Positions 1-64,000 of a stretch of DNA of 64,000 nucleotides are shown here, in pieces. A program made the position numbers and the translations under genes. How positions within the stretch are numbered: position 1 is the stretch's first letter; every line of letters starts with the position of its first letter. Origin of the DNA: Uliginosibacterium gangwonense DSM 18521 (GTDB lineage: Bacteria > Pseudomonadota > Gammaproteobacteria > Burkholderiales > Rhodocyclaceae); contig NZ_KB892864.1 in assembly GCF_000373965.1 (NCBI RefSeq), forward strand, positions 83,031 to 147,030, given 5' to 3'. Below the pieces are notes generated by a model. The model was not told the DNA's origin. It was given only the letters and a program-made list of their open reading frames with translations, and searched no databases.

Positions 1-579
1 GAAGGATTTCAAAATCAGGTGGCCCAGCATATACGTGCCCGGCTCCAGCGACATGCTGATCAGACCCAGGATTTCATAGCGCTGAGACCACAGCACCCAG
101 GCGCCCACCGAACCGATCACCACTGACTTGACGACACTTTTTACCAGTTCCCCCAAGCCATGATAGGAGAACACGCGAGTCAGCCCCGAAAGCGGGTTGA
201 GCCGGGTCAGATCGGGGGAAAAGGATTTGGAGGTGAAATTCCAGCCGCTGACCATGAAGTGCCCGGCCAGCCCGGCAACGATCAACACCGCGAAAAAGGG
301 CAGCACGGTAATCAAGCCGCTGGTAGCCATCTGGCCCAGAACATGTGTCATGGCCCCCGTTTCAATCACCTGGGCGCGACCAAACACCAAGCCATCCTGC
401 ATCAGAGCGCCAATGCGTTGAAAGAACCATTGCGACCCCATCCACAGGACGATGGCGCCGACGAACATCTCCAGAAAAGTCGACAGCTCCCGCGACTGGG
501 GAACGTTGCCTTCTTCCCTGGCCTGCTGGATGCGTCGTGACGACGCTGGTTCTGTCTTCTCAAGATCACTATCGGCCAT
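1..579 (-). CDS. flhB: Flagellar export apparatus protein FlhB (N-terminal part, cut by the window edge)
   Basis: Inner-membrane component of the flagellar type III export gate; it controls the switch from rod/hook to filament substrates. Visible are 193 N-terminal residues. They open with an acidic, charged segment and the motif RRIQQAREEGNVPQSRE near residues 15-31, typical of FlhB and its SctU relatives. Hydrophobic spans follow (around residues 38-55 and 85-105), then a loop with SPDLTRLNPLSG, another family signature. The autocleavage site (NPTH) and cytoplasmic domain lie beyond base 1. The start is the ATG complementary to 577-579. Family SctU (injectisome) is the alternative; the sequence fits the flagellar branch better. 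A small gene with its own terminator lies upstream on the same strand, so flhB probably has its own promoter between about 580 and 640. Confidence 0.88.
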   Translation of the reverse strand, partial: MADSDLEKTEPASSRRIQQAREEGNVPQSRELSTFLEMFVGAIVLWMGSQWFFQRIGALMQDGLVFGRAQVIETGAMTHVLGQMATSGLITVLPFFAVLIVAGLAGHFMVSGWNFTSKSFSPDLTRLNPLSGLTRVFSYHGLGELVKSVVKSVVIGSVGAWVLWSQRYEILGLISMSLEPGTYMLGHLILKSF

Positions 580-640
580 GACCACCTACCTTGACGTCTT
601 ATGGCCATTATTGCCGCCCTGGCAAATTTTGCCGCCCGAA

Positions 641-681
641 AAAGAAACGAAAAGCCCCGCCAATTACGAACTTGGCAGGGC
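641..681 (-). terminator. Rho-independent terminator of the small gene upstream of flhB
   Basis: On the minus strand a 10-bp stem (GCCCTGCCAA pairing with TTGGCGGGGC, one G-U) closes an 8-base loop and is followed by a T-rich run (TTTTCGTTTCTTTTT). It lies between the small gene at 754-960 and flhB, so the two are probably separate transcripts. Confidence 0.75.
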
Positions 682-753
682 CTTCAAGGGCAAACGCAAA
701 TCAGGGTCTATCGAAAATCTGCCGCGAAAGAGGCTGTCGGGGATATTAGGCCG

Positions 754-960
754 TCAAGCAGCCCTGCGCTTGGGGTGCACAGATTGCAAAACCTTCAGGC
801 ATCTGACTTCCGCCTCATTCGCCAAAGCCTCGGTTGAAACCAAAGAGGGCAGAACCTGCTCCATATCGCCGCTGGGCACACACCGTACCGCATCAAGTAG
901 CGCATTCAGCGCAAGAAGACGGATACGTTGTTCAATCTCTTCAGCATCATGCACTCGCAT
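754..960 (-). CDS. Small hypothetical protein (68 aa) upstream of flhB
   Basis: A 68-residue soluble, mostly helical protein with no motif I recognise. It starts MRVHDAEEIEQR and ends in a basic tail (HPKRRAA). Two cysteines are present. The start at 960 is favoured because GGAGG stands 4-5 bases upstream; another ATG one codon earlier sits directly on that ribosome-binding site. The strong terminator at 641-681 and the good ribosome-binding site are the main arguments that this is a real gene. Its position directly upstream of flhB suggests a motility or regulatory role, but that is inference from location alone. Confidence 0.6.
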   Translation of the reverse strand: MRVHDAEEIEQRIRLLALNALLDAVRCVPSGDMEQVLPSLVSTEALANEAEVRCLKVLQSVHPKRRAA

Positions 961-1287
961 CATTCCTCCAGGCTTTAATATGAGTCTTGCTGCATCAGAT
1001 CGGGCTTTAGTCTGTGTAGCCTGCATAGGGGCACTACACAACCAGACCAAAGGGCAGACACCTTATACTGCAAACATATTTTGCGATGTATGAAGAAAAG
1101 CCCCTGGTGAAATCGAAAACCAAGCATTTTCCGCATGCGGCCACAAACAGGCACTGAAGGGATATCGGCTCCCGCTTACCATTCTTTAGCCCTCTGGAAT
1201 GATCGGTAGCAGCAGGCGGCTACCAAAGTGGCGCGCCAATAGACCCTCAAATTGCCATTCACACACCCATTCATCAGGATTTCCACC
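961..1287. other. Intergenic region between divergent genes
   Basis: About 327 bases between the small minus-strand gene and the dehydrogenase gene. It must hold promoters for both directions. I see an AT-rich patch around 1060-1090 but no convincing -35/-10 pair, hairpin or repeat. Open frames crossing it in either direction have no ribosome-binding site or family resemblance. Confidence 0.5.
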
Positions 1288-2328
1288 ATGACAGATACCC
1301 TACGCATCCCTGCCGCCTCGCTGACCCACCGCCTTGCCAGCTTGCTCGAAGGCTGCAATGTAGCCCCCGACGTAGCTCTGGTCGAAGCGCAAACCATGGT
1401 GGCAGCCGATCTGCATGAAGTCCCCTCACACGGGGTACGCATGCTCCCACCCCTGATGACTGCCCTGCGCGAAGACAGGGTATGCGCCCGCCCCCACTAC
1501 ACCCATCGCAAGGATTTTGGCGCTTGCTCCTTCATTGATTGTGACAATGGCCCCGGGCGTCATGCTTCACTGACTGGCATGAATGAAGCCATCGCACGTG
1601 CCCACACATTCGGTATCGGCCTCTGCCTGGCTACCCGCACCACCCATTGGGGGCGTGCCCACGCCTACGCCTGCCATGCCGCACAGCAAGGGTTGATCGG
1701 CGTGTGCACCACCAATGCCATGCCCACCATGGCAGCCTGGGGCGCCAAGACGCGGGTCATCGGCAACAACCCGCTGGCCATCGGCATCCCCCGGCACGAT
1801 GCAAACCACCCCATGGTGCTGGATATGGCCATGAGCCAGGCGGCGGTGGGCAAGGTCAATACCTGGCTGCGGGAAGGGAATGAAGTTCCCCAGGGCTGGG
1901 GGATTGATGCGCAAGGCCAACCCAGCACCGACGCCAAAGCAATCCTTGGCGGAGCAGTGCTGCCTTTTGCCGGGCACAAGGGCACTGGGCTGGCGTTGAT
2001 GATGGAACTGATGACCGCAGCGCTGGCCAATGGCGCCTTCGGCCACGAGATCGTGGCGGGGGACCGTAGCGGGCTGGACCCCGAATCCACCAAGCTCTTC
2101 CTTGCGATTGACCCACAGGTATTCGGCGGGCTGGACGCCTTTACGCTCCGTGTGAGCCAGTATCTGGACTATATCAAGGCCAATGCAGGCTCCGGCCAAG
2201 GCAACTGGCCCGGCGAGCGGGGTTGGGAAGCCTACACGCGCAACCTGGAGGCAGGCGTGCCCCTGCATCAGGAAATCTTCAATCAGCTTGTCGCCGCAGG
2301 CATGAAACCGGACTGTCAGACCGATTGA
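1288..2328 (+). CDS. Ldh2-family malate/L-lactate dehydrogenase-like oxidoreductase
   Basis: A 346-residue NAD(P)-dependent dehydrogenase of the YlbC/YiaK/ComC family (Ldh2), whose members reduce or oxidise 2-keto/2-hydroxy acids such as malate, lactate, ureidoglycolate or 2,3-diketogulonate. The family signature is seen near residue 45-55: a D...SHGV motif (AADLHEVPSHGVRML). Further on, TTHWGRAHAYA and the glycine-rich GHKGTGLAL segment (around residue 230) match the conserved NAD-binding and substrate regions of the family. An in-frame ATG 36 bases upstream exists, but the ATG at 1288 has AGGA at proper spacing and starts at the usual family position. It is a single gene; the next gene begins 107 bases later with its own ribosome-binding site. 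Substrate cannot be told from sequence. Confidence 0.85.
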   Translation: MTDTLRIPAASLTHRLASLLEGCNVAPDVALVEAQTMVAADLHEVPSHGVRMLPPLMTALREDRVCARPHYTHRKDFGACSFIDCDNGPGRHASLTGMNEAIARAHTFGIGLCLATRTTHWGRAHAYACHAAQQGLIGVCTTNAMPTMAAWGAKTRVIGNNPLAIGIPRHDANHPMVLDMAMSQAAVGKVNTWLREGNEVPQGWGIDAQGQPSTDAKAILGGAVLPFAGHKGTGLALMMELMTAALANGAFGHEIVAGDRSGLDPESTKLFLAIDPQVFGGLDAFTLRVSQYLDYIKANAGSGQGNWPGERGWEAYTRNLEAGVPLHQEIFNQLVAAGMKPDCQTD

Positions 2329-2435
2329 CAGTGCTCAACGGCCACATCACGCCCCGGAAACAATGCTATCTTTCGGCCTTGTTACAGATTTATCACAAAA
2401 AGTGACGCTATATTTTTGCACGGGGAGCGAAATCA

Positions 2436-5400
2436 ATGCCTTTTCTTGGCTTGTTTTTCGGGGTGATATTGGGGTATTTCGCGGGGGTCGCCTCTGAAAT
2501 AGGCGGCTTTGGCGCATTCAGTGGGGCCGTGATCGGCCTGCTGTGCGGTATGTTGGTCAATCAGCGGCAAACCCTCTGGGAAATGGGTGAGCAGCTCAAG
2601 AAGATGGACGCCGCCATCAGGCAGTTGCAAAACCAGGCACAACAACCTTCCCGGCTTATTATCTCCCAAGCTGCAACTGTTCCGACGCCTGCATCCGTGA
2701 CGACACCACCACAGGCAAGTGCCCCCAGCCTGCCCCAGGAACGATCCGTCCCGGCGACTGTACAGCAGGACACGCCTGCCCGGCTGGATGTGCCGCTTGC
2801 AGAACCTGTCGATGAACTTATCGCGCCCCCTGTTGAAGCGCCGGTAGAACCTTCATTCCTGCTTGTACCAGAAGTCCCGACCAGTGTACCGACGGAGATT
2901 CCGCCCGAGCAGCCAGAACTTGTGACGGCACCCATTGAGTTCGCTGAGCGCACAGATATTCCGGTCATCGACACAGCCCTGGCGCTGGAAGAAGAAGTCG
3001 CCCCGGTCCCTGAGCAACAAGCCTTGCCGAAGATCTCATCAACCGGGCGTATCGGGCCCACCGTGCCAGTCACGCCCCCGGTAGCAATGCCAGCCCTGGC
3101 CGAAGAAGCGGCCTTGGCAGAGAAATCCCCGACGATACCCGCCACGCCAACACCAGTACCAGCACCGACTCAGCCTACCCCCGCACCTGCGGCATCCACG
3201 CCCGAACTCGTTCGGCGCCCGCCCCCGCCTCGCCCACCACATCCGGTGCCACAAGAACCGCAAGGGCCAAGCTTTATCGAGCATGGCTTCCTCGCGGCCA
3301 AGGAATGGCTCTTTGGCGGCAATACCCTGGTGCGGATGGGGATGTTGCTGGTCTTCCTCGGGCTGGCTTTCCTGCTGCGTTACGCCTCGGACCGCGTCGT
3401 GATCCCGCTGGAAGTGCGTTATCTGGGCGTGGCCTGCGCGGCCTTTGCAGCCCTGGTACTGGGCTGGCGCCTGCGCATCAAGCGCCCCGCCTATGCCTTG
3501 CTGATGCAAGGCGGCAGTGTGGCGGTGATGTATCTGACTGTATTCGCAGCCCTCAAACTGCACAACTCACCGCTAATTCCGCTCAATCTCGGCCTGTTTC
3601 TGCTGGTTGCCGTCGCCGCCCTCTCGGCGATACTGGCTATCACGCAAAATGCCATGTCGCTTGCCGTGGCAGGCTCACTTGGCGGCTTTGCTGCGCCCGT
3701 GCTGGTTTCCACGGGTGGAGGCAGCCACGTGGCACTGTTCTCCTATTTCGCCCTGCTCAATGCAGCCATTCTGGCAATTGCCTGGTTCAAGGCATGGCGT
3801 CCTTTGAACCTGATCGGCTTCTTTGGCACCTTCTCGATTGGCCTCTCCTGGGGGATGCGTTCCTATCAACCGGAGCATTACGCCAGTTGCCAGGGCTTCC
3901 TGATTTTGTTCTTCCTGATGTTCGTCGGCATCGGTCTGCTGTTTGCCCGCCGCATGCTGCTTGAGGACCCGGACGCACCCCGTGGCGAAATCGACATGTG
4001 GGCGGACTGGCTCACGCGCCAGGGCCATCGCGCACAGCGCTATGTGGATGGCACCATCCTCTTTGGCACACCACTGGTGGGCTTTGGCATCCAGCATACC
4101 CTGGTCAAACAGTTTGAATATGGCGCGGCTTTCAGCGCCCTGGCGCTCGGGTTGTTTTATATGCTGCTGGCCCGCCTCATCCACGCCAGCCAGCCGATCC
4201 GCTGCCGTCTGCTCACCGAGACCTTCCTGGCGCTGGGCGTGATCTTTGCCACCCTGGCGATCCCACTGGGTCTGGATGCAGAATGGACCTCTGCGGCCTG
4301 GGCCGTGGAAGCTGCGGGCCTCTACTGGATCGGCCACCGTCAGCATCGTTCGCTGACCCGCGTATTTGCCCTGCTGCTACAGTTTGGGGCCGTAATGTCT
4401 TACCTCTCGCGCATTGAGCCGGGGGATGACACCCTGCTGCACGGTTCAGCCTTAGGCGCTGCCATGCTGGGCCTCTCGCTGCTGTGCAATGCCTTTGTGC
4501 ATACCCACCACATCCCGCGCGATGAACGCGCAGAGCATTGGGATGGTGGCATGACCCTGATTTTCCACACCCTTGGCCTGTGGTTCCTGTTCCTGATCGC
4601 CCCGCTGCTCAACCCGGCAGAAGGCAGCGCGGTGGCCTTGGCTTTGGGTGGAATGGTCATCATCTCGCTGGGGCTGCTGTGGCGGCGTGAGGGCTGGCAG
4701 GCCAACGCCCTGATCGCCCTGCTGATCGCAGCACTGACAACGCTTGGCACCCTGCGCCTGGGCGGTGAGACGCTGCTCGCCGGCAAACCCATGGTTGCAT
4801 TGCTGATCGCAGCCAGCCTGCTTGGCAGTGTGGGGGTAATGCGCTGGTTCCTGCGCCGTGAGGATCACCCCGAGGAGGTACTGAGCGTCACCATGCCGAT
4901 GCTGAGTACTGGCGGACTATGGTTCCTCTACCTTATCGCGCCACTGTGTCTGAATACCGAAAAAACAGCCGCCGCCTGGGCGCTGGCTGGGCTCGCCACC
5001 GCCGTGATCGGCCTGCGCATCAATGCAAAGGGGTGGCTGGGCAATGCACTCGTGGTGCAGGTCCTGGGGGCGATCCTGGCGCTCGGTTCTGTCCACGTCG
5101 GTCTTGCCACGGTACTGAACGGTAACTCGGTTGTGGCTCTGCTGGTGGCGGTCAGTTTCCTGGGGACCGCCCTAGCCATCCACCAGCTGCATGCAGACAA
5201 AGCCTCTATGCAGCAATTGCCGCTGCTCACCCCAACACTCAGCACGGCTGGCTTGTGGTTCCTCTACCTCATCGCCCCGCTCTGCCTGGATGCCGAAAAG
5301 GCCGCTGCGGCGCTGGCACTGGCCGGACTGGCGACATCCTTCATCGGGCTGCGCCTACAGGCGCGTGGCTGGCTGGGGAATGCCTTCCTGGTGCAGTTGG

Positions 5401-7100
5401 CAGCAGGCGCGCTATTCATCAGCAATATGCAGCATGGTAGCGACGCGGGTGGCGTATTTGCGCTGGGAGGCTCGGGCTGGCATGGCCTGATTGTAGCCAG
5501 CCTCATCGGCTTGGCGTCACTCACCAGCATCGGGGTGGCGGTACGCGATGCACGGGAGCGCCATGACGAAACCTTGGTCAAGGCACTGGCCTGGATGATG
5601 GTGTTCGGGCTGGGCTTCCTGTCACTAGCCGTACTCTTCGTGCTGCCCTGGCAGACGGCCACAGCGGTGTGGGCTGTATGTGGCTTCTTCCTGCTCTGGG
5701 CGACACAACGTGTTGGCCTGCGCCCGGCGTTCTGGTTCGCCGTGGCGCTTGAAGTGGTGGCGGGCGTGTCCTTTGCGTTCTCTTCCGGCCCCCGTGTGGT
5801 CTCCATGCAGTCTGAACTCACTGCCTTTGCTCATGCCGGGTTCTGGACGCCGATTGTCATCGCCCTCTCGGCCTTTGCACTGGCTTGGCGCCTGCATGCC
5901 GTGGCTAACCACGCCGATCAGGCGGGCAAGCAGGATATTGCACTGGATAACCGCTTCCTGGTTCTACCCGCCTTGCTGTGGGCAACCCTCTGGTGGGTAT
6001 TTGCTTGGAATGTCGAGTTGATGCGCCTGACCCCAGAACTGGGCGGGCAAACCATCGGCCACCGCTTCCTGGCGGTCACAGGGGCCACGGTACTGGTGCT
6101 GCTGGCCATCGCCCGCCGCTGGCGCTGGACGCAACTGACGGGTGTGTGCATCGCACTGCTACCGCTTACCATCATCAATGCCCTCAGTGATTATCAATTT
6201 GGCATTCACCCACTGGGGCATTGGGGGCTGGCCGGGTTCGTCCTGGCCCTGGCCGCGCAATTCGGCATTCTGCACGTTGCGGGTCAGCAACTGTCTGCCC
6301 CAGCCAATACGCGCCTGAACATCATCGCCAACTGGATCATCTTGCTGCTGGCATCGCTGGAGCTGCGCTACATCTTCCTGGATATGGGTGAGCCGGGCAG
6401 TTCCTGGCGTTGGCTGGGCTGGGTGCTACCGCTGGTAGTCTGGCTGCTGTGGAGCGCCCGCCGCGCAACACCTCGCCTGTGGCCTGCGGCAACAATGCTG
6501 GTGGCGTACAAATTCTCCACCACCTTGCCACTGGTGCTGGTGCTGATGGTATGGATGTGTCTGGCCAACTTTGGCAGCGGTGGCAATTCTGCGCCACTGC
6601 CCTATCTGCCGATACTCAATCCGCTGGATCTGGCACTGATGCTGGTGCTATTTGCCACCTGGCGCTGGCTGGATCGCGTAGCCGACACTGAAGCAGGCAT
6701 ACTGGGTTGGCAGGCGCTGCATACCCCCCTGCGTCTGCTGACCTTGGGGATCTCCTTCATCACCTATACCTGCGTGGTACTGCGCGCCGTGCATCACTAT
6801 GCCGACCTGCCCTATGATCTGGAACCCATGATGCACTCCATGGTCGTGCAGGCCAGCCTGTCGATTGCCTGGAGCCTGTGCGCCATCGGCGCCATGATCC
6901 TGGGCAACCGCCTGCAACGGCGTGAGGTCTGGATCACTGGCGCAGTGCTGGTCGCCATTGTGGTCGCCAAGCTCTTCCTCATAGAACTCTCGAATCGTGG
7001 CGGCCTGGAGCGCATCATCTCCTTCATCGGCGTAGGTGTATTGCTGCTCATCGTTGGCTACTTCGCCCCCTTGCCCGCGCGAAAGGAAAATCAGTCTTGA
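2436..7100 (+). CDS. Giant DUF2339 polytopic membrane protein (1554 aa)
   Basis: A very long inner-membrane protein of the DUF2339 family, function unknown. Residues 1-35 form a glycine-rich hydrophobic segment, about 48-70 a short helical stretch, and about 75-280 a proline/alanine/glutamate-rich linker. From about residue 300 to the end there are dozens of hydrophobic spans. Three tandem segments of about 113 residues, each starting around a GLWFLYLIAPL-like motif, occupy residues about 707-1040; copies two and three are very alike. The length exceeds what I know for the family (about 900-1100), and the tandem copies explain much of it. The start has GGGGAG nearby. The stop overlaps the next ATG by one base, so it is translationally coupled to the DUF3999 gene, the usual partner of DUF2339. 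A role in envelope maintenance is inference. Confidence 0.85.
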   Translation: MPFLGLFFGVILGYFAGVASEIGGFGAFSGAVIGLLCGMLVNQRQTLWEMGEQLKKMDAAIRQLQNQAQQPSRLIISQAATVPTPASVTTPPQASAPSLPQERSVPATVQQDTPARLDVPLAEPVDELIAPPVEAPVEPSFLLVPEVPTSVPTEIPPEQPELVTAPIEFAERTDIPVIDTALALEEEVAPVPEQQALPKISSTGRIGPTVPVTPPVAMPALAEEAALAEKSPTIPATPTPVPAPTQPTPAPAASTPELVRRPPPPRPPHPVPQEPQGPSFIEHGFLAAKEWLFGGNTLVRMGMLLVFLGLAFLLRYASDRVVIPLEVRYLGVACAAFAALVLGWRLRIKRPAYALLMQGGSVAVMYLTVFAALKLHNSPLIPLNLGLFLLVAVAALSAILAITQNAMSLAVAGSLGGFAAPVLVSTGGGSHVALFSYFALLNAAILAIAWFKAWRPLNLIGFFGTFSIGLSWGMRSYQPEHYASCQGFLILFFLMFVGIGLLFARRMLLEDPDAPRGEIDMWADWLTRQGHRAQRYVDGTILFGTPLVGFGIQHTLVKQFEYGAAFSALALGLFYMLLARLIHASQPIRCRLLTETFLALGVIFATLAIPLGLDAEWTSAAWAVEAAGLYWIGHRQHRSLTRVFALLLQFGAVMSYLSRIEPGDDTLLHGSALGAAMLGLSLLCNAFVHTHHIPRDERAEHWDGGMTLIFHTLGLWFLFLIAPLLNPAEGSAVALALGGMVIISLGLLWRREGWQANALIALLIAALTTLGTLRLGGETLLAGKPMVALLIAASLLGSVGVMRWFLRREDHPEEVLSVTMPMLSTGGLWFLYLIAPLCLNTEKTAAAWALAGLATAVIGLRINAKGWLGNALVVQVLGAILALGSVHVGLATVLNGNSVVALLVAVSFLGTALAIHQLHADKASMQQLPLLTPTLSTAGLWFLYLIAPLCLDAEKAAAALALAGLATSFIGLRLQARGWLGNAFLVQLAAGALFISNMQHGSDAGGVFALGGSGWHGLIVASLIGLASLTSIGVAVRDARERHDETLVKALAWMMVFGLGFLSLAVLFVLPWQTATAVWAVCGFFLLWATQRVGLRPAFWFAVALEVVAGVSFAFSSGPRVVSMQSELTAFAHAGFWTPIVIALSAFALAWRLHAVANHADQAGKQDIALDNRFLVLPALLWATLWWVFAWNVELMRLTPELGGQTIGHRFLAVTGATVLVLLAIARRWRWTQLTGVCIALLPLTIINALSDYQFGIHPLGHWGLAGFVLALAAQFGILHVAGQQLSAPANTRLNIIANWIILLLASLELRYIFLDMGEPGSSWRWLGWVLPLVVWLLWSARRATPRLWPAATMLVAYKFSTTLPLVLVLMVWMCLANFGSGGNSAPLPYLPILNPLDLALMLVLFATWRWLDRVADTEAGILGWQALHTPLRLLTLGISFITYTCVVLRAVHHYADLPYDLEPMMHSMVVQASLSIAWSLCAIGAMILGNRLQRREVWITGAVLVAIVVAKLFLIELSNRGGLERIISFIGVGVLLLIVGYFAPLPARKENQS
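4556..5550 (+). repeat. Three tandem ~340-bp coding repeats inside the DUF2339 gene
   Basis: Copies begin near 4556, 4897 and 5233. Each encodes a GLWF(L/Y)LIAPL motif, a short acidic loop, an ALALAGL-type helix, then GW(L/Q)xNAL. Copies two and three also share long stretches of DNA (for example TGGTTCCTCTACCT and the GGCTGGCTGGG region), which points to recent duplication. Copy one is more diverged. Confidence 0.75.
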
Positions 7101-8587
7101 TGCCTTACTCCTTCCTCCGCACCCCGCGTATCCTGCTCTGCGGCTTGTTGCTGATCCTGCCCGGTATGGCGACGGCGCAGGACAAGCCTGAGAACTTCAG
7201 CGCGCGACTTGCCATCCAGACCCCAGGCAACGCGCCCTACTATCGCGTCACACTGCCCATCGAAGCCTATCAAGGCTCTGCCTTTGGCGATCTGCGCGAC
7301 CTGCGGGTATTCAACGCCCAGGGCATAGCCGTCCCGCATACGCGTCTGGCAATTGACGGTGAGATGGCAACCCAGACGCAGAAAACCACCCTGCACTGGT
7401 TTCCCCTCTATGCGGGCACCACGACAACAACGGGCAATGACACCCCTCAGCCGGAACAGGCATTCAACGTCGTGGTCCGTCAGGACAAGGATGGCTCGCT
7501 CGTCGAAATCCATGGCAACATCCGCCCTCACGCCAACACAGGCAGCGCCCCCGCGCACAAGGAAGAAGCCTTGCGCGGCTACCTGCTGGATGCCAGCCGC
7601 ATTGATTCACCTGAATCCGTGCGCAGCCTGGAGCTGGACTGGAGCGGAACTGCGGCAAACTTTCAGCTCGTGGACCTGGAATCTAGCAACGACCTACAAC
7701 ACTGGCATACCCTGCGCAGCGACATCCAGCTTGCCCGTCTCGAATTTGGCGGCCAGCGCATTGAGCGGCGCGCAATTGAATTGGATGGCCTGCGCGAGCG
7801 CTACCTTCGCCTGATCTGGCGCGAACCTGCCACAGCACCAAGCCTGAGCAACGCAACCCTTGAACAAAGTGCCACCCGCTGGCAGGCAGCGCCCATCGCC
7901 TGGTCTGCCCCCGTGGTGCCGAGCCACACCGCTCGGGAACTCAAGCCGGGTGAATATGCCTACAAGCTACCCGTTGCCATGCCCATCAACCGTCTGCGCA
8001 TCGAACTGCCCGCAGGTAACGTGCTGCTGCCGATGGAAGTCCTCCAGCCCAGCCAGGATCGCCGCCGCTGGCAAAGCCTGCAACGCGGAGTGGTCTACCG
8101 CATCAACAATAGCGGGCGGGATTGGTCGCAAAACGAGATCACACTTTCCGGCGGCATGATTGATGAATTTGTCATCCGCATCGACCCGCGCAGCAACACC
8201 CTGACCCAAGGGCCGAAACTGGCCTATGGGCTGGAGCCCGCGCAACTCATCTTCCTTGCCAGCGGTCAGGCCCCTTTCACACTGGCGGTGGGCAACAGGC
8301 AGGCCGGTGATGTTGCGCTTCCGGCCACCACCCTGATCCCCGGTTTTGGCAGTGGCAAGACGCCGGATATTGGCGCGGCCAGCATTCAGGGCACCATTGT
8401 GATCGCCTCTGCACCGCAGCAAAGCGTCAGTGCCCCGGCGCAGCCCTTGGCAGACAAGCCAGAGAACTGGAAAAAGATGGCTCTCTGGGGCGTCCTGATC
8501 GCCGGTGTGCTGGGCATGGCCATCATGGCTTGGCAACTCATCCGGCAGATGCCCGCCCAAGGCAAAGGCCCAAATCAACAGGACTGA
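7100..8587 (+). CDS. DUF3999 exported/membrane-anchored protein
   Basis: A 495-residue envelope protein of the DUF3999 family, function unknown. Residues 1-25 are a signal peptide ending in MATAQD. A large periplasmic beta-rich region follows, with a conserved-looking start (YYRVTLPIEAYQGS, FGDLRDLRVFNAQG). One transmembrane helix lies near the C-terminus (about residues 463-485), followed by a short basic tail, so it is probably anchored at the C-terminus facing the periplasm. ATG at 7100 overlaps the upstream TGA by one base; a TTG one codon earlier is possible but unnecessary. The fixed pairing with DUF2339 suggests the two proteins act together in the envelope. Confidence 0.85.
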   Translation: MPYSFLRTPRILLCGLLLILPGMATAQDKPENFSARLAIQTPGNAPYYRVTLPIEAYQGSAFGDLRDLRVFNAQGIAVPHTRLAIDGEMATQTQKTTLHWFPLYAGTTTTTGNDTPQPEQAFNVVVRQDKDGSLVEIHGNIRPHANTGSAPAHKEEALRGYLLDASRIDSPESVRSLELDWSGTAANFQLVDLESSNDLQHWHTLRSDIQLARLEFGGQRIERRAIELDGLRERYLRLIWREPATAPSLSNATLEQSATRWQAAPIAWSAPVVPSHTARELKPGEYAYKLPVAMPINRLRIELPAGNVLLPMEVLQPSQDRRRWQSLQRGVVYRINNSGRDWSQNEITLSGGMIDEFVIRIDPRSNTLTQGPKLAYGLEPAQLIFLASGQAPFTLAVGNRQAGDVALPATTLIPGFGSGKTPDIGAASIQGTIVIASAPQQSVSAPAQPLADKPENWKKMALWGVLIAGVLGMAIMAWQLIRQMPAQGKGPNQQD

Positions 8588-8591
8588 GCAC

Positions 8592-8672
8592 ATGCCCACC
8601 CTGATCTTCACCCCACGTTATACGGAAGGCTCACAAGCGCTCTGGAAGGCTGCGGGCGCCGTGGGCGGCTAA
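8592..8672 (+). pseudogene. 26-codon remnant resembling the start of an ATP-grasp domain gene
   Basis: An ATG four bases after the DUF3999 stop opens a reading frame of only 26 codons (MPTLIFTPRYTEGSQALWKA, then AGAVGG and TAA). From memory, ATP-grasp proteins encoded beside DUF2339/DUF3999 in other proteobacteria begin with a very similar sequence (MPTLILTPRYTEDSQALWRAAG). Here the frame closes where that domain should continue, and its TAA overlaps the ATG of the next gene. I read this as a deletion relic, still possibly translated and coupling DUF3999 to the HD gene. A genuine leader peptide is the alternative. Confidence 0.5.
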
Positions 8673-9304
8673 TGCTCCACTCAGCGCTCCAGGCAAATTG
8701 GGTAGCGTGCAGCGCCCACTGTGGCCTCCACGATGAAGGTGGCAGGCTCTATGCCAAACTCATCGCAGCCTGGAGTGAGCCTCATCGCCACTACCACACC
8801 CTGCAACATCTGGGCGAGTGCTTGACGGCCCTGGACGCATACGGGCAAGACACCACATACAGCACCGAAATTGCCATGGCATTATGGTTTCATGATGCCA
8901 TCTACAATGTGCACGCCCATGACAACGAACTGCGCAGCGCGGCCTGGGCACACACTGCCCTTGTTGAAAAGGGCGCATCATCTGAACAGGCAGAACGTGT
9001 ATCCAGGCTGGTTCTGGCAACACAGCATAGCGCTGCGCCTGCCGATGATGAGGCACGGCTGATCGTCGATATTGATCTGGCCATCCTCGGTGCACGCCCT
9101 GATCGCTTTACTGAATATGAAAAGCAGATTCGCGCAGAATATGCCTGGGTGAGTGAAGACATCTACCGGCTCAAGCGCAGCGAGGTATTGCAAGGCTTTC
9201 TAGCCCGCCGCTACATCTACAGCACAGTGCCCTTCCAAGCTCTGTACGAGCACACGGCACGTCGCAACCTGCAAGCCGCTATTGATCAGCTTGGCACCGA
9301 CTGA
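8672..9304 (+). CDS. HD-domain metal-dependent phosphohydrolase
   Basis: A 210-residue cytoplasmic protein of the predicted metal-dependent HD-superfamily (COG4339 type). The family start is visible: RHYHTLQHL near residue 40 and ALWFHDAIYN near residue 70, giving the H...HD metal ligands; a later D in VDIDLAILG near residue 130 completes the HD set. Members are thought to hydrolyse phosphoester or nucleotide bonds, but no substrate is established for this branch. The ATG overlaps the TAA of the short remnant upstream (TAATG), so translation is coupled to the DUF2339/DUF3999 operon. It converges with the phosphatase-like gene and overlaps its 3' end by 19 bases. Confidence 0.8.
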   Translation: MLHSALQANWVACSAHCGLHDEGGRLYAKLIAAWSEPHRHYHTLQHLGECLTALDAYGQDTTYSTEIAMALWFHDAIYNVHAHDNELRSAAWAHTALVEKGASSEQAERVSRLVLATQHSAAPADDEARLIVDIDLAILGARPDRFTEYEKQIRAEYAWVSEDIYRLKRSEVLQGFLARRYIYSTVPFQALYEHTARRNLQAAIDQLGTD

Positions 9305-9753
9305 TCGACAGGACGCGGCCCCGCCTGCAATGCGGAATCAATAAAGCATTGCCATGTTGCATTGGGTTCCCACACCTGACGCAGAGTCGGCAAGGCGACA
9401 TTATCTTCCTCCCCCATACACAGCCTGCGATAGAGATACACAAACGCCGATACACGCATGTTCATCGCACAATGCACCCAGACCTTGCCCGGAGCCAGCG
9501 CCTGGACAATGGCAAAGAATTGCTGAAGCTGGGCCTGCGCGGGTTGCTCCCAGAGCACCGGGATATGCACATAACTCAGCCCTTGCCTGGTCACCATTTC
9601 AGCTTCGCCCGGCAAGGCGTTGGAGGAAGTCGGCAAGGCCAGATTGATCACCGCCCGAAAGCCCAGTTTCGGCAGGCGGGCGATATCCTCAACGGACAAT
9701 TGGCCCGAGGTCCATAACCAATCAAAAATCTGCACCGTATTTTCAGCATCCAT
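9286..9753 (-). CDS. Protein tyrosine phosphatase-like protein with a shortened P-loop
   Basis: A 155-residue cytoplasmic protein of the dual-specificity/tyrosine phosphatase fold. The N-terminal part (TVQIFDWLWTSGQLSVEDI) and GFRAVINLALP match the small bacterial PTP-like family. The signature loop is KVWVHCAMNMRVSAF: the cysteine and arginine are separated by four residues rather than the canonical five (CX5R). So the protein may bind phosphate without normal catalysis, or use altered geometry. The start at 9753 is chosen for GGAAGG eight bases upstream; an ATG nine codons earlier lacks this. It is transcribed opposite to the HD gene and overlaps it tail to tail. Confidence 0.75.
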   Translation of the reverse strand: MDAENTVQIFDWLWTSGQLSVEDIARLPKLGFRAVINLALPTSSNALPGEAEMVTRQGLSYVHIPVLWEQPAQAQLQQFFAIVQALAPGKVWVHCAMNMRVSAFVYLYRRLCMGEEDNVALPTLRQVWEPNATWQCFIDSALQAGPRPVDQSVPS

Positions 9754-9822
9754 TGAAAAATCCTTCCCGTCGCCACACACAGCCTTACATCCTGCTCAAC
9801 GATACAGGTGGAAGAGGCTATC

Positions 9823-10338
9823 ATGGCGGGCACGATAGCCATTTTTTGTATCCCTACCATGAGCCAGGCACCTAAATCCGTCGTCCAGTATCACGAAAAC
9901 TTCAGCTATACCCACACCCAACGCGGCAAAGTCATCGTAATCGCCATGCTTTTGCCGATGTTCGTCTCCTTTTGGGGCGCATTCACCATCCCCAGCCAGC
10001 ACAACACGCTGCTCGTTGTCGGCTCTGTCGCTGCAGTCATCGCCGGGCTGTTCTCATCGCTCACTGTGCGGGTCAGCGACCGCTTTCTGCACTGGCAATT
10101 TGGCTTTGGCCTGATCCGCAAACGCGTCGTCCTCGCACAGATCCAGCATTACGAGATTGTCCGGACCACCATCATTGATGGCTGGGGCATCCACTACACG
10201 CGCCGGGGTTGGCTCTACAACGTTTCCGGGTTCGACGCCATTGCCTTCACCCTCAAGGATGACAAGCGCTTTTTGCTGGGCAGTGATGACGTGCAGACCC
10301 TTTACAAGGCCCTTGAGAAATACATACCGAAGGCATAG
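9823..10338 (+). CDS. Small membrane protein with two transmembrane helices
   Basis: A roughly 171-residue protein of no family I can name. Two adjacent hydrophobic helices (about residues 40-58 and 62-80) are followed by a soluble C-terminal domain with the pattern VRVSDRFLHWQFGFGLIRKRV..IQHYE, then WGIHYTRRGWLYNVSG and a KYIPKA end. This resembles bacterial PH-like domain membrane proteins in layout. Start is uncertain: the ATG at 9823 has GGAAGAGG just upstream; the ATG at 9859 gives a more natural N-terminus (MSQAPKSV) but has no ribosome-binding site. It diverges from the phosphatase-like gene. Confidence 0.65.
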   Translation: MAGTIAIFCIPTMSQAPKSVVQYHENFSYTHTQRGKVIVIAMLLPMFVSFWGAFTIPSQHNTLLVVGSVAAVIAGLFSSLTVRVSDRFLHWQFGFGLIRKRVVLAQIQHYEIVRTTIIDGWGIHYTRRGWLYNVSGFDAIAFTLKDDKRFLLGSDDVQTLYKALEKYIPKA

Positions 10339-10368
10339 TACTCAGGGCCATGCATCGTTACCCAGGCG

Positions 10369-10719
10369 CTACACCGTGACCACCTTGCTGGCTGCGCCCT
10401 GGGCTTCTACGATGCGCATCATGTTACCGATTTCACCTACCTGCACCTGTTCCATCAAGCCGTAGTAGTCCAGACAGGTGCGGCATGCGATCAGTGGTAC
10501 ACCTGCTGCCGCGAGTTCGCCCAACTCCTTGAGGCAAGGCGACCCGCTCGCCACCAGCTTAGCACCCCCTGCATAAAACAGGATGGCCTGCGGATATTGT
10601 TCCAGCTCCACCAGCGTGCGCAGATAGTTGGTGGCAAGTTTGTGGCTCAGGGCTTCTTCGGCTTGGCCGAGGCCATCGTGGTTAAAGACGACAGCAGTGG
10701 TTTTGAATTCGTTGGTCAT
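10369..10719 (-). CDS. DsrE-family, YedF-like selenium-metabolism protein
   Basis: A 116-residue DsrE/DsrF-fold protein. The motif CRTCLDYYGL near residue 79 is characteristic of the C-terminal domain of YedF, a protein of unknown exact role found with SelD. The N-terminal TusA-like domain of full-length YedF is absent; the protein consists of the DsrE part alone. The paired cysteines in CRTC could carry a persulfide or selenopersulfide (inference). It starts one base after the selD stop, so it is translationally coupled to selD. Confidence 0.78.
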   Translation of the reverse strand: MTNEFKTTAVVFNHDGLGQAEEALSHKLATNYLRTLVELEQYPQAILFYAGGAKLVASGSPCLKELGELAAAGVPLIACRTCLDYYGLMEQVQVGEIGNMMRIVEAQGAASKVVTV

Positions 10720-10720
10720 A

Positions 10721-11764
10721 TTACGGGCTCACTAGAACAACAGGTTTGCCTGCTTGCATACAGCCGATGATACTGGCTGCGGCAAACCCCTGACGATGGA
10801 AAAGTGCCAGCACAGCCTCTGCCTGCTCCGGCGCCACAGCAGCCAGCAGGCCGCCGCTGGTCTGTGCATCCGCCATGATACGCTGCTGCCATACGGGCAC
10901 CTCTGCAGCAAAGTGTACATCTGCACCAAAGCTGGCAAGGTTACGGTCAATCGCACCAGGGCCAATCCCCTGCTGGGCAAAACCGATGGCTGCTGGCAGC
11001 AAGGGCAGGCGTGCCGCATCAACATGTGCGCTTAAGCCTGCGCCACGACACAGCTCCAGCAGATGGCCCAGGAGTCCAAAACCGGTCACATCCGTCAGCG
11101 CATGCACCGCTTCAAGTGCAGCCAGCTCAACCCCTGCTGTGTTGAGCTGGGTGGTGGTGTCGATCATCTGGCGGTAGCCATCGGCATCAAGCACGCCCTT
11201 TTTCATTGCACTCCCCAGAATGCCTATCCCCAGGGGCTTGCCCAGAATCAACACATCCCCCGCCTGGGCGCGGCTGTTGCGTTTGACCTTGTCAGGATGC
11301 ACCAAACCCAGCGCCACCAGGCCATAGATCGGCTCTGGCGCATCAATCGAGTGCCCGCCTGCCAACGGAATCCCGGCTGCAGCGCAGACGCTGGCGCCGC
11401 CCTGAAGAATCTGCTGGATGGCTTCCAGCGGAAGGGTGTTGATCGGCATGCCGACGATCGCCAGCGCCAGAATGGGTTTGCCCCCCATCGCGTAGATATC
11501 CGAAATCGCGTTGGTGGCGGCAATCCGCCCGAAATCGAAGGGATCATCCACGATGGGCATGAAGAAGTCCGTCGTTGCCACCAGCGCCTGCTCGTCATTA
11601 AGGCGGTAGACGGCCGCATCGTCGGCCGTTTCGGTCCCCACCAGCAAATCGGGAAAACACTGCATCTGTGGCAGGGTCTTGAGCATGTCAGCCAGCATCG
11701 CCGGAGCGATCTTGCAACCGCAACCGCCTCCGTGCGAGAGCTGGGTCAGGCGAATCTTATCCAT
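10721..11764 (-). CDS. selD: Selenide, water dikinase (selenophosphate synthetase)
   Basis: Makes selenophosphate from selenide and ATP, the selenium donor for tRNA 2-selenouridine and selenocysteine. The N-terminus carries the flexible catalytic loop HGGGCGCK with Cys15 at the position of the E. coli catalytic Cys17 (cysteine, not selenocysteine) and the essential lysine at 18. AIR-synthase-like motifs follow (DDAAVYRL near residue 45; GGHSIDAPEP; TDVTGFGLLGH). At 347 residues it has the same length as the E. coli enzyme. An ATG five codons earlier exists, but GAGGG precedes the ATG at 11764. It faces selU across 50 bases. Confidence 0.96.
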   Translation of the reverse strand: MDKIRLTQLSHGGGCGCKIAPAMLADMLKTLPQMQCFPDLLVGTETADDAAVYRLNDEQALVATTDFFMPIVDDPFDFGRIAATNAISDIYAMGGKPILALAIVGMPINTLPLEAIQQILQGGASVCAAAGIPLAGGHSIDAPEPIYGLVALGLVHPDKVKRNSRAQAGDVLILGKPLGIGILGSAMKKGVLDADGYRQMIDTTTQLNTAGVELAALEAVHALTDVTGFGLLGHLLELCRGAGLSAHVDAARLPLLPAAIGFAQQGIGPGAIDRNLASFGADVHFAAEVPVWQQRIMADAQTSGGLLAAVAPEQAEAVLALFHRQGFAAASIIGCMQAGKPVVLVSP

Positions 11765-11814
11765 GGATGTGTCCCTCATCTACAATAGCGGCATTATCCG
11801 TCGTTTGGCGCCAT

Positions 11815-12864
11815 ATGAATAATCAGCTTGCCTCTCTTGCCGACGTTGCACAGTTTGACACCATCATTGATGTCCGCACACCGCTGGAATTTGCCGACGA
11901 CCATATCCCCGGCGCTATCAACGCCCCAGTTCTGTCCAACGAAGAGCGGGTACTGATCGGCACCTTGTATAAGCAAGTTTCACCATTCGAGGCCACCAAA
12001 CAGGGGGCAGCCCTGGTCGCCAAAAACATTGCCCACCACCTGGAAACCATCTTTGCAGACAAGCCGATCAACTGGAAGCCACTGATCTATTGCTGGCGCG
12101 GCGGCAAGCGTTCTGGCTCCATGACGGCATGGTTCAAGCTCATCGGCTGGAAAGCCCGCCAACTCGAAGGGGGCTACAAGGTGTATCGCCACCACGTACT
12201 GGCTCAACTGGAGGAACTCCCCCGCCGCTTTCACTACAAGGTGCTCGCCGGGCTCACAGGTAGCGGCAAAACCCGCCTGCTGCGTGCCCTGGCCGCATGT
12301 GGAGCCCAGGTGCTGGATCTGGAGGCGTTGGCCTGCCACCGGGGTTCATTATTGGGGGCCCTTCCCGGCTCCACCCAACCCAGTCATAAGAGTTTCGATA
12401 GCCTACTGGTGCAAACCTTAGCGCAGCTCGACCCCGCCCGCCCGGTGTTTGTGGAAGCAGAGAGCAAGAAGATCGGCCAGATCCAGTTGCCCGAAGCCCT
12501 GATGCGCGCGCTTTCTGATGCAACATGCATTCGGGTCGAAGCCACACTGGCAGACCGAGTCGACTTCCTCTGTGAAGACTATGCCACCCTTTTCGACGCC
12601 CCGGAGCAATTCAAAGGCCTGCTCACCCGCCTCACCGCGTTACACGGCAAACAGATCATTGCCCATTGGCACACGTTGATTGATGCGAACGCCAAGGCTG
12701 CGCTGTTCCGTGAGTTGATCGAACTCCACTACGACCCTGCCTACCAGCGCAGCAGCCACGGCCTCTACCCACGCCTACCCCAGGCCTTCCCCTTTGCCTT
12801 TCGCCCCAATGCATCCGATCTGACCACCGAAGCCATGCGGCTGCTTGATCAAGTCCAGGCCTGA
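11815..12864 (+). CDS. selU: tRNA 2-selenouridine synthase
   Basis: Converts 2-thiouridine at the wobble position of certain tRNAs to 2-selenouridine through a geranylated intermediate, using selenophosphate from SelD. The rhodanese domain spans about residues 1-130 with the catalytic cysteine in YCWRGGKRSGSM, and a P-loop NTPase domain starts with GLTGSGKT near residue 147. At 349 residues it is close to E. coli YbbB/MnmH. The start at 11815 aligns with the family start (MNNQLASLADVAQFD); an upstream in-frame ATG lies inside the selD promoter area. A TACAAT hexamer at 11781-11786 could be its -10 element. It is divergent from selD. No selA or selB is seen in this window, so the selenium use visible here is tRNA modification. 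Confidence 0.94.
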   Translation: MNNQLASLADVAQFDTIIDVRTPLEFADDHIPGAINAPVLSNEERVLIGTLYKQVSPFEATKQGAALVAKNIAHHLETIFADKPINWKPLIYCWRGGKRSGSMTAWFKLIGWKARQLEGGYKVYRHHVLAQLEELPRRFHYKVLAGLTGSGKTRLLRALAACGAQVLDLEALACHRGSLLGALPGSTQPSHKSFDSLLVQTLAQLDPARPVFVEAESKKIGQIQLPEALMRALSDATCIRVEATLADRVDFLCEDYATLFDAPEQFKGLLTRLTALHGKQIIAHWHTLIDANAKAALFRELIELHYDPAYQRSSHGLYPRLPQAFPFAFRPNASDLTTEAMRLLDQVQA

Positions 12865-13065
12865 CCGTAACCCGGCTGGGCATGGACGGACGGGCAAAAA
12901 GAGTAGCGCTTCCCCCGGATTGGAGTGAAATTTGTGTGGGCTGCAACAGATGCTTGCGATGCTCGGTATGCCACTTGCTCCCTCAATCCAGTGGCCTGCT
13001 TCTTTAGCTCAATGTAATTCAACAGACTCAATTGCGGCAGCGGATTCACAGGCCAGGAGGATGAC

Positions 13066-13233
13066 ATGGCATGGGAAAATAGACTGACAAGTTGGATTGA
13101 GCAATTGCGACCACAGATTGGCATATCGGCACGGCTGGCAGGCTGGGATGGGCGCGAATTCGATTTTGGTCGTCATGCCAACCCGCTCAACGGGTCTCGC
13201 CGCTCCATGTACTCAGGCTCCGAGCAGCACTAA
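13066..13233 (+). CDS. Short ORF (55 aa), possible remnant of a methyltransferase N-terminus
   Basis: A 55-codon frame with a perfect AGGAGG five bases before its ATG. It reads MAWENRLTSWIEQLRPQIG, and the following ARLAGWDGREFDFG segment resembles the pre-domain of some cyclopropane synthase/SAM methyltransferase proteins, where a similar sequence leads into the substrate-binding part. The frame ends at 13233, 22 bases before the ATG of the methyltransferase gene, in a different frame. Either a small independent gene, a translational leader, or the degraded start of a longer methyltransferase gene broken by a frameshift. Confidence 0.4.
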   Translation: MAWENRLTSWIEQLRPQIGISARLAGWDGREFDFGRHANPLNGSRRSMYSGSEQH

Positions 13234-13255
13234 GGTTTTCGGTGCCCCAATCATC

Positions 13256-14482
13256 ATGGTTCGAGCGCTGATCCGAAAAATTGTCGATAGCGTTGCCGAA
13301 GGGCAAAAATACCACATAGAAGTGGTGTTTTCAGATGGCTCCAGCTATCACAGCACCCGCCTGGGCAACCCTGATGTCAAAATCATATTTCTTCGCCGTA
13401 CTGCGGAATTGCGCATGGTCTTCGGTGGAATGTTTGAATTCATGGAAGCCTACTTCAACGGGGATATCGACATCGTGGGCGAACATGGCCTGCGCAAACT
13501 GGTCAACCTGGGCTATCAGAAACCGTTCGGGCGCATCGAACACCCGCTCACCTTTATTAAGCGGCGACTCCTGGAATGGCGGCAGAACAACGCCGATCTC
13601 GCACAAGCCAAACTCAATGCCACCTACCACTATGGTCTGCCGACGGAGTTCTTCCATCTCGTACTGGGCGACACTTATGGCTACACCGAGGGATGCTGGC
13701 AAGAAGACACCCTCACCCTTGAGCAGGCGCAGCACAACAACTTCGACCTGATCTGCCAGAAGCTGCGCCTGAACCCCGGCGACAAGCTCGTTGAAATCGG
13801 CCCTGGCTGGGGATATATGGCAATGCTCGCCGCACAGAAGTATGGCGCCAAAGTGACTTGCTACGGACTCGTCAAAAATCAGAACGATGGCATGCGCACG
13901 TTGATGAATGCACGTGGCTTCCAGGGTGACATCACACTCGTGGAAAAAGATCACCGGGAACTTGAAAACGAGCCTGAAGCCTATGATCGATATGTATCGA
14001 TTGGCGTGCATGAGCATGCCGGGTGCAATTGCAATGAACAATGGATCAAGAGCATCGCCACCAGCCTACGCCCCGGCGGCATCGGCCTGATCTCTGCCAC
14101 ATTCAATATGCGCAAGCGGCCCACCAACTACTGCACGATCAAGCACATCTTCCCCGGCGGCTACATACCCAGCCTCGCGGAGACGCTGATCCTCATGGAA
14201 GAATACGGGCTGGATGTACGCGCCATCGAGAATCGCTCCTATCACTACCACCGCACCGTAGAGCAATGGCTGAAGAATCTGGAAACACGATGGACGCAAA
14301 TCCAGGCACTTGACCCCGAGCGTTTCAACGAAAAATTCCGCCGAACCTGGCTCTTCTACCTGGGGGGCGCCGCCGAAACTTTCGAGGCAGTCCAGGAGAT
14401 CATCAACTGCTACCATATCACCTTTGTAAAAGGGCATTTCGCACGTCGGGGGCGGAGCGTGCCACTTGATCGTCTGCGCTGA
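13256..14482 (+). CDS. Cyclopropane-fatty-acyl-phospholipid synthase-family methyltransferase
   Basis: A 408-residue SAM-dependent methyltransferase of the CFA synthase family, which adds a methylene group to unsaturated acyl chains in membrane phospholipids. The N-terminal segment (IRKIVDSVAEGQKYHIEVVF, FSDGS, EAYFNGDIDI) matches the family's first domain. ATYHYGLPTEFFHLVLGDTYGYTEGCW corresponds in position to the substrate region, although it diverges from the usual HYDxGNxFY pattern. The SAM motif VEIGPGWGYMA lies near residue 180. VHEHAGCNCNEQW and YIPSLAETL occupy the usual catalytic region. No clear ribosome-binding site precedes 13256, but an upstream extension encodes no family sequence. 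It may be translated by coupling to the short ORF upstream. Substrate could be something other than phospholipid. Confidence 0.85.
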   Translation: MVRALIRKIVDSVAEGQKYHIEVVFSDGSSYHSTRLGNPDVKIIFLRRTAELRMVFGGMFEFMEAYFNGDIDIVGEHGLRKLVNLGYQKPFGRIEHPLTFIKRRLLEWRQNNADLAQAKLNATYHYGLPTEFFHLVLGDTYGYTEGCWQEDTLTLEQAQHNNFDLICQKLRLNPGDKLVEIGPGWGYMAMLAAQKYGAKVTCYGLVKNQNDGMRTLMNARGFQGDITLVEKDHRELENEPEAYDRYVSIGVHEHAGCNCNEQWIKSIATSLRPGGIGLISATFNMRKRPTNYCTIKHIFPGGYIPSLAETLILMEEYGLDVRAIENRSYHYHRTVEQWLKNLETRWTQIQALDPERFNEKFRRTWLFYLGGAAETFEAVQEIINCYHITFVKGHFARRGRSVPLDRLR

Positions 14483-14554
14483 TCCTACGCGCGGCTCCCC
14501 GTTTTGAAGTCGTTGATCTGCATGGCGGGCTACACCGCCTAAAATGCTGTATGA

Positions 14555-15031
14555 CTACCGCGCACGAAACAGGCGATTATATTCAAACAAGCGAACCGTC
14601 TGTGCCGAGATCGTTGCAGCCAAGGGATGCTGGGGGTTGATGAGTGCGACGCACTCCTCTGGCACGATCACGGAGGGCAGGACCAGAATCGGGCTACGCC
14701 TTGAGGTGAGCCAATCAGAGCCGAAATCAATGCTGGCACGCCCGGCGGGAATGGCATTCCAGGCCTGAGGCAACGCGGCCGCCTCAACGATCTCGCGGGC
14801 CGCCCAAACCGCATCGGGCACCTCTATCCTCACAACATATTTATTCAACGGCAAGCCAGCATCATCGAGATGGGCAGCGGTTTCCAGCACGGCAATTGCA
14901 AGGCTTGGCGCGGCGTAGATGACATATTGCTTATCGTCATTCCAACGCCCCGGGCTGGCCGCAGCCCCGCCCCCACTCATGTCATCCGCAGGGTATTGCC
15001 GCGTCTCGGTTGCGATTCGCCACAAAATCAT
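14555..15031 (-). CDS. RES-domain toxin (NAD+-depleting family)
   Basis: A 158-residue RES-domain toxin. Established members of the RES/Xre group kill or arrest cells by degrading NAD+. The catalytic triad pattern is in place: Arg29 in PGRWN, Tyr39 in VIYAA and Glu50 in AVLET, with the same 10- and 11-residue spacing as the characterised Pseudomonas toxin (R31, Y41, E52). The start ATG overlaps the stop of the antitoxin gene by four bases (ATGA), the usual coupled arrangement. Nothing looks truncated, so it is probably active. Confidence 0.9.
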   Translation of the reverse strand: MILWRIATETRQYPADDMSGGGAAASPGRWNDDKQYVIYAAPSLAIAVLETAAHLDDAGLPLNKYVVRIEVPDAVWAAREIVEAAALPQAWNAIPAGRASIDFGSDWLTSRRSPILVLPSVIVPEECVALINPQHPLAATISAQTVRLFEYNRLFRAR

Positions 15032-15600
15032 TGATAGGAGCCGCTTTCTATAGCGCGAAGCAGGCGGGATACGATCTCCAGCCCGGTAGGCGTATCAATC
15101 ACATCCCCCGGCCTGCGCCCACCCAACGCAGGCTGTGCCCGCTCCAGCCATTGCCCCAGCCATTGGACGACATCAAAACCCTTGGCTTCTACAGCCGTCG
15201 AATTGGCCAGAATCGCCTGCGCGATGCCGATCAGCTTGGCCATGCCGATCACCGCCTGACCGCTGCTCCCCTTGAGCATCTCACCCGCTGCCGCCTTCTT
15301 TTCCGCTGTTGCCTTGGGAACGCCAATCATATTGAAAACACGGCTGGCAGGCACATTCATACGCTCGGCCAGATCCTTCAGAATCACGCCATTGACCCCT
15401 TCGCGTTCAGCCTCTACCAGATCCCAAGGGCTTGCGTTACGCACACGGGCAACAAAGTCGTCTATGCCTTTGGCACTTTTGTACGCCACCAAGGGGGCTC
15501 CTTCCTCCCCGGACGGCACGGGGTAGAGTGGCGCCTGCTGAGCAGCATTTGGGCGAATTCTTTTCCGGACTGGTTTTCCAGATTGCACCGAAGTTACCAT
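15028..15600 (-). CDS. Xre/ParS-family (DUF2384-type) antitoxin
   Basis: A 190-residue antitoxin paired with the RES toxin. A basic N-terminal tail of about 45 residues precedes a helical DNA-binding region (about residues 70-115: LKDLAERMNVPASRVFNMIG). The C-terminal domain ends PTGLEIVSRLLRAIESGSY, the MbcA/ParS-type toxin-binding element. It sits first in the operon, as usual, and probably represses it. A TATAGT hexamer on the minus strand at about 15632-15637 could be the -10 element, and a perfect palindrome at 15664-15677 a candidate operator. Confidence 0.88.
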   Translation of the reverse strand: MVTSVQSGKPVRKRIRPNAAQQAPLYPVPSGEEGAPLVAYKSAKGIDDFVARVRNASPWDLVEAEREGVNGVILKDLAERMNVPASRVFNMIGVPKATAEKKAAAGEMLKGSSGQAVIGMAKLIGIAQAILANSTAVEAKGFDVVQWLGQWLERAQPALGGRRPGDVIDTPTGLEIVSRLLRAIESGSYQ

Positions 15601-15663
15601 GATAGAGACCTCTGCCTATTTTGATACTCACTATAGCATCAATTTAGACAAACAAAAGTCCCG

Positions 15664-15677
15664 TCACATGCATGTGA
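15664..15677. promoter_or_regulatory. Perfect 14-bp palindrome upstream of the toxin-antitoxin operon
   Basis: TCACATGCATGTGA is a perfect inverted repeat lying 64-77 bases upstream of the antitoxin start. It is a candidate binding site for the antitoxin dimer; binding itself is inference. Confidence 0.45.
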
Positions 15678-16035
15678 TCCCCCGTCTCAGCAAAACGCCC
15701 CAACCTCCGTTCATCGGACAAAACCTACTTATTGTGGTTTTTCATCCACTCAAATCTATCGTGCATGATCAGGGGAATCCCTAGGCAGCATGCCGCATCC
15801 ACGGGGATTCATGAGCATCCAGATTTTGTTAAAAAGAGAAAACTCCGCTCCAGATGCGGCTTGACACCGGTAACACGAATCAATAGATTCCGCACACCAA
15901 GATTACTCAAAGCCTTTTGCGAGGGCTGCAACAGGGCACAGTGCCTCCGGATTTTCCGGCACATCCTTGGCCGTACACATCGCAACACAATGCCCGCGCC
16001 AACTCGCTTGGGCATCCTACACACGAGGAGACGAC
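15678..16035. other. Intergenic region before the pectate lyase gene
   Basis: About 360 bases with no gene I can support. The DNA just before 16036 holds an AGGAGA ribosome-binding site. Open frames running through it have no start signal or recognisable product. I see no clear promoter, repeat or hairpin. Confidence 0.5.
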
Positions 16036-17316
16036 ATGCGTATCAAACTATTCCTGAGTGGCCTCGCAGCGATGCTGCTGGCCGTAACCGCCCACGCAGC
16101 CCCCACCATAACGGGCTGCGGCACAGAAACCAGCAACCTGACCGCATCGAAGGTCTATTACGTTACCCCGACCGCATCAGCCAGCGGCAAGGGAACCAGC
16201 TTTTCCGCCCCCATGAGCTTCTCCGCTGCCCTGTCCGCTGTCAGCGCAGGGCAAATGATTCTGCTGCAACCGGGGACCTACGCCATTACCTACACAGCCG
16301 GCGCCAAGAACACCATCACCCTGTCCAAGTCCGGCACAGCCAGCGCCCCGATCTACATGGTGGCCGCCAATTGCGGCAAGGCCGTCATCGATTTCTCCTT
16401 CCCTGAAAAAACCTATGTACAGGATTCCTTCGGCTTCTCTGTAACAGGGAACTACTGGTATTTCAAGGGGATCGAAATCACCCGTGCAGGTTATCAGGGC
16501 GCCTATGTGACCGGCGCCCACAACACCTTTGAAAACTGCGCGTTCTACTACAACCGTAACAGCGGCCTGGAAATCAACAAGGGCGGCTCCTACACCACTG
16601 TCATCAACTCGGATTCCCACCACAACTACGATCCGAAAAAGAACGGCAGCATGGCAGATGGCTTTGCCTCCAAACAGACCCAAGGCCCTGGCAACTATTT
16701 CTACGGTTGCCGTTCGTGGTACAACTCGGATGACGGATGGGATACCTTCGACAGCACTCAGCCGGTCACCATCGAAAACAGTTGGGCCTTCCTCAATGGC
16801 ATTGACATCTGGCAATACGGCAGCTTTGCTGGTAACGGCAATGGATTCAAACTGGGAGGCAACGGGACCATTGACCACAACCGCATCAGCCGTTCTGTCG
16901 CATTTGGCAATCGTGTCAAGGGTTTTGACCAGAACAACAACGCCGGCGGCGTGACCCTTATCAACAACACCTCCTACAAAAACGGCATCAACTACGGTTT
17001 TTGCAGCGCAGTCAGCTCAGGCGAGAAGCATACTTTCCGCAACAACGTCTCGCTCGCAGGCAGCAGCGCCGACAGCATCTGCAATGCAGACTCCAGCTAC
17101 AACACTTGGAATACTGGCTTGGATGCCAGCAGCGCAGATTTTGTCAGCCTTGACACCAACCTTGCCACCAAGGCACGCGATGCCGATGGCTCCCTGCCCA
17201 CCACCAACCTGTTCCGCCTGACTGCGGGCAGCAAGTTGATCAACGCAGGGGTTAATGTCAGCGGGATCAGCTACAAGGGTTCAGCCCCAGATCTGGGCGC
17301 CTTCGAGCGCGAATAA
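16036..17316 (+). CDS. Secreted pectate lyase, polysaccharide lyase family 9
   Basis: Cleaves polygalacturonate outside the cell by beta-elimination. A signal peptide covers residues 1-22 (ending AHAA), followed by a right-handed parallel beta-helix with ladder-like asparagines. The PL9 active site can be read: Asp208 in SMADGF, Asp232, Asp233 and Asp236 in NSDDGWD, and Lys272 in NGFKLGG. These match, shifted by one, the calcium ligands D209, D233, D234, D237 and catalytic K273 of Dickeya PelL. The start is set by AGGAGA upstream of 16036; it is 426 residues, full length for the family. The next gene encodes a secreted protease, and a rhamnogalacturonan acetylesterase lies at 50001, so pectin breakdown is a theme. 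Confidence 0.93.
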   Translation: MRIKLFLSGLAAMLLAVTAHAAPTITGCGTETSNLTASKVYYVTPTASASGKGTSFSAPMSFSAALSAVSAGQMILLQPGTYAITYTAGAKNTITLSKSGTASAPIYMVAANCGKAVIDFSFPEKTYVQDSFGFSVTGNYWYFKGIEITRAGYQGAYVTGAHNTFENCAFYYNRNSGLEINKGGSYTTVINSDSHHNYDPKKNGSMADGFASKQTQGPGNYFYGCRSWYNSDDGWDTFDSTQPVTIENSWAFLNGIDIWQYGSFAGNGNGFKLGGNGTIDHNRISRSVAFGNRVKGFDQNNNAGGVTLINNTSYKNGINYGFCSAVSSGEKHTFRNNVSLAGSSADSICNADSSYNTWNTGLDASSADFVSLDTNLATKARDADGSLPTTNLFRLTAGSKLINAGVNVSGISYKGSAPDLGAFERE

Positions 17317-17376
17317 GCTTTGCAGGCAGGCGACGTGCTGTTTTGCCAACAGGCACGTCCCTGGCACCAATCAACG

Positions 17377-17401
17377 GGTGTGCGGCGCCCTGCCGCACAC
17401 C
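17377..17401 (+). terminator. Hairpin downstream of the pectate lyase gene
   Basis: A perfect 10-bp stem (GGTGTGCGGC with GCCGCACACC) with a 5-base loop, followed by ATTTACTTCTTC. The T-run is interrupted, so termination efficiency is uncertain. A second inverted repeat (GACGTGC/GCACGTC) precedes it at about 17330-17358. Confidence 0.6.
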
Positions 17402-17593
17402 ATTTACTTCTTCTGCATACCCTCTCCCTTGCCTGGAATGCGCAAGCGGCACGCAATACTCAAAAACGATCAACTTACACGAGCCACCGAAGCGCCTCCA
17501 ATCGCCACAAAGCACTTCTTTTCAATTTAATGACATACAAGAATTCATTCTAAAACCGTTCAGCGGATAAACCTCAGTTTCCGATAGATGATT

Positions 17594-17622
17594 TTGACAA
17601 TTCACACAATCAAATCTAATCT
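17594..17622 (+). promoter_or_regulatory. Sigma-70-like promoter of the secreted protease gene
   Basis: A consensus -35 TTGACA (17594-17599), a 17-base spacer and TAATCT (17617-17622) as a weak -10, about 80 bases before the start codon in an AT-rich stretch. The 10-mer AATTCACACA occurs at 17599-17608 and again at 17670-17679, which might be a regulator site. Confidence 0.5.
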
Positions 17623-17704
17623 GACATTGTTTTACTTTTATGCATAAGAAATAGCTCATATCAATACAGAATTCACACAGATTCTGACTTAAGGAGATTT
17701 GACA

Positions 17705-19492
17705 ATGCGAACCCCCTTATATCTGGGACTCGTCGCGGCATTGCTGAGTAGCACGGTCTATGCAGCCAATCGCCCTTCCGGGTTCACCACCATCTGTAAG
17801 GAAGGGGCCAGTTGTTCTGTATCCGCCACTACCAAGGTAGCATTCGGGCGTGCAGACCAATTCCTCTACAAAGAACTGAATGGCGCTTTCAACTGCACCT
17901 CAACTACCTTTGGTGGGCGCATTGCAGGCGGCAACAATGAATGTTCCGTATCTTCCAGCAGCATCGTGCCGAAAACTTCGGGCGGTACATCCAGCTCATC
18001 GGGTAGTACAAGCGGCTCTGGCAGCACATCCACTTCGGGTGGAACCACTTCCGGCTCCAGCAGCTCTTCCAGCACAACCAGCACTGCGCAATGTACGCCG
18101 TATACGTCGCCCGCTTATACGCCTAACCTGAACTACGATTTCCGCACGGAAACCACGAAGGTCGATCCGACCAAATTCAAGGTCTACCAAGGCTGCGATG
18201 CCAGCCTGATCGGCGGGGTCAAGACATCCGGTCGCTTTGCCTTCATCTGGGGCAAAAAGCGCAACCCGTCCATTACCGATGCAGATATCGACCGCGTGCT
18301 CAAAAACATGAATGAAGATGCCAATTACATCTTCAATACAATGGGTTGGCCGGTTGACCGCCTGGAACAGGAAGGCTATTTCAGCAACATCTACCTGTAT
18401 GGCTCAGGCTTGTGCACAGACAGCGCTTCCAACACCGAAATGGGTGGCTGGCAGAGCGACATCAATGGCTATCCGATGGTGCTTTTGTCATACTACCCGG
18501 TGGTTACGGCAAGCGAACGTGGCGGCATTACCCACGAATACATCCACGCCATCCTGGCCAGCATGGGCAACAAGGCAGCCTGGTTCAACGAAGGCAGCAA
18601 CACGTGGCTACAAATGAACATGGAGGCTTCACGCACAGGCTCCTATGGCGTTGGTTTCCTGGATGGAGCCCCTTTCCTGGCGCCCCATATCCCTATCGAA
18701 AACTATAGCGGGTGGCTACAGGATGGCAGCTTCGGTGGGCCCAATGCAGAAGGTGTAGACCTGCAAGTCAATGGCCAACAGGTTTCCACGTGGCGGGAGT
18801 ATCTGGGTGGCTATCAATACAACTCAGTCTTCTCACATTTCCTGGCGGTTCACGTCTCCAAGGGCGCAAATGCCTGGATCTGGAAGAAGGGTCCCTACAA
18901 CTCTGTCATGCAATCGCTGTATAGCGCATTGGGGGCAGAGCAAACCCAGCGCCTGATTGCCGAGTATCGCGCCCGCCAAGCCATGGTGGACTTCGGGCCA
19001 TGGTCGACTGCATTCAAGACGCCGATCAACGACAACTGGGGGCGCACCATCAGCTCTGAAAGAGTTGACGGAGGCATCCAGAAAGCCACTACCCACCGCC
19101 TGACTTTCTACGCAGCCACAACGCTCAGCGGCACCACGCTGATCCCCAACAGCACCACGCTGCCGGGCTGGACAGGTGCCAACCAGATTCCGCTGCAAGT
19201 GACAGGCAAAAAAGTCCGGGTGAATTTCCAACCTCTGGGCAACAACATGCGCTTCCAATTGGCATATCGCGCACAAGATGGCTCCGTGGTGTACAGCCAG
19301 CCGGTAGCCAGTGGCGAATCCTGCCTGGATCTGACCAAGGCACCGAAGAATGGCGTCGTGGTGGGCGTAGCCTCCAACGTAGATTACCTCTACAACGGGG
19401 ATGCCACCCGCAAGCTCAAGAGCGACTACCGCGTGCATCTGCTTGAAGGGGTTTCCGGCACGGCCCCGATCTACAACAAGTATTACGAATAG
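17705..19492 (+). CDS. Secreted gluzincin-like metalloprotease with N-terminal Cys module and Ser/Gly linker
   Basis: A 595-residue exported protein. Residues 1-21 are a signal peptide. Residues about 28-80 form a small cysteine-containing module (ICKEGASCSVS, NGAFNCTSTTFGG, NNECSV) of the type found on secreted polysaccharide-degrading enzymes. A serine/glycine/threonine linker covers about 83-128. The catalytic part carries HEYIH at 277-281 with Glu296 fifteen residues later (WFNEGSN), the zinc-site layout of gluzincins. The C-terminal ~150 residues look like a beta-rich accessory domain. AAGGAG precedes the ATG at 17705. I cannot assign a MEROPS family. Two cysteines flank the linker and could form disulfides outside the cell. 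It is monocistronic with a strong terminator. Confidence 0.75.
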   Translation: MRTPLYLGLVAALLSSTVYAANRPSGFTTICKEGASCSVSATTKVAFGRADQFLYKELNGAFNCTSTTFGGRIAGGNNECSVSSSSIVPKTSGGTSSSSGSTSGSGSTSTSGGTTSGSSSSSSTTSTAQCTPYTSPAYTPNLNYDFRTETTKVDPTKFKVYQGCDASLIGGVKTSGRFAFIWGKKRNPSITDADIDRVLKNMNEDANYIFNTMGWPVDRLEQEGYFSNIYLYGSGLCTDSASNTEMGGWQSDINGYPMVLLSYYPVVTASERGGITHEYIHAILASMGNKAAWFNEGSNTWLQMNMEASRTGSYGVGFLDGAPFLAPHIPIENYSGWLQDGSFGGPNAEGVDLQVNGQQVSTWREYLGGYQYNSVFSHFLAVHVSKGANAWIWKKGPYNSVMQSLYSALGAEQTQRLIAEYRARQAMVDFGPWSTAFKTPINDNWGRTISSERVDGGIQKATTHRLTFYAATTLSGTTLIPNSTTLPGWTGANQIPLQVTGKKVRVNFQPLGNNMRFQLAYRAQDGSVVYSQPVASGESCLDLTKAPKNGVVVGVASNVDYLYNGDATRKLKSDYRVHLLEGVSGTAPIYNKYYE

Positions 19493-19510
19493 TTTCCCCT
19501 TGTAGCGTCT

Positions 19511-19545
19511 GGCCGTTTGCTTCTTTTTGAGGCAAACGGCCTTTT

Positions 19546-19547
<2 letters not shown>
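19511..19547 (+). terminator. Rho-independent terminator of the protease gene
   Basis: Stem GGCCGTTTGC/GCAAACGGCC around an 11-base loop, directly followed by six T. Its T-run overlaps the stop codon of the convergent glpK gene. Confidence 0.92.
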
Positions 19548-21084
<1,537 letters not shown>

Positions 21085-21242
21085 CTAACGCGACCAGTGT
21101 GAACACACACCACCCGACCAGAGCCAACCCCGATGCAAGCTCACGGATCACAATGCCACCTCTGCGCACCCGCACAGTAACCGGCGATGAACACCATCCC
21201 GGTCTCTCTTTTGAAGTTAACGGTTAAATAGGACTCGCTCCA

Positions 21243-22163
21243 TTATTCGGTATCGAACTGAGACTGTTTATCCTTCACGAATCCTCGTCGCACCCGTTCC
21301 GACAGGAATTCCACAAACCGCAACGTCAGTGAATGTGCCTTGGCTTTTGCTGAATACACAAGGTAACAGCCCCCCGAATCACAACGCCAATCTGGCAAAA
21401 CCGGCACCAGTACCCCCTTGTCAACATCTACCCTGGCCAGCAGTCCAGGCAGCTGGGCCACGCCAAGCCCACTGAGCACCAACTCATGCAGCGCTGCAAT
21501 ACTATTGACCGACAAGCGTGGAGTCGGATCAATTTGAACAGACTGCCCGCCCTCCTTTCGCAATACCATATGCACGTCACGATTATGGCATACCCAATCA
21601 ACATGATTCAGATCCTCTACTCTGTGGATTGCTCCAAACCCTTGCAGATATGCAGGTGCGGCGTACAACCCTGGGCGGTGCCTGAACATTTCCGTACACA
21701 CCATCAGCGCACTGCTTTCAGGTTCCAGGCTGATTGAGATATCAATCCCATCCTGTACCAGATTGCGTGGGGAATCATCAAACTCCAACTGGATTTGCAC
21801 CTTGGGATAAAGCTGGCAAAAAGACGTTATATCCTGTAAAAACGGCCCCGAAGAAAAAAGCGCAGGTGCCACGATGACAAGCTTGCCACTGAGTTCCTGA
21901 TCCTGACCTCGCAAGCCTTCAAGCGCCTCCTCGGCCGCCTGGAGCATGGCACAACAAGAGCCGTAGAAGCCTTGCCCCTCATGCGTCAACACAACATGAC
22001 GAGTCGAGCGGAAGAGCAATTGCACGCCCAGCTGGGCTTCCAGCTGGGTAACGTGGTGGCTCACCACCGAAGCCGACAGGTTCAAGCGCTCCGCCGCCCG
22101 GCGAAATGAACCCAATTCAGCCACCTTGGTGAATACGGCCATACTTCGAAGTTTATCAATCAT
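21243..22163 (-). CDS. LysR-family regulator, probable regulator of the RND efflux operon
   Basis: A 306-residue LysR-type regulator. The N-terminal winged helix-turn-helix is clear (MAVFTKVAELGSFRRAAERL, SASVVSHHVTQLEAQLGVQL), followed by the linker and a periplasmic-binding-like effector domain from about residue 90. It diverges from the outer-membrane channel gene of an RND pump with about 100 bases between the start codons. That layout is usual for a local regulator of such a pump. The inducing compound is unknown. Confidence 0.9.
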   Translation of the reverse strand: MIDKLRSMAVFTKVAELGSFRRAAERLNLSASVVSHHVTQLEAQLGVQLLFRSTRHVVLTHEGQGFYGSCCAMLQAAEEALEGLRGQDQELSGKLVIVAPALFSSGPFLQDITSFCQLYPKVQIQLEFDDSPRNLVQDGIDISISLEPESSALMVCTEMFRHRPGLYAAPAYLQGFGAIHRVEDLNHVDWVCHNRDVHMVLRKEGGQSVQIDPTPRLSVNSIAALHELVLSGLGVAQLPGLLARVDVDKGVLVPVLPDWRCDSGGCYLVYSAKAKAHSLTLRFVEFLSERVRRGFVKDKQSQFDTE

Positions 22164-22263
22164 TGTTCGATTTTATACATGATTGCATTCGATTTGTACC
22201 AGCTTATTCATTACTGTGGGGGTTGCTATGCTTCGCCACGTTTGTAAGCATCGCAAAACAATT

Positions 22264-23670
22264 ATGAAACTCCCCCGTATCATCTGGCCGCTGCTGATCT
22301 GCGCGCTACTCGCCGCCTGCGCCGTAGGGCCGGATTATCGCCAGCCCACCACCCCTGTTCCGGAGAACTGGCAAGCCCCCCGCCCCAGCTCTGAGCAAAC
22401 CAGCACGTTGAATGATTGGTGGGCACAGTTCAACGACCCCGAACTCACTCAATTGCTCAAGGCCGCCCAGGCCAGCAGCCCAAGCTTGGCCAAGGCAGCC
22501 GCAAGCATTGAGAAGGCCCGCGCCAGCCGCAGCTCATCTGCAGCAAATGGCTGGCCCAGCCTCACTGCAAACGCATCAGGCAGCGAATCCGGCTCGCTTC
22601 GTGGCAACTCTGGCATCAGCCGGACGGCCAGCACAGCATTGGATGCGAGTTGGGAACTGGATCTCTTCGGCAAGGTACGTCGTTCCGTAGAGTCTGCCGA
22701 TGCCTTGCTTGACGCACGCATTGCAGACTGGCATGACGCACGCGTATCACTGGCGGCAGAAGTCGCCGTAGATTATGTGGATTACCGAGCATGCCAAATC
22801 ATCCAGAAATACTACGAGGATGAAGCCGACTCGCAGGCCAAGACAGCACAGATCACCCACGTCTCCGCCCAGGCAGGCTTCTCCTCGACAGCGGATGCCC
22901 GTCTGGCCGAAGCATCCGCCGCCAGCACCCGCGCCAGCGCCTTATCACAACAAGCCGAATGCGATGTACTGGTCAAAACCTTGGTGAACCTCACCGGCAT
23001 GCAGGAACCCGATTTACGCAATACCCTGGCACAAGGCCAGGTCCGCTTACCCGAACCCGCCGCGCTACAAGTCTCCAGCGTGCCTGCGGCGCTGCTCTCC
23101 CTGCGCCCCGATGTGGTCTCCGCCGAACGTGCGGTGGCCTCTGCCAGTGCCTTGATCGGTGTGGCTGAAGCGGCCCGTTGGCCCAGCCTGAGCCTGACTG
23201 GGAGCATCGGAATCAATGCCAGCCAAGGCAGCAGCCCCACGCAACCCTGGTCTTTCGGCCCCAGCCTGAGCCTGCCGATTTTTGATGGTGGCACGATCTC
23301 AGCCAACATCAAGAGTGCCAAGGCCGATTATGACAGCGCCCTTGCCAGCTATCAGCAAACGGTACGGGATGCCGTCAAGGAAGTCGAACAAGCCCTGGTA
23401 CGGCTGGACAAAGCAGCCAGCCGCGAAGAGGAGCTGCGCCAAAGCGCCGATGGCTATCGCGCATACTTCCAGGCTACGCAAATCAACTGGCAGGCAGGTG
23501 GCACCAGCCAACTGGATCTGGAAACCGCCAGACGCTCGGCGATCTCTGCCGACCTGAGTCTGCTGCAATTGCAGCAAAACCGCCTTGAATACTGGATCGC
23601 CCTCTACAAAGCCCTGGGTGGAGGCTGGCAAGCCTCAGGCACAAGCAACACGCAAGGAGATGCGCAGTGA
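22264..23670 (+). CDS. RND efflux outer-membrane channel lipoprotein (NodT/OprM family)
   Basis: Outer-membrane factor of a tripartite efflux pump. The lipobox LLAAC gives an acylated cysteine near residue 19, followed at once by the family motif AVGPDYRQP. Two TolC-like repeats are seen, each with long helices (residues about 60-250 and 265-450). The start at 22264 places the signal peptide correctly (MKLPRIIWPLLICALLAAC); in-frame ATGs further upstream add unrelated residues. 468 residues, the usual length. It is first in the operon and its stop overlaps the GTG start of the adaptor gene. Confidence 0.93.
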   Translation: MKLPRIIWPLLICALLAACAVGPDYRQPTTPVPENWQAPRPSSEQTSTLNDWWAQFNDPELTQLLKAAQASSPSLAKAAASIEKARASRSSSAANGWPSLTANASGSESGSLRGNSGISRTASTALDASWELDLFGKVRRSVESADALLDARIADWHDARVSLAAEVAVDYVDYRACQIIQKYYEDEADSQAKTAQITHVSAQAGFSSTADARLAEASAASTRASALSQQAECDVLVKTLVNLTGMQEPDLRNTLAQGQVRLPEPAALQVSSVPAALLSLRPDVVSAERAVASASALIGVAEAARWPSLSLTGSIGINASQGSSPTQPWSFGPSLSLPIFDGGTISANIKSAKADYDSALASYQQTVRDAVKEVEQALVRLDKAASREEELRQSADGYRAYFQATQINWQAGGTSQLDLETARRSAISADLSLLQLQQNRLEYWIALYKALGGGWQASGTSNTQGDAQ

Positions 23671-24779
23671 ATATCCTCAAACGTAAAATCCTGATCGCCA
23701 GCGCTCTGGCCATGCTGACCGGTGCCGCAGTGCTGATAACGCATCAGCAGCCTGTACAGGCTGGCGAGCCCGTCGCGGCTCCGGCAAAAGCTGTGCTCAG
23801 CGTGTCCACGGTTCTCCCCGGCACAATGCAATGGCCTTTGCAGATCAATGCCAATGGCACATTGATTGCCTGGCAGGAAGCCATCGTGGGCGCTGAAACC
23901 GGGGGGCTACGCATCACAACTCTACATGCAGACGTGGGGGAACGCGTCAAACGCGGGCAACTCCTGGCGGAACTCGCACAGGAATCCGTACTCGCGGATG
24001 TGCGCAGGTATGAAGCTTCCCTCGCTTCGGCCCGTGCCAGTCTTGCGCAAGCCAAGGCCAACGCCGATCGCGCCCGTACCGTACGCGGGAGCGGTGCATT
24101 GTCTGAACAGACAATTAACGAGTACCTGATCACAGAACAGACTGCACAGGCAGCAGTCGATCTGGCCGATGCCCAACTGGCGTCGGAAAAAGTCATTCTC
24201 AAGCAGACCCGGATTGTCGCACCAGATGATGGCGTCATCAGCTCCCGTAGTGCTGTGCTGGGCCAAGTAGTCAGCAGCGGCACCGAACTCTATCGCATGG
24301 TTCGCCAGAACCGCCTGGAATGGCGTGCCGAGGTGGATGCTAAGCAATTAGGCATGGTGCAGACAGGCCAGCTTGCAGAGATTGATCTTCCAGGTGGAAA
24401 ACGCCTGAACGGCATGGTGCGCGTTGCCGCCCCAACCCTCTCAACTTCCACCAGTCGCGCCTACGTATACGTCAGCCTGCCACAAGATGACAAGGCAAAC
24501 GCAGGGATGTTCTCCAGCGGCAGAATTGCTGTTGGCATGCAATTCGCACTCACCATCCCTGAATCCGCCTTGGTAATGCGAGACGGGCATAGCTACGTAT
24601 TTGAAGTGGGTGCGGGTAACAAGGTTGTTCGCCGTACAGTCGGCACTGGGCGCCACCACGATGGCCTGGTGGAAATTACTACGGGCCTGAACACAACGGC
24701 CCATGTGGTGAAATCCGGCGGTGCTTTCCTGGCAGATGGTGATCTGGTCAACGTCAGCACCGGCAAGGAGAAGTCATGA
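23667..24779 (+). CDS. RND efflux periplasmic adaptor (membrane fusion protein)
   Basis: A 370-residue adaptor that bridges the RND pump and the outer-membrane channel. It has an N-terminal membrane-anchor/signal segment (residues 8-30). A lipoyl-type half-motif follows (GGLRITTLHADVGERVKRGQ near residue 78), then an alpha-hairpin with alanine-rich coiled coil (about 100-170), the second lipoyl half (RIVAPDDGVISSRSAVLGQVV), and a beta-barrel domain. The start is GTG with AAGGAG eight bases upstream, overlapping the stop of the channel gene by three bases. The gene ends with an ATGA overlap with the pump gene. Drug specificity cannot be predicted. Confidence 0.93.
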   Translation: MNILKRKILIASALAMLTGAAVLITHQQPVQAGEPVAAPAKAVLSVSTVLPGTMQWPLQINANGTLIAWQEAIVGAETGGLRITTLHADVGERVKRGQLLAELAQESVLADVRRYEASLASARASLAQAKANADRARTVRGSGALSEQTINEYLITEQTAQAAVDLADAQLASEKVILKQTRIVAPDDGVISSRSAVLGQVVSSGTELYRMVRQNRLEWRAEVDAKQLGMVQTGQLAEIDLPGGKRLNGMVRVAAPTLSTSTSRAYVYVSLPQDDKANAGMFSSGRIAVGMQFALTIPESALVMRDGHSYVFEVGAGNKVVRRTVGTGRHHDGLVEITTGLNTTAHVVKSGGAFLADGDLVNVSTGKEKS

Positions 24780-27700
24780 ACTTCTCCGCCTGGTCCATCC
24801 GCAACCCTGTCCCCTCGCTGCTGCTGTTCGTTCTGCTCACCGTATTCGGCGTATATAGCCTGCATAAGCTGGGCATCCAGGACTTCCCGGACATGGATCT
24901 ACCCACCATCACGATTTCCGCTTCGCTCGAAGGTGCTGCCCCCGCGCAGTTGGAAACCGAGGTGGCCCGCAAGATCGAAAACAAGCTTGCATCGCTGACC
25001 AAACTTGATCACATCACCACCACCGTCACCGATGGCTCGGTATCGATCAGCGTCTCATTCGAAATTGACAAAAACAGCGAGGCCGCACTCAATGAAGTGC
25101 GCAACGCCGTTGATTCAGCCAAGGCGGACCTGCCTTCAAGCATGAATACGCCAACGGTATCCAAGGTCACCACGGCCAGTTCAGCGCTACTGACCTATAC
25201 GATTGAAGCACCCAATCTGAGTGAAGATGAACTGTCCTGGTTCGTCGACAATGACGTGGCCAAAGCCATGCTCACCGTGAAAGGCGTCTCCAGCGTCTCC
25301 CGAGTCGGAGGGGTGGATCGTGAAGTGCATATCGATTTGGACCCTGCGCTGATGGCGGGGATGGGTGTTACGCTCAGCGACGTATCCACCCAACTCAAGG
25401 CAGTGCAAAAAGATGCCTCTGGTGGCCGTGGTGAAGTCGGCAAGGCGGTACAGTCCCTGCGTACCCTTGGCGCAGTACATACCGCTGCGGAAGTGGCAGC
25501 CTTGAGCATTCCGCTCGCAGACGGGCGCAGCGTACACCTGGATCAGATCGCCAAGATCAATGACACGATCGCCGACCGCAGCACCCTGGCGTATGCCGAT
25601 GGCAAAAACGTGATCGGCTTCCAGATCAAGCGAGCCTTGGGGTTCTCTGACGTGGGGGTGGCAGAATCGGTACGTGAAGCCGTGCAACAGTTCTCGGCAT
25701 CCCACCCCGAAGTCAAGATCAAGGAAGCCAGCACCACCATCGAACCTATCAAGGATAACTACCAGGGCTCCATGCACTTGTTGCTTGAAGGCGCGATCCT
25801 GGCCGTGGTGGTGGTATGGCTCTTCCTGCGCGACTGGCGGGCCACGCTGATCTCGGCCACAGCTCTACCGCTTTCCATTGTGCCAACCTTCATTGTGATG
25901 TATCTGGCAAGCTTCAGCCTGAATACCATCTCGCTACTGGCTCTGGCACTGGTCGTAGGCATCCTGGTTGACGACGCGATTGTAGAGGTTGAGAACATCG
26001 CACGCCACCTGAACATGGGCAAAACCCCATATCAGGCTGCCATGGAGGCCGCTGATGAAATCGGCCTGGCGGTGATCGCCACCACCTTCACCTTGGTCGC
26101 AGTCTTTTTGCCCACCGCATTCATGGGTGGCATTCCGGGCAAGATTTTCCGGCAGTTCGGCGTCACGGCTGCCGTGGCAGTGCTAGCCTCACTACTGGTA
26201 GCACGTCTGCTCACGCCGATGATGGCCGCCTACTTCATGAAAAAGCGCGACCATTCAAGTCAGGATTCCTCTGTCATGACGCGCTACCTGGGCTGGGTGC
26301 GCTATGGACTCAACCATCGCAAAACAATTGTCGCTGCGGCACTGGTTTTCTTTGCGGGCTCACTTGCACTGATTCCGCTGCTCAAAACAGGTTTCATGCC
26401 GGCAATGGATGACGGGCAAACCCGGGTTTCCATCGAATTGACCCCCGGCAGCCCTCTGGAAGACACGGCAGCAGAGGTTTTAAAAGCCGATGCGCTCTTA
26501 CGCAAGATGCCAGACGTGGTGCACGTATTTGCCTCAGTGGGCACCGCCAGCACCGGCGGCGGGCTGGATGCTACCAGTACCAGTGATGAGCGCAGCGCAA
26601 CGCTGATTGTCGATCTGCAAGCACGCGGGCATCGCGCCAAACAGTCGGTAGCCGAAGACCAGATCCGCCAAGTCCTCAGCCAGATTCCCGGGGCCAAGTT
26701 CTCCGTTGGACGCGGGGGTAATGGCGAAAAGCTGGACGTCACCCTAGCCAGCGACGATTCTCAACTACTGGAAACCGCAGCCGCCGCTGTAGAACGCGAT
26801 ATGCGCACCCTCAAGGGTGTTGGCAACGTCACCTCAGGCGCGGCACTACAACGCCCTGAAATCCAGATTCGCCCCAATTACGCTCGCGCAGCCGAACTGG
26901 GTGTCACTGTAGAAGCGCTCGCCGAGGCCGTGCGCATGGCAACCTATGGTGACTATTCGTCGAGCCTGGGCAAACTCAATCTGCCACAGCGCCAAATCAA
27001 TGTGCGCCTGCGTATCGATCCCCAAACCCGTAGTGACCTGGACAAGATCGCCCAACTCCGTGTGGCGGGCACAAATGGACAGATAGCCCTGTCATCTGTT
27101 GCGGATATCAGCATGGGCAGCGGTGCATCACAGATCGACCGTCTGGATCGCTCACGCAACGTCACCCTCTCGGTGGAATTGAACGGACGCTCACTGGGTG
27201 AAGTGATGAATGAAGTCCGCCAATTGCCCTCCATGCGCAAACTCCCGCAAGGCGTGCATGAAGTCCAGCAAGGCGAACTGCAACGCATGAGCGAACTGTT
27301 TGGCAGCTTCGGCCTAGCCATGGCCGTTGGCATACTATGCATCTACACAGTGTTGGTATTGCTCTTCCACGACTTCCTGCAACCCGCCACCATCCTGGCA
27401 GCACTCCCCTTATCGGTAGGAGGAGCCCTGCTCGCACTGCTGATCACCCACAGTTCGCTATCCATGCCAACGGTAATCGGCTTGCTGATGCTGATGGGGA
27501 TTGTCACCAAGAACTCGATATTGCTCGTGGAATACGCCATCATGGCAAGGCGGGAGCATGGCTTATCACGGTTTGACGCCCTGCTTGACGCCTGCCACAA
27601 GCGCGCCCGCCCCATCCTGATGACAACCATCGCCATGGGCGCCGGCATGCTCCCGATTGCCATGGGCATGGGTGCCGACCCCAGCTTCCGCCAACCCATG

Positions 27701-27850
27701 GCCATTGTAGTCATCGGCGGCCTGCTCACATCCACGGCACTCAGCCTCCTGGTAATTCCAGTCGTCTTCACCTATGTGGATGACATCCTCGCCTTCCTCA
27801 AACAACACGTATTACCGCATCACCATCAGCAAGCACAGCAACCCAGATAG
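24776..27850 (+). CDS. RND-family multidrug efflux transporter (HAE1 type)
   Basis: A 1024-residue inner-membrane proton antiporter. It shows the RND layout of twelve transmembrane helices with two large periplasmic loops. TM1 is near residues 10-28; TM2-6 near 335-490. TM4 carries the double aspartate GILVDDAIVEVENIARH (about residues 400-416), the proton-relay pair of the hydrophobe/amphiphile group rather than metal exporters. TM10-12 carry GLLMLMGIVTKNSILLVEYA and GAGMLPIAMGMGADPSFRQPMA. It overlaps the adaptor gene by four bases. The operon ends in a strong terminator. A LysR gene upstream diverges and is the likely regulator. Confidence 0.95.
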   Translation: MNFSAWSIRNPVPSLLLFVLLTVFGVYSLHKLGIQDFPDMDLPTITISASLEGAAPAQLETEVARKIENKLASLTKLDHITTTVTDGSVSISVSFEIDKNSEAALNEVRNAVDSAKADLPSSMNTPTVSKVTTASSALLTYTIEAPNLSEDELSWFVDNDVAKAMLTVKGVSSVSRVGGVDREVHIDLDPALMAGMGVTLSDVSTQLKAVQKDASGGRGEVGKAVQSLRTLGAVHTAAEVAALSIPLADGRSVHLDQIAKINDTIADRSTLAYADGKNVIGFQIKRALGFSDVGVAESVREAVQQFSASHPEVKIKEASTTIEPIKDNYQGSMHLLLEGAILAVVVVWLFLRDWRATLISATALPLSIVPTFIVMYLASFSLNTISLLALALVVGILVDDAIVEVENIARHLNMGKTPYQAAMEAADEIGLAVIATTFTLVAVFLPTAFMGGIPGKIFRQFGVTAAVAVLASLLVARLLTPMMAAYFMKKRDHSSQDSSVMTRYLGWVRYGLNHRKTIVAAALVFFAGSLALIPLLKTGFMPAMDDGQTRVSIELTPGSPLEDTAAEVLKADALLRKMPDVVHVFASVGTASTGGGLDATSTSDERSATLIVDLQARGHRAKQSVAEDQIRQVLSQIPGAKFSVGRGGNGEKLDVTLASDDSQLLETAAAAVERDMRTLKGVGNVTSGAALQRPEIQIRPNYARAAELGVTVEALAEAVRMATYGDYSSSLGKLNLPQRQINVRLRIDPQTRSDLDKIAQLRVAGTNGQIALSSVADISMGSGASQIDRLDRSRNVTLSVELNGRSLGEVMNEVRQLPSMRKLPQGVHEVQQGELQRMSELFGSFGLAMAVGILCIYTVLVLLFHDFLQPATILAALPLSVGGALLALLITHSSLSMPTVIGLLMLMGIVTKNSILLVEYAIMARREHGLSRFDALLDACHKRARPILMTTIAMGAGMLPIAMGMGADPSFRQPMAIVVIGGLLTSTALSLLVIPVVFTYVDDILAFLKQHVLPHHHQQAQQPR

Positions 27851-27862
27851 AAAACCACCTCA

Positions 27863-27908
27863 CAAAACTGCAAATCGTGCCCAACACGTTTTGCAGTTTT
27901 GCGTTTTT
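27863..27908 (+). terminator. Rho-independent terminator of the RND operon
   Basis: A long stem, CAAAACTGCAAA with TTTGCAGTTTTG, extended inside by CGTG/CACG, followed by GCGTTTTT. Confidence 0.9.
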
Positions 27909-28185
27909 ATCCAATTCAAAAGGACATGCGCCAAATCGTGACAAACACGTAATCAATCAACTATTGTGCTTTACAGGGAATTTGGTCCGAGAAAATGATG
28001 ATCTAGGTATGCTCAACCTCACGATGGGAAGCGATACCAATCATCCGGAGTAACTTACAAGATTCCTTCAGTGCCATACGACAGAGAAATCTGCGATCCT
28101 GATCACCGGGCCTAATTAGGGAAGTCATTCGTATGACTCCGAGACAAGGCTAGATCCCGACATTGTGCCATACAAACCAAGCAGC
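27909..28185. other. Intergenic stretch between the RND terminator and tRNA-Ser
   Basis: The full gene-free stretch runs from 27851 to 28226. Beyond the two terminators I find no open frame with a start signal, no repeat and no trace of an integrated element beside the tRNA. Confidence 0.5.
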
Positions 28186-28216
28186 AAAGAAAAAGCCCTG
28201 ACGCATCAGGGCTTTT
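28186..28216 (-). terminator. Rho-independent terminator of tRNA-Ser
   Basis: Perfect 11-bp stem (AAAAGCCCTGA with TCAGGGCTTTT) with a 4-base loop and a T-run (TTTTTCTTT) on the minus strand, just downstream of the tRNA. Confidence 0.9.
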
Positions 28217-28226
28217 GCCAGAATTC

Positions 28227-28317
28227 TGGCGGAGAGGGCGGGATTCGAACCCGCGTTAGGGTATTACCCTAAACACGCTTTCCAGGCGTGCGACTTAAAC
28301 CACTCATCCACCTCTCC
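28227..28317 (-). tRNA. tRNA-Ser (anticodon GGA), CCA encoded
   Basis: Read on the minus strand, the acceptor arm GGAGAGG pairs with CCTCTCC, followed by discriminator G and an encoded CCA. The anticodon stem CACGC/GCGTG holds the loop CTGGAAA with anticodon GGA (complement of 28281-28283). The T-arm GGGTTCGAATCCC is canonical. A long variable arm (TTAGGG/CCCTAA) marks it as a class II serine tRNA reading UCC/UCU. Confidence 0.97.
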
Positions 28318-28394
28318 GTGGAAGCCCGTAACTATAGCACAATTTTAAAAAAAGAAAAGTGGTTTGTATTGCAAAGCGGCTTCGGCAGCAACCC

Positions 28395-31300
28395 CTACCT
28401 ATCTGGCCCAGTGTTGGCAGCGGCGAGTGTGGGGTGAGCGGACCGCTGCATGTCGGGGCGGTGTTTGTGGACAAGTTCCAGATAGCTGGGGCCGGGGAGT
28501 GGCCTGCTCCCTAGGTAGCCTTGGTAGTAGTCGCAACCACTCTGGATGAGGACTTGGGCTTGGGCTTGGTTCTCCACGCCTTCGGCAAGCGCCTTGAACC
28601 CAAGCATGTGAGCCAGGTCGATAATTGCGGTCACGATATCAACCCCACTCCTTTGTTCGTTGAGCGCATCGACAAAGCACTTGTCGATTTTCAGCACATC
28701 AAGCGGGAAGCGGCGCAGGTAGGCGAGCGAGGAGTATCCGGTGCCAAAATCGTCCAGCGCCAGCTTGACCCCGGTATTGCGCAGTGCATTGAGCGTTTCC
28801 AGTGCACTGGCGCCTTCGCGCATCAGCGCACTTTCGGTAAGTTCCAACTCAAGCATGCTGGCGGGATAACCCGTCCTGTTGATGGTGTCAAAGATGCGTT
28901 GGGCGAGCTTGGGGTCAGAGAAAGAGCGTGGCGACAGATTGACTGCCAGGCGGATGCCTGCCTGAGTCGCAATCCCGTTCTGGCAGCAGAAAGTGCACGC
29001 AGTATCGAGCACCCAGTCGGTAATGGGGTTGATCAATCCTGCCTCTTCTGCAACGGGGATGAACTCACTCGGGGGAATCATCCCTTCATCTGGATCATTC
29101 CAGCGTATCAGAGCTTCCGCGCCATGCAGAGCGCCAGTGTGCATATCCCACTGGGGCTGGTAATACACCTGGAATTCATCTCCATTGGCCAGCGCCCTAT
29201 GCAATCTGGATTCATAGGAGAGGCGTTTGCGCGAGGCTGCCGTAAGTGCTTCAGTGTAATAGCGGAAGGTGTTGCGCCCTTCTGCCTTGGCAAGATTCAG
29301 TGCGGCGTCCGCATGCTGCATGAGTTCAACAGTGCCCTCGGCGTGGTCAGGGTAAAGGCTGATACCGATGCTGACGCCGATTTCGGCCCCTGCCCCAATT
29401 CCCAGGTCCCGATTGCCGCGCAGAACTTCCTGCAATGCGCTGGCGACCCGGTCGATACCACGCGTACTGGATACGTCTTCGATCAATATGGCGAATTCGT
29501 CGCCCCCCAGACGGGCCAACACATCCTCACTCCTCAGGCGGCTACGCAGCAGGTTGGCGACCTGGCGGAGCAATTCGTCACCCGCTGTATGCCCATAGCT
29601 GTCGTTGATATCCTTGAAGCGGTCCAGATCGAGCATCAGCACCGCGAGGCGACCATGCTGACGGCGTAGCCGGGAAAGAGATTGATCCAACCGTTGGATG
29701 AACATCTGCCGATTGGGCAAGGCGGTAAGCTGGTCGTAAAGTGCGAGGTATTCGAGCCTTTGCTCAAATTGTTTGCGCTCCGTGATGTCGTGAATCACAC
29801 CAAAAACCGTTTGATGCTCAATGTCATATTCAGCAACCGAATGCAGAACAAGAATACGCCCGTCACTCTGGCGCCTGATCTTGAACTCCAGATTGAAGCC
29901 CTTTCCATGATGGACGAGTTCATCGATGGCAGCTTCCAGCCTTGGGCGGTCTTCTTCAAACGCTAGGCCCCGCACCTGCTCCAACGGCCAATCACCACCA
30001 TTCAGGCCATAAATGGCTGCAGCGCCCGCCGAAGCACGAATACGCCTGGTTTTTAGGTCAATCTCCCAGTTGCCGAAATTGGCTATACACTCAGCCCTTT
30101 GCAGCCGTTGTTTTTGGGCCGTCAATTCTTCTTCCGCATTCTTGCGCGCAGAAATATCAATGACAACAGCCAGAACATAAGATACACCACCTTCTTCAAA
30201 GGCAGATAGATTCACCTCTACCCACACGAAGGTCCCATCTTGGCGGATATAGCGTTTCTCATATCCATGAACAGTCTTGCCTTCAAACCATGTCTGACTG
30301 AGCGCCATCTGATTGATGCGCATATCATCCGGGTGGCTGATATCGACATACGTCATCTGCAACATCTCAGCTTCAGAGTGGTCAACAATGTCGCACAGGC
30401 GCTGATTGACCCGCTGCCAACGGCCAGTGCTATCCAGCACCCCAATCCCCACACCAGCATGTTCAAAAATAGCGCGCAGCCGCGATTCGTTCTGGCGCAA
30501 CAGGCTTTCATCGCGGTGTCGTGCGGTTACGTCTTCCACTGTCGCTAACAGGGAGCCGATCTTGCCAGCAGCATTGAACACGGGCCGTACATTGATATGC
30601 ACATGGCGTTCTTCATTCGTCGCGCTCATCAAACTGAACAAGCCCTGAAATCCCTCTGCCAGCTGACCATCGATCACTTCCAGCAGCAATGCCTGGAAGC
30701 GAGGTTGCTGCCCGGTACTGATGGCATCGCCCAGGTTGCACAAAGTCTGCCCATCTGCCGCCTGCCCCAGCATGCGTGCCAGACAGGCATTGACTCTCAA
30801 CCATTTGGCATCTTCCACACCATAGATCGCCATGCCGATAAAGGGCAATTCGAAAAACTGCTGTAGCAGGCGCTGATCGGCCACATGGCGTGCCTCGGCC
30901 TCGTAGACCTGCACCCGGCTGGATTGACGCCACATACGCAATAGCAAGGTGCACAACAGGCCAACAAATCCCAAGGATAGAAGAATAAATACATAGGTCT
31001 GGCGCAGCGGCGCCTGGGAAACGTCCGCTTGATCAACCTTGGCCAACAACATCCAGTTGGAATTGGCCACCGGGCTGGTCACCCCGAACACGCTGACACC
31101 GCGATGGTCCGTGCCGTGTACAGTCTCTCCTGCATTTGAAAAAAGACCGGCTCCCGGATCTTGCGGCGCCAAATGCAGCATCATCGGGGGTTCATTCGCT
31201 GAACGCGGTGGCACCAACATAAGCAGGTTGCCAACATCACGGCGGGCCAGAATGAATTCGCCCTGTTGCACAGACAGGGGCCAGTCTGCCATCAATTGAA

Positions 31301-31913
31301 TCAGCTCGGCATTGGTATCCAGGCTGAGAACAAGAAAGCCGACAGCGGACTCCGCAGGCATGGGGCCAAAAAGAGGCACGATATAGTCCCACCGCAGTTT
31401 GCCGGTGCCATCGTAATACAGGTCTGTATTAACGACTTCCCGGTTTTGAATGGCCGCACGAAACAGCTGCTCGTGATCTGGCAGATTCATGTCCATCTGC
31501 TCGCCCTGGCGCAGCAGAAAGCGTCCGTTTGTAGAAAGAAGGCTGATTGAGCGATAGCCGTAGACTTTGCGCAACCCGGCAAACCGATTCAAAATGGCCT
31601 CGCGCGCAGAATCGCTTGGCGCCTCCTGGAAGCGCCGACAGGCCTCAATCAGCCCCTCGTACAGCATCATCGCGCTGGAATCGTTGCTCAGGCGTCGTCG
31701 GCGCAATTCAACTTGCCCGGCCTTGAAGCGGACCATCGCCGAGAGCACCGTGCGATAGTGGGCTTCCGACTCGGCCAATTCCTGGTGATAGACGACAACT
31801 GCCCCAACCGGGACGAGCAGTAACAGGGCCAGGCACAAAAGCAATAGCCGCGAGGGGATTCCAGCGAATCTCCCCGCTATCTTGCATGTAAGGTGCTGCC
31901 CCAATGTATGCAT
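28395..31913 (-). CDS. Membrane sensor with dCache, PAS, GGDEF and EAL domains (cyclic-di-GMP enzyme)
   Basis: An 1172-residue inner-membrane signalling protein. TM1 is near residues 20-42 and TM2 near 305-327. They enclose a periplasmic dCache-like sensor (YRSISLLSTNGRFLLRQGEQ, DLYYDGTGKLRWDYIVPLFG). Three PAS regions follow, at about 355-470, 475-595 and 600-715. The GGDEF domain has an intact RLGGDEFAIL near residue 803, so diguanylate cyclase activity is expected. The EAL domain begins GAEALIRWNDPDEG near residue 931 and retains DDFGTGYSSLAYL, so phosphodiesterase activity is also possible. Such dual proteins usually favour one activity. The periplasmic ligand is unknown. A receiver-like gene lies upstream on the same strand. 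Confidence 0.92.
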   Translation of the reverse strand: MHTLGQHLTCKIAGRFAGIPSRLLLLCLALLLLVPVGAVVVYHQELAESEAHYRTVLSAMVRFKAGQVELRRRRLSNDSSAMMLYEGLIEACRRFQEAPSDSAREAILNRFAGLRKVYGYRSISLLSTNGRFLLRQGEQMDMNLPDHEQLFRAAIQNREVVNTDLYYDGTGKLRWDYIVPLFGPMPAESAVGFLVLSLDTNAELIQLMADWPLSVQQGEFILARRDVGNLLMLVPPRSANEPPMMLHLAPQDPGAGLFSNAGETVHGTDHRGVSVFGVTSPVANSNWMLLAKVDQADVSQAPLRQTYVFILLSLGFVGLLCTLLLRMWRQSSRVQVYEAEARHVADQRLLQQFFELPFIGMAIYGVEDAKWLRVNACLARMLGQAADGQTLCNLGDAISTGQQPRFQALLLEVIDGQLAEGFQGLFSLMSATNEERHVHINVRPVFNAAGKIGSLLATVEDVTARHRDESLLRQNESRLRAIFEHAGVGIGVLDSTGRWQRVNQRLCDIVDHSEAEMLQMTYVDISHPDDMRINQMALSQTWFEGKTVHGYEKRYIRQDGTFVWVEVNLSAFEEGGVSYVLAVVIDISARKNAEEELTAQKQRLQRAECIANFGNWEIDLKTRRIRASAGAAAIYGLNGGDWPLEQVRGLAFEEDRPRLEAAIDELVHHGKGFNLEFKIRRQSDGRILVLHSVAEYDIEHQTVFGVIHDITERKQFEQRLEYLALYDQLTALPNRQMFIQRLDQSLSRLRRQHGRLAVLMLDLDRFKDINDSYGHTAGDELLRQVANLLRSRLRSEDVLARLGGDEFAILIEDVSSTRGIDRVASALQEVLRGNRDLGIGAGAEIGVSIGISLYPDHAEGTVELMQHADAALNLAKAEGRNTFRYYTEALTAASRKRLSYESRLHRALANGDEFQVYYQPQWDMHTGALHGAEALIRWNDPDEGMIPPSEFIPVAEEAGLINPITDWVLDTACTFCCQNGIATQAGIRLAVNLSPRSFSDPKLAQRIFDTINRTGYPASMLELELTESALMREGASALETLNALRNTGVKLALDDFGTGYSSLAYLRRFPLDVLKIDKCFVDALNEQRSGVDIVTAIIDLAHMLGFKALAEGVENQAQAQVLIQSGCDYYQGYLGSRPLPGPSYLELVHKHRPDMQRSAHPTLAAANTGPDR

Positions 31914-32057
31914 GAAGCCCCTGTACCGTGTATGGATACGCTACAGCTCGCCCATTTGGGCCAGCTCTCATACATTTACGGCAGGAATGGGTAATTCCGC
32001 AGCAGAATCAAGCTGCCTGCACAACAAATTGTCCACCAAACACCGCCAGAAGGCGCG

Positions 32058-32441
32058 TCAACGCTCGGTTACATGTTCTTCAAGGTGCGGGCGCAGACGA
32101 GCCAGGAGATCAAGGGTCACAAACGGGAGAATCACCAGATCATCCGCCCCGGCGGCCCCAGATGAGGCCTGCACCTCTTCCCGGCGCGAGTTGGAGAACA
32201 ACACGATGTAGGGTTGGCTGTCATTAGGCAATGCCCGCAGTTCCCTGCAGAGCGCCAAGCCACTGCGGTCCGGCAAGGCGACTTCAATGAAGGCAAGATC
32301 CGGCCAGAAGTCTTCCACACGCTCGATTGCGTCACTTGCGCTGCAAACCACCTCGACATCGTGACCTTCATGGCGCAGCAAAAATTCTATACCCGACGAG
32401 ATATCGGCGTGGTTTTCAGCAATCAGGATGCGTTTGCCCAT
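32058..32441 (-). CDS. Degenerate receiver-domain protein (pseudo-receiver)
   Basis: A stand-alone receiver domain of 127 residues, CheY-like in fold, without an output domain. The residues needed for phosphorylation are altered. The phospho-acceptor aspartate is Glu53 (AFIEVALPDRSG). The acidic pair at the N-terminus is E9-N10 (IAENHADI). The conserved lysine before the final PF is leucine (VILPF). It therefore probably cannot be phosphorylated and may mimic an active state or act as a protein scaffold. The start at 32441 is preferred because GGAG stands six bases upstream; an ATG four codons earlier has none. It lies between the dCache-GGDEF-EAL gene and acs, all on the minus strand. Confidence 0.8.
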   Translation of the reverse strand: MGKRILIAENHADISSGIEFLLRHEGHDVEVVCSASDAIERVEDFWPDLAFIEVALPDRSGLALCRELRALPNDSQPYIVLFSNSRREEVQASSGAAGADDLVILPFVTLDLLARLRPHLEEHVTER

Positions 32442-32586
32442 CAAATTCTCCATCGAGACGCGGTGCGCCTTTGAACGATTTCAGCGCACCACGACGACAT
32501 TCTAGTGATACAGACTACTTTTTATCACGCCGATCACGTTTGTGGGAGTATTTGCCCTCCAGTGCGACAAAATCTGGACGAACACA

Positions 32587-32617
32587 AGCCCCGTGGGGCT
32601 TCCAACCACACGGGGCT
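32587..32617 (-). terminator. Hairpin downstream of acs
   Basis: A 9-bp perfect stem (AGCCCCGTG with CACGGGGCT) 18 bases after the acs stop. No T-run follows on the minus strand, so it may be a weak terminator or an mRNA 3'-end stabiliser. Confidence 0.5.
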
Positions 32618-32634
32618 CAGGAAGGTTTTACTGC

Positions 32635-34617
32635 TCAGATGCTTTGCTTGAGTTGATCCAGGATGCCAGGGTTCTCCAGGGTGGATACGTCCTGCACGAT
32701 CTCTTCGCCCTTGGCCACGGCCCGCAGCAAGCGGCGCATGATCTTGCCGGAACGGGTCTTGGGCAGATTGTCGCCAAAGCGGATATCCTTGGGTTTGGCA
32801 ATTGGGCCGATTTCCTTGGCCACCCAATCCTGGAGCTGCTTGGCAAAGGCTTTGGCAGTCTCCCCGGTTGGCCGAGCCTGCTTGAGCACCACAAAGGCCA
32901 CGATGGCCTCTCCCGTCAGATCATCCGGGCGCCCCACCACCGCAGCCTCCGCCACCAGGGGATTAGCAACCAGGGCTGACTCGACTTCCATCGTACCCAA
33001 ACGATGGCCGGACACATTGAGCACATCGTCGATGCGCCCCATGATCGTGAAGTAGCCCGTCGTCGCATCCCGTACAGCACCATCCCCTGCCAAGTAGAGC
33101 TTGCCGCTGAAGTCGACCGGGTAGTAGCTCTTCTTGAAGCGCTCAGGGTCGCCCCATATATTGCGAATCATAGAGGGCCAGGGCTTTTTGACGACCAGGA
33201 AGCCGCCCTTGCCCCACTCCACATCATTCCCCGTTTCATCCACGATGGCGGCCTGGATACCAGGGAAAGGCAAAGTGCAGGAGCCCGGTACGAGGGGCGT
33301 TACACCAGGCAGCGGGGTAATCATGTGGCCGCCCGTTTCGGTCTGCCAGAAGGTATCCACAATCGGGCACCGCGCGCCACCAATATTCTCGTAATACCAC
33401 ATCCAGGCTTCAGGGTTGATCGGCTCGCCTACCGAACCCAACAGGCGCAGACTGCTCAGATTGTAGTTACGTGGATGCACACTGGCCGTGACATCTGCCG
33501 CTTTGATCAGCGAGCGGATTGCCGTGGGCGCCGTGTAGAAGATGCTCACCTTGTGGTCCTGAATCATCTTCCAGAATCGCCCGGCATCCGGGAAGGTCGG
33601 CACGCCTTCAAACACGATCTCAGTTCCGCCACAGGCCAGCGGGCCATATGTAATATAGGTATGCCCGGTCACCCAGCCGATGTCGGCAGTACACCAGAAC
33701 ACATCCTCTGGCTTGAGGTCGAAGGTCCATTTCATGGTCAATACAGCATGCAGCAGGTAACCCCCTGTTGAATGCTGCACCCCCTTGGGCTTGCCGGTAG
33801 AACCCGAGGTGTAGAGCAGAAACAGCGGATGCTCGGCCCCTACCCACTCTGGTTCGCATTGCTCAGCTTGCTGCGCGAGCAGCTCATGCAACCATACATC
33901 GCGCCCTTCCACCGTCTTTTGCGGCGTACCGGTGCGCTGATAAACGATCACGGTATGGATGCTGCCTGTGCCCTCCATGCCCAGCGCCTCATCCACAACC
34001 GATTTGAGCGGGATATTCTTGCCACCGCGACACTGCTCATCCGCCGTAATCACCGCCACAGCACCCGCATCCTCAATGCGCTCTTGCAAACTCTTGGCCG
34101 AGAAACCACCAAACACCACCGAATGGGTCGCACCGATGCGCGCGCAGGCCAACATCGCAGCCACCCCCTCCACCGACATGGGCAGATAAATCACCACGCG
34201 GTCACCCTTCTTGATGCCACGCGATTTCAACCCGTTGGCAAACCGGCAGACCAGTGCATGCAGCTCACGATAGGTGACACGCCGTACCTTGCCATCGTCC
34301 GCCTCAAAGATGATGGCATCCTTCTCGGCGTTACCATTCTCCAGATTACGGTCCAGGCAGTTATAGCTGGCATTGAGCGTGCCATCTTCAAACCACTTGA
34401 AGAAGGGCGCATTGCTATCGTTCAGGCCTTTTGTGAAAGGGGTTTTCCAGCTCAAATGCTCGCGTGCCAAACGCTCCCAGTAGCCGGAATAGTCGGCCTC
34501 GGCCTCAGCACACAGCGCCTTGTAGGCGGCCATGCCCGAAATCGTTGCCCGGCTCACCGTCTCGGCGCTCGGCTCAAAGACGCGGTGTTCCTGCAGCACT
34601 GAATTGATCGCGCCCAT
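32635..34617 (-). CDS. acs: Acetyl-CoA synthetase
   Basis: Activates acetate to acetyl-CoA through acetyl-AMP. The 660-residue protein has the full adenylate-forming set. The P-loop-like [19 protein letters not shown] is near residue 268, and the acetyl-pocket/adenylation motif [16 protein letters not shown] near 415. [29 protein letters not shown] forms the hinge. The C-terminal [13 protein letters not shown] carries the catalytic and regulatory lysine near residue 617. That lysine is the usual acetylation site reversed by sirtuins, and a Sir2 gene lies 2.8 kb away. The start follows a GGAG ribosome-binding site (GAAGGAGACACACG then ATG). Confidence 0.97.
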
Positions 34618-34872
34618 CGTGTGTCTCCTTCTCTCTATTGGTTGCTGTACAGCCTCTAGCGGTTCCAGTCTCGCCGGCTGCCAACTTTGTACTGGCTATT
34701 GAATGTGGCGATGCTTACGCCCGACTTACGCCTGCACGGTAAAGGCTTGCGCTTACGGGCAAGGCCATGCATGATTAAGCAAGAGGCCACCTCGCACAGC
34801 CCCCCATGCAGGCGGGAGTTGCCCACCCACAGAGAGAAACAGACGCCCCGGAGGCGCCTGAAAGGATTCATC

Positions 34873-35811
34873 ATGCTGATCCGCCGCCCCGCCGATCTTG
34901 CTCCGTCGGAGATTACGCCGCAGGAGATTTACCACCAACGCCGCAATTTCATTCGTCATGCCGGGAGTCTCGCACTCCTGGGCAGTGCAACACTGACCAG
35001 CGGCTCTGCACTGGCAGCAGCGCTGAACGGCATCGCTCCAAACAAAATTCCGATTGAGGACAAGCCCACGCCCCGCAAGGATGTCATCAGCTACAACAAT
35101 TACTATGAATTTGGCGTAGAGAAGGAAGACCCTGCCCACTACGCCGGTACGCTGAAAACACGCCCCTGGACAGTGGTGGTGGAAGGCTTGTGCAACAAGC
35201 CACGCAGCTTCTCCATCGAAGAACTCCTCAAACTTGCACCGTTGGAAGAGCGCCTCTACCGCATGCGCTGTGTGGAAGGCTGGTCCATGGTCATCCCCTG
35301 GGAGGGTTTTCCTTTGAGTGCCCTGCTCCGTGCCGTGCAACCCCAGGGCAGTGCAAAATACGTAGCCTTCAGCACCCTGGCCGACAGCAAGATGATGCCC
35401 GGCATCAAGTACCCCATCCTGCAATGGCCTTACACAGAAGGCTTGCGCATGGATGAAGCCATGCATCCTTTGGCCATTCTGGCGGTGGGTCTTTATGGCG
35501 AAGAGTTGTTGCCGCAAAACGGCGCGCCAATCCGCTTGGTCGTGCCCTGGAAATATGGTTTCAAGAGTGCCAAGTCCATCGTCCGCATCCGCCTGCAAGA
35601 AGCCATGCCCGCCACCGCCTGGGCGGTGGCCAACCCAAAGGAATATGGATTCTATTCCAACGTCAATCCCGAGGTGGATCACCCGCGCTGGTCGCAGGCC
35701 ACTGAGCGACGCATTGGTGAATTCTCCAAGCGCAAAACGTTGATGTTCAACGGTTATGCCGATCAAGTCGCATCTTTATACACAGGCATGGATCTGAAAA
35801 AGAACTTCTGA
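34873..35811 (+). CDS. msrP: Periplasmic methionine sulfoxide reductase catalytic subunit MsrP
   Basis: Molybdopterin enzyme that repairs oxidised methionine in periplasmic proteins. The N-terminus carries a Tat signal with twin arginines at 23-24 ([11 protein letters not shown]) and cleavage near the ALAAA segment. The molybdenum-ligand cysteine is Cys133 in [10 protein letters not shown], and the pocket residues ([23 protein letters not shown]) are present. 312 residues, close to E. coli YedY. The start at 34873 puts the usual [16 protein letters not shown] beginning in place; in-frame ATGs upstream add unrelated sequence. Its stop overlaps the msrQ start by one base, so the two are translated together. 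Confidence 0.96.
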
Positions 35812-36482
35812 TGCGCGCCTGGTTGAAAACTCCATCCCGAACAGCGATTTCCCTCTTCAAAATCGCCTTGTTCCTGCTGTGCCTGATCCCCCTGACATCC
35901 ATGGCATGGCGCTTTTATACGGATTCGCTGGGGGCCAACCCCATTGAGGCCATCACACACGGCACCGGAGACTGGGCATTGCGCCTATTGCTGGCCTCGC
36001 TGACAATCACCCCGCTGCGACAAGTAGCGGGGCTACCCTGGCTGATGAGGCTGCGGCGCATGCTGGGGCTGTATGCCTTTTTCTACGCCCTGCTCCATTT
36101 CACCACCTATCTGTGGCTGGACCAGTTCTTTGACTGGGCAGGCATTGCGCACGATATTCTCAAGCGCCCCTTCATCACGGTAGGGTTTGCTGCATTCGTG
36201 CTACTGGTACCCCTGGCAGCCACATCTTTCAATGCCGCCATTCGAGCATTGGGCGGACGGAAATGGCAGGCGCTGCATCGCAGCGTCTATGCAATAGGTA
36301 TTTTAAGTGTTGTCCACTACTGGTGGCTGGTCAAGCGCGACATCACCCAGCCCGCCATCTATGCATTTGTGCTGATCGTGCTGCTCGGGGCCCGTGCCTG
36401 GCAACGCGAGAAGGAGCGGCGGCGCCAGTTACGCGCCACACCACTGCGTCGGGTCATCCCCATCAACCTTCAGGTAAAGTAA
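35811..36482 (+). CDS. msrQ: Haem-binding membrane subunit MsrQ
   Basis: Inner-membrane b-type haem protein that passes electrons from the quinone pool or flavin reductase to MsrP. The 223-residue protein has about six hydrophobic spans and the family features TPLRQVAGLPWLMRLRRMLGLYAF, a histidine in LLHFTTYLWLDQ and another in LHRSVYAIGILSVVHYWW, candidate haem ligands. The ATG shares one base with the msrP stop. It converges with the next gene and overlaps its 3' end by 13 bases. Confidence 0.95.
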   Translation: MRAWLKTPSRTAISLFKIALFLLCLIPLTSMAWRFYTDSLGANPIEAITHGTGDWALRLLLASLTITPLRQVAGLPWLMRLRRMLGLYAFFYALLHFTTYLWLDQFFDWAGIAHDILKRPFITVGFAAFVLLVPLAATSFNAAIRALGGRKWQALHRSVYAIGILSVVHYWWLVKRDITQPAIYAFVLIVLLGARAWQREKERRRQLRATPLRRVIPINLQVK

Positions 36483-36973
36483 GGTTTCACCCGGCTCTTG
36501 AATTCGGAGGCGGCTTCTCCCCCTCTTATCTTTTCCAGGGCGCGGAGGATTTCATTGCCCAGGTTGACGTAATCTTCCAGCGAGTTGGCTTTCTCCAAAG
36601 CCATCTGGTAGCTGAAACCACGCAAACCGAAGTAAGTGTTGATGGTATCGCCAAACAGCGAGTACAGCGCAATCATCCGCTCACTTGGGTCATCGGGAAT
36701 CTCCTGCGGCACAACCGGCTCAGCAGCCCCAGCCTCCTCCTGCACGGCCTCAGGCGCTGGTGAAGCAATCTTTTCAATCAGCCCCATCTCAAGCAACTGC
36801 TCAAAATGCTCAGGCCCCACGCCTGCCGGGGCAAGCACCTTCAACAATTCCGGCGAGGCCTGTTTGCCATCCACCACTACCAGCAGAGATCGCAGCCGAG
36901 GATGCAGCCGACGGGTACGTTGGTGGATTTCCTCCTGTCCAGCCTGGGTCTTGGCAAAGATCGCAGCGTCCAT
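36470..36973 (-). CDS. Conserved hypothetical protein (winged-helix-like N-terminus)
   Basis: A roughly 168-residue cytoplasmic protein of a type I recall as common but uncharacterised in betaproteobacteria. It begins MDAAIFAKTQAGQEEI, then RRLHPRLRSLLVVVDGK, a pattern suggesting a small helical/winged domain. A proline/glutamate-rich linker (about residues 80-105) leads to a helical C-terminal half with FGLRGFSYQMALEKANS. The second of two adjacent ATGs (36973) has better spacing from the AGAGAG ribosome-binding site. No function can be assigned. It overlaps msrQ tail to tail. Confidence 0.7.
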   Translation of the reverse strand: MDAAIFAKTQAGQEEIHQRTRRLHPRLRSLLVVVDGKQASPELLKVLAPAGVGPEHFEQLLEMGLIEKIASPAPEAVQEEAGAAEPVVPQEIPDDPSERMIALYSLFGDTINTYFGLRGFSYQMALEKANSLEDYVNLGNEILRALEKIRGGEAASEFKSRVKPYFT

Positions 36974-37413
36974 CATTTCTCTCTTCTTGCAGGTGATCAG
37001 TGACACGCATGGGGAGGCTCGCCCTGCGGTTTCACGCCAGGCAATGCTTGGTGACAATTATGCCGTTAATCACGCAAAAAGGAATATGGCTTGCATGGCT
37101 TTTCAACGTCTATATTGAAATATCCGCTCACCCTGTTCTCTGCGCGCTCTCCGGCTCATCATCCCCTACACTGCAAATCGCCACAGCCCAACCTGCAGTG
37201 AATCGGCCATCCAGGCGGAAGTGATCGCTCCTGCGCACAAGCAGCCAACATTCCTCTGGATGGAGAATTTTGCTGAAGATATCATGGAGAGCATCCGCCA
37301 CCCCCCATCGTGTGACACAGGTTTTGTCCGCCCTGCCGCCGCCCATGTAAAATCAAGGCATCGTATACTTTGTTCCCATGCGGCAGACATGCGGAACACT
37401 TCTGGTTTTTCTC
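36974..37413 (+). promoter_or_regulatory. Intergenic region with a candidate -10 for the Sir2 gene
   Basis: About 440 bases without a gene I can support. TATACT at 37364-37369 is a good -10 hexamer 44 bases before the ATG at 37414; the -35 is poor. It would start transcription near 37376, which argues against the earlier in-frame ATG at 37378. The rest shows no clear feature. Confidence 0.45.
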
Positions 37414-38247
37414 ATGGACAGTATTCTTGATGCCATCTGGCGCGCAGCCGAACTGCTCGCCCACGCAGACGGCCTGATCATTACCTCCGGCGCAGGCATG
37501 GGCATCGACTCTGGCTTGCCGGATTTCCGTGGCACCAATGGCTTCTGGAACGCCTACCCGGCGCTCGGCCACGCCATGATCCACTTCGAGGAGATCGCCT
37601 CGCCTCATTACTTCCACGAAAACCCTCGCCTGGCCTGGGGATTCTACGGACACCGATTACAACTGTATCGCCAGACAGCCCCCCATGCCGGGTTTGCGCT
37701 GCTGCGCCAGATCAGTGAAGGGCTGCCACAAGGAGCACATGTTGTCACCAGCAACGTCGACGGCCATTTCCAGCAGGCGGGATTCGATCCCAACCGCATC
37801 ACGGAGATACATGGCAGCATCCACCACCTGCAATGCCTGCGCCCATGTCAAGGCAACATCTGGTCAGCCGAAACCTTGCAACCCGAAATCGATATCCATG
37901 CCTGCCGCATCATCAGCGATTTTCCGCGCTGCGCCTATTGCAATGGCATTGCACGTCCCAATGTCATGATGTTTAACGACACGGCGTGGCTGAGCAGCCG
38001 TTCAGAAGAGCAGGAAGGAAGGCTTCACGTCTGGCTGGAAAAACTCAACAACCCTGTTGTCATGGAGATAGGCGCAGGCACACGCATTGCCTCAATCCGG
38101 CAATTCGGCGAACAACTGGGCTGCCCACTCATCCGCATCAACCCAAATGAAGCACAGGTACGCGGCAGCGGCAATGTATCAATTCCTGAAGGCGCGCTGG
38201 ATGCACTACGTGAGATTCACGCCTGCCTGAAGGAAATAAAGGCTTAA
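37414..38247 (+). CDS. SIR2-family NAD-dependent protein deacylase
   Basis: A 277-residue sirtuin. The NAD-binding start SGAGMGIDSGLPDFRG is near residue 25, the TSNVDGHFQQAGF motif near 125, and the catalytic histidine in EIHGSIHHLQC near 142. A four-cysteine zinc site is formed by CLRPC and CAYC. It belongs to the longer sirtuins with an inserted helical segment (HAMIHFEEIASPHYF). Protein deacylation is expected, acetyl-CoA synthetase being a classic target; acs is nearby but not co-transcribed. The 3' end overlaps the convergent pilin-like gene by four bases. Confidence 0.9.
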   Translation: MDSILDAIWRAAELLAHADGLIITSGAGMGIDSGLPDFRGTNGFWNAYPALGHAMIHFEEIASPHYFHENPRLAWGFYGHRLQLYRQTAPHAGFALLRQISEGLPQGAHVVTSNVDGHFQQAGFDPNRITEIHGSIHHLQCLRPCQGNIWSAETLQPEIDIHACRIISDFPRCAYCNGIARPNVMMFNDTAWLSSRSEEQEGRLHVWLEKLNNPVVMEIGAGTRIASIRQFGEQLGCPLIRINPNEAQVRGSGNVSIPEGALDALREIHACLKEIKA

Positions 38248-38708
38248 GGGGCCGCAGAAAGCTGCTCTCCACGGCACATTGCGGGCACATTGGAGGTTGG
38301 ACTCCCCCAGCACGTCCAGCTCACTTCTTTGCCTGCCAAATGTGGCGTAAGAACCAACATCACCCCCAATTGGGGGCTGAAAATCTGGATCTCGCCTTTG
38401 GAGGTGATGTTGCGATAAGCCAATTCGATCAGATCCCCCGAACTGGAATGGATTTTCATTACTGCAGGCAAAAATTGCTCGGCATTCAGCGAGACAGGTT
38501 TCCCCGGTGCAGCAAGCAAGGCCTGGGCGACCTCATCTTTCGCAGAGGAACTCAAAACGATGATTTCAGCAAGCCGGGCGCGATCCGTGTAATCGCAATA
38601 CATGGGGCGGAGTATCAGATACAGCAAAGCGCCAAGAGCCATGACCCATATTGCCCGGACAGGCCACTTCTTGTTGATTCTCCAGTACCTAGGCTCTTGA
38701 CTCCCCAT
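38244..38708 (-). CDS. Type IV pilin-like protein lacking a prepilin cleavage site
   Basis: A 154-residue membrane-anchored protein. One transmembrane helix (about residues 18-35) is followed by DYTDRARLAEIIVLSSSAKDEVAQAL, which resembles the amphipathic part of the alpha-1 helix of type IV pilins. The C-terminal end has a cysteine pair (WTCWGSP...MCRG) like the pilin D-loop disulfide. But the N-terminus has a 17-residue polar/basic leader with no G-F-T-x-x-E processing motif, so PilD should not cleave it. A role as a pilin-fold accessory protein is inference. AGGA lies eight bases before the start. No other pilus gene is nearby. Confidence 0.65.
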   Translation of the reverse strand: MGSQEPRYWRINKKWPVRAIWVMALGALLYLILRPMYCDYTDRARLAEIIVLSSSAKDEVAQALLAAPGKPVSLNAEQFLPAVMKIHSSSGDLIELAYRNITSKGEIQIFSPQLGVMLVLTPHLAGKEVSWTCWGSPTSNVPAMCRGEQLSAAP

Positions 38709-38743
38709 TTATCGTCCTGATATCCACCACGATAGATGGATTG

Positions 38744-38771
38744 TACGCCACCTGCCGCAGCAGGTGGCGTA
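38744..38771 (-). terminator. Perfect 12-bp hairpin after the amino-acid binding protein gene
   Basis: TACGCCACCTGC and GCAGGTGGCGTA flank a 4-base loop, six bases beyond the stop codon of the binding-protein gene. The T-run is missing on the minus strand, so this could also protect the mRNA end. Confidence 0.55.
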
Positions 38772-38777
38772 GTCCGG

Positions 38778-39707
38778 TCAAAGCGAGTAGCCCAGCAGCT
38801 TGGCAAACCCCGTGTCCTTGGCCGGACGGGTGATGGCTTCCTTGAGCAGGCCAGACATGGGCACTTTGATCGTTGCGGTATTGAACCAGCGGTCGTAAAT
38901 CTTGTTGATTTCGCCACTGCTGTACAAGTCAGCCAGCGTATGGTCAATTTCAGCAAGAAGACCAGAATCTCCCTTGCGTACCACAATTGCATACGGCTCA
39001 ATAGACAGATATTCCTTGGACAGCACATACTTGTTCTTATCCGGCAAACTACTGATCAAGCCAGACAGCAAGACATCATCCTGAGGAAAAGCAACCACCT
39101 TGCCCGCTTCCAAAGCCTTGAAGGCATCGGCATTGCTGTTGAACACCTGCAACTGCATGCCGCGCAGTTCGCTGTCCCGAAGCTGGCCGAACAGCTTCTC
39201 GGAAGTTGTTCCCTTGCTCAAGGCAACCGGCTTGCTACCCACAGACTGCGGGTCCATGATGCTGGCATCAGCGCGGGACAGAATCTTCATCCCTGCCACA
39301 AACATCGTATAGCTGAAATCCACTTTTTCCTGACGCGCCTTGGTGTTGGTGGTTGAACCACACTCCATGTCAATCGCCCCTGAAGCCAGCTTCGGGATGC
39401 GCTCGGCACCGGACACCGTCACATACTGCGCCTTCAGGTTGGGCAGCTTGAGGTCCTTGCGCAGACGATCAACCACGCGCTGACACAGCTCCACAGAGTA
39501 ACCCGACGCCTGCTTCTGCTCATCCAGAAAGGAAAAGGGGCGAGAAGCCTCCCGGTTCCCAATAATCACCGTTTGAGTCTGACGGATGCGCGCCAGGGTA
39601 TCGATCTGCTCTGCCTGCGCCACAGACACCGCCAAACCAGCGCCAATCAACACAACCGCCAAATAAGCACGACCGGTAAAACGCGAAGAACTGAACACCC
39701 CACTCAT
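38778..39707 (-). CDS. Periplasmic amino-acid ABC transporter binding protein (glutamate/aspartate type)
   Basis: A 309-residue solute-binding protein of family 3. A signal peptide covers about residues 1-33 (ending SVAQAEQ). The domain begins LARIRQTQTVIIGNREASRPFSFLDEQ and shows SGYSVELCQRVVDRL and MECGSTTNTKARQEKVDFS, close to the GltI/glutamate-aspartate branch. The start at 39707 follows GAGG at suitable spacing. No permease or ATPase gene adjoins it, so it either serves a transporter elsewhere or is an orphan sensor/binding protein. Confidence 0.88.
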   Translation of the reverse strand: MSGVFSSSRFTGRAYLAVVLIGAGLAVSVAQAEQIDTLARIRQTQTVIIGNREASRPFSFLDEQKQASGYSVELCQRVVDRLRKDLKLPNLKAQYVTVSGAERIPKLASGAIDMECGSTTNTKARQEKVDFSYTMFVAGMKILSRADASIMDPQSVGSKPVALSKGTTSEKLFGQLRDSELRGMQLQVFNSNADAFKALEAGKVVAFPQDDVLLSGLISSLPDKNKYVLSKEYLSIEPYAIVVRKGDSGLLAEIDHTLADLYSSGEINKIYDRWFNTATIKVPMSGLLKEAITRPAKDTGFAKLLGYSL

Positions 39708-39996
39708 CACAACCTCATTTCCAAAAAAGCCTGAAACACAAAAAGCATAATCAACACCAACACACGCCCATAGCAATAACCGTACCGGTGTAGGATCAAA
39801 CCATCCTTCCCAATACTAAGGCACGGCATACCCTTTATTTATCACATATTTTGCTGTGTAAATATGAACTTGCACAGCTAATTGCAATAGATTCTTTGAA
39901 CCGACACATAGATTCATTTTCTCGCCTCCAGCCAAACAAACGCCATGCTGGTGCGGGGAGGCTCAAATCAGTGCATGCTACTTTAGTTATGCGCCC

Positions 39997-40031
39997 CAAA
40001 AAGACAAAAGCCCCAAAAATTCTGGAGCTTT
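39997..40031 (-). terminator. Rho-independent terminator downstream of a small membrane protein gene
   Basis: On the minus strand AAAGCTCCA pairs with TGGGGCTTT (one G-U), followed by TTGTCTTTTT. It lies 80 bases after the stop of the gene at 40112-40336. The surrounding gene-free stretch 39708-40111 shows nothing else I can support apart from presumed promoter DNA of the binding-protein gene. Confidence 0.6.
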
Positions 40032-40111
40032 GGAAAGATCGGAGCATCCTGTCGCTGGCTGACTGGGCCCTGCAAGCAACCGGCATCAAATTGCGCGTAC
40101 CTACCTTATTG

Positions 40112-40336
40112 TCACCACGCCAACACAAAGCAAACCACCGCGATTCCCCATAACAAAATTCCAAAAAAGGCTGACCAACCATCCTCTGGTGCAATATTCA
40201 TTCTAAATACAAATCGGCCAAATTGGCAGCCTGGCACACGCACACCATACTCAAAAAGAATCTCCTGAAAAATCTCCACAACAATCTCTACCACGCACCT
40301 GACCAGCCCGCCTAACACTTCCCCCAGAAAATCCAT
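40112..40336 (-). CDS. Small hypothetical membrane protein (74 aa)
   Basis: A 74-residue protein: an amphipathic N-terminal helix (MDFLGEVLGGLVRCVVEIVVEIF), a short polar middle, and a C-terminal transmembrane helix (WSAFFGILLWGIAVVCFVLAW). No family is recognised. Support comes from the protein-like composition and the terminator downstream; no clear ribosome-binding site precedes 40336, and an ATG 12 codons earlier is possible. It diverges from uup with about 170 bases between. Confidence 0.5.
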   Translation of the reverse strand: MDFLGEVLGGLVRCVVEIVVEIFQEILFEYGVRVPGCQFGRFVFRMNIAPEDGWSAFFGILLWGIAVVCFVLAW

Positions 40337-40505
40337 GCCAAGGCCACTTTCATTAAAAATATCTGCCCGCAATTATTCCACCGAATCAAGCGCCCCTCGC
40401 GGCAACCCGCCCTGTGGTCATTCCCTGCGCCCGACCTCTTTTTTAGAAGCGAAATCTCTGCAAGGGTTGTAAAATCCCCGCTTAACCAACCGATTACGCT
40501 TCACG

Positions 40506-42395
40506 ATGCCGCTGCTGACGCTCGAAAACGCCTGTCTCGCCTTTGGCGATGTGGCTCTGCTTGACCGCGCCGAACTGGTGCTGGATACCGATGAAAAACT
40601 GGCCCTGATCGGGCGCAATGGCGCAGGCAAATCCAGCCTGTTGCGCATTCTGGCCGAACAGGCCAAGCTTGATGACGGCACAGTCTGGCGCCAGCAGGGG
40701 CTGCGCGTGGCCTATGTGGCACAGGAACCGGACTTTCCGCTGGAGCGCGATGTATTCGCCACCGTGGCGGAAGGCGTGGGTGACGCGGCCCGCCTGATTG
40801 GTGAATACCACACCTGCGCCCAGGCGGTTGCCCACGGTGACAATGAAGCCCTGGCCCGCCTGGAGCACTTGCAGCATGAGCTGGAAGCCAGCAACGGCTG
40901 GACGCTGCACCACAAGGTGGAACAGGTGATCGACCGCCTGCGCCTGGATGGCAGCGCCAAGGTGGCAAGCCTGTCCGGCGGCGGCATCAAGCGCGTGGCA
41001 CTGGCCCGCGCGCTGGCAGGCGCGCCGGACTTGCTCCTGCTGGATGAGCCGACCAACCACCTTGATATCGAAGCGATCAGTTGGCTGGAAGAACTCATCA
41101 AGGGCTTCCGGGGCGCGGTGATCGTGATCACCCACGACCGCTCCTTCATGGACGCCGTGTCCACACGCATCATCGAACTGGATCGCGGCCATCTGGCGAG
41201 CTTCCCCGGCAGTTTCTCCGCCTACCAGCGCCGCAAGGTCGAAATGTTGGAAATGGAGGCCAAGAGTGCCGCAGAGTTTGACAAATTCCTAGCGCAGGAA
41301 GAAGTCTGGATTCGCAAGGGTGTAGAAGCTCGCCGTACCCGTAACGAAGGTCGCGTGCGTCGCCTGGAAGACCTGCGTCGCCAGCGTTCCGCCCGGCGCG
41401 AACGCCTGGGTGATGTCAACTTCCAGCTTGAACGTGGCGAACAAAGTGGCCAGTTGATTGCCGAATTGCAGGACGTGAGCAAATCCTTCGGCGCCAAAAC
41501 GGTGATCCGCAACCTCTCGCTGCGCCTGATCCGGGGCGACCGCATCGGGTTGATCGGCCCCAACGGCGCAGGCAAGACCACCTTGCTCAAACTCATCCTT
41601 GGCGACCTGGAACCGGATAGCGGCGTGGTACGCCGGGGCACACGCCAGCAGATTGCGTACTTCGACCAGTTCCGCACCGCACTCGACCCGGAAGCCCCGC
41701 TGACTGACGTGATTTCTCCCGGCTCGGACTTCGTTGAGATCGGCAACAGCAAAAAGCACGTGGTGGGCTATCTGGGGGACTTCCTGTTCTCACCGCAACG
41801 CGCACGCTCGCCGGTGAAATCCCTCTCTGGGGGCGAGCGCAACCGCCTGCTGCTGGCACGGCTATTCGCCCGCCCGGCCAACATCCTGGTGCTGGACGAA
41901 CCCACCAACGATCTGGACGTGGAAACGCTGGAGCTGCTGGAACAACTCCTGGGCGAATTCGACGGCACCGTGTTCCTGGTCAGCCACGACCGGACCTTCC
42001 TGGATAACGTCGTCACGCAGAGTATTGCTTTTGAAGGCGACGGCAAGTGGCACGAATACCCCGGCGGCTATTCCGACTGGATGCGTCAGCGCCCCACGGA
42101 GGAAGCCAACAAGCCGGCTCCCAAAGTTGAAGCCCCCAAGGCGGAGGACAAGCGCAACAATAACCGAGCGGCCAAACTCAGCTTTAACGAAAAGCGCGAG
42201 CTGGAAGCCCTGCCGGGCAAGATTTCTGCGTTGGAAGAAGAGCAGGCCACACTGCAACAGCAACTGGCCGACCCGGCTATCTATCGTGACCGACCGACCG
42301 AAGTGCCCACGATGAATGCCCGGCTCGCTACCATTGATGAAGAATTGCTGGCCTTGCTGGAGCGCTGGGAAGCACTCGAAGCCAAAACAGCCTGA
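40506..42395 (+). CDS. uup: ABC-F family ATPase Uup
   Basis: A soluble tandem ABC ATPase of the ABC-F group that acts on ribosomes, and binds DNA through its C-terminal domain in E. coli. The 629-residue protein has two nucleotide domains. The first has Walker A GRNGAGKS near residue 36, a signature LSGGG and Walker B LLLLDEPTNHLD. The second has Walker A GPNGAGKT near 349, LSGGER and LVLDEPTNDLD. The linker between them (about 235-320) is the basic coiled P-site tRNA-interaction motif. The C-terminal 80 residues form the coiled-coil DNA-binding extension typical of Uup. guaD follows 24 bases later. Confidence 0.94.
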   Translation: MPLLTLENACLAFGDVALLDRAELVLDTDEKLALIGRNGAGKSSLLRILAEQAKLDDGTVWRQQGLRVAYVAQEPDFPLERDVFATVAEGVGDAARLIGEYHTCAQAVAHGDNEALARLEHLQHELEASNGWTLHHKVEQVIDRLRLDGSAKVASLSGGGIKRVALARALAGAPDLLLLDEPTNHLDIEAISWLEELIKGFRGAVIVITHDRSFMDAVSTRIIELDRGHLASFPGSFSAYQRRKVEMLEMEAKSAAEFDKFLAQEEVWIRKGVEARRTRNEGRVRRLEDLRRQRSARRERLGDVNFQLERGEQSGQLIAELQDVSKSFGAKTVIRNLSLRLIRGDRIGLIGPNGAGKTTLLKLILGDLEPDSGVVRRGTRQQIAYFDQFRTALDPEAPLTDVISPGSDFVEIGNSKKHVVGYLGDFLFSPQRARSPVKSLSGGERNRLLLARLFARPANILVLDEPTNDLDVETLELLEQLLGEFDGTVFLVSHDRTFLDNVVTQSIAFEGDGKWHEYPGGYSDWMRQRPTEEANKPAPKVEAPKAEDKRNNNRAAKLSFNEKRELEALPGKISALEEEQATLQQQLADPAIYRDRPTEVPTMNARLATIDEELLALLERWEALEAKTA

Positions 42396-42419
42396 CCCCC
42401 GACATTTCAGGATTGCACC

Positions 42420-43745
42420 ATGACCGAACAACATTCGGAAGTCCTCGTTCGCGCCTCGATTTTGCACTTTTTGCGCGACCCCGGCACAGACGCCTCGCCC
42501 AGCGCCTGGGAATATTTTGAAGACGGCGCCCTGTATATTGTAGATGGATGCGTGCGGGCCTGCGGCCCCTGGCAGGCCATCTGTGCCACCTACCCACATG
42601 TCGCGCAGCATACTGCATGCCATGTAGATTACAGCGGCAAACTGCTCATCCCCGGTTTCGTTGACTGCCATGTCCACTACCCACAAACGGCTGTGATGGG
42701 GGCTTATGGCAAGCAATTGCTGGATTGGCTGACGCACTACACCTTCCCGGCAGAAGCCGCATTTGCTGACCCGGCCACCGCCCACGCTTCGGCAGAGCAT
42801 TTCATCCAACGCCTGCTGGCGCACGGCACCACTACCGCCTCGGTCTATGCCACCGTGCATGCCCACTCGGTCGACGCCTTCTTTGAAGCCGCCAGCCATT
42901 ATGATCTTCGCATGCTCTGCGGCAAGATCATGATGGATCGCCACTGCCCGGAAAATCTGCGTGACACCGCCGAATCCTCCGAGCGCGATAGCGCTGCACT
43001 GATCGAGCGCTGGCACAACAAGGGCCGCTTGCGCTACAGCATCACCCCACGCTTTGCGCCCACCTCCACCGAAGCGCAACTGGATGCCGCTGCCCGCCTC
43101 TACACAAGCCACCCGGACGTGCACCTGCAAAGCCACCTCTCAGAGAACCACGGCGAAATTCAATGGGTGCGCGAACTTTTCCCGAACTGTGCGCATTACA
43201 CAGACGTCTACCGTCATCACGGCCTGCTTGGCCCGCGTGCCATTTATGGCCATGGCATTCATCTGTCTGATGCGGAGCTGGATATGCTCGCTGCACATGG
43301 ATCGGCCATTGCGTTCTGCCCCACCTCAAACCGTTTCCTTGGCAGTGGGCATTTCGATGCCAGCAAAACACTTGCGGCAGGCGTCAAAGTTGGGCTGGCA
43401 ACAGATGTCGGCGGTGGCACCAGCCTTTCCATGCTGCGCACCATGAATGCAGCCTATGAAGTCAGCATGACCACCGCCACCCCGCTCAACCCCTGGCGCC
43501 TGTGGTATCTCGCCAGCCTGGGGGGCGCTGCAGCACTCGGGTTGGATCAGTTCATCGGCAATTTCGAGGCTGGGCACGAAGCTGATTTCACCGTGCTGGA
43601 TTTCGAAGCCACGCCAGACTTGGCTTGGCGCATCCACCACTGCAAAACGCTAGAGGAACGGCTATTTGCGCTCATGACGCTGGGTGATGAGCGCTGCGTG
43701 GTGGCGACGCATGCACTGGGAAAAGCGACTACACGCTTGAAATAA
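42420..43745 (+). CDS. guaD: Guanine deaminase
   Basis: Hydrolyses guanine to xanthine and ammonia in purine breakdown. The 441-residue amidohydrolase has the zinc motif GFVDCHVHYPQ near residue 78, HLSENHGEIQWV near 240, GHGIHLSDAELDML near 278 and the metal aspartate in GLATDVGGGTSLSM near 330. These, with SNRFLGSG, are specific to bacterial guanine deaminases. It follows uup closely and may share its transcript. No xanthine dehydrogenase genes adjoin it. Confidence 0.95.
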   Translation: MTEQHSEVLVRASILHFLRDPGTDASPSAWEYFEDGALYIVDGCVRACGPWQAICATYPHVAQHTACHVDYSGKLLIPGFVDCHVHYPQTAVMGAYGKQLLDWLTHYTFPAEAAFADPATAHASAEHFIQRLLAHGTTTASVYATVHAHSVDAFFEAASHYDLRMLCGKIMMDRHCPENLRDTAESSERDSAALIERWHNKGRLRYSITPRFAPTSTEAQLDAAARLYTSHPDVHLQSHLSENHGEIQWVRELFPNCAHYTDVYRHHGLLGPRAIYGHGIHLSDAELDMLAAHGSAIAFCPTSNRFLGSGHFDASKTLAAGVKVGLATDVGGGTSLSMLRTMNAAYEVSMTTATPLNPWRLWYLASLGGAAALGLDQFIGNFEAGHEADFTVLDFEATPDLAWRIHHCKTLEERLFALMTLGDERCVVATHALGKATTRLK

Positions 43746-43747
43746 GT

Positions 43748-44359
43748 TTAGCGCGCAGCAACACTCGCCACCTTCGCCGCCAAGCCCAACAGCACGACGC
43801 CGACAACCCGATCAAACCATTTCAAGCGGCCTTTGAGCCAATCGAGTACGCGTTGTGCTGAAAACAGGCTGGCAACCAACGCGAACCAGAGGAAGGATTC
43901 GGCGACCATCAGGCAGAAGAGCAAGGCGATATCCTGCCATCCCAGGTTTGGCGAAAGCGCTTGGGAGAGGATGGAGCCAAAATACAGCATGGCCTTGGGG
44001 TTGAGCAGATTGGTGAAGAAACCTGTCACAAAGGCTTTGCCACCTTGTGCCTCACGCTGGGCCGTGGGCATCTGGCCGGTGGAACGCAGGCATTGCACAC
44101 CCAGCCAACCCAGATAGAGCGCCCCGACAATCGAGAGGATGCGCGAGAGCATGGGCAGGGAATTGAGCACCAGGGACAGCCCCAAGGCACAAACCAATAC
44201 ATACACACCAATGGCGCTCGCCACTCCGGCTGCAGCCCATAACCCCGTGCGACGCCCGGATACGATGGACAGGCGGGTGACGATGGCGAAATCTGGCCCG
44301 GGGGACACCAGCGCAACCGCGTGAATGCTCAATACGAGAAGAAGAGTTTGCCAGGGCAC
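43748..44359 (-). CDS. LysE/RhtB-family amino-acid exporter
   Basis: A 203-residue inner-membrane exporter with about six hydrophobic helices. The family start (LSIHAVALVSPGPDFAIV) and the TNLLNPKAMLYFGSILSQ motif near residue 118 are clear. Relatives export homoserine, threonine, lysine or other small amines; the substrate is not predictable. It converges with guaD two bases away. Confidence 0.92.
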   Translation of the reverse strand: MPWQTLLLVLSIHAVALVSPGPDFAIVTRLSIVSGRRTGLWAAAGVASAIGVYVLVCALGLSLVLNSLPMLSRILSIVGALYLGWLGVQCLRSTGQMPTAQREAQGGKAFVTGFFTNLLNPKAMLYFGSILSQALSPNLGWQDIALLFCLMVAESFLWFALVASLFSAQRVLDWLKGRLKWFDRVVGVVLLGLAAKVASVAAR

Positions 44360-44394
44360 AATGCCATCCTCATGAAACAGTAAATAACCGGAAA

Positions 44395-45135
44395 TCAGGG
44401 CCGCTCCTGCGGCACATCATTACGTGGCAGGTCATCTTCCAATGCCTGCAAGGCGCGCAAAACAGGCGAATCAAATTCCCGCCTCGCCTGCACAAAGACT
44501 ATCACAGTGGTAGAGATGATAAACAGCCAGGGCGAAAGCATCCAGGCCAACACCGCCAGCCCGAAATAATAAGCGCGGATGCCCCGGTTGAAGTCATCGC
44601 CCGCACAGGTATTGGCGGCGGCATGGCGTTGGGCATAGCGCTCAAGCAGCGTAGGGTCGCCATCGCGGGGAGGTGCTGCACCGGTCACGATGGAGAGCAC
44701 ATTAAACTGGCGTAGCGACCAGGTGAATTTGAAATAGCCGATCACAAACATGGTAATCAGCAAAATAAGTTTGAGTTCCATGGCCTCACGCGAAAAGCTG
44801 CGGGCAAAGCTTAACTCTGCAGCGGTGTCCATGAAACGATCCAGAGCGCCGAGAATGGCAAACAGCCCTGCGATGATATAGATCGAAGTGTTGGCGTAGA
44901 ACGATACGCTGTTGGCCAGATTGCTCGCCAAGGCGCAATCAACGATGCGGTTTTCCCGCACCGCCATCTGTCTGGCCCATTGCAGGCGCAGGCGGTGGCC
45001 TTCTACGAGCAGGGTGGAATGGCCCTTCCAGCCATGCTCGACCAATCGCTCATAGCCAAACCAGCACACCAGAAACCAGCCCAGGCCCAACCAGTCAGCC
45101 CAGGCGAGCTGGGCAAAGAAGCTCAAGAATTGCAT
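44395..45135 (-). CDS. DUF599 membrane protein
   Basis: A 246-residue protein with four probable transmembrane segments (about residues 12-28, 85-100, 122-140, 190-215). The family pattern is seen in ALASNLANSVSFYANTSIYIIAG, FKFTWSLRQFNVLSIVTGAAP and DDFNRGIRAYYFGLAVL. Function of DUF599 is unknown. It is oriented with comEC upstream and LysE downstream on the same strand, with small gaps. Confidence 0.88.
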   Translation of the reverse strand: MQFLSFFAQLAWADWLGLGWFLVCWFGYERLVEHGWKGHSTLLVEGHRLRLQWARQMAVRENRIVDCALASNLANSVSFYANTSIYIIAGLFAILGALDRFMDTAAELSFARSFSREAMELKLILLITMFVIGYFKFTWSLRQFNVLSIVTGAAPPRDGDPTLLERYAQRHAAANTCAGDDFNRGIRAYYFGLAVLAWMLSPWLFIISTTVIVFVQARREFDSPVLRALQALEDDLPRNDVPQERP

Positions 45136-45212
45136 GAATCACTCTTTATCAGCAAAAAACGCCTTCAGTCATTCTATCTGCTTTACCGCCAGCATGATGG
45201 CTGCACGCTGAA

Positions 45213-47534
45213 TCAGTGATCCTGCCAGTACCTGGCTGCCTCTGCGCGTTCCAGAAACGGGCCGATATAGCCTTGCGACAGCAGGCGATAGCGGATCGCT
45301 CCTGCCTCGTCGCTGCGAACCATGTGGACGCCAGCGGCCTGATAGCGGCTGACCACCTCTGGCGCGGGATGATGAAAACGGTTGAGGTAGCCATTGGAGA
45401 ACACCACCTCGCGGGGCCTGGTGGCGGCAATGAAATCCGCATGCGAGGAACTCTTGCTGCCGTGGTGGGGCGCGACCAGAATGCTACTTGGCAGGCTTGC
45501 AGCCACATCGGCAAGCAGACGCTGTTCAGCATCCATCTCGATATCCCCGGTCAGCAGCAATGATGCACCTGTCGTACTGACGCGTAACACGCAGGAACTA
45601 TCGTTGTCTCCCCGGCTCGCCCAGTCCTGCGTGGGATGCAGAAACTCAAAACGCACGCCATCCCATGCCCAGGTCTGCCCGCGTGTGCACAAGGCATGCT
45701 GTTTGGCTTTTGTCAGCAAGGGGTGATCTGGTGAAAGGCTGCTGCGCAATGTCTGCACAGGCATGCCGGTCAAAATGGAGCTTGCCCCGCCGGAATGGTC
45801 GCTATCGTCATGCGAGACGACCAGCATATCGAGGCTGCCGACACCTTCTGCACGCAGATACGGCAATACCACGCGCATACCCGCATCCAGGTCAGCGGCA
45901 TATTTCGGACCTGTGTCATAGAGCAGATCGTGATGGGCCGTCTGCACATGCACAGCCAGCCCCTGCCCCACATCCAAAATGGTGATCTGCGCCTGCCCTT
46001 CGGGTGGGTGTGGCGCCTGCCAGGCGACCAGGGGAATGAAGCACAGCAAACCCACATAGCGTGCAGGCACACCACGGGGCATCAAAGCCCAGGCCGCCCC
46101 CACGGATGCCGCCAACACCAGCCACCAGGGCGGGGCCGCCTGTTGCCACACCGCAAAAGGCGCGGCGGAGAGCCACTGCAAAAAGCTCATCAACCAGCCC
46201 AGAAGCCAATTTGCCAACTCCGCCAGCGAAGGCAGTGGCAGCGCCGCAAACAGCAGTGCCAAAGGGGCGATCACCATGCTGATTGCGGGAATTGCCACCG
46301 CATTGGCCAGCGGGGAGATCAACGAGAATTGCTGGAACAGCCCCAACAGGACAGGCAAGGTGAACAAACTGACTGCCCACTGCGCCCGCCCCCATTCACG
46401 CCACCAAGCACCACCCTCACCTGCCGCATCCATCAACAACAGGGCCGCCACAGCCATGAAGGAAAGCCAGAACCCGGCAGAGAAACTTGCCCAGGGGTCA
46501 ATCAACAACACGACCCACAAGGCCAGCAGAAGTATCCGCCGCGCCCGCATGCCCCGCCCCAGCCACAGTGCCAACGCGGCCACCGCAAGCATGTAGAAGG
46601 TGCGCTGGGCAGGTACGCCACAGCCTGCAAGCAGCACATAGAAACCCGCCCCGGCGCTGGCTGCCAGCAGGCGCACCTTCTGCACCGGCAAACGCAGCAC
46701 CAACCAAGGCACGCGCCGCCAGATAGCCGCCAACAGCCACCCCGCCACAGCCCCCATCATGGTGACATGCAGGCCGGAAATTGATACGAGATGCGTAATG
46801 CCGACTCTGGCAAATAGCTGCCACTGTGCAGTAGGGATCGAAGCCTGATCGCCCACACTCAATGCCAGCAGTACGCCACGCCAGGGCGAATCCGGCAGCA
46901 CCGCCACAAAGCGATCCCGCACCCGCTCACGCAGATGATCCACCCAGCCCCAGAAGCCCTCCGGCCCTTCGCTCAGGCGCGTATTGGCCGCCGATGGGCA
47001 TACCACGCCAATCGCGCCAATGTCACGCTCGAAGGCCCATGCCTCATAATCAAAACCATGTGGATTGAGGTTGCCGTGTGGCTGGCGCAAGCGCAGGGCA
47101 AAGCGCCACACTTCCCCCGCACGTGGGGCAGGCAATGCGGCCAGCCGGGTTTTGCCCTGGCGATACCAGCTCACTTGGATCTTCTCCGGGATGCCAGCCG
47201 GAGCCTTAATCGGGATGAAGAAAAAGCGCTCGCCCTGGTCAAAATGCTGGGGTAAATCGTCGATCCGCCCGGCAAGCTCAAACTCCTGCATTTCCCTGAC
47301 GCTATCCAGGCGCTCTGCCAGACGTATCTGCGCCCGCCAGTTGGCTTGAGCAAAACCAAGCAGCACCCCCAGCGCAAACAAAGCTGCTGCACGCCATCCT
47401 CCATGCAAGCGCCAAGCCGCCACTGCCAACACCATCACGCCCAGGACAAACATGCCCGCCCAGACGCCGAGCAGCGTAGTCTGAGTCTGGCAAAGCCACA
47501 CCCCCAGGGCGAAACCGACGATGGCAAGTTCCAT
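45213..47534 (-). CDS. comEC: ComEC/Rec2 DNA-uptake channel protein
   Basis: Inner-membrane channel that brings single-stranded DNA into the cell during natural transformation. N-terminal helices precede a DUF4131/OB-like periplasmic domain (IKAPAGIPEKIQVSWYRQGK). The competence core carries HLVSISGLHVTMMGAVAGW near residue 245 and many helices. The C-terminal metallo-beta-lactamase-like domain has VSHDDSDHSGG and LVAPHHGSKSSSH, the putative nuclease metal sites. The start at 47534 gives 773 residues, the usual size. A longer in-frame extension to 47852 runs antisense through the DUF2062 gene and its leader and encodes only low-complexity sequence, so I reject it. Confidence 0.93.
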   Translation of the reverse strand: MELAIVGFALGVWLCQTQTTLLGVWAGMFVLGVMVLAVAAWRLHGGWRAAALFALGVLLGFAQANWRAQIRLAERLDSVREMQEFELAGRIDDLPQHFDQGERFFFIPIKAPAGIPEKIQVSWYRQGKTRLAALPAPRAGEVWRFALRLRQPHGNLNPHGFDYEAWAFERDIGAIGVVCPSAANTRLSEGPEGFWGWVDHLRERVRDRFVAVLPDSPWRGVLLALSVGDQASIPTAQWQLFARVGITHLVSISGLHVTMMGAVAGWLLAAIWRRVPWLVLRLPVQKVRLLAASAGAGFYVLLAGCGVPAQRTFYMLAVAALALWLGRGMRARRILLLALWVVLLIDPWASFSAGFWLSFMAVAALLLMDAAGEGGAWWREWGRAQWAVSLFTLPVLLGLFQQFSLISPLANAVAIPAISMVIAPLALLFAALPLPSLAELANWLLGWLMSFLQWLSAAPFAVWQQAAPPWWLVLAASVGAAWALMPRGVPARYVGLLCFIPLVAWQAPHPPEGQAQITILDVGQGLAVHVQTAHHDLLYDTGPKYAADLDAGMRVVLPYLRAEGVGSLDMLVVSHDDSDHSGGASSILTGMPVQTLRSSLSPDHPLLTKAKQHALCTRGQTWAWDGVRFEFLHPTQDWASRGDNDSSCVLRVSTTGASLLLTGDIEMDAEQRLLADVAASLPSSILVAPHHGSKSSSHADFIAATRPREVVFSNGYLNRFHHPAPEVVSRYQAAGVHMVRSDEAGAIRYRLLSQGYIGPFLERAEAARYWQDH

Positions 47535-47626
47535 GTCATGATTATGCTTGCGAATGCACAATCTTGGATTCATTCTGTGGTCAACGGAATACGCGGCCCA
47601 AGCCGATACCAGAGGAGCTTTGCCCA

Positions 47627-48172
47627 ATGAGACGTTTCCTGCGCCACCGTCTTCCTCACCCAGACAGCTTGCGCCAGCACCGCTGGCTACACTGGCTGGG
47701 CGACTCGATCTTTGAGCCGGATCTATGGCATCTGAATCGCCATTCGGCCCCCGGCGCCGTCGCAATCGGCATGATTTGCGGGCTGATCCCCGGCCCCTTC
47801 CAGATGCTGGGGGCCGTGCTGGTATGCCTGGTTGTGCGCAAAAATCTGCCACTGGCCGTGCTTACCACCCTTTACACCAACCCTGTTACGATAGTGCCTT
47901 TATATGTGCTAGCTTTTCAGATTGGTAGCTGGGTTCACAGTGGCGGGAGCGTATTTGTTCCCCCGCCGGAATTCCTCCTTGCCACCCCTTGGCAAAGCAC
48001 CTTGGACTGGATCAACTGGGCCGTGGGCCTGGGTACGCCCTTGCTGATCGGCCTTCCCATCCTGGCGGCGGGCCTTGCCGTGCTGAGTTATGTTTTGCTG
48101 GCCACTGCATGGCGCTGGTATCTGGTCATTGAATGGCGGCGGCGCAAAACGAAACGCTTGAATAGCCAATAA
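47627..48172 (+). CDS. DUF2062 membrane protein
   Basis: A 181-residue membrane protein of DUF2062 type. The N-terminal RRFLRHRLPHPDSL region, then HSAPGAVAIGMICGLIPGPFQML and LYTNPVTIVPLYVLAFQIGSWV, are the family core; a basic C-terminal tail follows the last helix. AGAGGAG precedes the ATG. It diverges from comEC with 92 bases between starts; in many proteobacteria the two genes are neighbours. Function unknown. Confidence 0.9.
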   Translation: MRRFLRHRLPHPDSLRQHRWLHWLGDSIFEPDLWHLNRHSAPGAVAIGMICGLIPGPFQMLGAVLVCLVVRKNLPLAVLTTLYTNPVTIVPLYVLAFQIGSWVHSGGSVFVPPPEFLLATPWQSTLDWINWAVGLGTPLLIGLPILAAGLAVLSYVLLATAWRWYLVIEWRRRKTKRLNSQ

Positions 48173-48225
48173 CAATCATATCCATCCGCGCATGCCGAGC
48201 AGGCATGCATTATGATCTTTTCACC

Positions 48226-48930
48226 ATGAAATCATTGACCCACTTCAGAACAGCAGGCTTGCTGCTCACCTGTCTGTTACCCCAAATGGCACTGGCAGCC
48301 CGGCCCATGTCTACAGAGGATGCTTCCACCACAGGTGACAAGCACTACCAATTCGAAGCTTGGCAAGACCATGCCCAGGGCAGCCATGCAAGCAACCTGG
48401 CAGGCGCCGTAGGCTGGGCAACACTTGAATTAGGGGCGGGTTTTACCCAGACCAACGCACCAGCCGGGCAAGCGATCCGGGATCGCAGCATCTACCTGAA
48501 ATGGGCTCAGGAAGCACATGAGGAGCAAGCCTTCCGCATCGGGCTTAAAGTATGGCATCAGCGCAGCCGGGATAGCCTCGCGCCAGAGTCTGGCGCAATC
48601 CGCAATACGGGCGGCCTGAGTATCCTGACCTGGACAATCACGCCGGAATTGGCCACGCACTTCAACCTGGGCATGGTCTACAACAATCTGAATCGGCGTT
48701 ATGAACGGGTGACCAACGCCGCGATTGCCTGGAATCCCATTCCCAGCGTCCAGGTCTTTGCCGAAGCGCTGCATCAACGCTACGCCCCCACCACCCAAGC
48801 AGTTGGTTTGCGGTTCTGGGCGATTCAGGACAAGCTCGGGTTGGATTTGACCGGCTCACGCAAGGCAGGGGTTAAGGATTCCAGCGGAGTAGGGTTTGGG
48901 CTGGGATGGTACGGGGATTTTGGCGGCTGA
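48226..48930 (+). CDS. Probable outer-membrane beta-barrel protein of unknown function
   Basis: A 234-residue exported protein. Residues 1-25 are a signal peptide (ending MALAARP). The rest alternates polar and hydrophobic residues in short strands (VGWATLELGAGF, RIGLKVWHQRS, THFNLGMVYNNL, QVFAEALHQRY, AVGLRFWAIQDKLGLDL). The C-terminus (GLGWYGDFGG) is aromatic and glycine-rich but does not end in phenylalanine. This pattern suggests an outer-membrane barrel of about 8-12 strands. No family name can be given. Confidence 0.65.
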   Translation: MKSLTHFRTAGLLLTCLLPQMALAARPMSTEDASTTGDKHYQFEAWQDHAQGSHASNLAGAVGWATLELGAGFTQTNAPAGQAIRDRSIYLKWAQEAHEEQAFRIGLKVWHQRSRDSLAPESGAIRNTGGLSILTWTITPELATHFNLGMVYNNLNRRYERVTNAAIAWNPIPSVQVFAEALHQRYAPTTQAVGLRFWAIQDKLGLDLTGSRKAGVKDSSGVGFGLGWYGDFGG

Positions 48931-49066
48931 CGACGCCTGACACTGGGGTGGGGCAGGCAATGCCCGCCCTGCCCAGCGTCGCATGCATGCCACAGCATCC
49001 CTTGGTATAAACCCCCAAAGCTGGCACACTGTGCGCATGTGACCGTTCCCTCGCCCACGCACCCTG

Positions 49067-49888
49067 ATGAACGCCCTGCAATACGCCAGCAGATTGCAAC
49101 GCCTGCGCCGGGTTGCCACCCATATTGATACCCATCTGGATCAATCCCTGTGTCTGGATGAATTGGCCGAGATTGCCCACCTTTCACGCTACCATTTTGA
49201 ACGGGTGTTTGGCGCATACGCAGGTGAGACACCTCTTGCACGCGTGCGTCGCCTGCGCTTGAGCAAGGCCCTCCAGACTCTGGCACAGGGCCGCGCGCAC
49301 GCTCTCACCGCGCTGGCCTTGGCGTCGGGCTACATGTCGGCAGCCGCCTTCTCCCGCGCATTTAGCCGTTACTATGGCTTCCAGCCTTCTGCGGTTGTAC
49401 GTATAGCCCCGCCCCCCCGCTCCATCCGCTTTGAATACCTGCCCGCGCAAGCCATCCAATATGTGCATTACGAGGGCTTGCATGCCACCGATCTGACTGC
49501 GTTCGATGAGCTGCGCGCCCATGCCATACTTGCCGACATCCCCCGCTCACGGCGCAAAGGTTGGAGCATCCAGTGGCAGGGGCGGATGGCGGATGTGGAA
49601 AACCGCGCTCAGGGGCCTGATGTTCTTGATGCGGGCCTGCTGGACGAACGCCTGGGGCAACGCATCCCTGGCCTGTATCGGCAAACCCTGCCTGGGGGCT
49701 ATTACGCGGTACTCCGCCTAAGGGGGACTTATGCCACGCCCCCGCAGGCCGAGCTGGGCCGGTTGATCAACCAGGATACAGGATGGTCTCTCACTGATGG
49801 GCCCATGCTGCGTCGCTTTCATAACACAGGCTATCTGCCGGCGGATTTTGAACGTCAATGCGATCTTTACATCCCGGTGGCCAGATGA
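49067..49888 (+). CDS. AraC-family regulator with GyrI-like effector domain
   Basis: A 273-residue activator. The two helix-turn-helix motifs are at the N-terminus (LDELAEIAHLSRYHFERVF and ALASGYMSAAAFSRAFSRYYG), followed from about residue 118 by a GyrI/SoxS-Rob-like ligand-binding domain ending LYIPV. Members such as Rob sense hydrophobic drugs or metabolites. Target genes are not evident; the gene stands alone between an outer-membrane protein and the acetylesterase gene. Confidence 0.9.
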   Translation: MNALQYASRLQRLRRVATHIDTHLDQSLCLDELAEIAHLSRYHFERVFGAYAGETPLARVRRLRLSKALQTLAQGRAHALTALALASGYMSAAAFSRAFSRYYGFQPSAVVRIAPPPRSIRFEYLPAQAIQYVHYEGLHATDLTAFDELRAHAILADIPRSRRKGWSIQWQGRMADVENRAQGPDVLDAGLLDERLGQRIPGLYRQTLPGGYYAVLRLRGTYATPPQAELGRLINQDTGWSLTDGPMLRRFHNTGYLPADFERQCDLYIPVAR

Positions 49889-50000
49889 ACGATGCAACTT
49901 GGCGTATCCGCATGAATTAACCTTGCATCTCTGATCAAGACTTCCATACGACACACAGGCAGGCCTCACCTGCTCTACGCACAAAAGGAGACTCATCCCG

Positions 50001-51485
50001 ATGAAACCCACCCGCCGCCTCAGCCTCACCGCTGTGCTCGTTGCCTCCCTCATGGGCTGCGCCAGCCAACAGGGCAGCGCCCCGGCCACTTACACACTCA
50101 GTGGCGTCGTCGGCAATGGCAATAAAGCCGCCCAGGTCACCGTATTCGATGCGCGGGGCAAGCAAACGCTCATCCAGACCAACGCCCAAGGCCAATTCAG
50201 CCTGCGCATGGATGGTCTTTCTGCCCCGCTGATGCTGGTCGCCCAAACCGCAGACAAGCAATATGTCGCCATCAGCACCAACCCTGCAGCCGGGGAAATC
50301 AACGTCAACGCCCTCACCGACCGCATCGCTTCTGATCTGGCCCTTGAGGCCAAATTCAAAGGCCCGGCCGGGCTGGCACAGTCCGCCAAAGCCCCGGCTG
50401 TCACGGCTGAAACCGTCGCCGCCAAGACTGCCGCGCTGCGCGCCAGCATTGCCACCGCCCTCAAGGAAGCCCGCGTCAGTGACGTGGAGCACTTCGACCC
50501 CGTCACCGTGAGCATGGGCAAGGAGAAAGGCGTCTATGACCTACTCTCGCTGATCAAACACAACCGTGGCTATAGCTCAGCCAGCGGCGAACAGGGGGAG
50601 ACCTCGCTGTACGACCCGCGCTACCGCGAAATCACCCGCTTCCACCCACTCAGCCTGAGCATGGCCCGGATGGATACCCAGGCTCTCTTGGCCAATAGCA
50701 TCTCCCGCGTATTCATCGCTGGGGATTCCACCGCCAGCAACTACGACCCCGAAGTAGCTCCCCGCATGGGCTGGGGGCAGGCGTTTGATCGCCAGATCAA
50801 GATAGGCAGCCCGATACAGGTCATCAACGTGGCGCAATCAGGGCGCAGCTCACGCAGCTTCATCAACGAAGGCTGGTTTGGCATGATCGCCGCCGACATC
50901 CGCAAAGGCGACTATCTGCTCATACAGTTCGGGCATAACGACGAAAAATGCGGCAATGAACCGCCCGCCCCGCCACCCGCACGGGACCAGATCGACACGG
51001 CCAAGCTCTGTACCTACCCTGGCAACAATCCGGCCGTCCCGGCGGAAATGTCCTTCCAGAAAACCCTGGAGAAGTACATCGCCATGGCCCGTCAGGCAGG
51101 GGCCACGCCGGTGCTGATCACCCCGGTAACGCGTCGCAGCTTCAAGGGCGGTGAAATCAGCACAACCACCCACACCTACGGCAAGGGCAAGTTCCCTGGC
51201 GATTATTCACAAACAATCCGTGATACCGCCCAAGCCAACAAGGTGGCCTTGGTGGACCTGGATGCACGCAGCATGGCCTTCTTCTCAAAAATAGGGGAAC
51301 AAGGTTCGCTTGACTACTACTTGGCGGTCGACCCTGCCCAATATCCGTATTACGCCAACACCACCGGCAATCGCAACAAGCCAGACAACACCCACTTCCA
51401 GGAAAAGGGTGCAGAAGCCGTCTCTGGCCTCGTTGCCGAAGGTATCAAGGAAGCCGCTTTGCCCTTGGCCGACTATCTGAAGTAA
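50001..51485 (+). CDS. Rhamnogalacturonan acetylesterase-like SGNH lipoprotein
   Basis: A 494-residue lipoprotein that probably removes acetyl groups from the pectin backbone. The lipobox LMGC gives an acylated cysteine near residue 20. Residues about 30-200 form a beta-rich/alpha N-terminal module. The SGNH hydrolase domain follows. It has the serine in IAGDSTASNY near residue 243, glycine in QSGRSSRSF, asparagine in FGHNDEK near 313 and the Asp-His pair in PDNTHF near 463, the CE12 pattern. AAGGAG lies upstream of the ATG. A GC-rich terminator hairpin follows. It complements the PL9 lyase at 16036. Confidence 0.87.
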   Translation: MKPTRRLSLTAVLVASLMGCASQQGSAPATYTLSGVVGNGNKAAQVTVFDARGKQTLIQTNAQGQFSLRMDGLSAPLMLVAQTADKQYVAISTNPAAGEINVNALTDRIASDLALEAKFKGPAGLAQSAKAPAVTAETVAAKTAALRASIATALKEARVSDVEHFDPVTVSMGKEKGVYDLLSLIKHNRGYSSASGEQGETSLYDPRYREITRFHPLSLSMARMDTQALLANSISRVFIAGDSTASNYDPEVAPRMGWGQAFDRQIKIGSPIQVINVAQSGRSSRSFINEGWFGMIAADIRKGDYLLIQFGHNDEKCGNEPPAPPPARDQIDTAKLCTYPGNNPAVPAEMSFQKTLEKYIAMARQAGATPVLITPVTRRSFKGGEISTTTHTYGKGKFPGDYSQTIRDTAQANKVALVDLDARSMAFFSKIGEQGSLDYYLAVDPAQYPYYANTTGNRNKPDNTHFQEKGAEAVSGLVAEGIKEAALPLADYLK

Positions 51486-51492
51486 GCCTCTT

Positions 51493-51513
51493 GCCCCCGG
51501 CGCCGCCGGGGGC
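51493..51513 (+). terminator. GC-rich terminator hairpin after the acetylesterase gene
   Basis: Perfect 9-bp stem (GCCCCCGGC with GCCGGGGGC), 3-base loop, then CTTC. The T-run is short. Confidence 0.6.
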
Positions 51514-51672
51514 CTTCAAACGGAGAATTACGTCACATTTTTTAACTTTTTCTCCGCCTTCAGTCGTTTCTCCGTTGCACCACGCCCCGCCACGCCCTAT
51601 GCTCCACCCAAAGCATACTGTAGCGAGATCACCGCATCGCCTAACAGAGCATGAAAGACAGAAAGGCCGATT

Positions 51673-52269
51673 GTGGGACTGTTTGACCAATTCCGTTCGC
51701 TATTCAAATCCCCTGCGCCGGTTGCGCCACAGCAGCCCGTACAGGTAGAACCCAGCCTGCCCCAGATGGCGGAACGCCGCAGCCGAGAGCGCATCAATGC
51801 GCGCGAAGGCACCCGTGTGCTGCTGATTGACGATTCCCCCACCATCATTGCCGCATTGAAGAAGTTCCTGCGCTCGGCGGGTTACGTCACGCTCGAAGCG
51901 CTGGATGCCGAAACCGGCCTGGAAATCGCCCGTACCGAATCGCCTGAACTGGTTTTTCTGGACATCGTGTTGCCCGGCATGAATGGCTTTGCGGCCTTGC
52001 GTGCCCTGCGCCGCGATCCGCAGACGCGTAACATTCCTATCATCATGATGAGTGGCAACGAACAGGCCACCGAGCAGTTCTTCGGCACCCGTATCGGCGC
52101 CGACGACTTCATGAAGAAGCCCTTCTCGCGCTTTGAGGTGTTTGCGCGCATCGAACCACTGCTCGACGAGCAACTGATCCCGCGCCGCCGGATTCTGCCT
52201 GCTTCAAGCGATGAGAATGCGAACCCGGAAAGCGACAATCTCAGCCCTACCCCGAATGCAGTCAGTTGA
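51673..52269 (+). CDS. Response regulator (single receiver domain with disordered flanks)
   Basis: A 198-residue protein: about 47 N-terminal residues of proline/charged linker, a receiver domain (about 48-165) and an unstructured tail. The receiver is intact. It has the acidic pair in LIDDSP, the phospho-acceptor aspartate in LVFLDIVLPGMNG, and the lysine in FMKKPFS. No DNA-binding output is present, so it resembles PilG/PilH-type regulators of pili or gliding signalling. The start is GTG at 51673 with AAAGG upstream. It contrasts with the degenerate receiver at 32058. Confidence 0.85.
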   Translation: MGLFDQFRSLFKSPAPVAPQQPVQVEPSLPQMAERRSRERINAREGTRVLLIDDSPTIIAALKKFLRSAGYVTLEALDAETGLEIARTESPELVFLDIVLPGMNGFAALRALRRDPQTRNIPIIMMSGNEQATEQFFGTRIGADDFMKKPFSRFEVFARIEPLLDEQLIPRRRILPASSDENANPESDNLSPTPNAVS

Positions 52270-52326
52270 TCCGGCCGCTGGGGAGGTTATGATTGGAAGG
52301 TTTATAGATCAACACGTCTTATTCCC

Positions 52327-53259
52327 ATGAGCAAGCTCTCCACCACCTTCCTCGGCCATACCTTCGCCAACCCTCTGATGAACGCCTCCGGCGTCTATTG
52401 CATGGATGCGACCGACCTGGGCGCCCTGCACACCAGCGATTCTGGCAGCTACATCACCAAGAGTTGCACACTGGAAGCCCGTGCAGGCAACCCGGAACCG
52501 CGTTACCGCGCCACGCCGCTGGGCAGCATCAACTCAATGGGCCTGCCCAACAAGGGCTATGGCTACTACCTGGATCTCGCCCGCGCACACGACTACAGCC
52601 ACAAACCGCTGTTTATGTCAGTTGCCGGGCTGTCGCTGGCTGACAATCTGGTGATGATGCGCACCATCCGTGACGCCAACCTGCCCGCAATCGTAGAGCT
52701 GAACCTGTCCTGCCCCAATGTGCCGGGCAAGCCGCAGATCGCCTACGATTTCGCAGCCATGGACGCCATGCTCGCTGCCGTCACCAAGGAATACACCCGC
52801 CCCATCGGCGTGAAGATGCCCCCCTACTTTGACATTGCCCATTTTGACGAAGCAGCCGCCATCCTCAACCGTTACCCGACCGTCGCCTTCATCACCTGCA
52901 TCAACTCCATCGGCAACGCACTGGTGATCGACACCGAGAGCGAATCCGTGGTCATCAAGCCCAAGGATGGTTTTGGTGGCATTGGTGGCGACTATGTATT
53001 GCCGACGGCTCTGGCCAACGTGAATGCTTTCTACCGTCGCTGCCCGGAAAAACGGGTGATCGGCTGTGGTGGCGTAAAAACGGGCGAACACGTCTTCCAG
53101 CATCTGCTGGCCGGTGCATCACTGGTGCAGGTGGGCACGGCGCTGCAAGAAGAAGGCCCCGGCATCTTCGCCCGGCTGAATGCCGAACTGATTGCCCTGC
53201 TTGACCGAAAGGGCTACAAGAATATCGATGAGGTACGCGGTCGCTTGAAAACGCTATAA
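52327..53259 (+). CDS. Dihydroorotate dehydrogenase, class 1A type
   Basis: Oxidises dihydroorotate to orotate in pyrimidine synthesis. The 310-residue protein matches the soluble, fumarate-linked class 1A enzymes (Lactococcus PyrDA) throughout. The matching segments are NPLMNASGVYCM, GSYITKSCTLEARAGNPEPRY, GSINSMGLPNKGYGYYLD, the catalytic cysteine in ELNLSCPNVPGKPQ near residue 130, and IKPKDGFGGIGGDYV. There is no N-terminal membrane extension like that of the class 2 quinone-linked PyrD usual in proteobacteria. The gene stands alone and has its own terminator. Dihydropyrimidine or thymine reduction is an alternative but less likely reading. Confidence 0.92.
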   Translation: MSKLSTTFLGHTFANPLMNASGVYCMDATDLGALHTSDSGSYITKSCTLEARAGNPEPRYRATPLGSINSMGLPNKGYGYYLDLARAHDYSHKPLFMSVAGLSLADNLVMMRTIRDANLPAIVELNLSCPNVPGKPQIAYDFAAMDAMLAAVTKEYTRPIGVKMPPYFDIAHFDEAAAILNRYPTVAFITCINSIGNALVIDTESESVVIKPKDGFGGIGGDYVLPTALANVNAFYRRCPEKRVIGCGGVKTGEHVFQHLLAGASLVQVGTALQEEGPGIFARLNAELIALLDRKGYKNIDEVRGRLKTL

Positions 53260-53261
53260 GT

Positions 53262-53290
53262 AAAAAAGGGGGCTTGTGCCCCCTCTTTCA
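53262..53290 (+). terminator. Rho-independent terminator of the dihydroorotate dehydrogenase gene
   Basis: GGGGGC/GCCCCC with a 4-base loop, preceded by six A and followed by TCTTTC. Confidence 0.8.
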
Positions 53291-53316
53291 TTTTCCCCTT
53301 TATCAATGAGCCTGTC

Positions 53317-54222
53317 ATGAACCTCTTTGCCTGCCTGCGCAATAGCCTCGTTCTGCTGTTCCTGCTGATCAGCCCCTTTGTTCAGGCCGCAGACAAGGGC
53401 CGCCTGCCGCTATGGGAGGCTCGCAACGAACTCGGCACCATCTATCTGTACGGTTCTGTCCACGTCTGCAACGCCAGTTGCTTCCCCTTGCCAGAAGCCG
53501 TCATCAGCCGCCTGCGCGCCAGCGATACGCTGGTCGTGGAACTGGACCCACGTGCGCCTGCGCTACAAGAAAAACTGGTTGCAGCTGCCATGCTCCCGCC
53601 GGGGCAGACTCTGCCGCAGTTGATGACCACCAATGATTGGCGTGAGCTTGAGTCGGCCGTGCGCGGCCTGGGCGTCCCCCCGGAATCGCTGACCCAGATG
53701 CGTCCCTGGATGGCAGGCACGGTACTGTCTCTGTTGATCGCCCAACAAAACGGACTCACACCGGAATCCGGTATTGATGTCACCCTGATTGCCTATGCGG
53801 ACAAAAACAAGATACAGCTGGAAGAGCTGGAGACGCTGGACGAGCAGATCACCGCGATGAACGCAGGCACCGACCGCGAGCAACGTACCATGCTGCGGGA
53901 ACTTGCCACCATGGTGAGGCAAAAGAAGCTCGCGGGCCTGCTCAAAGACATCGTGGAAGCCTGGAAAACCGGTGACAGCCTCAAACTCGACCGCCTGATG
54001 CGTGTGGGCATGCCCGCAGGTTCCAGCATGGAAAAGGCTTTATTCACGCAACGTAACGCCAGAATGGCCGAACGGATTGAGGCGCACATGAAACAAGATC
54101 CGCGCGCCCGCTTCGTGGTTGTCGGCGTGGGCCATCTTGTCGGTGCCAACAGCGTGCCGGAAATATTATCCAAGCATGGCTACAGCGTGCGCCAGATCAG
54201 CGCCGATGATCTGGCGCACTGA
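53317..54222 (+). CDS. TraB/GumN-family exported protein
   Basis: A 301-residue periplasmic protein with a signal peptide (residues 1-24, ending VQAAD). It has the TraB/GumN features: YLYGSVHVCN near residue 45, a helical middle, ALFTQRNARMAERIEAH near 242 and VVVGVGHLVGANSV near 268. Relatives include ChaN-like and Tiki-type metalloproteases, and the paired GSVH and GVGH motifs could bind metal. No substrate is known. It lies between the dihydroorotate dehydrogenase and TPR-glycosyltransferase genes. Confidence 0.85.
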   Translation: MNLFACLRNSLVLLFLLISPFVQAADKGRLPLWEARNELGTIYLYGSVHVCNASCFPLPEAVISRLRASDTLVVELDPRAPALQEKLVAAAMLPPGQTLPQLMTTNDWRELESAVRGLGVPPESLTQMRPWMAGTVLSLLIAQQNGLTPESGIDVTLIAYADKNKIQLEELETLDEQITAMNAGTDREQRTMLRELATMVRQKKLAGLLKDIVEAWKTGDSLKLDRLMRVGMPAGSSMEKALFTQRNARMAERIEAHMKQDPRARFVVVGVGHLVGANSVPEILSKHGYSVRQISADDLAH

Positions 54223-54293
54223 TCCGAAAAATAACAGATGACGCAGAGGGCAATCCCCTCTGCAGAATTCATGAGTGCTGGCGCATTTCCCAC

Positions 54294-55715
54294 ATGAAAA
54301 CCCAATCCTCCGCCATGTTCAGTGAAGACCGGTTTCAGGCACGCAAACAAGCCGAAGCGGCCTTCAGCGAGGGCGTTGCCTTGATGACGGCAGGCAACAA
54401 TGAGCTGGCCGAGGAGCGCTTCCGCACCGCCACCCAGCTCTCGCCTGATTTTGCACAAGCCCATGCCAACCTGGGCTATCTGCTTGAACAACGCCACGAA
54501 CTGGCCGCAGCCGAGCTTTGTTATCTGCAGGCTGCGGGCCTGGGGGCGCGTGAGCCCGAAGTATTTCTCAATTTGGGCGCCCTGCTGTGCCGGGCCAAGC
54601 GATTTGCCGAATCGTTGGCCGTCTATGAAGAAGGACTGCGCGTCGCCCCCCATCACGCCACGCTATGGTCCAATCTGGGAGCCTTGCATGCCTGCCAACG
54701 CCACCCGGAGCAAGCCGAAAAATGCTACCGCAGAGCACTGGAACTCTACCCTGGTCACGTATCGGCCAGCTTCAATCTGGGAACATTGCTGCTCCAACGT
54801 GGAGACTTCGCGCAAGGCTGGGCCTACCTGGAAGCCCGCGACTGGTACGAAGCCCTGGCGGCCCGCCTCGCATTCCCGCGCTGGCGGGGGCAAAGCCTAC
54901 AGAACAAGCGCATCCTGATCACCTGTGAAGCCGGTCATGGCGACATGATCCAGTTCTGTCGCTACGCGCAAGACCTCAAGAACCAGGGCGCCGCCTGGGT
55001 AGCGGTACTCTGCCACCCCGCGCTCAAGCGGCTTTTTGCGACGCTGGACGGGCTCGACGAAGTCTTCGCGCTGGGCGACTACGTTTCCGCCGAAGGCTGG
55101 GATTACTGGACACCGCCACTGAGCCTGCCCTTCCTGTGCAATACCCGTATCAACACCATTCCCTGCCGCATTCCCTATGTGCACGTGCACCCGAACGAGG
55201 CTACCGCCTGGCAGGCTCGCCTGCCAAGGCAGGGCTTGCGCATCGGCTTGGTCTGGAAAGGCAGTACCAAGTTTGAAAATGACGCGGCCCGCTCAATCCC
55301 TCATCTCAAGATGTTGACGCCACTCTGGCGAGTAGCCAACGTCAGTTTCGTGAGTCTGCAAAAGGGGGCGGGGGAAACCGAAGTCCATGAACTCCCATCC
55401 GATCACCCCATCCAGGCGCTGGGGCCGGAATTAAAGGATTTTGCCGACACAGCAGCCTTAATCTGTGGGCTGGACCTGATCATCAGTGTCGACACCGCCG
55501 TGGCCCACCTTGCTGGAGCGCTGGGGGTTCCCTGCTGGCTGATGCTCCCCTATTACCGCGCGGACTGGCGCTGGTTGAACCGCCGCAGCGACTCGCCCTG
55601 GTATCCCCAGGGTATGCGGATCTTTCGCCAGCGCAGTGCCGACAGTTGGCCCAATCTGATCAACGAGATCAAGGCTGCGCTGGGCGAGCTGGCCCGCCAC
55701 CGCATCAAACCCTGA
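54294..55715 (+). CDS. TPR-repeat protein with GT9/heptosyltransferase-like glycosyltransferase domain
   Basis: A 473-residue cytoplasmic protein. The N-terminal third (about residues 20-185) consists of at least four tetratricopeptide repeats (for example AQAHANLGYLLEQRHELAAAE, TLWSNLGALHACQRHPEQAE). The C-terminal part is a GT-B glycosyltransferase-like domain with ILITCEAGHGDMIQFCRYA, GLRIGLVWKGS, and DLIISVDTAVAHLAGALGVPCW. This TPR/GT9-like fusion is often linked to protein or surface glycosylation, including flagellin modification; the acceptor here is unknown. No good ribosome-binding site is visible; an ATG seven codons downstream is an alternative start. Confidence 0.85.
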   Translation: MKTQSSAMFSEDRFQARKQAEAAFSEGVALMTAGNNELAEERFRTATQLSPDFAQAHANLGYLLEQRHELAAAELCYLQAAGLGAREPEVFLNLGALLCRAKRFAESLAVYEEGLRVAPHHATLWSNLGALHACQRHPEQAEKCYRRALELYPGHVSASFNLGTLLLQRGDFAQGWAYLEARDWYEALAARLAFPRWRGQSLQNKRILITCEAGHGDMIQFCRYAQDLKNQGAAWVAVLCHPALKRLFATLDGLDEVFALGDYVSAEGWDYWTPPLSLPFLCNTRINTIPCRIPYVHVHPNEATAWQARLPRQGLRIGLVWKGSTKFENDAARSIPHLKMLTPLWRVANVSFVSLQKGAGETEVHELPSDHPIQALGPELKDFADTAALICGLDLIISVDTAVAHLAGALGVPCWLMLPYYRADWRWLNRRSDSPWYPQGMRIFRQRSADSWPNLINEIKAALGELARHRIKP

Positions 55716-55797
55716 CGACATCCAGCCAGCAATGGCCCAGCATATTTGCTAGACTTTCTCTTCTATGGCATATCGCCACCTTCAAGAGAAAAGCGCC

Positions 55798-56085
55798 ATG
55801 CAATTCATCACCCTCTCCCGCCGCCGTACCGAACAGTTTTCCGAAGAGCAATTTGCCCCGCTGCTTGAGGCCGAAACGCAGCGTGCCCGCACCCTCTACA
55901 GCCAAGGCATCATCCGCCAGATATGGCATCGTGGCGACATGCCCGGCGCCTGCCTGATGATCGAAGCCGCCGACGAACAGGAAGTACGTAAGATTCTCTC
56001 CACCCTGCCACTGGTAGCCGCTGGCATGCTGGAAATCGTCTCAGTCGTACCGCTCAAGCCCTATGGTGGCTTTGGCCCACGCTAA
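55798..56085 (+). CDS. Muconolactone isomerase-like small protein
   Basis: A 95-residue protein of the dimeric alpha/beta-barrel (muconolactone isomerase/YciI-like) fold. The pattern EAETQRARTLYSQGIIRQIWHRGDMPGACLMIEAADEQEV is the family core, with a helix followed by a strand turn. Such stand-alone copies are widespread and mostly uncharacterised; catabolic genes that would support a real muconolactone step are absent. The start at 55798 is the natural N-terminus (MQFITLSRR); an ATG eleven codons earlier is possible. Confidence 0.8.
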   Translation: MQFITLSRRRTEQFSEEQFAPLLEAETQRARTLYSQGIIRQIWHRGDMPGACLMIEAADEQEVRKILSTLPLVAAGMLEIVSVVPLKPYGGFGPR

Positions 56086-56220
56086 ACACCAAAGGCTCCG
56101 TTTCAGAGTACGCCAGCACAGACCAAGTGAACGGCCCGGCAAGGGCCTCACTGTCGCCACACACACCATCGTCAGCCAAGGAACCTACACCGTTCTCGCT
56201 GACCATCCTCCCAAGCCCAT

Positions 56221-56457
56221 TCACGCGCAACCAAAAAATCCAGCCGCGTCCCCCAAAAAATCGTTCTGCGCACAGGGGAAACACTGCTGACCGTCCTGCC
56301 CCTCCTCCTTTTTGTATTGCCTCGTCACAATCGGGCATTGCCACACAATCCAATTGACATAAGCGTCGCCACAAAAGGGAAGTCCCCCTTTTTCATCATA
56401 AAAACAACCACCCTCCATAAATTCTTTACTGACGGGCATCTCCAGACAGTTTGCCAT
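56221..56457 (-). CDS. Doubtful small cysteine-rich ORF
   Basis: A 78-codon frame reading MANCLEMPVSKEFMEGGCFYDE with seven cysteines. It lies in the 56086-56722 stretch that otherwise holds no gene. AGG stands close to the start. The second half (GQDGQQCFPCAQND) has a less protein-like composition, and no family is recognised. It could be a real small protein, a decayed gene or chance. Nothing else in this 637-base stretch is supported apart from the palindrome at 56653. Confidence 0.3.
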   Translation of the reverse strand: MANCLEMPVSKEFMEGGCFYDEKGGLPFCGDAYVNWIVWQCPIVTRQYKKEEGQDGQQCFPCAQNDFLGDAAGFFGCA

Positions 56458-56652
56458 GCAGCCTAATACTACCTCGCCTACACAAACCGGCAGGGTTTGC
56501 CGTTATGTAAAGCCCATGTAAAAGGAAACAAATTATTTTCTAAAGTTTGCGGATCAACTGCCGTAAAACAGTTATGGCCCGTTACAAAGCCGCCAAAAAC
56601 GCGTTAATAGGTGTTAAAAAGCGTGAGATGATGCAGGGCAGCTAATTTGCAC

Positions 56653-56667
56653 CGGCAAATATTGCCG
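56653..56667. promoter_or_regulatory. Inverted repeat upstream of the small glycine-rich protein gene
   Basis: CGGCAA-ATA-TTGCCG is a perfect inverted repeat centred about 63 bases before the start at 56723. It is a candidate operator. The region between is AT-rich, but no clear -10/-35 pair is seen. Confidence 0.4.
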
Positions 56668-56722
56668 CCATTTCATGCGAAGTGCCTAAACACAGATCGT
56701 AAATTTTTGAGAGAGAACGATC

Positions 56723-56953
56723 ATGCTTGGTATCAACAATCTAGGAACAGTCGGTGCAGCAATCACCCTGGCGCCCAGCGTCATCGGCTTGGTTGGCAAG
56801 GGTGTTCACGCAGTCGTCAATACTGCTGAACAGGGGATTGAAGGCGCGGTCAACGGCGTAGTCAGTGGTGTCGCCAACACCGTCAATGCAGGCGTATCCG
56901 TTATTGAAGACGGAGCCAGCAAGGTCGGCAGCATCATCAATATTTTCGCCTGA
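56723..56953 (+). CDS. Small glycine/valine-rich protein (76 aa)
   Basis: A 76-residue protein of low complexity, rich in glycine, valine, alanine and asparagine. It reads MLGINNLGTVGAAITLAPSV, then GLVGKGVHAVV and a quasi-repeat V-x-x-G-V-x-x-x-V-N (GAVNGVVSGVANTVNAGVSVIEDG). The pattern suggests an amphipathic, membrane-active or self-assembling helix with glycine zippers; there are no cysteines and no cleavable signal. GAGAGAGA lies upstream, a strong terminator follows and a palindrome precedes it, so it is a well-defined single-gene transcript. No family recognised. Bacteriocin-like, phasin-like or stress peptide roles are guesses. Confidence 0.7.
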   Translation: MLGINNLGTVGAAITLAPSVIGLVGKGVHAVVNTAEQGIEGAVNGVVSGVANTVNAGVSVIEDGASKVGSIINIFA

Positions 56954-57013
56954 CCGTTTGGCGCAAAAGCGCATCGCCACCGCTGCGATGTCTTTGCGTT
57001 CTCGAATTGCAAA

Positions 57014-57040
57014 AACAAAGCCCCTGAATGGGGCTTTGTT
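57014..57040 (+). terminator. Bidirectional terminator between the small protein and kinase genes
   Basis: A perfect 11-bp stem (AACAAAGCCCC with GGGGCTTTGTT) with a 5-base loop. T-runs exist on both strands (complement of AAAAA at 57011-57015), so it can also stop the convergent kinase gene. Confidence 0.85.
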
Positions 57041-57063
57041 GTATCTAACCCACCCTACACCAG

Positions 57064-57537
57064 CTAGGCCACCATCACCTGCAGCCCTTCATCTTCCGCA
57101 ATCGGTTCATACAGGCTGCGAAACAGATCCAGTGCGGGCTGATCAACATCCAGCACCTGCCCACGTGCGTCGACATTCCGGCGCAAAACACGGGCATCGG
57201 CTTCGGCAGGATCACATTGGCAATCGTAGAACAAGGCCTCCACCCCCAGCACCTGGGCACGCGCAAGCATGCGGGCGCGTGCCGAGCGCGTCCACACCCC
57301 GTAGTCCCAGATCACATCGATTCCTTGCCCGAGAAGCTGGCAGGCCAAAGCCCAATGTGCGGCATCAATCCGGGTGCTGTAGTCGGCAAAGTGTTCGGCA
57401 GGGGGATTGCACCCGTAGAGGCGCAGCATCCATTCATCATGCGCAAGAATAATGGCCCGATATTGGGGTTGCAGAGATCGGGCCAGCGTAGATTTGCCGC
57501 TGCCCGGCAGGCCATGGAGGATATGCAATATGCTCAT
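57064..57537 (-). CDS. P-loop kinase-like protein (AAA_33 type)
   Basis: A 157-residue nucleotide-binding protein with Walker A GLPGSGKST at residues 9-17 and the small-kinase layout of zeta toxins, gluconate kinases and polynucleotide kinases. Asp in ILAHDEWMLRLYG is the likely acceptor-activating residue. DVIWDYGVWTRSARARM (Walker B-like) and the DARVLRRNVDARGQ lid arginines follow. Such proteins phosphorylate small molecules, nucleotides or RNA ends; the substrate is open. The start at 57537 is the one next to the P-loop. No antitoxin-like gene adjoins it. Confidence 0.8.
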   Translation of the reverse strand: MSILHILHGLPGSGKSTLARSLQPQYRAIILAHDEWMLRLYGCNPPAEHFADYSTRIDAAHWALACQLLGQGIDVIWDYGVWTRSARARMLARAQVLGVEALFYDCQCDPAEADARVLRRNVDARGQVLDVDQPALDLFRSLYEPIAEDEGLQVMVA

Positions 57538-57737
57538 GAAGAGTATTGTGCGCCACTGCACGCGTTTTGAACACACCACCGCTTACAATGACGTATAAAT
57601 ACTCAAAAAGATTGGCAATGCGTCAGCATAAATAACGTTAGCAAAAAAAGGCTGGCAGGGGAGCAGAAACCAACAAGCCAAAGGCCGTGCTGATATGCTC
57701 AGACACGGCCTTGCATGATTCAACCCAACGCAGTAAT

Positions 57738-58076
57738 TCAGTGAGTGATGGCCTGCGTGCTGCCACTCTGCTCAACGTAGCGAGCCACGCTGCGCAATGC
57801 CTGGGCCAGATCGCTACGTAGACGCATCGCCAGACCTGGCTCTGTTTCCAGATGCAAATGGGCGGGCGCATCGCCGAGGGATTCGATCACAACCAAACCC
57901 CCCGCTTGCAGACGGATTTCCTGCCCACTACGCAGGAAGGTGTCCCCTGCCACGCCAGACTGGGTCAGCCACAGGCACCCATCCACGCAATTGACGCGGA
58001 TTGCTTGATCCGGACGCATACTCAACACGGCACCTTGTTCCACCATCATCGAGGTATTTGTTAGTTTGTTTGTCAT
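57738..58076 (-). CDS. DUF2917 small protein
   Basis: A 112-residue protein of DUF2917 type: a short N-terminal segment, then a cupin-like beta-rich core (QGAVLSMRPDQAIRVNCVDGCLWLTQSG, GDTFLRSGQEIRLQAGGLVVIE) and a helical end. Function is unknown. AGGAG precedes the ATG at 58076. It diverges from a LysR regulator, the common arrangement for this family, and is probably its target. Confidence 0.85.
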   Translation of the reverse strand: MTNKLTNTSMMVEQGAVLSMRPDQAIRVNCVDGCLWLTQSGVAGDTFLRSGQEIRLQAGGLVVIESLGDAPAHLHLETEPGLAMRLRSDLAQALRSVARYVEQSGSTQAITH

Positions 58077-58174
58077 GTTGTGTCTCCTGCCTGCCTCAGT
58101 CTGAATCTCCATACGCTGTATTTTTGTCGGAGAACGCGCTATAAACAAGCGATGTTTTCTAACCTATTTGTTAG
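58055..58174. promoter_or_regulatory. Repeated TATTTGTTAG sites at the DUF2917/LysR divergent promoter
   Basis: TATTTGTTAG occurs at 58055-58064 (inside the first codons of the DUF2917 gene) and at 58165-58174, 110 bases apart. The second is part of the inverted repeat CTAAC-N6-GTTAG (58159-58174), which resembles a LysR-type recognition box just upstream of the lysR start. Autoregulation by looping is inference. Confidence 0.5.
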
Positions 58175-58185
58175 CAGAGCTTACA

Positions 58186-59151
58186 ATGCAACGACCTGGA
58201 AAACTCCCGCCCCTGCCTGCGCTGCGCTGCTTTGAGGCAGCCGCCCGCCTGGGTAGCATCTCAGCCGCCGCAGATGAGCTACATGTCACCCATAGCGCCG
58301 TGAGCCAACAGATCAAGAGTCTGGAGGAATACTTTGGCCTTAAGCTCTTTGGCCGCTCCGGCCGTGCTGTCGTGCTCACAACCGCTGGGCAGGAACTGGC
58401 GTTGGGCGCCAACGAAGCCCTCAACAGTCTGGCCCGCACCACCACCATGGTACGTCGCCGCACCAACCCCAAACGCATGACGGTGACCTGCCTGCCCTCG
58501 TTCGCAGCCTGTTGGTTGACTCCACGTATTGCCAGCTTCATGGAACTAGAACCCGATGTGGAGATCAACCTAATCTCTTCCAGCCATGTGCTGGATATGA
58601 CCCGCGACGGCATTGATGTGGCGATCCGCTGGGGCTTTGGCGGCTATGAGGGGGTGGAAGCCAGCCTGCTGCTGCACGACGAACTCTTGCCGGTGGCCCG
58701 CCCGGAATATCTGCAAGAGCGTGGCGTGCGCACGCCTGCCGATCTGGCCCGTTGCGCCCTGCTACGCTCGGACGGGGAATCCTGGCAACCCTGGTTCGAG
58801 CGTGCGGGGCTGGATTGGCCGGAACCGGAAAAGGGGCTGTTTTTCAACGATGCCACCCTGCCCTTGCGCTGGGCAGAAGAAGGACGTGGCGTGGCGCTGA
58901 CCCGGCGCAGTCTGGCCGATGAATCCCTGCGCAAGCACTCCCTGATCGCGCCATTCGAGGTCACATTGCCGACGCTGCGTTCCTATTGGTTTGTCAGCCC
59001 CAGTGGCAACACACAGACACCACTGCTGCAAAGCTTTCGTGACTGGATGTTCGCAGAAGCCTCGCACTGCGCAGCATCCCTCGGCCCGGCCCTAGACCCC
59101 TGGGACGACCGCAAGACCTGGCGTCCGCTGGATGATTCGATACGCCCCTGA
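58186..59151 (+). CDS. LysR-family regulator (GcvA-like)
   Basis: A 321-residue regulator of the GcvA/AmpR subgroup. The winged helix-turn-helix is LRCFEAAARLGSISAAADELHVTHSAVSQQIKSLE near the N-terminus. The effector domain has the subgroup's DGIDVAIRWGFGGYEG and LLPVARPEYL. The ATG at 58186 is used; a TTG six codons earlier is also in frame. It diverges from the DUF2917 gene and is followed two bases later by an APH-fold kinase gene, so these two are co-translated. No glycine-cleavage genes are present. Confidence 0.88.
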   Translation: MQRPGKLPPLPALRCFEAAARLGSISAAADELHVTHSAVSQQIKSLEEYFGLKLFGRSGRAVVLTTAGQELALGANEALNSLARTTTMVRRRTNPKRMTVTCLPSFAACWLTPRIASFMELEPDVEINLISSSHVLDMTRDGIDVAIRWGFGGYEGVEASLLLHDELLPVARPEYLQERGVRTPADLARCALLRSDGESWQPWFERAGLDWPEPEKGLFFNDATLPLRWAEEGRGVALTRRSLADESLRKHSLIAPFEVTLPTLRSYWFVSPSGNTQTPLLQSFRDWMFAEASHCAASLGPALDPWDDRKTWRPLDDSIRP

Positions 59152-59153
59152 TC

Positions 59154-59999
59154 ATGGCTACCTCCACTCTCAATTTGCAACGCATTGCACAGGGACGCAC
59201 GGCCGAGATATTCGCTTGGGATGAATCGCGGATTCTCAAGCTCTACTTCCAGCACTTTCCGCCGCAGGTCGTCAGCCACGAGGCCCACATCAACCGGCTG
59301 CTGGCCTCAAGCCGGCTCCCGATGCCACACCTGCACGAAGAAGTGGTTGTCGACGGACGCCACGGATTGATATTTGATCGTGTGGAGGGGCCGACCTGTC
59401 TGCACCGTCTGACCAAAGCGCCCTGGCAGGTCGCCACCATCATCCATGACATGGTCAAGCTTCAGCAGGAGATCAACCAGCGCACTGCACCACCTGAACT
59501 GCCCTCGCTCAATGAATATCTGCGCAAGAACATCCGGCGCGCCCCACTGCTCAGCGAGACAGAACGCAAGCATATCCTCCTGCACCTGGACCAGCTTCCA
59601 GCAGGGAACACCTTATGTCATTTTGATTTCCATCCCGACCAGATCATCATGACTGCCCGTGGCCCGATGGTGATCGATTGGCCAAATGCCGTGCGCGGAA
59701 GTCCGGTTGCCGATCTCGCCCGCACCTGGATCATGCTGGCCATGTCCGCGCCTCCGGGCACGGGGCCTCTGGCAAGGCGCATGCTCTCCATCGCCCAGCT
59801 CTTCGTTTCCCGCCAATACCTCGCACGTTACCTGGGCAACACTGCAATGGGGTGCGGGCGTGATGACTTCAGAGCATGGCTGCTGCCCGTGATGGCCGCA
59901 CGGCTCAGTGAAGGGATCAAGGAAGAACAGGACGCCCTGCTTGGGCATATCCGCCATTTATTACGGAGCAAGGATTTTTCCGCCTTCCTTTTCTATTAA
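59154..59999 (+). CDS. Aminoglycoside phosphotransferase/choline-kinase-fold protein
   Basis: A 281-residue kinase-fold protein. The catalytic loop LCHFDFHPDQII near residue 158 has the catalytic aspartate pattern of APH enzymes, and VIDWPNA near 178 is the metal-binding DFD-like motif (with tryptophan as the middle residue). The N-terminus has a short glycine region (QGRTAEIFAW) and a lysine in ILKLYF for ATP. Members phosphorylate antibiotics or small metabolites such as choline or hydroxylated sugars. No resistance claim is justified. It is coupled to the LysR gene and its 3' end overlaps the convergent glycosyltransferase gene by four bases. Confidence 0.85.
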   Translation: MATSTLNLQRIAQGRTAEIFAWDESRILKLYFQHFPPQVVSHEAHINRLLASSRLPMPHLHEEVVVDGRHGLIFDRVEGPTCLHRLTKAPWQVATIIHDMVKLQQEINQRTAPPELPSLNEYLRKNIRRAPLLSETERKHILLHLDQLPAGNTLCHFDFHPDQIIMTARGPMVIDWPNAVRGSPVADLARTWIMLAMSAPPGTGPLARRMLSIAQLFVSRQYLARYLGNTAMGCGRDDFRAWLLPVMAARLSEGIKEEQDALLGHIRHLLRSKDFSAFLFY

Positions 60000-61156
60000 G
60001 CAGCCGTTTGCACTTCCCCAAGACGCCCCTCAGAAGCGGCCAGCAGATTCGACTCAAACTCACCAATCACCGCATCCCAACTGATTTGCGCCACACGCGA
60101 GGCTGCAGCCTCGCGGCAGATTTGACGCAAGGACGCATCTTGCGCCATACGTACCGCTGCGGCGATAAAAGCCTTCTCGTTGCCCGCCTCAACAGTCAGG
60201 CCGTTCTGGCCGTCGGAAATCAGCTCGGCGGCGGCAGCATCATGGTAGGCCACCACGGCAAGGCCGCTGGCCATGGCTTCGGGTACGACATTGCCATAGG
60301 TTTCGGTCAGACTCGGGAACAGAAAGATATCCGCACTGGCATAACTCGTAGCCAGCACCTCCCCACTCTGTGCCCCCGTAAAGATGTGGCCAGGATTGGC
60401 ACGCTCCAACCCGGCCCGCGAAGGACCATCGCCCACCCACACCATGCGACTGGTGGGTGCAACATTGGCCAGGGCCGCGTATGCCCGCGCTGCCAGCTTC
60501 AGATTTTTCTCGGGCGCCAAGCGCCCCACGTTAATGACAACCAGATCATTATCACCAACGCCCCAGCTTTTGCGTAGCTCGGTACTCCTACGCGAGGGAT
60601 TGAAAAGCTGTGCATCAATGCCACGCCCCAACAGACGCGCACCGGGTACCTGCGCACGGGTCAGGCTGTCCACCAATGCGGTGGTAGGCGCCATAGTGGT
60701 GAGCGTACGCCGATGGAATCGGCGCAACCATGCACTGATCAAAGGGCCGATCAGTCGCGCACCGTAATGCTTGCTGTAACCATCGAAATGAGTATGGTAG
60801 CTTGATGTCACGGGAATACCCATATGGCGTGCCGTGCGCAAGGCTGACCAGCCCAGAGGGCCTTCGGTCACGGCATGAACCACGTCAGGGCGCTGTGCCT
60901 GCCACAACTCGCGCAACACCCGATCTGCAGGCATGCCAAATTGCAGATCCTTATAGCCCGGCAAAGGCAGGCCACGCACCAGGGTCTCGTTGCCGGCATC
61001 CTGATTCTGCTCATTGCGCTGGCGTGGCCGCACCACGTGAACAGCATGGCCACGCGCGCGCAGACCCTTGGTCAGACGTGCCATGGTCAGCGCAACACCA
61101 TTGACCTCAGGCGGCCACGTCTCGCTGACAAGGCTGATGCGCAGGGATTGTGTCAT
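59996..61156 (-). CDS. GT4-family glycosyltransferase, second in the lipid-remodelling-like operon
   Basis: A 386-residue GT-B glycosyltransferase of family GT4 (the MgtA/PimB/Agt group). The N-terminal ETWPPEVNGVALTMARLTKGL and a histidine in TSSYHTHFDG form the acceptor domain. The EX7E motif is ETYGNVVPE near residue 284, with SLTETYGN before it. The start at 61156 shares one base with the dgkA stop (TGATG) and GGAG is upstream. Being last in an operon with a PlcP-like phosphatase, another GT4 enzyme and DgkA, it may add a second sugar to a glycolipid or use a different donor. Polysaccharide synthesis is the alternative. Confidence 0.85.
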   Translation of the reverse strand: MTQSLRISLVSETWPPEVNGVALTMARLTKGLRARGHAVHVVRPRQRNEQNQDAGNETLVRGLPLPGYKDLQFGMPADRVLRELWQAQRPDVVHAVTEGPLGWSALRTARHMGIPVTSSYHTHFDGYSKHYGARLIGPLISAWLRRFHRRTLTTMAPTTALVDSLTRAQVPGARLLGRGIDAQLFNPSRRSTELRKSWGVGDNDLVVINVGRLAPEKNLKLAARAYAALANVAPTSRMVWVGDGPSRAGLERANPGHIFTGAQSGEVLATSYASADIFLFPSLTETYGNVVPEAMASGLAVVAYHDAAAAELISDGQNGLTVEAGNEKAFIAAAVRMAQDASLRQICREAAASRVAQISWDAVIGEFESNLLAASEGRLGEVQTAA

Positions 61157-61542
61157 CAGAATTCTCCAATCAGGATGCAGGCCCACACAGCCAGCACATT
61201 GATGAGTGCGATCAGTACAGAAGCACTGCCAATATCCTTGGCCCGCTTGGATAGCTTGTGATGCTCCAGGCTGACGCGGTCAACCGTGGCTTCAATGGCC
61301 GAATTGATCAATTCCACAATCAGCACCAGCAAGACACTGGCCACCATCAGCGCATGCGCAGTCGGCGACAAATGCAACCACAGGCGCAGTGCCACGGACA
61401 CCGGGATCAATACCAAGGCGAGAAACACCTCCTGCCGGAAAGCATCTTCAAGCCGATAAGCATCGGCAATGCCGTCGATGGAATAATGCAGGGCGTTCCA
61501 CAGGCGGGTCAGGCCGGTCTTTCCTTTGAATGGGCTTTCCAT
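61156..61542 (-). CDS. dgkA: Diacylglycerol kinase
   Basis: Phosphorylates diacylglycerol to phosphatidate in the inner membrane, recycling lipid. The 128-residue protein has the prokaryotic DgkA features: RLWNALHYSIDGIADAYRLEDAFRQE at the start, three transmembrane helices, and the signature VELINSAIEATVDRVSLEHHKLSKRAKDIGSA near residue 75. The ORF overlaps the upstream glycosyltransferase gene by 34 bases and the downstream one by one base, so the genes form a compact coupled operon. Confidence 0.95.
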   Translation of the reverse strand: MESPFKGKTGLTRLWNALHYSIDGIADAYRLEDAFRQEVFLALVLIPVSVALRLWLHLSPTAHALMVASVLLVLIVELINSAIEATVDRVSLEHHKLSKRAKDIGSASVLIALINVLAVWACILIGEF

Positions 61543-62711
61543 GTGCTTTCAGTCGAATTGGTGCGGTTAACAAGTTGGCGGTAAAGATCGGCAAGGCGGG
61601 CAGTCAGCGTTTCGTCCGACCAACTGGTTGCCCAGGCACGTCCATGCGTGCGCATCTGCATGCGCAAACCAGGGTCAGAAGCAACCTTGACCATGGCCGC
61701 AGCAAAGGCTTCCAGTTCATCAGGAGGGGCAATGGCACCCGACTCTTCAACCAGAATGTCACAGGTACCCATCTTGGCAAGTGCAACAACCGGGAGTCCG
61801 GCTGCCATGGCTTCGAGCAGGACCAAGCCCTGTGTTTCGGTATGCGAAGCAAATACAAACATATCGGCAGCGGCATAGCAGTCGGGTAATTCATGAGTGC
61901 GGTCCAGATAACCCACAAACCGCACGGCATCGCCCACGCCCTGGCTGCGTGCATGTTCCTGCAAGCCATGCAGCGCTGGGCCTTCGCCCGCCACAAGCAG
62001 CATCAGGCGCGGCTGACTCCGCAGTGCAATGCGCGTGGCATCAATCAGGAAATCGATATTCTTCTCATAGGCAGCGCGGCCAACATACAGTGCAACGGGT
62101 CGATCATGCGCAATTTGGTAGTGCTGGCGGAAACGCTCACGGTCACCGTGCGAGAAACGTCCCAATGGGATGCCTGTGGGAACAATATGCATCGGGGATG
62201 TAACGCCGTATTCAAGCAGACGCTCGCGCATCTGGCTAGAAGGAACAATGACCGCATCCAGCTCATTACATTGGCGCCGGGAGATATTGCGTGCCAGCGA
62301 CTTCGTCCACGATGCCGGAACAAACGGAGCGTAATGCTGGAGGTATTCCTCAAACAAAGTGTGGTAACTGGACACCACCGGCAGGCGAAGTTTGCGTGCA
62401 GCAGCCACCCCTGCACCATGCGCCGAGAAAGGCGTCTGGATATGCACGACATCACATTGGGCTGCGGCACGAATCGCCTGCTGGCGGAAGAAACCGGGGC
62501 GGACGAAGCGATCTTCACGATCCATCGGCACCGTCCAACCCGGCAAGCGTATGACATTTTCCTCTTCATCCTCTCCGCCCTTGGTGTAGCGCGGAGCAAT
62601 CAGCGTACTGGCAACGCCTTGCGCAGGCAGTTGCTGGCGATAAGTCTGGATGGCCGTGGAGACACCGTTGACGCGTGGGAAATAAACGTCAGAGAGCATC
62701 AATATGCGCAC
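61509..62711 (-). CDS. GT4-family glycosyltransferase adjacent to a PlcP-like gene (Agt candidate)
   Basis: A 400-residue GT-B glycosyltransferase. The N-terminal MLSDVYFPRVNGVSTAI and SYHTLFEEYLQHYAP mark the Agt/MgtA/PimB-like GT4 group. PTGIPLGRF, ALYVGRAAYEKNIDFLIDA and the EX7E motif ETQGLVLLE near residue 297 complete it. The start is GTG at 62711 with GAGGAG upstream, four bases after the stop of the PlcP-like gene; extension further upstream overlaps that gene and encodes nothing related. Next to plcP, a glycosyltransferase of this type makes glycolipids from diacylglycerol in alphaproteobacteria. Sugar donor (UDP-glucose, UDP-glucuronate or GDP-mannose) is not readable. Confidence 0.85.
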   Translation of the reverse strand: MRILMLSDVYFPRVNGVSTAIQTYRQQLPAQGVASTLIAPRYTKGGEDEEENVIRLPGWTVPMDREDRFVRPGFFRQQAIRAAAQCDVVHIQTPFSAHGAGVAAARKLRLPVVSSYHTLFEEYLQHYAPFVPASWTKSLARNISRRQCNELDAVIVPSSQMRERLLEYGVTSPMHIVPTGIPLGRFSHGDRERFRQHYQIAHDRPVALYVGRAAYEKNIDFLIDATRIALRSQPRLMLLVAGEGPALHGLQEHARSQGVGDAVRFVGYLDRTHELPDCYAAADMFVFASHTETQGLVLLEAMAAGLPVVALAKMGTCDILVEESGAIAPPDELEAFAAAMVKVASDPGLRMQMRTHGRAWATSWSDETLTARLADLYRQLVNRTNSTESTWKAHSKERPA

Positions 62712-62715
62712 GAGA

Positions 62716-63498
62716 TCAGTTCTCCTCAGTAAAGAGATCGGCGGTGGCGTCCTGCCCCAAAGGAGCCTCCACCCAGGTGACAAGTTCCAAACGGCCATCG
62801 AAGTGTTCGACAATGCCGGTACAGCTATCGACCCAGTCACCACAATTGACGTAGGTCACGCCTTCTATGTCGCGGATAGCCGCCCAGTGAATATGGCCGC
62901 AGACCACCCCGTGCATCTCGCGTGCAGCGGCGGCACGGATCACGTTGCGTTCAAAATCGAAAATGAACTCCAGCGCGGTTTTGACTTTTCGCTTGGCATA
63001 ACCCGCCAAAGACCAGTAACCGGTAATGCCCATACAACGACGCACAAAAGACAACCAGATATTGATGCTGACCAACATGTTGTAAGCCGCATCGCCCAGC
63101 ACGGCCACCCATTTGTGATAGCGCGTGACCTGATCGAATTCGTCGCCATGGATAAGCAGCAGACGTTTGCCATCTGCCGTCTCATGGACCCACTCTTTTT
63201 CTACCCGGATGTCACCAAAGCGGGTTCCACAATAGGCACGCACCGCTTCATCATGGTTCCCCGGAACAAACACCACCTGCTCACCGTGGCGGGCTCGACG
63301 CAACACTTTCTGTATCACCGTGTTATGCGTTGGGCGCCAGGCAAGGGAGCGCTTCATGGCCCAGAAATCCACGATATCCCCAAGCAGATACAGGTGATCG
63401 GCCGGATATTCGCGCAAAAAATCCAGTAGGCGCTCGGCCTGACAGGCCTTGGTGCCCAGATGGATATCAGAAAGAAAGACAGATCGTACGTGTGGCAT
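62716..63498 (-). CDS. PlcP-like manganese-type metallophosphoesterase (phospholipase C family)
   Basis: A 260-residue cytoplasmic metallophosphoesterase of COG2908, the group that holds LpxH and PlcP. The metal-site motifs are complete: SDIHLGTKACQ near residue 8, YLLGDIVDFW near 36, VPGNHDE near 76, LLIHGDEFD near 116 and VCGHIHWAA near 201. The wording around them (THNTVIQKVLRRAR, GDAAYNMLVSINIW, VTYVNCGDWVDSCT) matches PlcP, which removes head groups from phospholipids under phosphate starvation, rather than LpxH. The start at 63498 begins MPHVRSVFLSDIHLG. A Pho-box-like repeat lies 34 bases upstream of it. It is first in a four-gene operon with two GT4 glycosyltransferases and dgkA. Confidence 0.85.
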   Translation of the reverse strand: MPHVRSVFLSDIHLGTKACQAERLLDFLREYPADHLYLLGDIVDFWAMKRSLAWRPTHNTVIQKVLRRARHGEQVVFVPGNHDEAVRAYCGTRFGDIRVEKEWVHETADGKRLLLIHGDEFDQVTRYHKWVAVLGDAAYNMLVSINIWLSFVRRCMGITGYWSLAGYAKRKVKTALEFIFDFERNVIRAAAAREMHGVVCGHIHWAAIRDIEGVTYVNCGDWVDSCTGIVEHFDGRLELVTWVEAPLGQDATADLFTEEN

Positions 63499-63531
63499 AG
63501 GCACATTCTGTCGTGACCATGTTGCACTACC

Positions 63532-63549
63532 GTGACATGTCATTGACAC
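63532..63549 (-). promoter_or_regulatory. Pho-box-like direct repeat upstream of the PlcP-like gene
   Basis: On the minus strand GTGTCAATGACATGTCAC holds two TGTCA half-sites with an 11-bp period, as in the Pho box CTGTCAT-N4-CTGTCAT; each 7-mer matches at five positions. Ten bases after it comes CATGGT, a possible weak -10, the same spacing as in E. coli phoA. Binding by PhoB is inference. A possible longer reading of the plcP ORF would cover this site but has no family sequence. The rest of 63499-63761 shows no other clear element. Confidence 0.6.
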
Positions 63550-63761
63550 TGTGATTGCCTACCCTTTGGTCGGCGCCAAACGGCATGCCTGCCCGAATGG
63601 GGAGGCCGTCTTGCGGCCGAAAGGCGCTAAGATTGAGACCGTTCGTTCGCTGGCAACCCCGGATGTTGTCGAGCTTCCCGTGATTGCGAGGAGGGGGCGC
63701 TCAACAGGGTCTGGAGTGCCTTCCCTAATAAGACAGCTATGCCTGATGCAAGGAGCGCAAC

Positions 63762-64000
63762 ATGGAAAATGTGGTAATCGTGGCAGCCGCACGCACTGCA
63801 GTTGGAAAATTTGGTGGTAGCCTCGCCAAAGTGGCCCCGGCGGAACTGGGGGCGACCGTAATCCGGGGCCTGCTGGCCAAGACCGGGGTGGCGGGTGACC
63901 AGATCAACGAAGTGATCCTCGGGCAGGTACTCACTGCGGGCCAAGGGCAAAACCCTGCCCGCCAAGCCGTGATCCGCTCCGGGCTGCCTGAGGCCGTGCC
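63762..64000 (+). CDS. Acetyl-CoA acetyltransferase (thiolase), N-terminal part
   Basis: The first 79 residues of a thiolase that condenses two acetyl-CoA to acetoacetyl-CoA (or the reverse), cut by the window end. It starts MENVVIVAAARTAVGKFGGS, and GQVLTAGQGQNPARQA precedes where the active-site cysteine would come, just past the window. AGGAG stands at good distance from the ATG. PhaA for polyhydroxybutyrate or AtoB-type roles cannot be told apart from this fragment. Confidence 0.9.
   Translation, partial: MENVVIVAAARTAVGKFGGSLAKVAPAELGATVIRGLLAKTGVAGDQINEVILGQVLTAGQGQNPARQAVIRSGLPEAV

Follow-up and report, generated by a model that had tools for sequence, protein, structure and literature searches.

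A cluster of four minus-strand genes in the 64-kb window (the whole stretch of Uliginosibacterium gangwonense DNA analyzed here) probably forms an operon for the phosphate-sparing remodeling of membrane lipids, with two glycosyltransferases acting in parallel and a diacylglycerol kinase, DgkA, recycling diacylglycerol (DAG), a reading to which we assign a probability of about 0.6. In this model, PlcP would cleave membrane phospholipids into DAG and a phospho-headgroup, and the two glycosyltransferases, GT1 and GT2, would both cap DAG. GT2 would most likely add glucuronic acid, as does Agt2 of Pseudomonas aeruginosa, to produce GADG, whereas GT1 may add a neutral hexose such as glucose to produce MGDG. 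DAG that escapes glycosylation would be converted by DgkA to phosphatidate, which re-enters phospholipid synthesis, a step predicted to prevent DAG accumulation and to set the glycolipid-to-phospholipid ratio.

The preliminary description of this locus reported four minus-strand genes that overlap or lie no more than four bases apart, and all four open reading frames were confirmed (see table). The stop codon of plcP is separated by 4 nt from GT1, the GT1 and dgkA frames overlap by 34 nt, and those of dgkA and GT2 overlap by 1 nt. It is plausible that the four genes share a single transcript, with which their overlapping frames are compatible; a scan for sigma-70 promoters and terminators returned no signal exceeding that of shuffled sequences.

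Features of the plcP locus (positions within the window)
Feature	Position	Strand	Length or location	Domains or relationship
PlcP	62716..63498	-	260 aa	Metallophos_2 + Metallophos
GT1, GT4-family glycosyltransferase	61509..62711	-	400 aa, GTG start	Glyco_transf_4 + Glycos_transf_1
DgkA, integral-membrane diacylglycerol kinase	61156..61542	-	128 aa	PF01219 (DAGK_prokar)
GT2, GT4-family glycosyltransferase	59996..61156	-	386 aa	Agt2 (PA0842) relative
Candidate Pho-box core TGTCA-N6-TGTCA	63533..63548	-	35-50 nt upstream of plcP start	

By homology, the first gene product is a PlcP-type metallophosphoesterase, and hence a predicted phospholipid-specific phospholipase C, as originally proposed. It is 50.8% identical to the PlcP protein of locus L097, which we take to be P. 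aeruginosa PA3219, and reaches 46.5 bits against the curated hidden Markov model of LpxH, far below the cut-off of 190.35. PlcP and LpxH share a superfamily, and database records of relatives bear the name UDP-2,3-diacylglucosamine diphosphatase, as would be expected if the protein served as the genome's LpxH and the cluster took part in lipid A synthesis. However, the phylogeny places it apart from LpxH, at a split with an SH-aLRT support of 100, and it carries GNHD at the alignment position where LpxH proteins have GNRD. Moreover, a genome search recovered a separate lpxH gene (C5:75401) that scores 285.7 bits against the same model. The existence of this second, better-matching gene already refutes the LpxH reading, whose probability we regard as negligible.

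For the glycosyltransferases, the initial assignment of the first GT4 enzyme to the Agt type had to be reversed. GT1 shows only 29% identity to each of the P. aeruginosa Agt proteins and forms its own clade in the tree, which excludes it as an orthologue of Agt1 (PA3218). Its best NCBIfam model, that of alpha-monoglucosyl-DAG synthase, gives 164 bits with a cut-off of 400, and the protein stays under the cut-off of every curated model among the matches listed. Given its presence alongside plcP in 66 of the 80 fetched loci, we consider it a putative DAG glycosyltransferase from a clade distinct from both P. aeruginosa Agt proteins. GT2, by contrast, is by sequence a relative of Agt2 (PA0842, glucuronosyl-DAG synthase), sharing 47.6% identity (327 bits) with the equivalent of PA0842 in locus L103 and nesting with it in a quick tree (support 99). 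This equivalent was recognized by its plcR and phospholipase C neighbors and also by what we take to be the gene order of PAO1. The second GT4 enzyme had further been proposed to add another sugar, such that sequential action within the same pathway would build a diglycosyl-DAG. Such a scheme would fit the location of both genes in one operon and the plcP-adjacent glycosyltransferases cited in the available text of an earlier study, one of which was confirmed to make di- and triglycosyl-DAG (PMC4796936). However, Agt2, to which GT2 is 48% identical, yields GADG by itself in E. coli (PMC8528852). In addition, a single glycosyltransferase gene lies beside plcP in seven genomes with the arrangement P+1+ and seven with 2+P+, with the other gene not nearby but possibly located elsewhere. 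The parallel synthesis of two glycolipids, as described for P. aeruginosa (PMC8528852), appears likelier than sequential sugar addition, which we consider improbable.

The product of the third gene belongs, by family, to the prokaryotic diacylglycerol kinases of the DgkA type, with 112 bits against the Pfam model (cut-off 22.3). It matches diacylglycerol kinase structures, presumably those of the E. coli enzyme, at 1e-26, and its conserved motifs, including ivElinsaiEa and rakD, for which we assume catalytic roles, align with those of the solved kinases. Its membership in the locus, noted at the outset, is genuine and also recurrent: of the 95 family genomes that carry dgkA, 51 have it clustered with at least one of its partners, and in the other 44 it clusters with none of the three. 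Of the 67 genomes with both genes, 32 have dgkA no more than 5 kb from plcP; in a class-wide survey of genomes from outside the family, the same was true for 7 of 31, with 0.14 expected. In three of these seven, dgkA is divergent from or upstream of plcP, and the partner is of the Agt1 type. The exact order plcP-GT1-dgkA-GT2 is found in 31 of the 80 fetched loci and, among the 101 family genomes, in 14 (including that of the window), a recurrence that far exceeds chance. The compact form is rarer, with GT1 and dgkA no more than 150 nt apart in 8 of the 31 same-order loci. In the other 23, the plcP-GT1 and dgkA-GT2 pairs are 650-2275 nt apart, making one transcript unlikely, and opposite-strand genes occupy the intervening regions among those listed. 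Within the genus (three genomes in the four-gene survey), DgkA is joined to PlcP only in the genome of the window; one relative (G001) has PlcP-GT1-GT2 without DgkA, and another (G005) carries DgkA-GT2 away from PlcP, indicating that the kinase is not an obligatory component of the locus. Carriers of the group include Dechloromonas and an Accumulibacter bin (L096), both of kinds associated with fluctuating phosphate.

It is conceivable that DgkA is an ordinary housekeeping kinase that came to lie in the operon by happenstance and has no remodeling-specific role. The clustered gene is indeed the only copy in 30 of 67 single-dgkA genomes, the gene is unclustered in nearly half of the dgkA-bearing family genomes, and some of these lone copies are similar to clustered ones. 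However, the genome of the window contains a second dgkA at another position, which falls outside the cluster group, the reading frame of the clustered gene overlaps GT1, and the linkage is seen repeatedly in separate families, with differing partners and orientations; we consider happenstance unlikely. DgkA might also redirect DAG, with PlcP cleaving phosphatidylethanolamine and the resulting phosphatidate feeding into PG and cardiolipin, thereby altering the headgroups. Such an outcome is a consequence of the standard phospholipid pathway and agrees with the gene-context data, but the anionic glycolipid predicted for GT2 would already replace the charge of PG, and we hold this route to be rather doubtful. 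Judging from protein family and gene context, DAG recycling appears to be the best explanation for the presence of DgkA.

Control of the operon by PhoB, which is present in this genome, is suggested by the sequence upstream of plcP. The candidate box is the sole exact match to the core in the window, with 0.08 expected, although a position-weight matrix built from relatives gives it a p value of about 0.08, which is suggestive only. Among relatives, Pho-box-like sites precede plcP in 24 of 81 regions, compared with 1.67% of 3240 random stretches, and tight plcP-first operons that include dgkA have a box in 5 of 22 cases, compared with 0.64% of 12160 random stretches. None of the seven GT1-first clusters has a box with at least 11 matches, and one has 10. 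Across the window's own genome, the exact core occurs eight times and a reversed control pattern three times, and no pst or pho gene was recognized by eye alongside the other seven matches, findings that weaken the case for this particular genome. An initial scan upstream of separated dgkA genes found at least 11 of 14 Pho-box matches in 15 of 23 loci. These were left uncounted because in six of the 23 the match faces dgkA but ends on its start codon and includes the GGAG ribosome-binding site, while in nine it lies on the opposite strand and faces the divergent gene. At the level of the clade, the enrichment is clear and phosphate control is supported; for this genome, the support is weak.

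The PlcP-Agt pathway is already known, and the DgkA-containing arrangement is a variant of it. In P. aeruginosa, PlcP (PA3219), Agt1 (PA3218) and Agt2 (PA0842) make MGDG and GADG, and Pho boxes have been predicted (PMC8528852). The window resembles this system in combining one phospholipase, about half identical in sequence, with two GT4 enzymes, including an Agt2 relative, but the agt2 gene lies apart in P. aeruginosa (PMC8528852), whereas GT2 is part of the plcP cluster in the window. In addition, the clade that contains the first GT4 enzyme of the window is not closely related to Agt1, and DgkA lies between the two glycosyltransferases; the one record consulted for P. aeruginosa plcP-agt1, whose gene table may be incomplete, lists no kinase gene up to about 6 kb away. 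Marine Alphaproteobacteria and Methylosinus likewise pair PlcP with a DAG glycosyltransferase (PMC4796936, PMC9239053), and Pho boxes were reported for plcP-agt (PMC4796936); the word 'kinase' is absent from the main texts of both papers. In Pseudomonas putida BIRD-1, the diacylglycerol kinase DagK and PlcP both increase when phosphate is depleted and are listed among the Pho-responsive lipid-remodeling proteins, but the available text describes no linkage of their genes, and this DagK may or may not belong to the DgkA family (PMC5082522). Phosphate-related islands of HIMB59, likened here by gene list, contain a diacylglycerol kinase, a glycosyltransferase and an 'LpxH' that could be a PlcP, next to pst and phoBR genes, although the authors, in the text available, attribute a direct role in phosphate use to neither the kinase nor the glycosyltransferase (PMC10734472).

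Our literature search found no paper describing DgkA in a plcP-glycosyltransferase locus. It is tempting, if still tentative, to speculate that DgkA represents the missing third enzyme of PlcP-driven remodeling, a dedicated valve where the pathway branches at DAG, recruited to or retained beside plcP in differing arrangements (between the glycosyltransferases, upstream or divergent). A controlled phospholipid-DAG-phosphatidate cycle could then set, and quickly reverse, the glycolipid share as phosphate varies. GT1, moreover, emerges as an uncharacterized yet frequent partner of plcP. In the available texts of the published work, the PlcP-Agt pathway is unidirectional, with phospholipid converted via DAG into glycolipid. 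If a conserved kinase worked on this shared intermediate, the branch point would become reversible, and this would account for the way in which cells keep DAG from building up and quickly restore their phospholipids.

The four minus-strand genes near the end of the window are packed head to tail (see table), with a 4-nt gap between PlcP and GT1 (the first GT4 glycosyltransferase) and overlaps of 34 nt between GT1 and DgkA and 1 nt between DgkA and GT2 (the second GT4 glycosyltransferase), which confirms the preliminary description of genes that overlap or lie within four bases. The APH-family gene was left out of the module. The surrounding genome comprises 5.02 Mb in 35 contigs.

Features of the gene cluster and its surroundings
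Feature	Position	Strand	Remark
PlcP	62716-63498	-	cluster gene 1
GT1	61509-62711	-	cluster gene 2
DgkA	61156-61542	-	cluster gene 3
GT2	59996-61156	-	cluster gene 4
APH-family phosphotransferase gene	59154-59999	+	convergent with GT2, 4-nt overlap at GT2 end
Thiolase-like gene	start near 63762		divergent from cluster, named by eye
Candidate Pho box	63533-63548		exact TGTCA-N6-TGTCA, single occurrence in window

The phosphoesterase scores 46.5 bits against the LpxH model (cut-off 190), whereas another gene of the same genome reaches 285.7 bits, and a quick tree of 22 proteins splits 19 PlcP from 3 LpxH sequences (SH-aLRT 100), the latter representing three of six candidate LpxH loci, since the other three sequences were too short. 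Given this low score, the separate LpxH gene and the split in the tree, the alternative raised in the preliminary description, that the enzyme groups with LpxH as the sole copy in the genome, is ruled out, and its assignment as PlcP stands. The protein is 50.8% identical to a P. aeruginosa PlcP whose gene adjoins that of a glycosyltransferase on a plasmid record (L097), a pair that we take, based on gene order, to be PA3219/PA3218, consistent with a neighboring cyclase gene. Its closest relatives in named genomes are mainly found in Rhodocyclales and other Betaproteobacteria (best 80 of 253 matches). Among the matches listed, plcP and an adjoining glycosyltransferase gene are present on three P. 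aeruginosa plasmid records, including L097, whose plcP stretch resembles a chromosomal segment, and eight Roseomonas plasmid records each contain two plcP-like places. On a plasmid of Mitsuaria sp. 7 (L098, 5911-8977), plcP is located immediately 5' of the polyphosphate kinase gene ppk1, with an exopolyphosphatase-family gene lying opposite, providing another phosphate-linked setting.

GT2 shares 47.6% identity (327 bits) with a P. aeruginosa glycosyltransferase encoded beside plcR and a DegV-family gene, presumably PA0842/Agt2 as judged by gene order, and 33% with Agt1; GT1 is 29% identical to the equivalents of both Agt1 and Agt2. A quick 31-protein tree places Agt2 inside the group of GT2 and its relatives (99), assigns GT1 and related proteins to a separate clade that also contains a Thiodictyon enzyme (100), and pairs Agt1 with a Sphingomonas enzyme (97); the program warned that long branches meet between the two large clades. 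The top curated model for GT1, alpha-monoglucosyl-diacylglycerol synthase, yields 164 bits, below its cut-off of 400. According to one study, Agt1 alone produced the glycolipid MGDG in E. coli and Agt2 alone glucuronosyl-diacylglycerol (GADG) (PMC8528852); because each enzyme singly gave its own glycolipid, GT1 and GT2 are expected to form parallel products.

The window DgkA is an ordinary PF01219 member, retaining the conserved motifs in an alignment with solved diacylglycerol kinases, and is 53% identical to the product of a second dgkA gene in the genome (C1:399208). A quick tree of 93 proteins contains 55 clustered copies, encoded beside plcP/GT1/GT2, and 38 lone copies, encoded elsewhere; most of its forks are weak because it rests on 122 columns. 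One 48-row group (support 88, not starred) includes 47 clustered copies, among them that of the window, with eight clustered copies placed outside, and the second DgkA falls into an 11-row group with 10 lone rows (97). Near the N-terminus, ESP[FYH]KG was read by eye in 55/55 clustered versus 13/38 lone rows, and a motif search retrieved PFKG in 44/55 versus 16/38.

Among the best 80 of 253 PlcP matches, some of whose loci end at contig ends, PlcP, GT1, DgkA and GT2 share the order and strand of the window in 31 loci. The others show PlcP-GT1-GT2 (10, plus an 11th with GT2 in two pieces), a convergent GT2 (8), PlcP-GT1-DgkA (3), PlcP-GT1 (11), PlcP alone (13) or other orders (3). In the 31 same-order loci, GT1 and DgkA are separated by ≤150 nt in 8 and by 650-2275 nt in 23, and the wide gaps among the loci listed contain opposite-strand genes. 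In Dechloromonas-type loci (L034 8200-9356 (-), L033 8052-9368 (-)), opposite-strand genes for a cNMP-binding protein, an unassigned protein lacking Pfam matches or an OprB-type porin split plcP-GT1 from dgkA-GT2 or GT2, and Pho-box-like sites on the opposite strand face these interposed genes.

With the thresholds used, a survey of 101 genomes of the same family identified plcP in 68, GT1 in 64, dgkA in 95 and GT2 in 65. The search for the same four-gene order proposed earlier recovered it in 14 genomes, window included, with plcP-dgkA distances of 1.2-1.5 kb in 12 and 2.8 kb in 2; GT1-DgkA-GT2-PlcP occurs in 7 of the 101 and further permutations in others. dgkA is clustered with at least one of plcP/GT1/GT2 in 51/95 genomes (gaps ≤3 kb), lies ≤5 kb from plcP in 32/67 genomes with both genes, and has its sole copy inside the cluster in 30/67 single-dgkA genomes. 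Even the genus of the window varies, with PlcP-GT1-GT2 lacking DgkA in G001, seemingly on the same contig as L020 (Uliginosibacterium aquaticum), and DgkA-GT2 apart from PlcP in G005. GT1-DgkA(-GT2) clusters were also seen in genomes without a plcP match at E 1e-30 (L128 in G090, L131 in G032); a DgkA-GT unit can therefore exist without PlcP.

In a class-wide sample of 140 genomes, which left out the genome of the window, 43 have plcP and 31 both plcP and dgkA; the two genes lie ≤5 kb apart in 7 of these 31 (0.14 expected), representing seven different families. PlcP-GT1-DgkA is found in two of the seven. In three others (L212, L213, L215), the partner glycosyltransferase resembles Agt1 (45-53% identity), with dgkA either upstream of plcP or divergent from it; no glycosyltransferase was found in the stretch searched at L214 and L216. 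L212 and L216 also contain a gcvP-like gene, so an inherited neighborhood may contribute there.

Upstream regions of plcP from the 80 loci (best 80 of 253) and the window were scored against the Pho-box consensus CTGTCATNNNNCTGTCAT (maximum 14 matches, threshold 11). At least 11 matches were reached in 24/81 regions versus 1.67% of 3240 stretches drawn at random from the same loci, these and the following counts including related loci and thus not being independent. Sites with at least 10 matches prefer distances spaced 11 bases (46, 57, 68). In tight plcP-first operons with dgkA, 5/22 have at least 11 matches (versus 0.64% of 12160) and 9/22, including the window, at least 10 (versus 3.8% of 12160). 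The remaining 33/55 cluster rows are 26 DgkA-first, in which five matches of at least 11 were rejected as ribosome-binding-site artefacts, and seven GT1-first, none of which reaches 11. The candidate Pho box of the window resembles a block common to L018, L019 and L021 and has a p value of about 0.08 under a matrix built on 21 sites taken from relatives; PhoB is encoded in the genome. Pho control is likely for the clade and plausible for the window cluster.

Under phosphate limitation, PlcP would yield diacylglycerol from phospholipids, GT2 and GT1 would cap it with sugars, and DgkA, whose family converts diacylglycerol to phosphatidate, would use ATP to return it to phosphatidate. The PlcP and GT2 steps are deduced from characterized relatives, the GT1 step from looser homology and context, and the DgkA step from its family reaction; we infer that the cluster serves to balance glycolipid against phospholipid.

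The open-licence PMC literature, as partly available and mostly without subscription papers, yielded no description of dgkA within a PlcP–Agt locus; there, the words PlcP and DgkA co-occur only in an expression study with dgkA in a gene list. The available text of one report lists DagK together with PlcP, both increased under phosphate depletion (PMC5082522). That of another lists a diacylglycerol kinase, 'LpxH' and a glycosyltransferase in the phosphate island of HIMB59 (PMC10734472). This 'LpxH' may be PlcP, in which case the island would represent an alphaproteobacterial plcP-glycosyltransferase-diacylglycerol kinase grouping.
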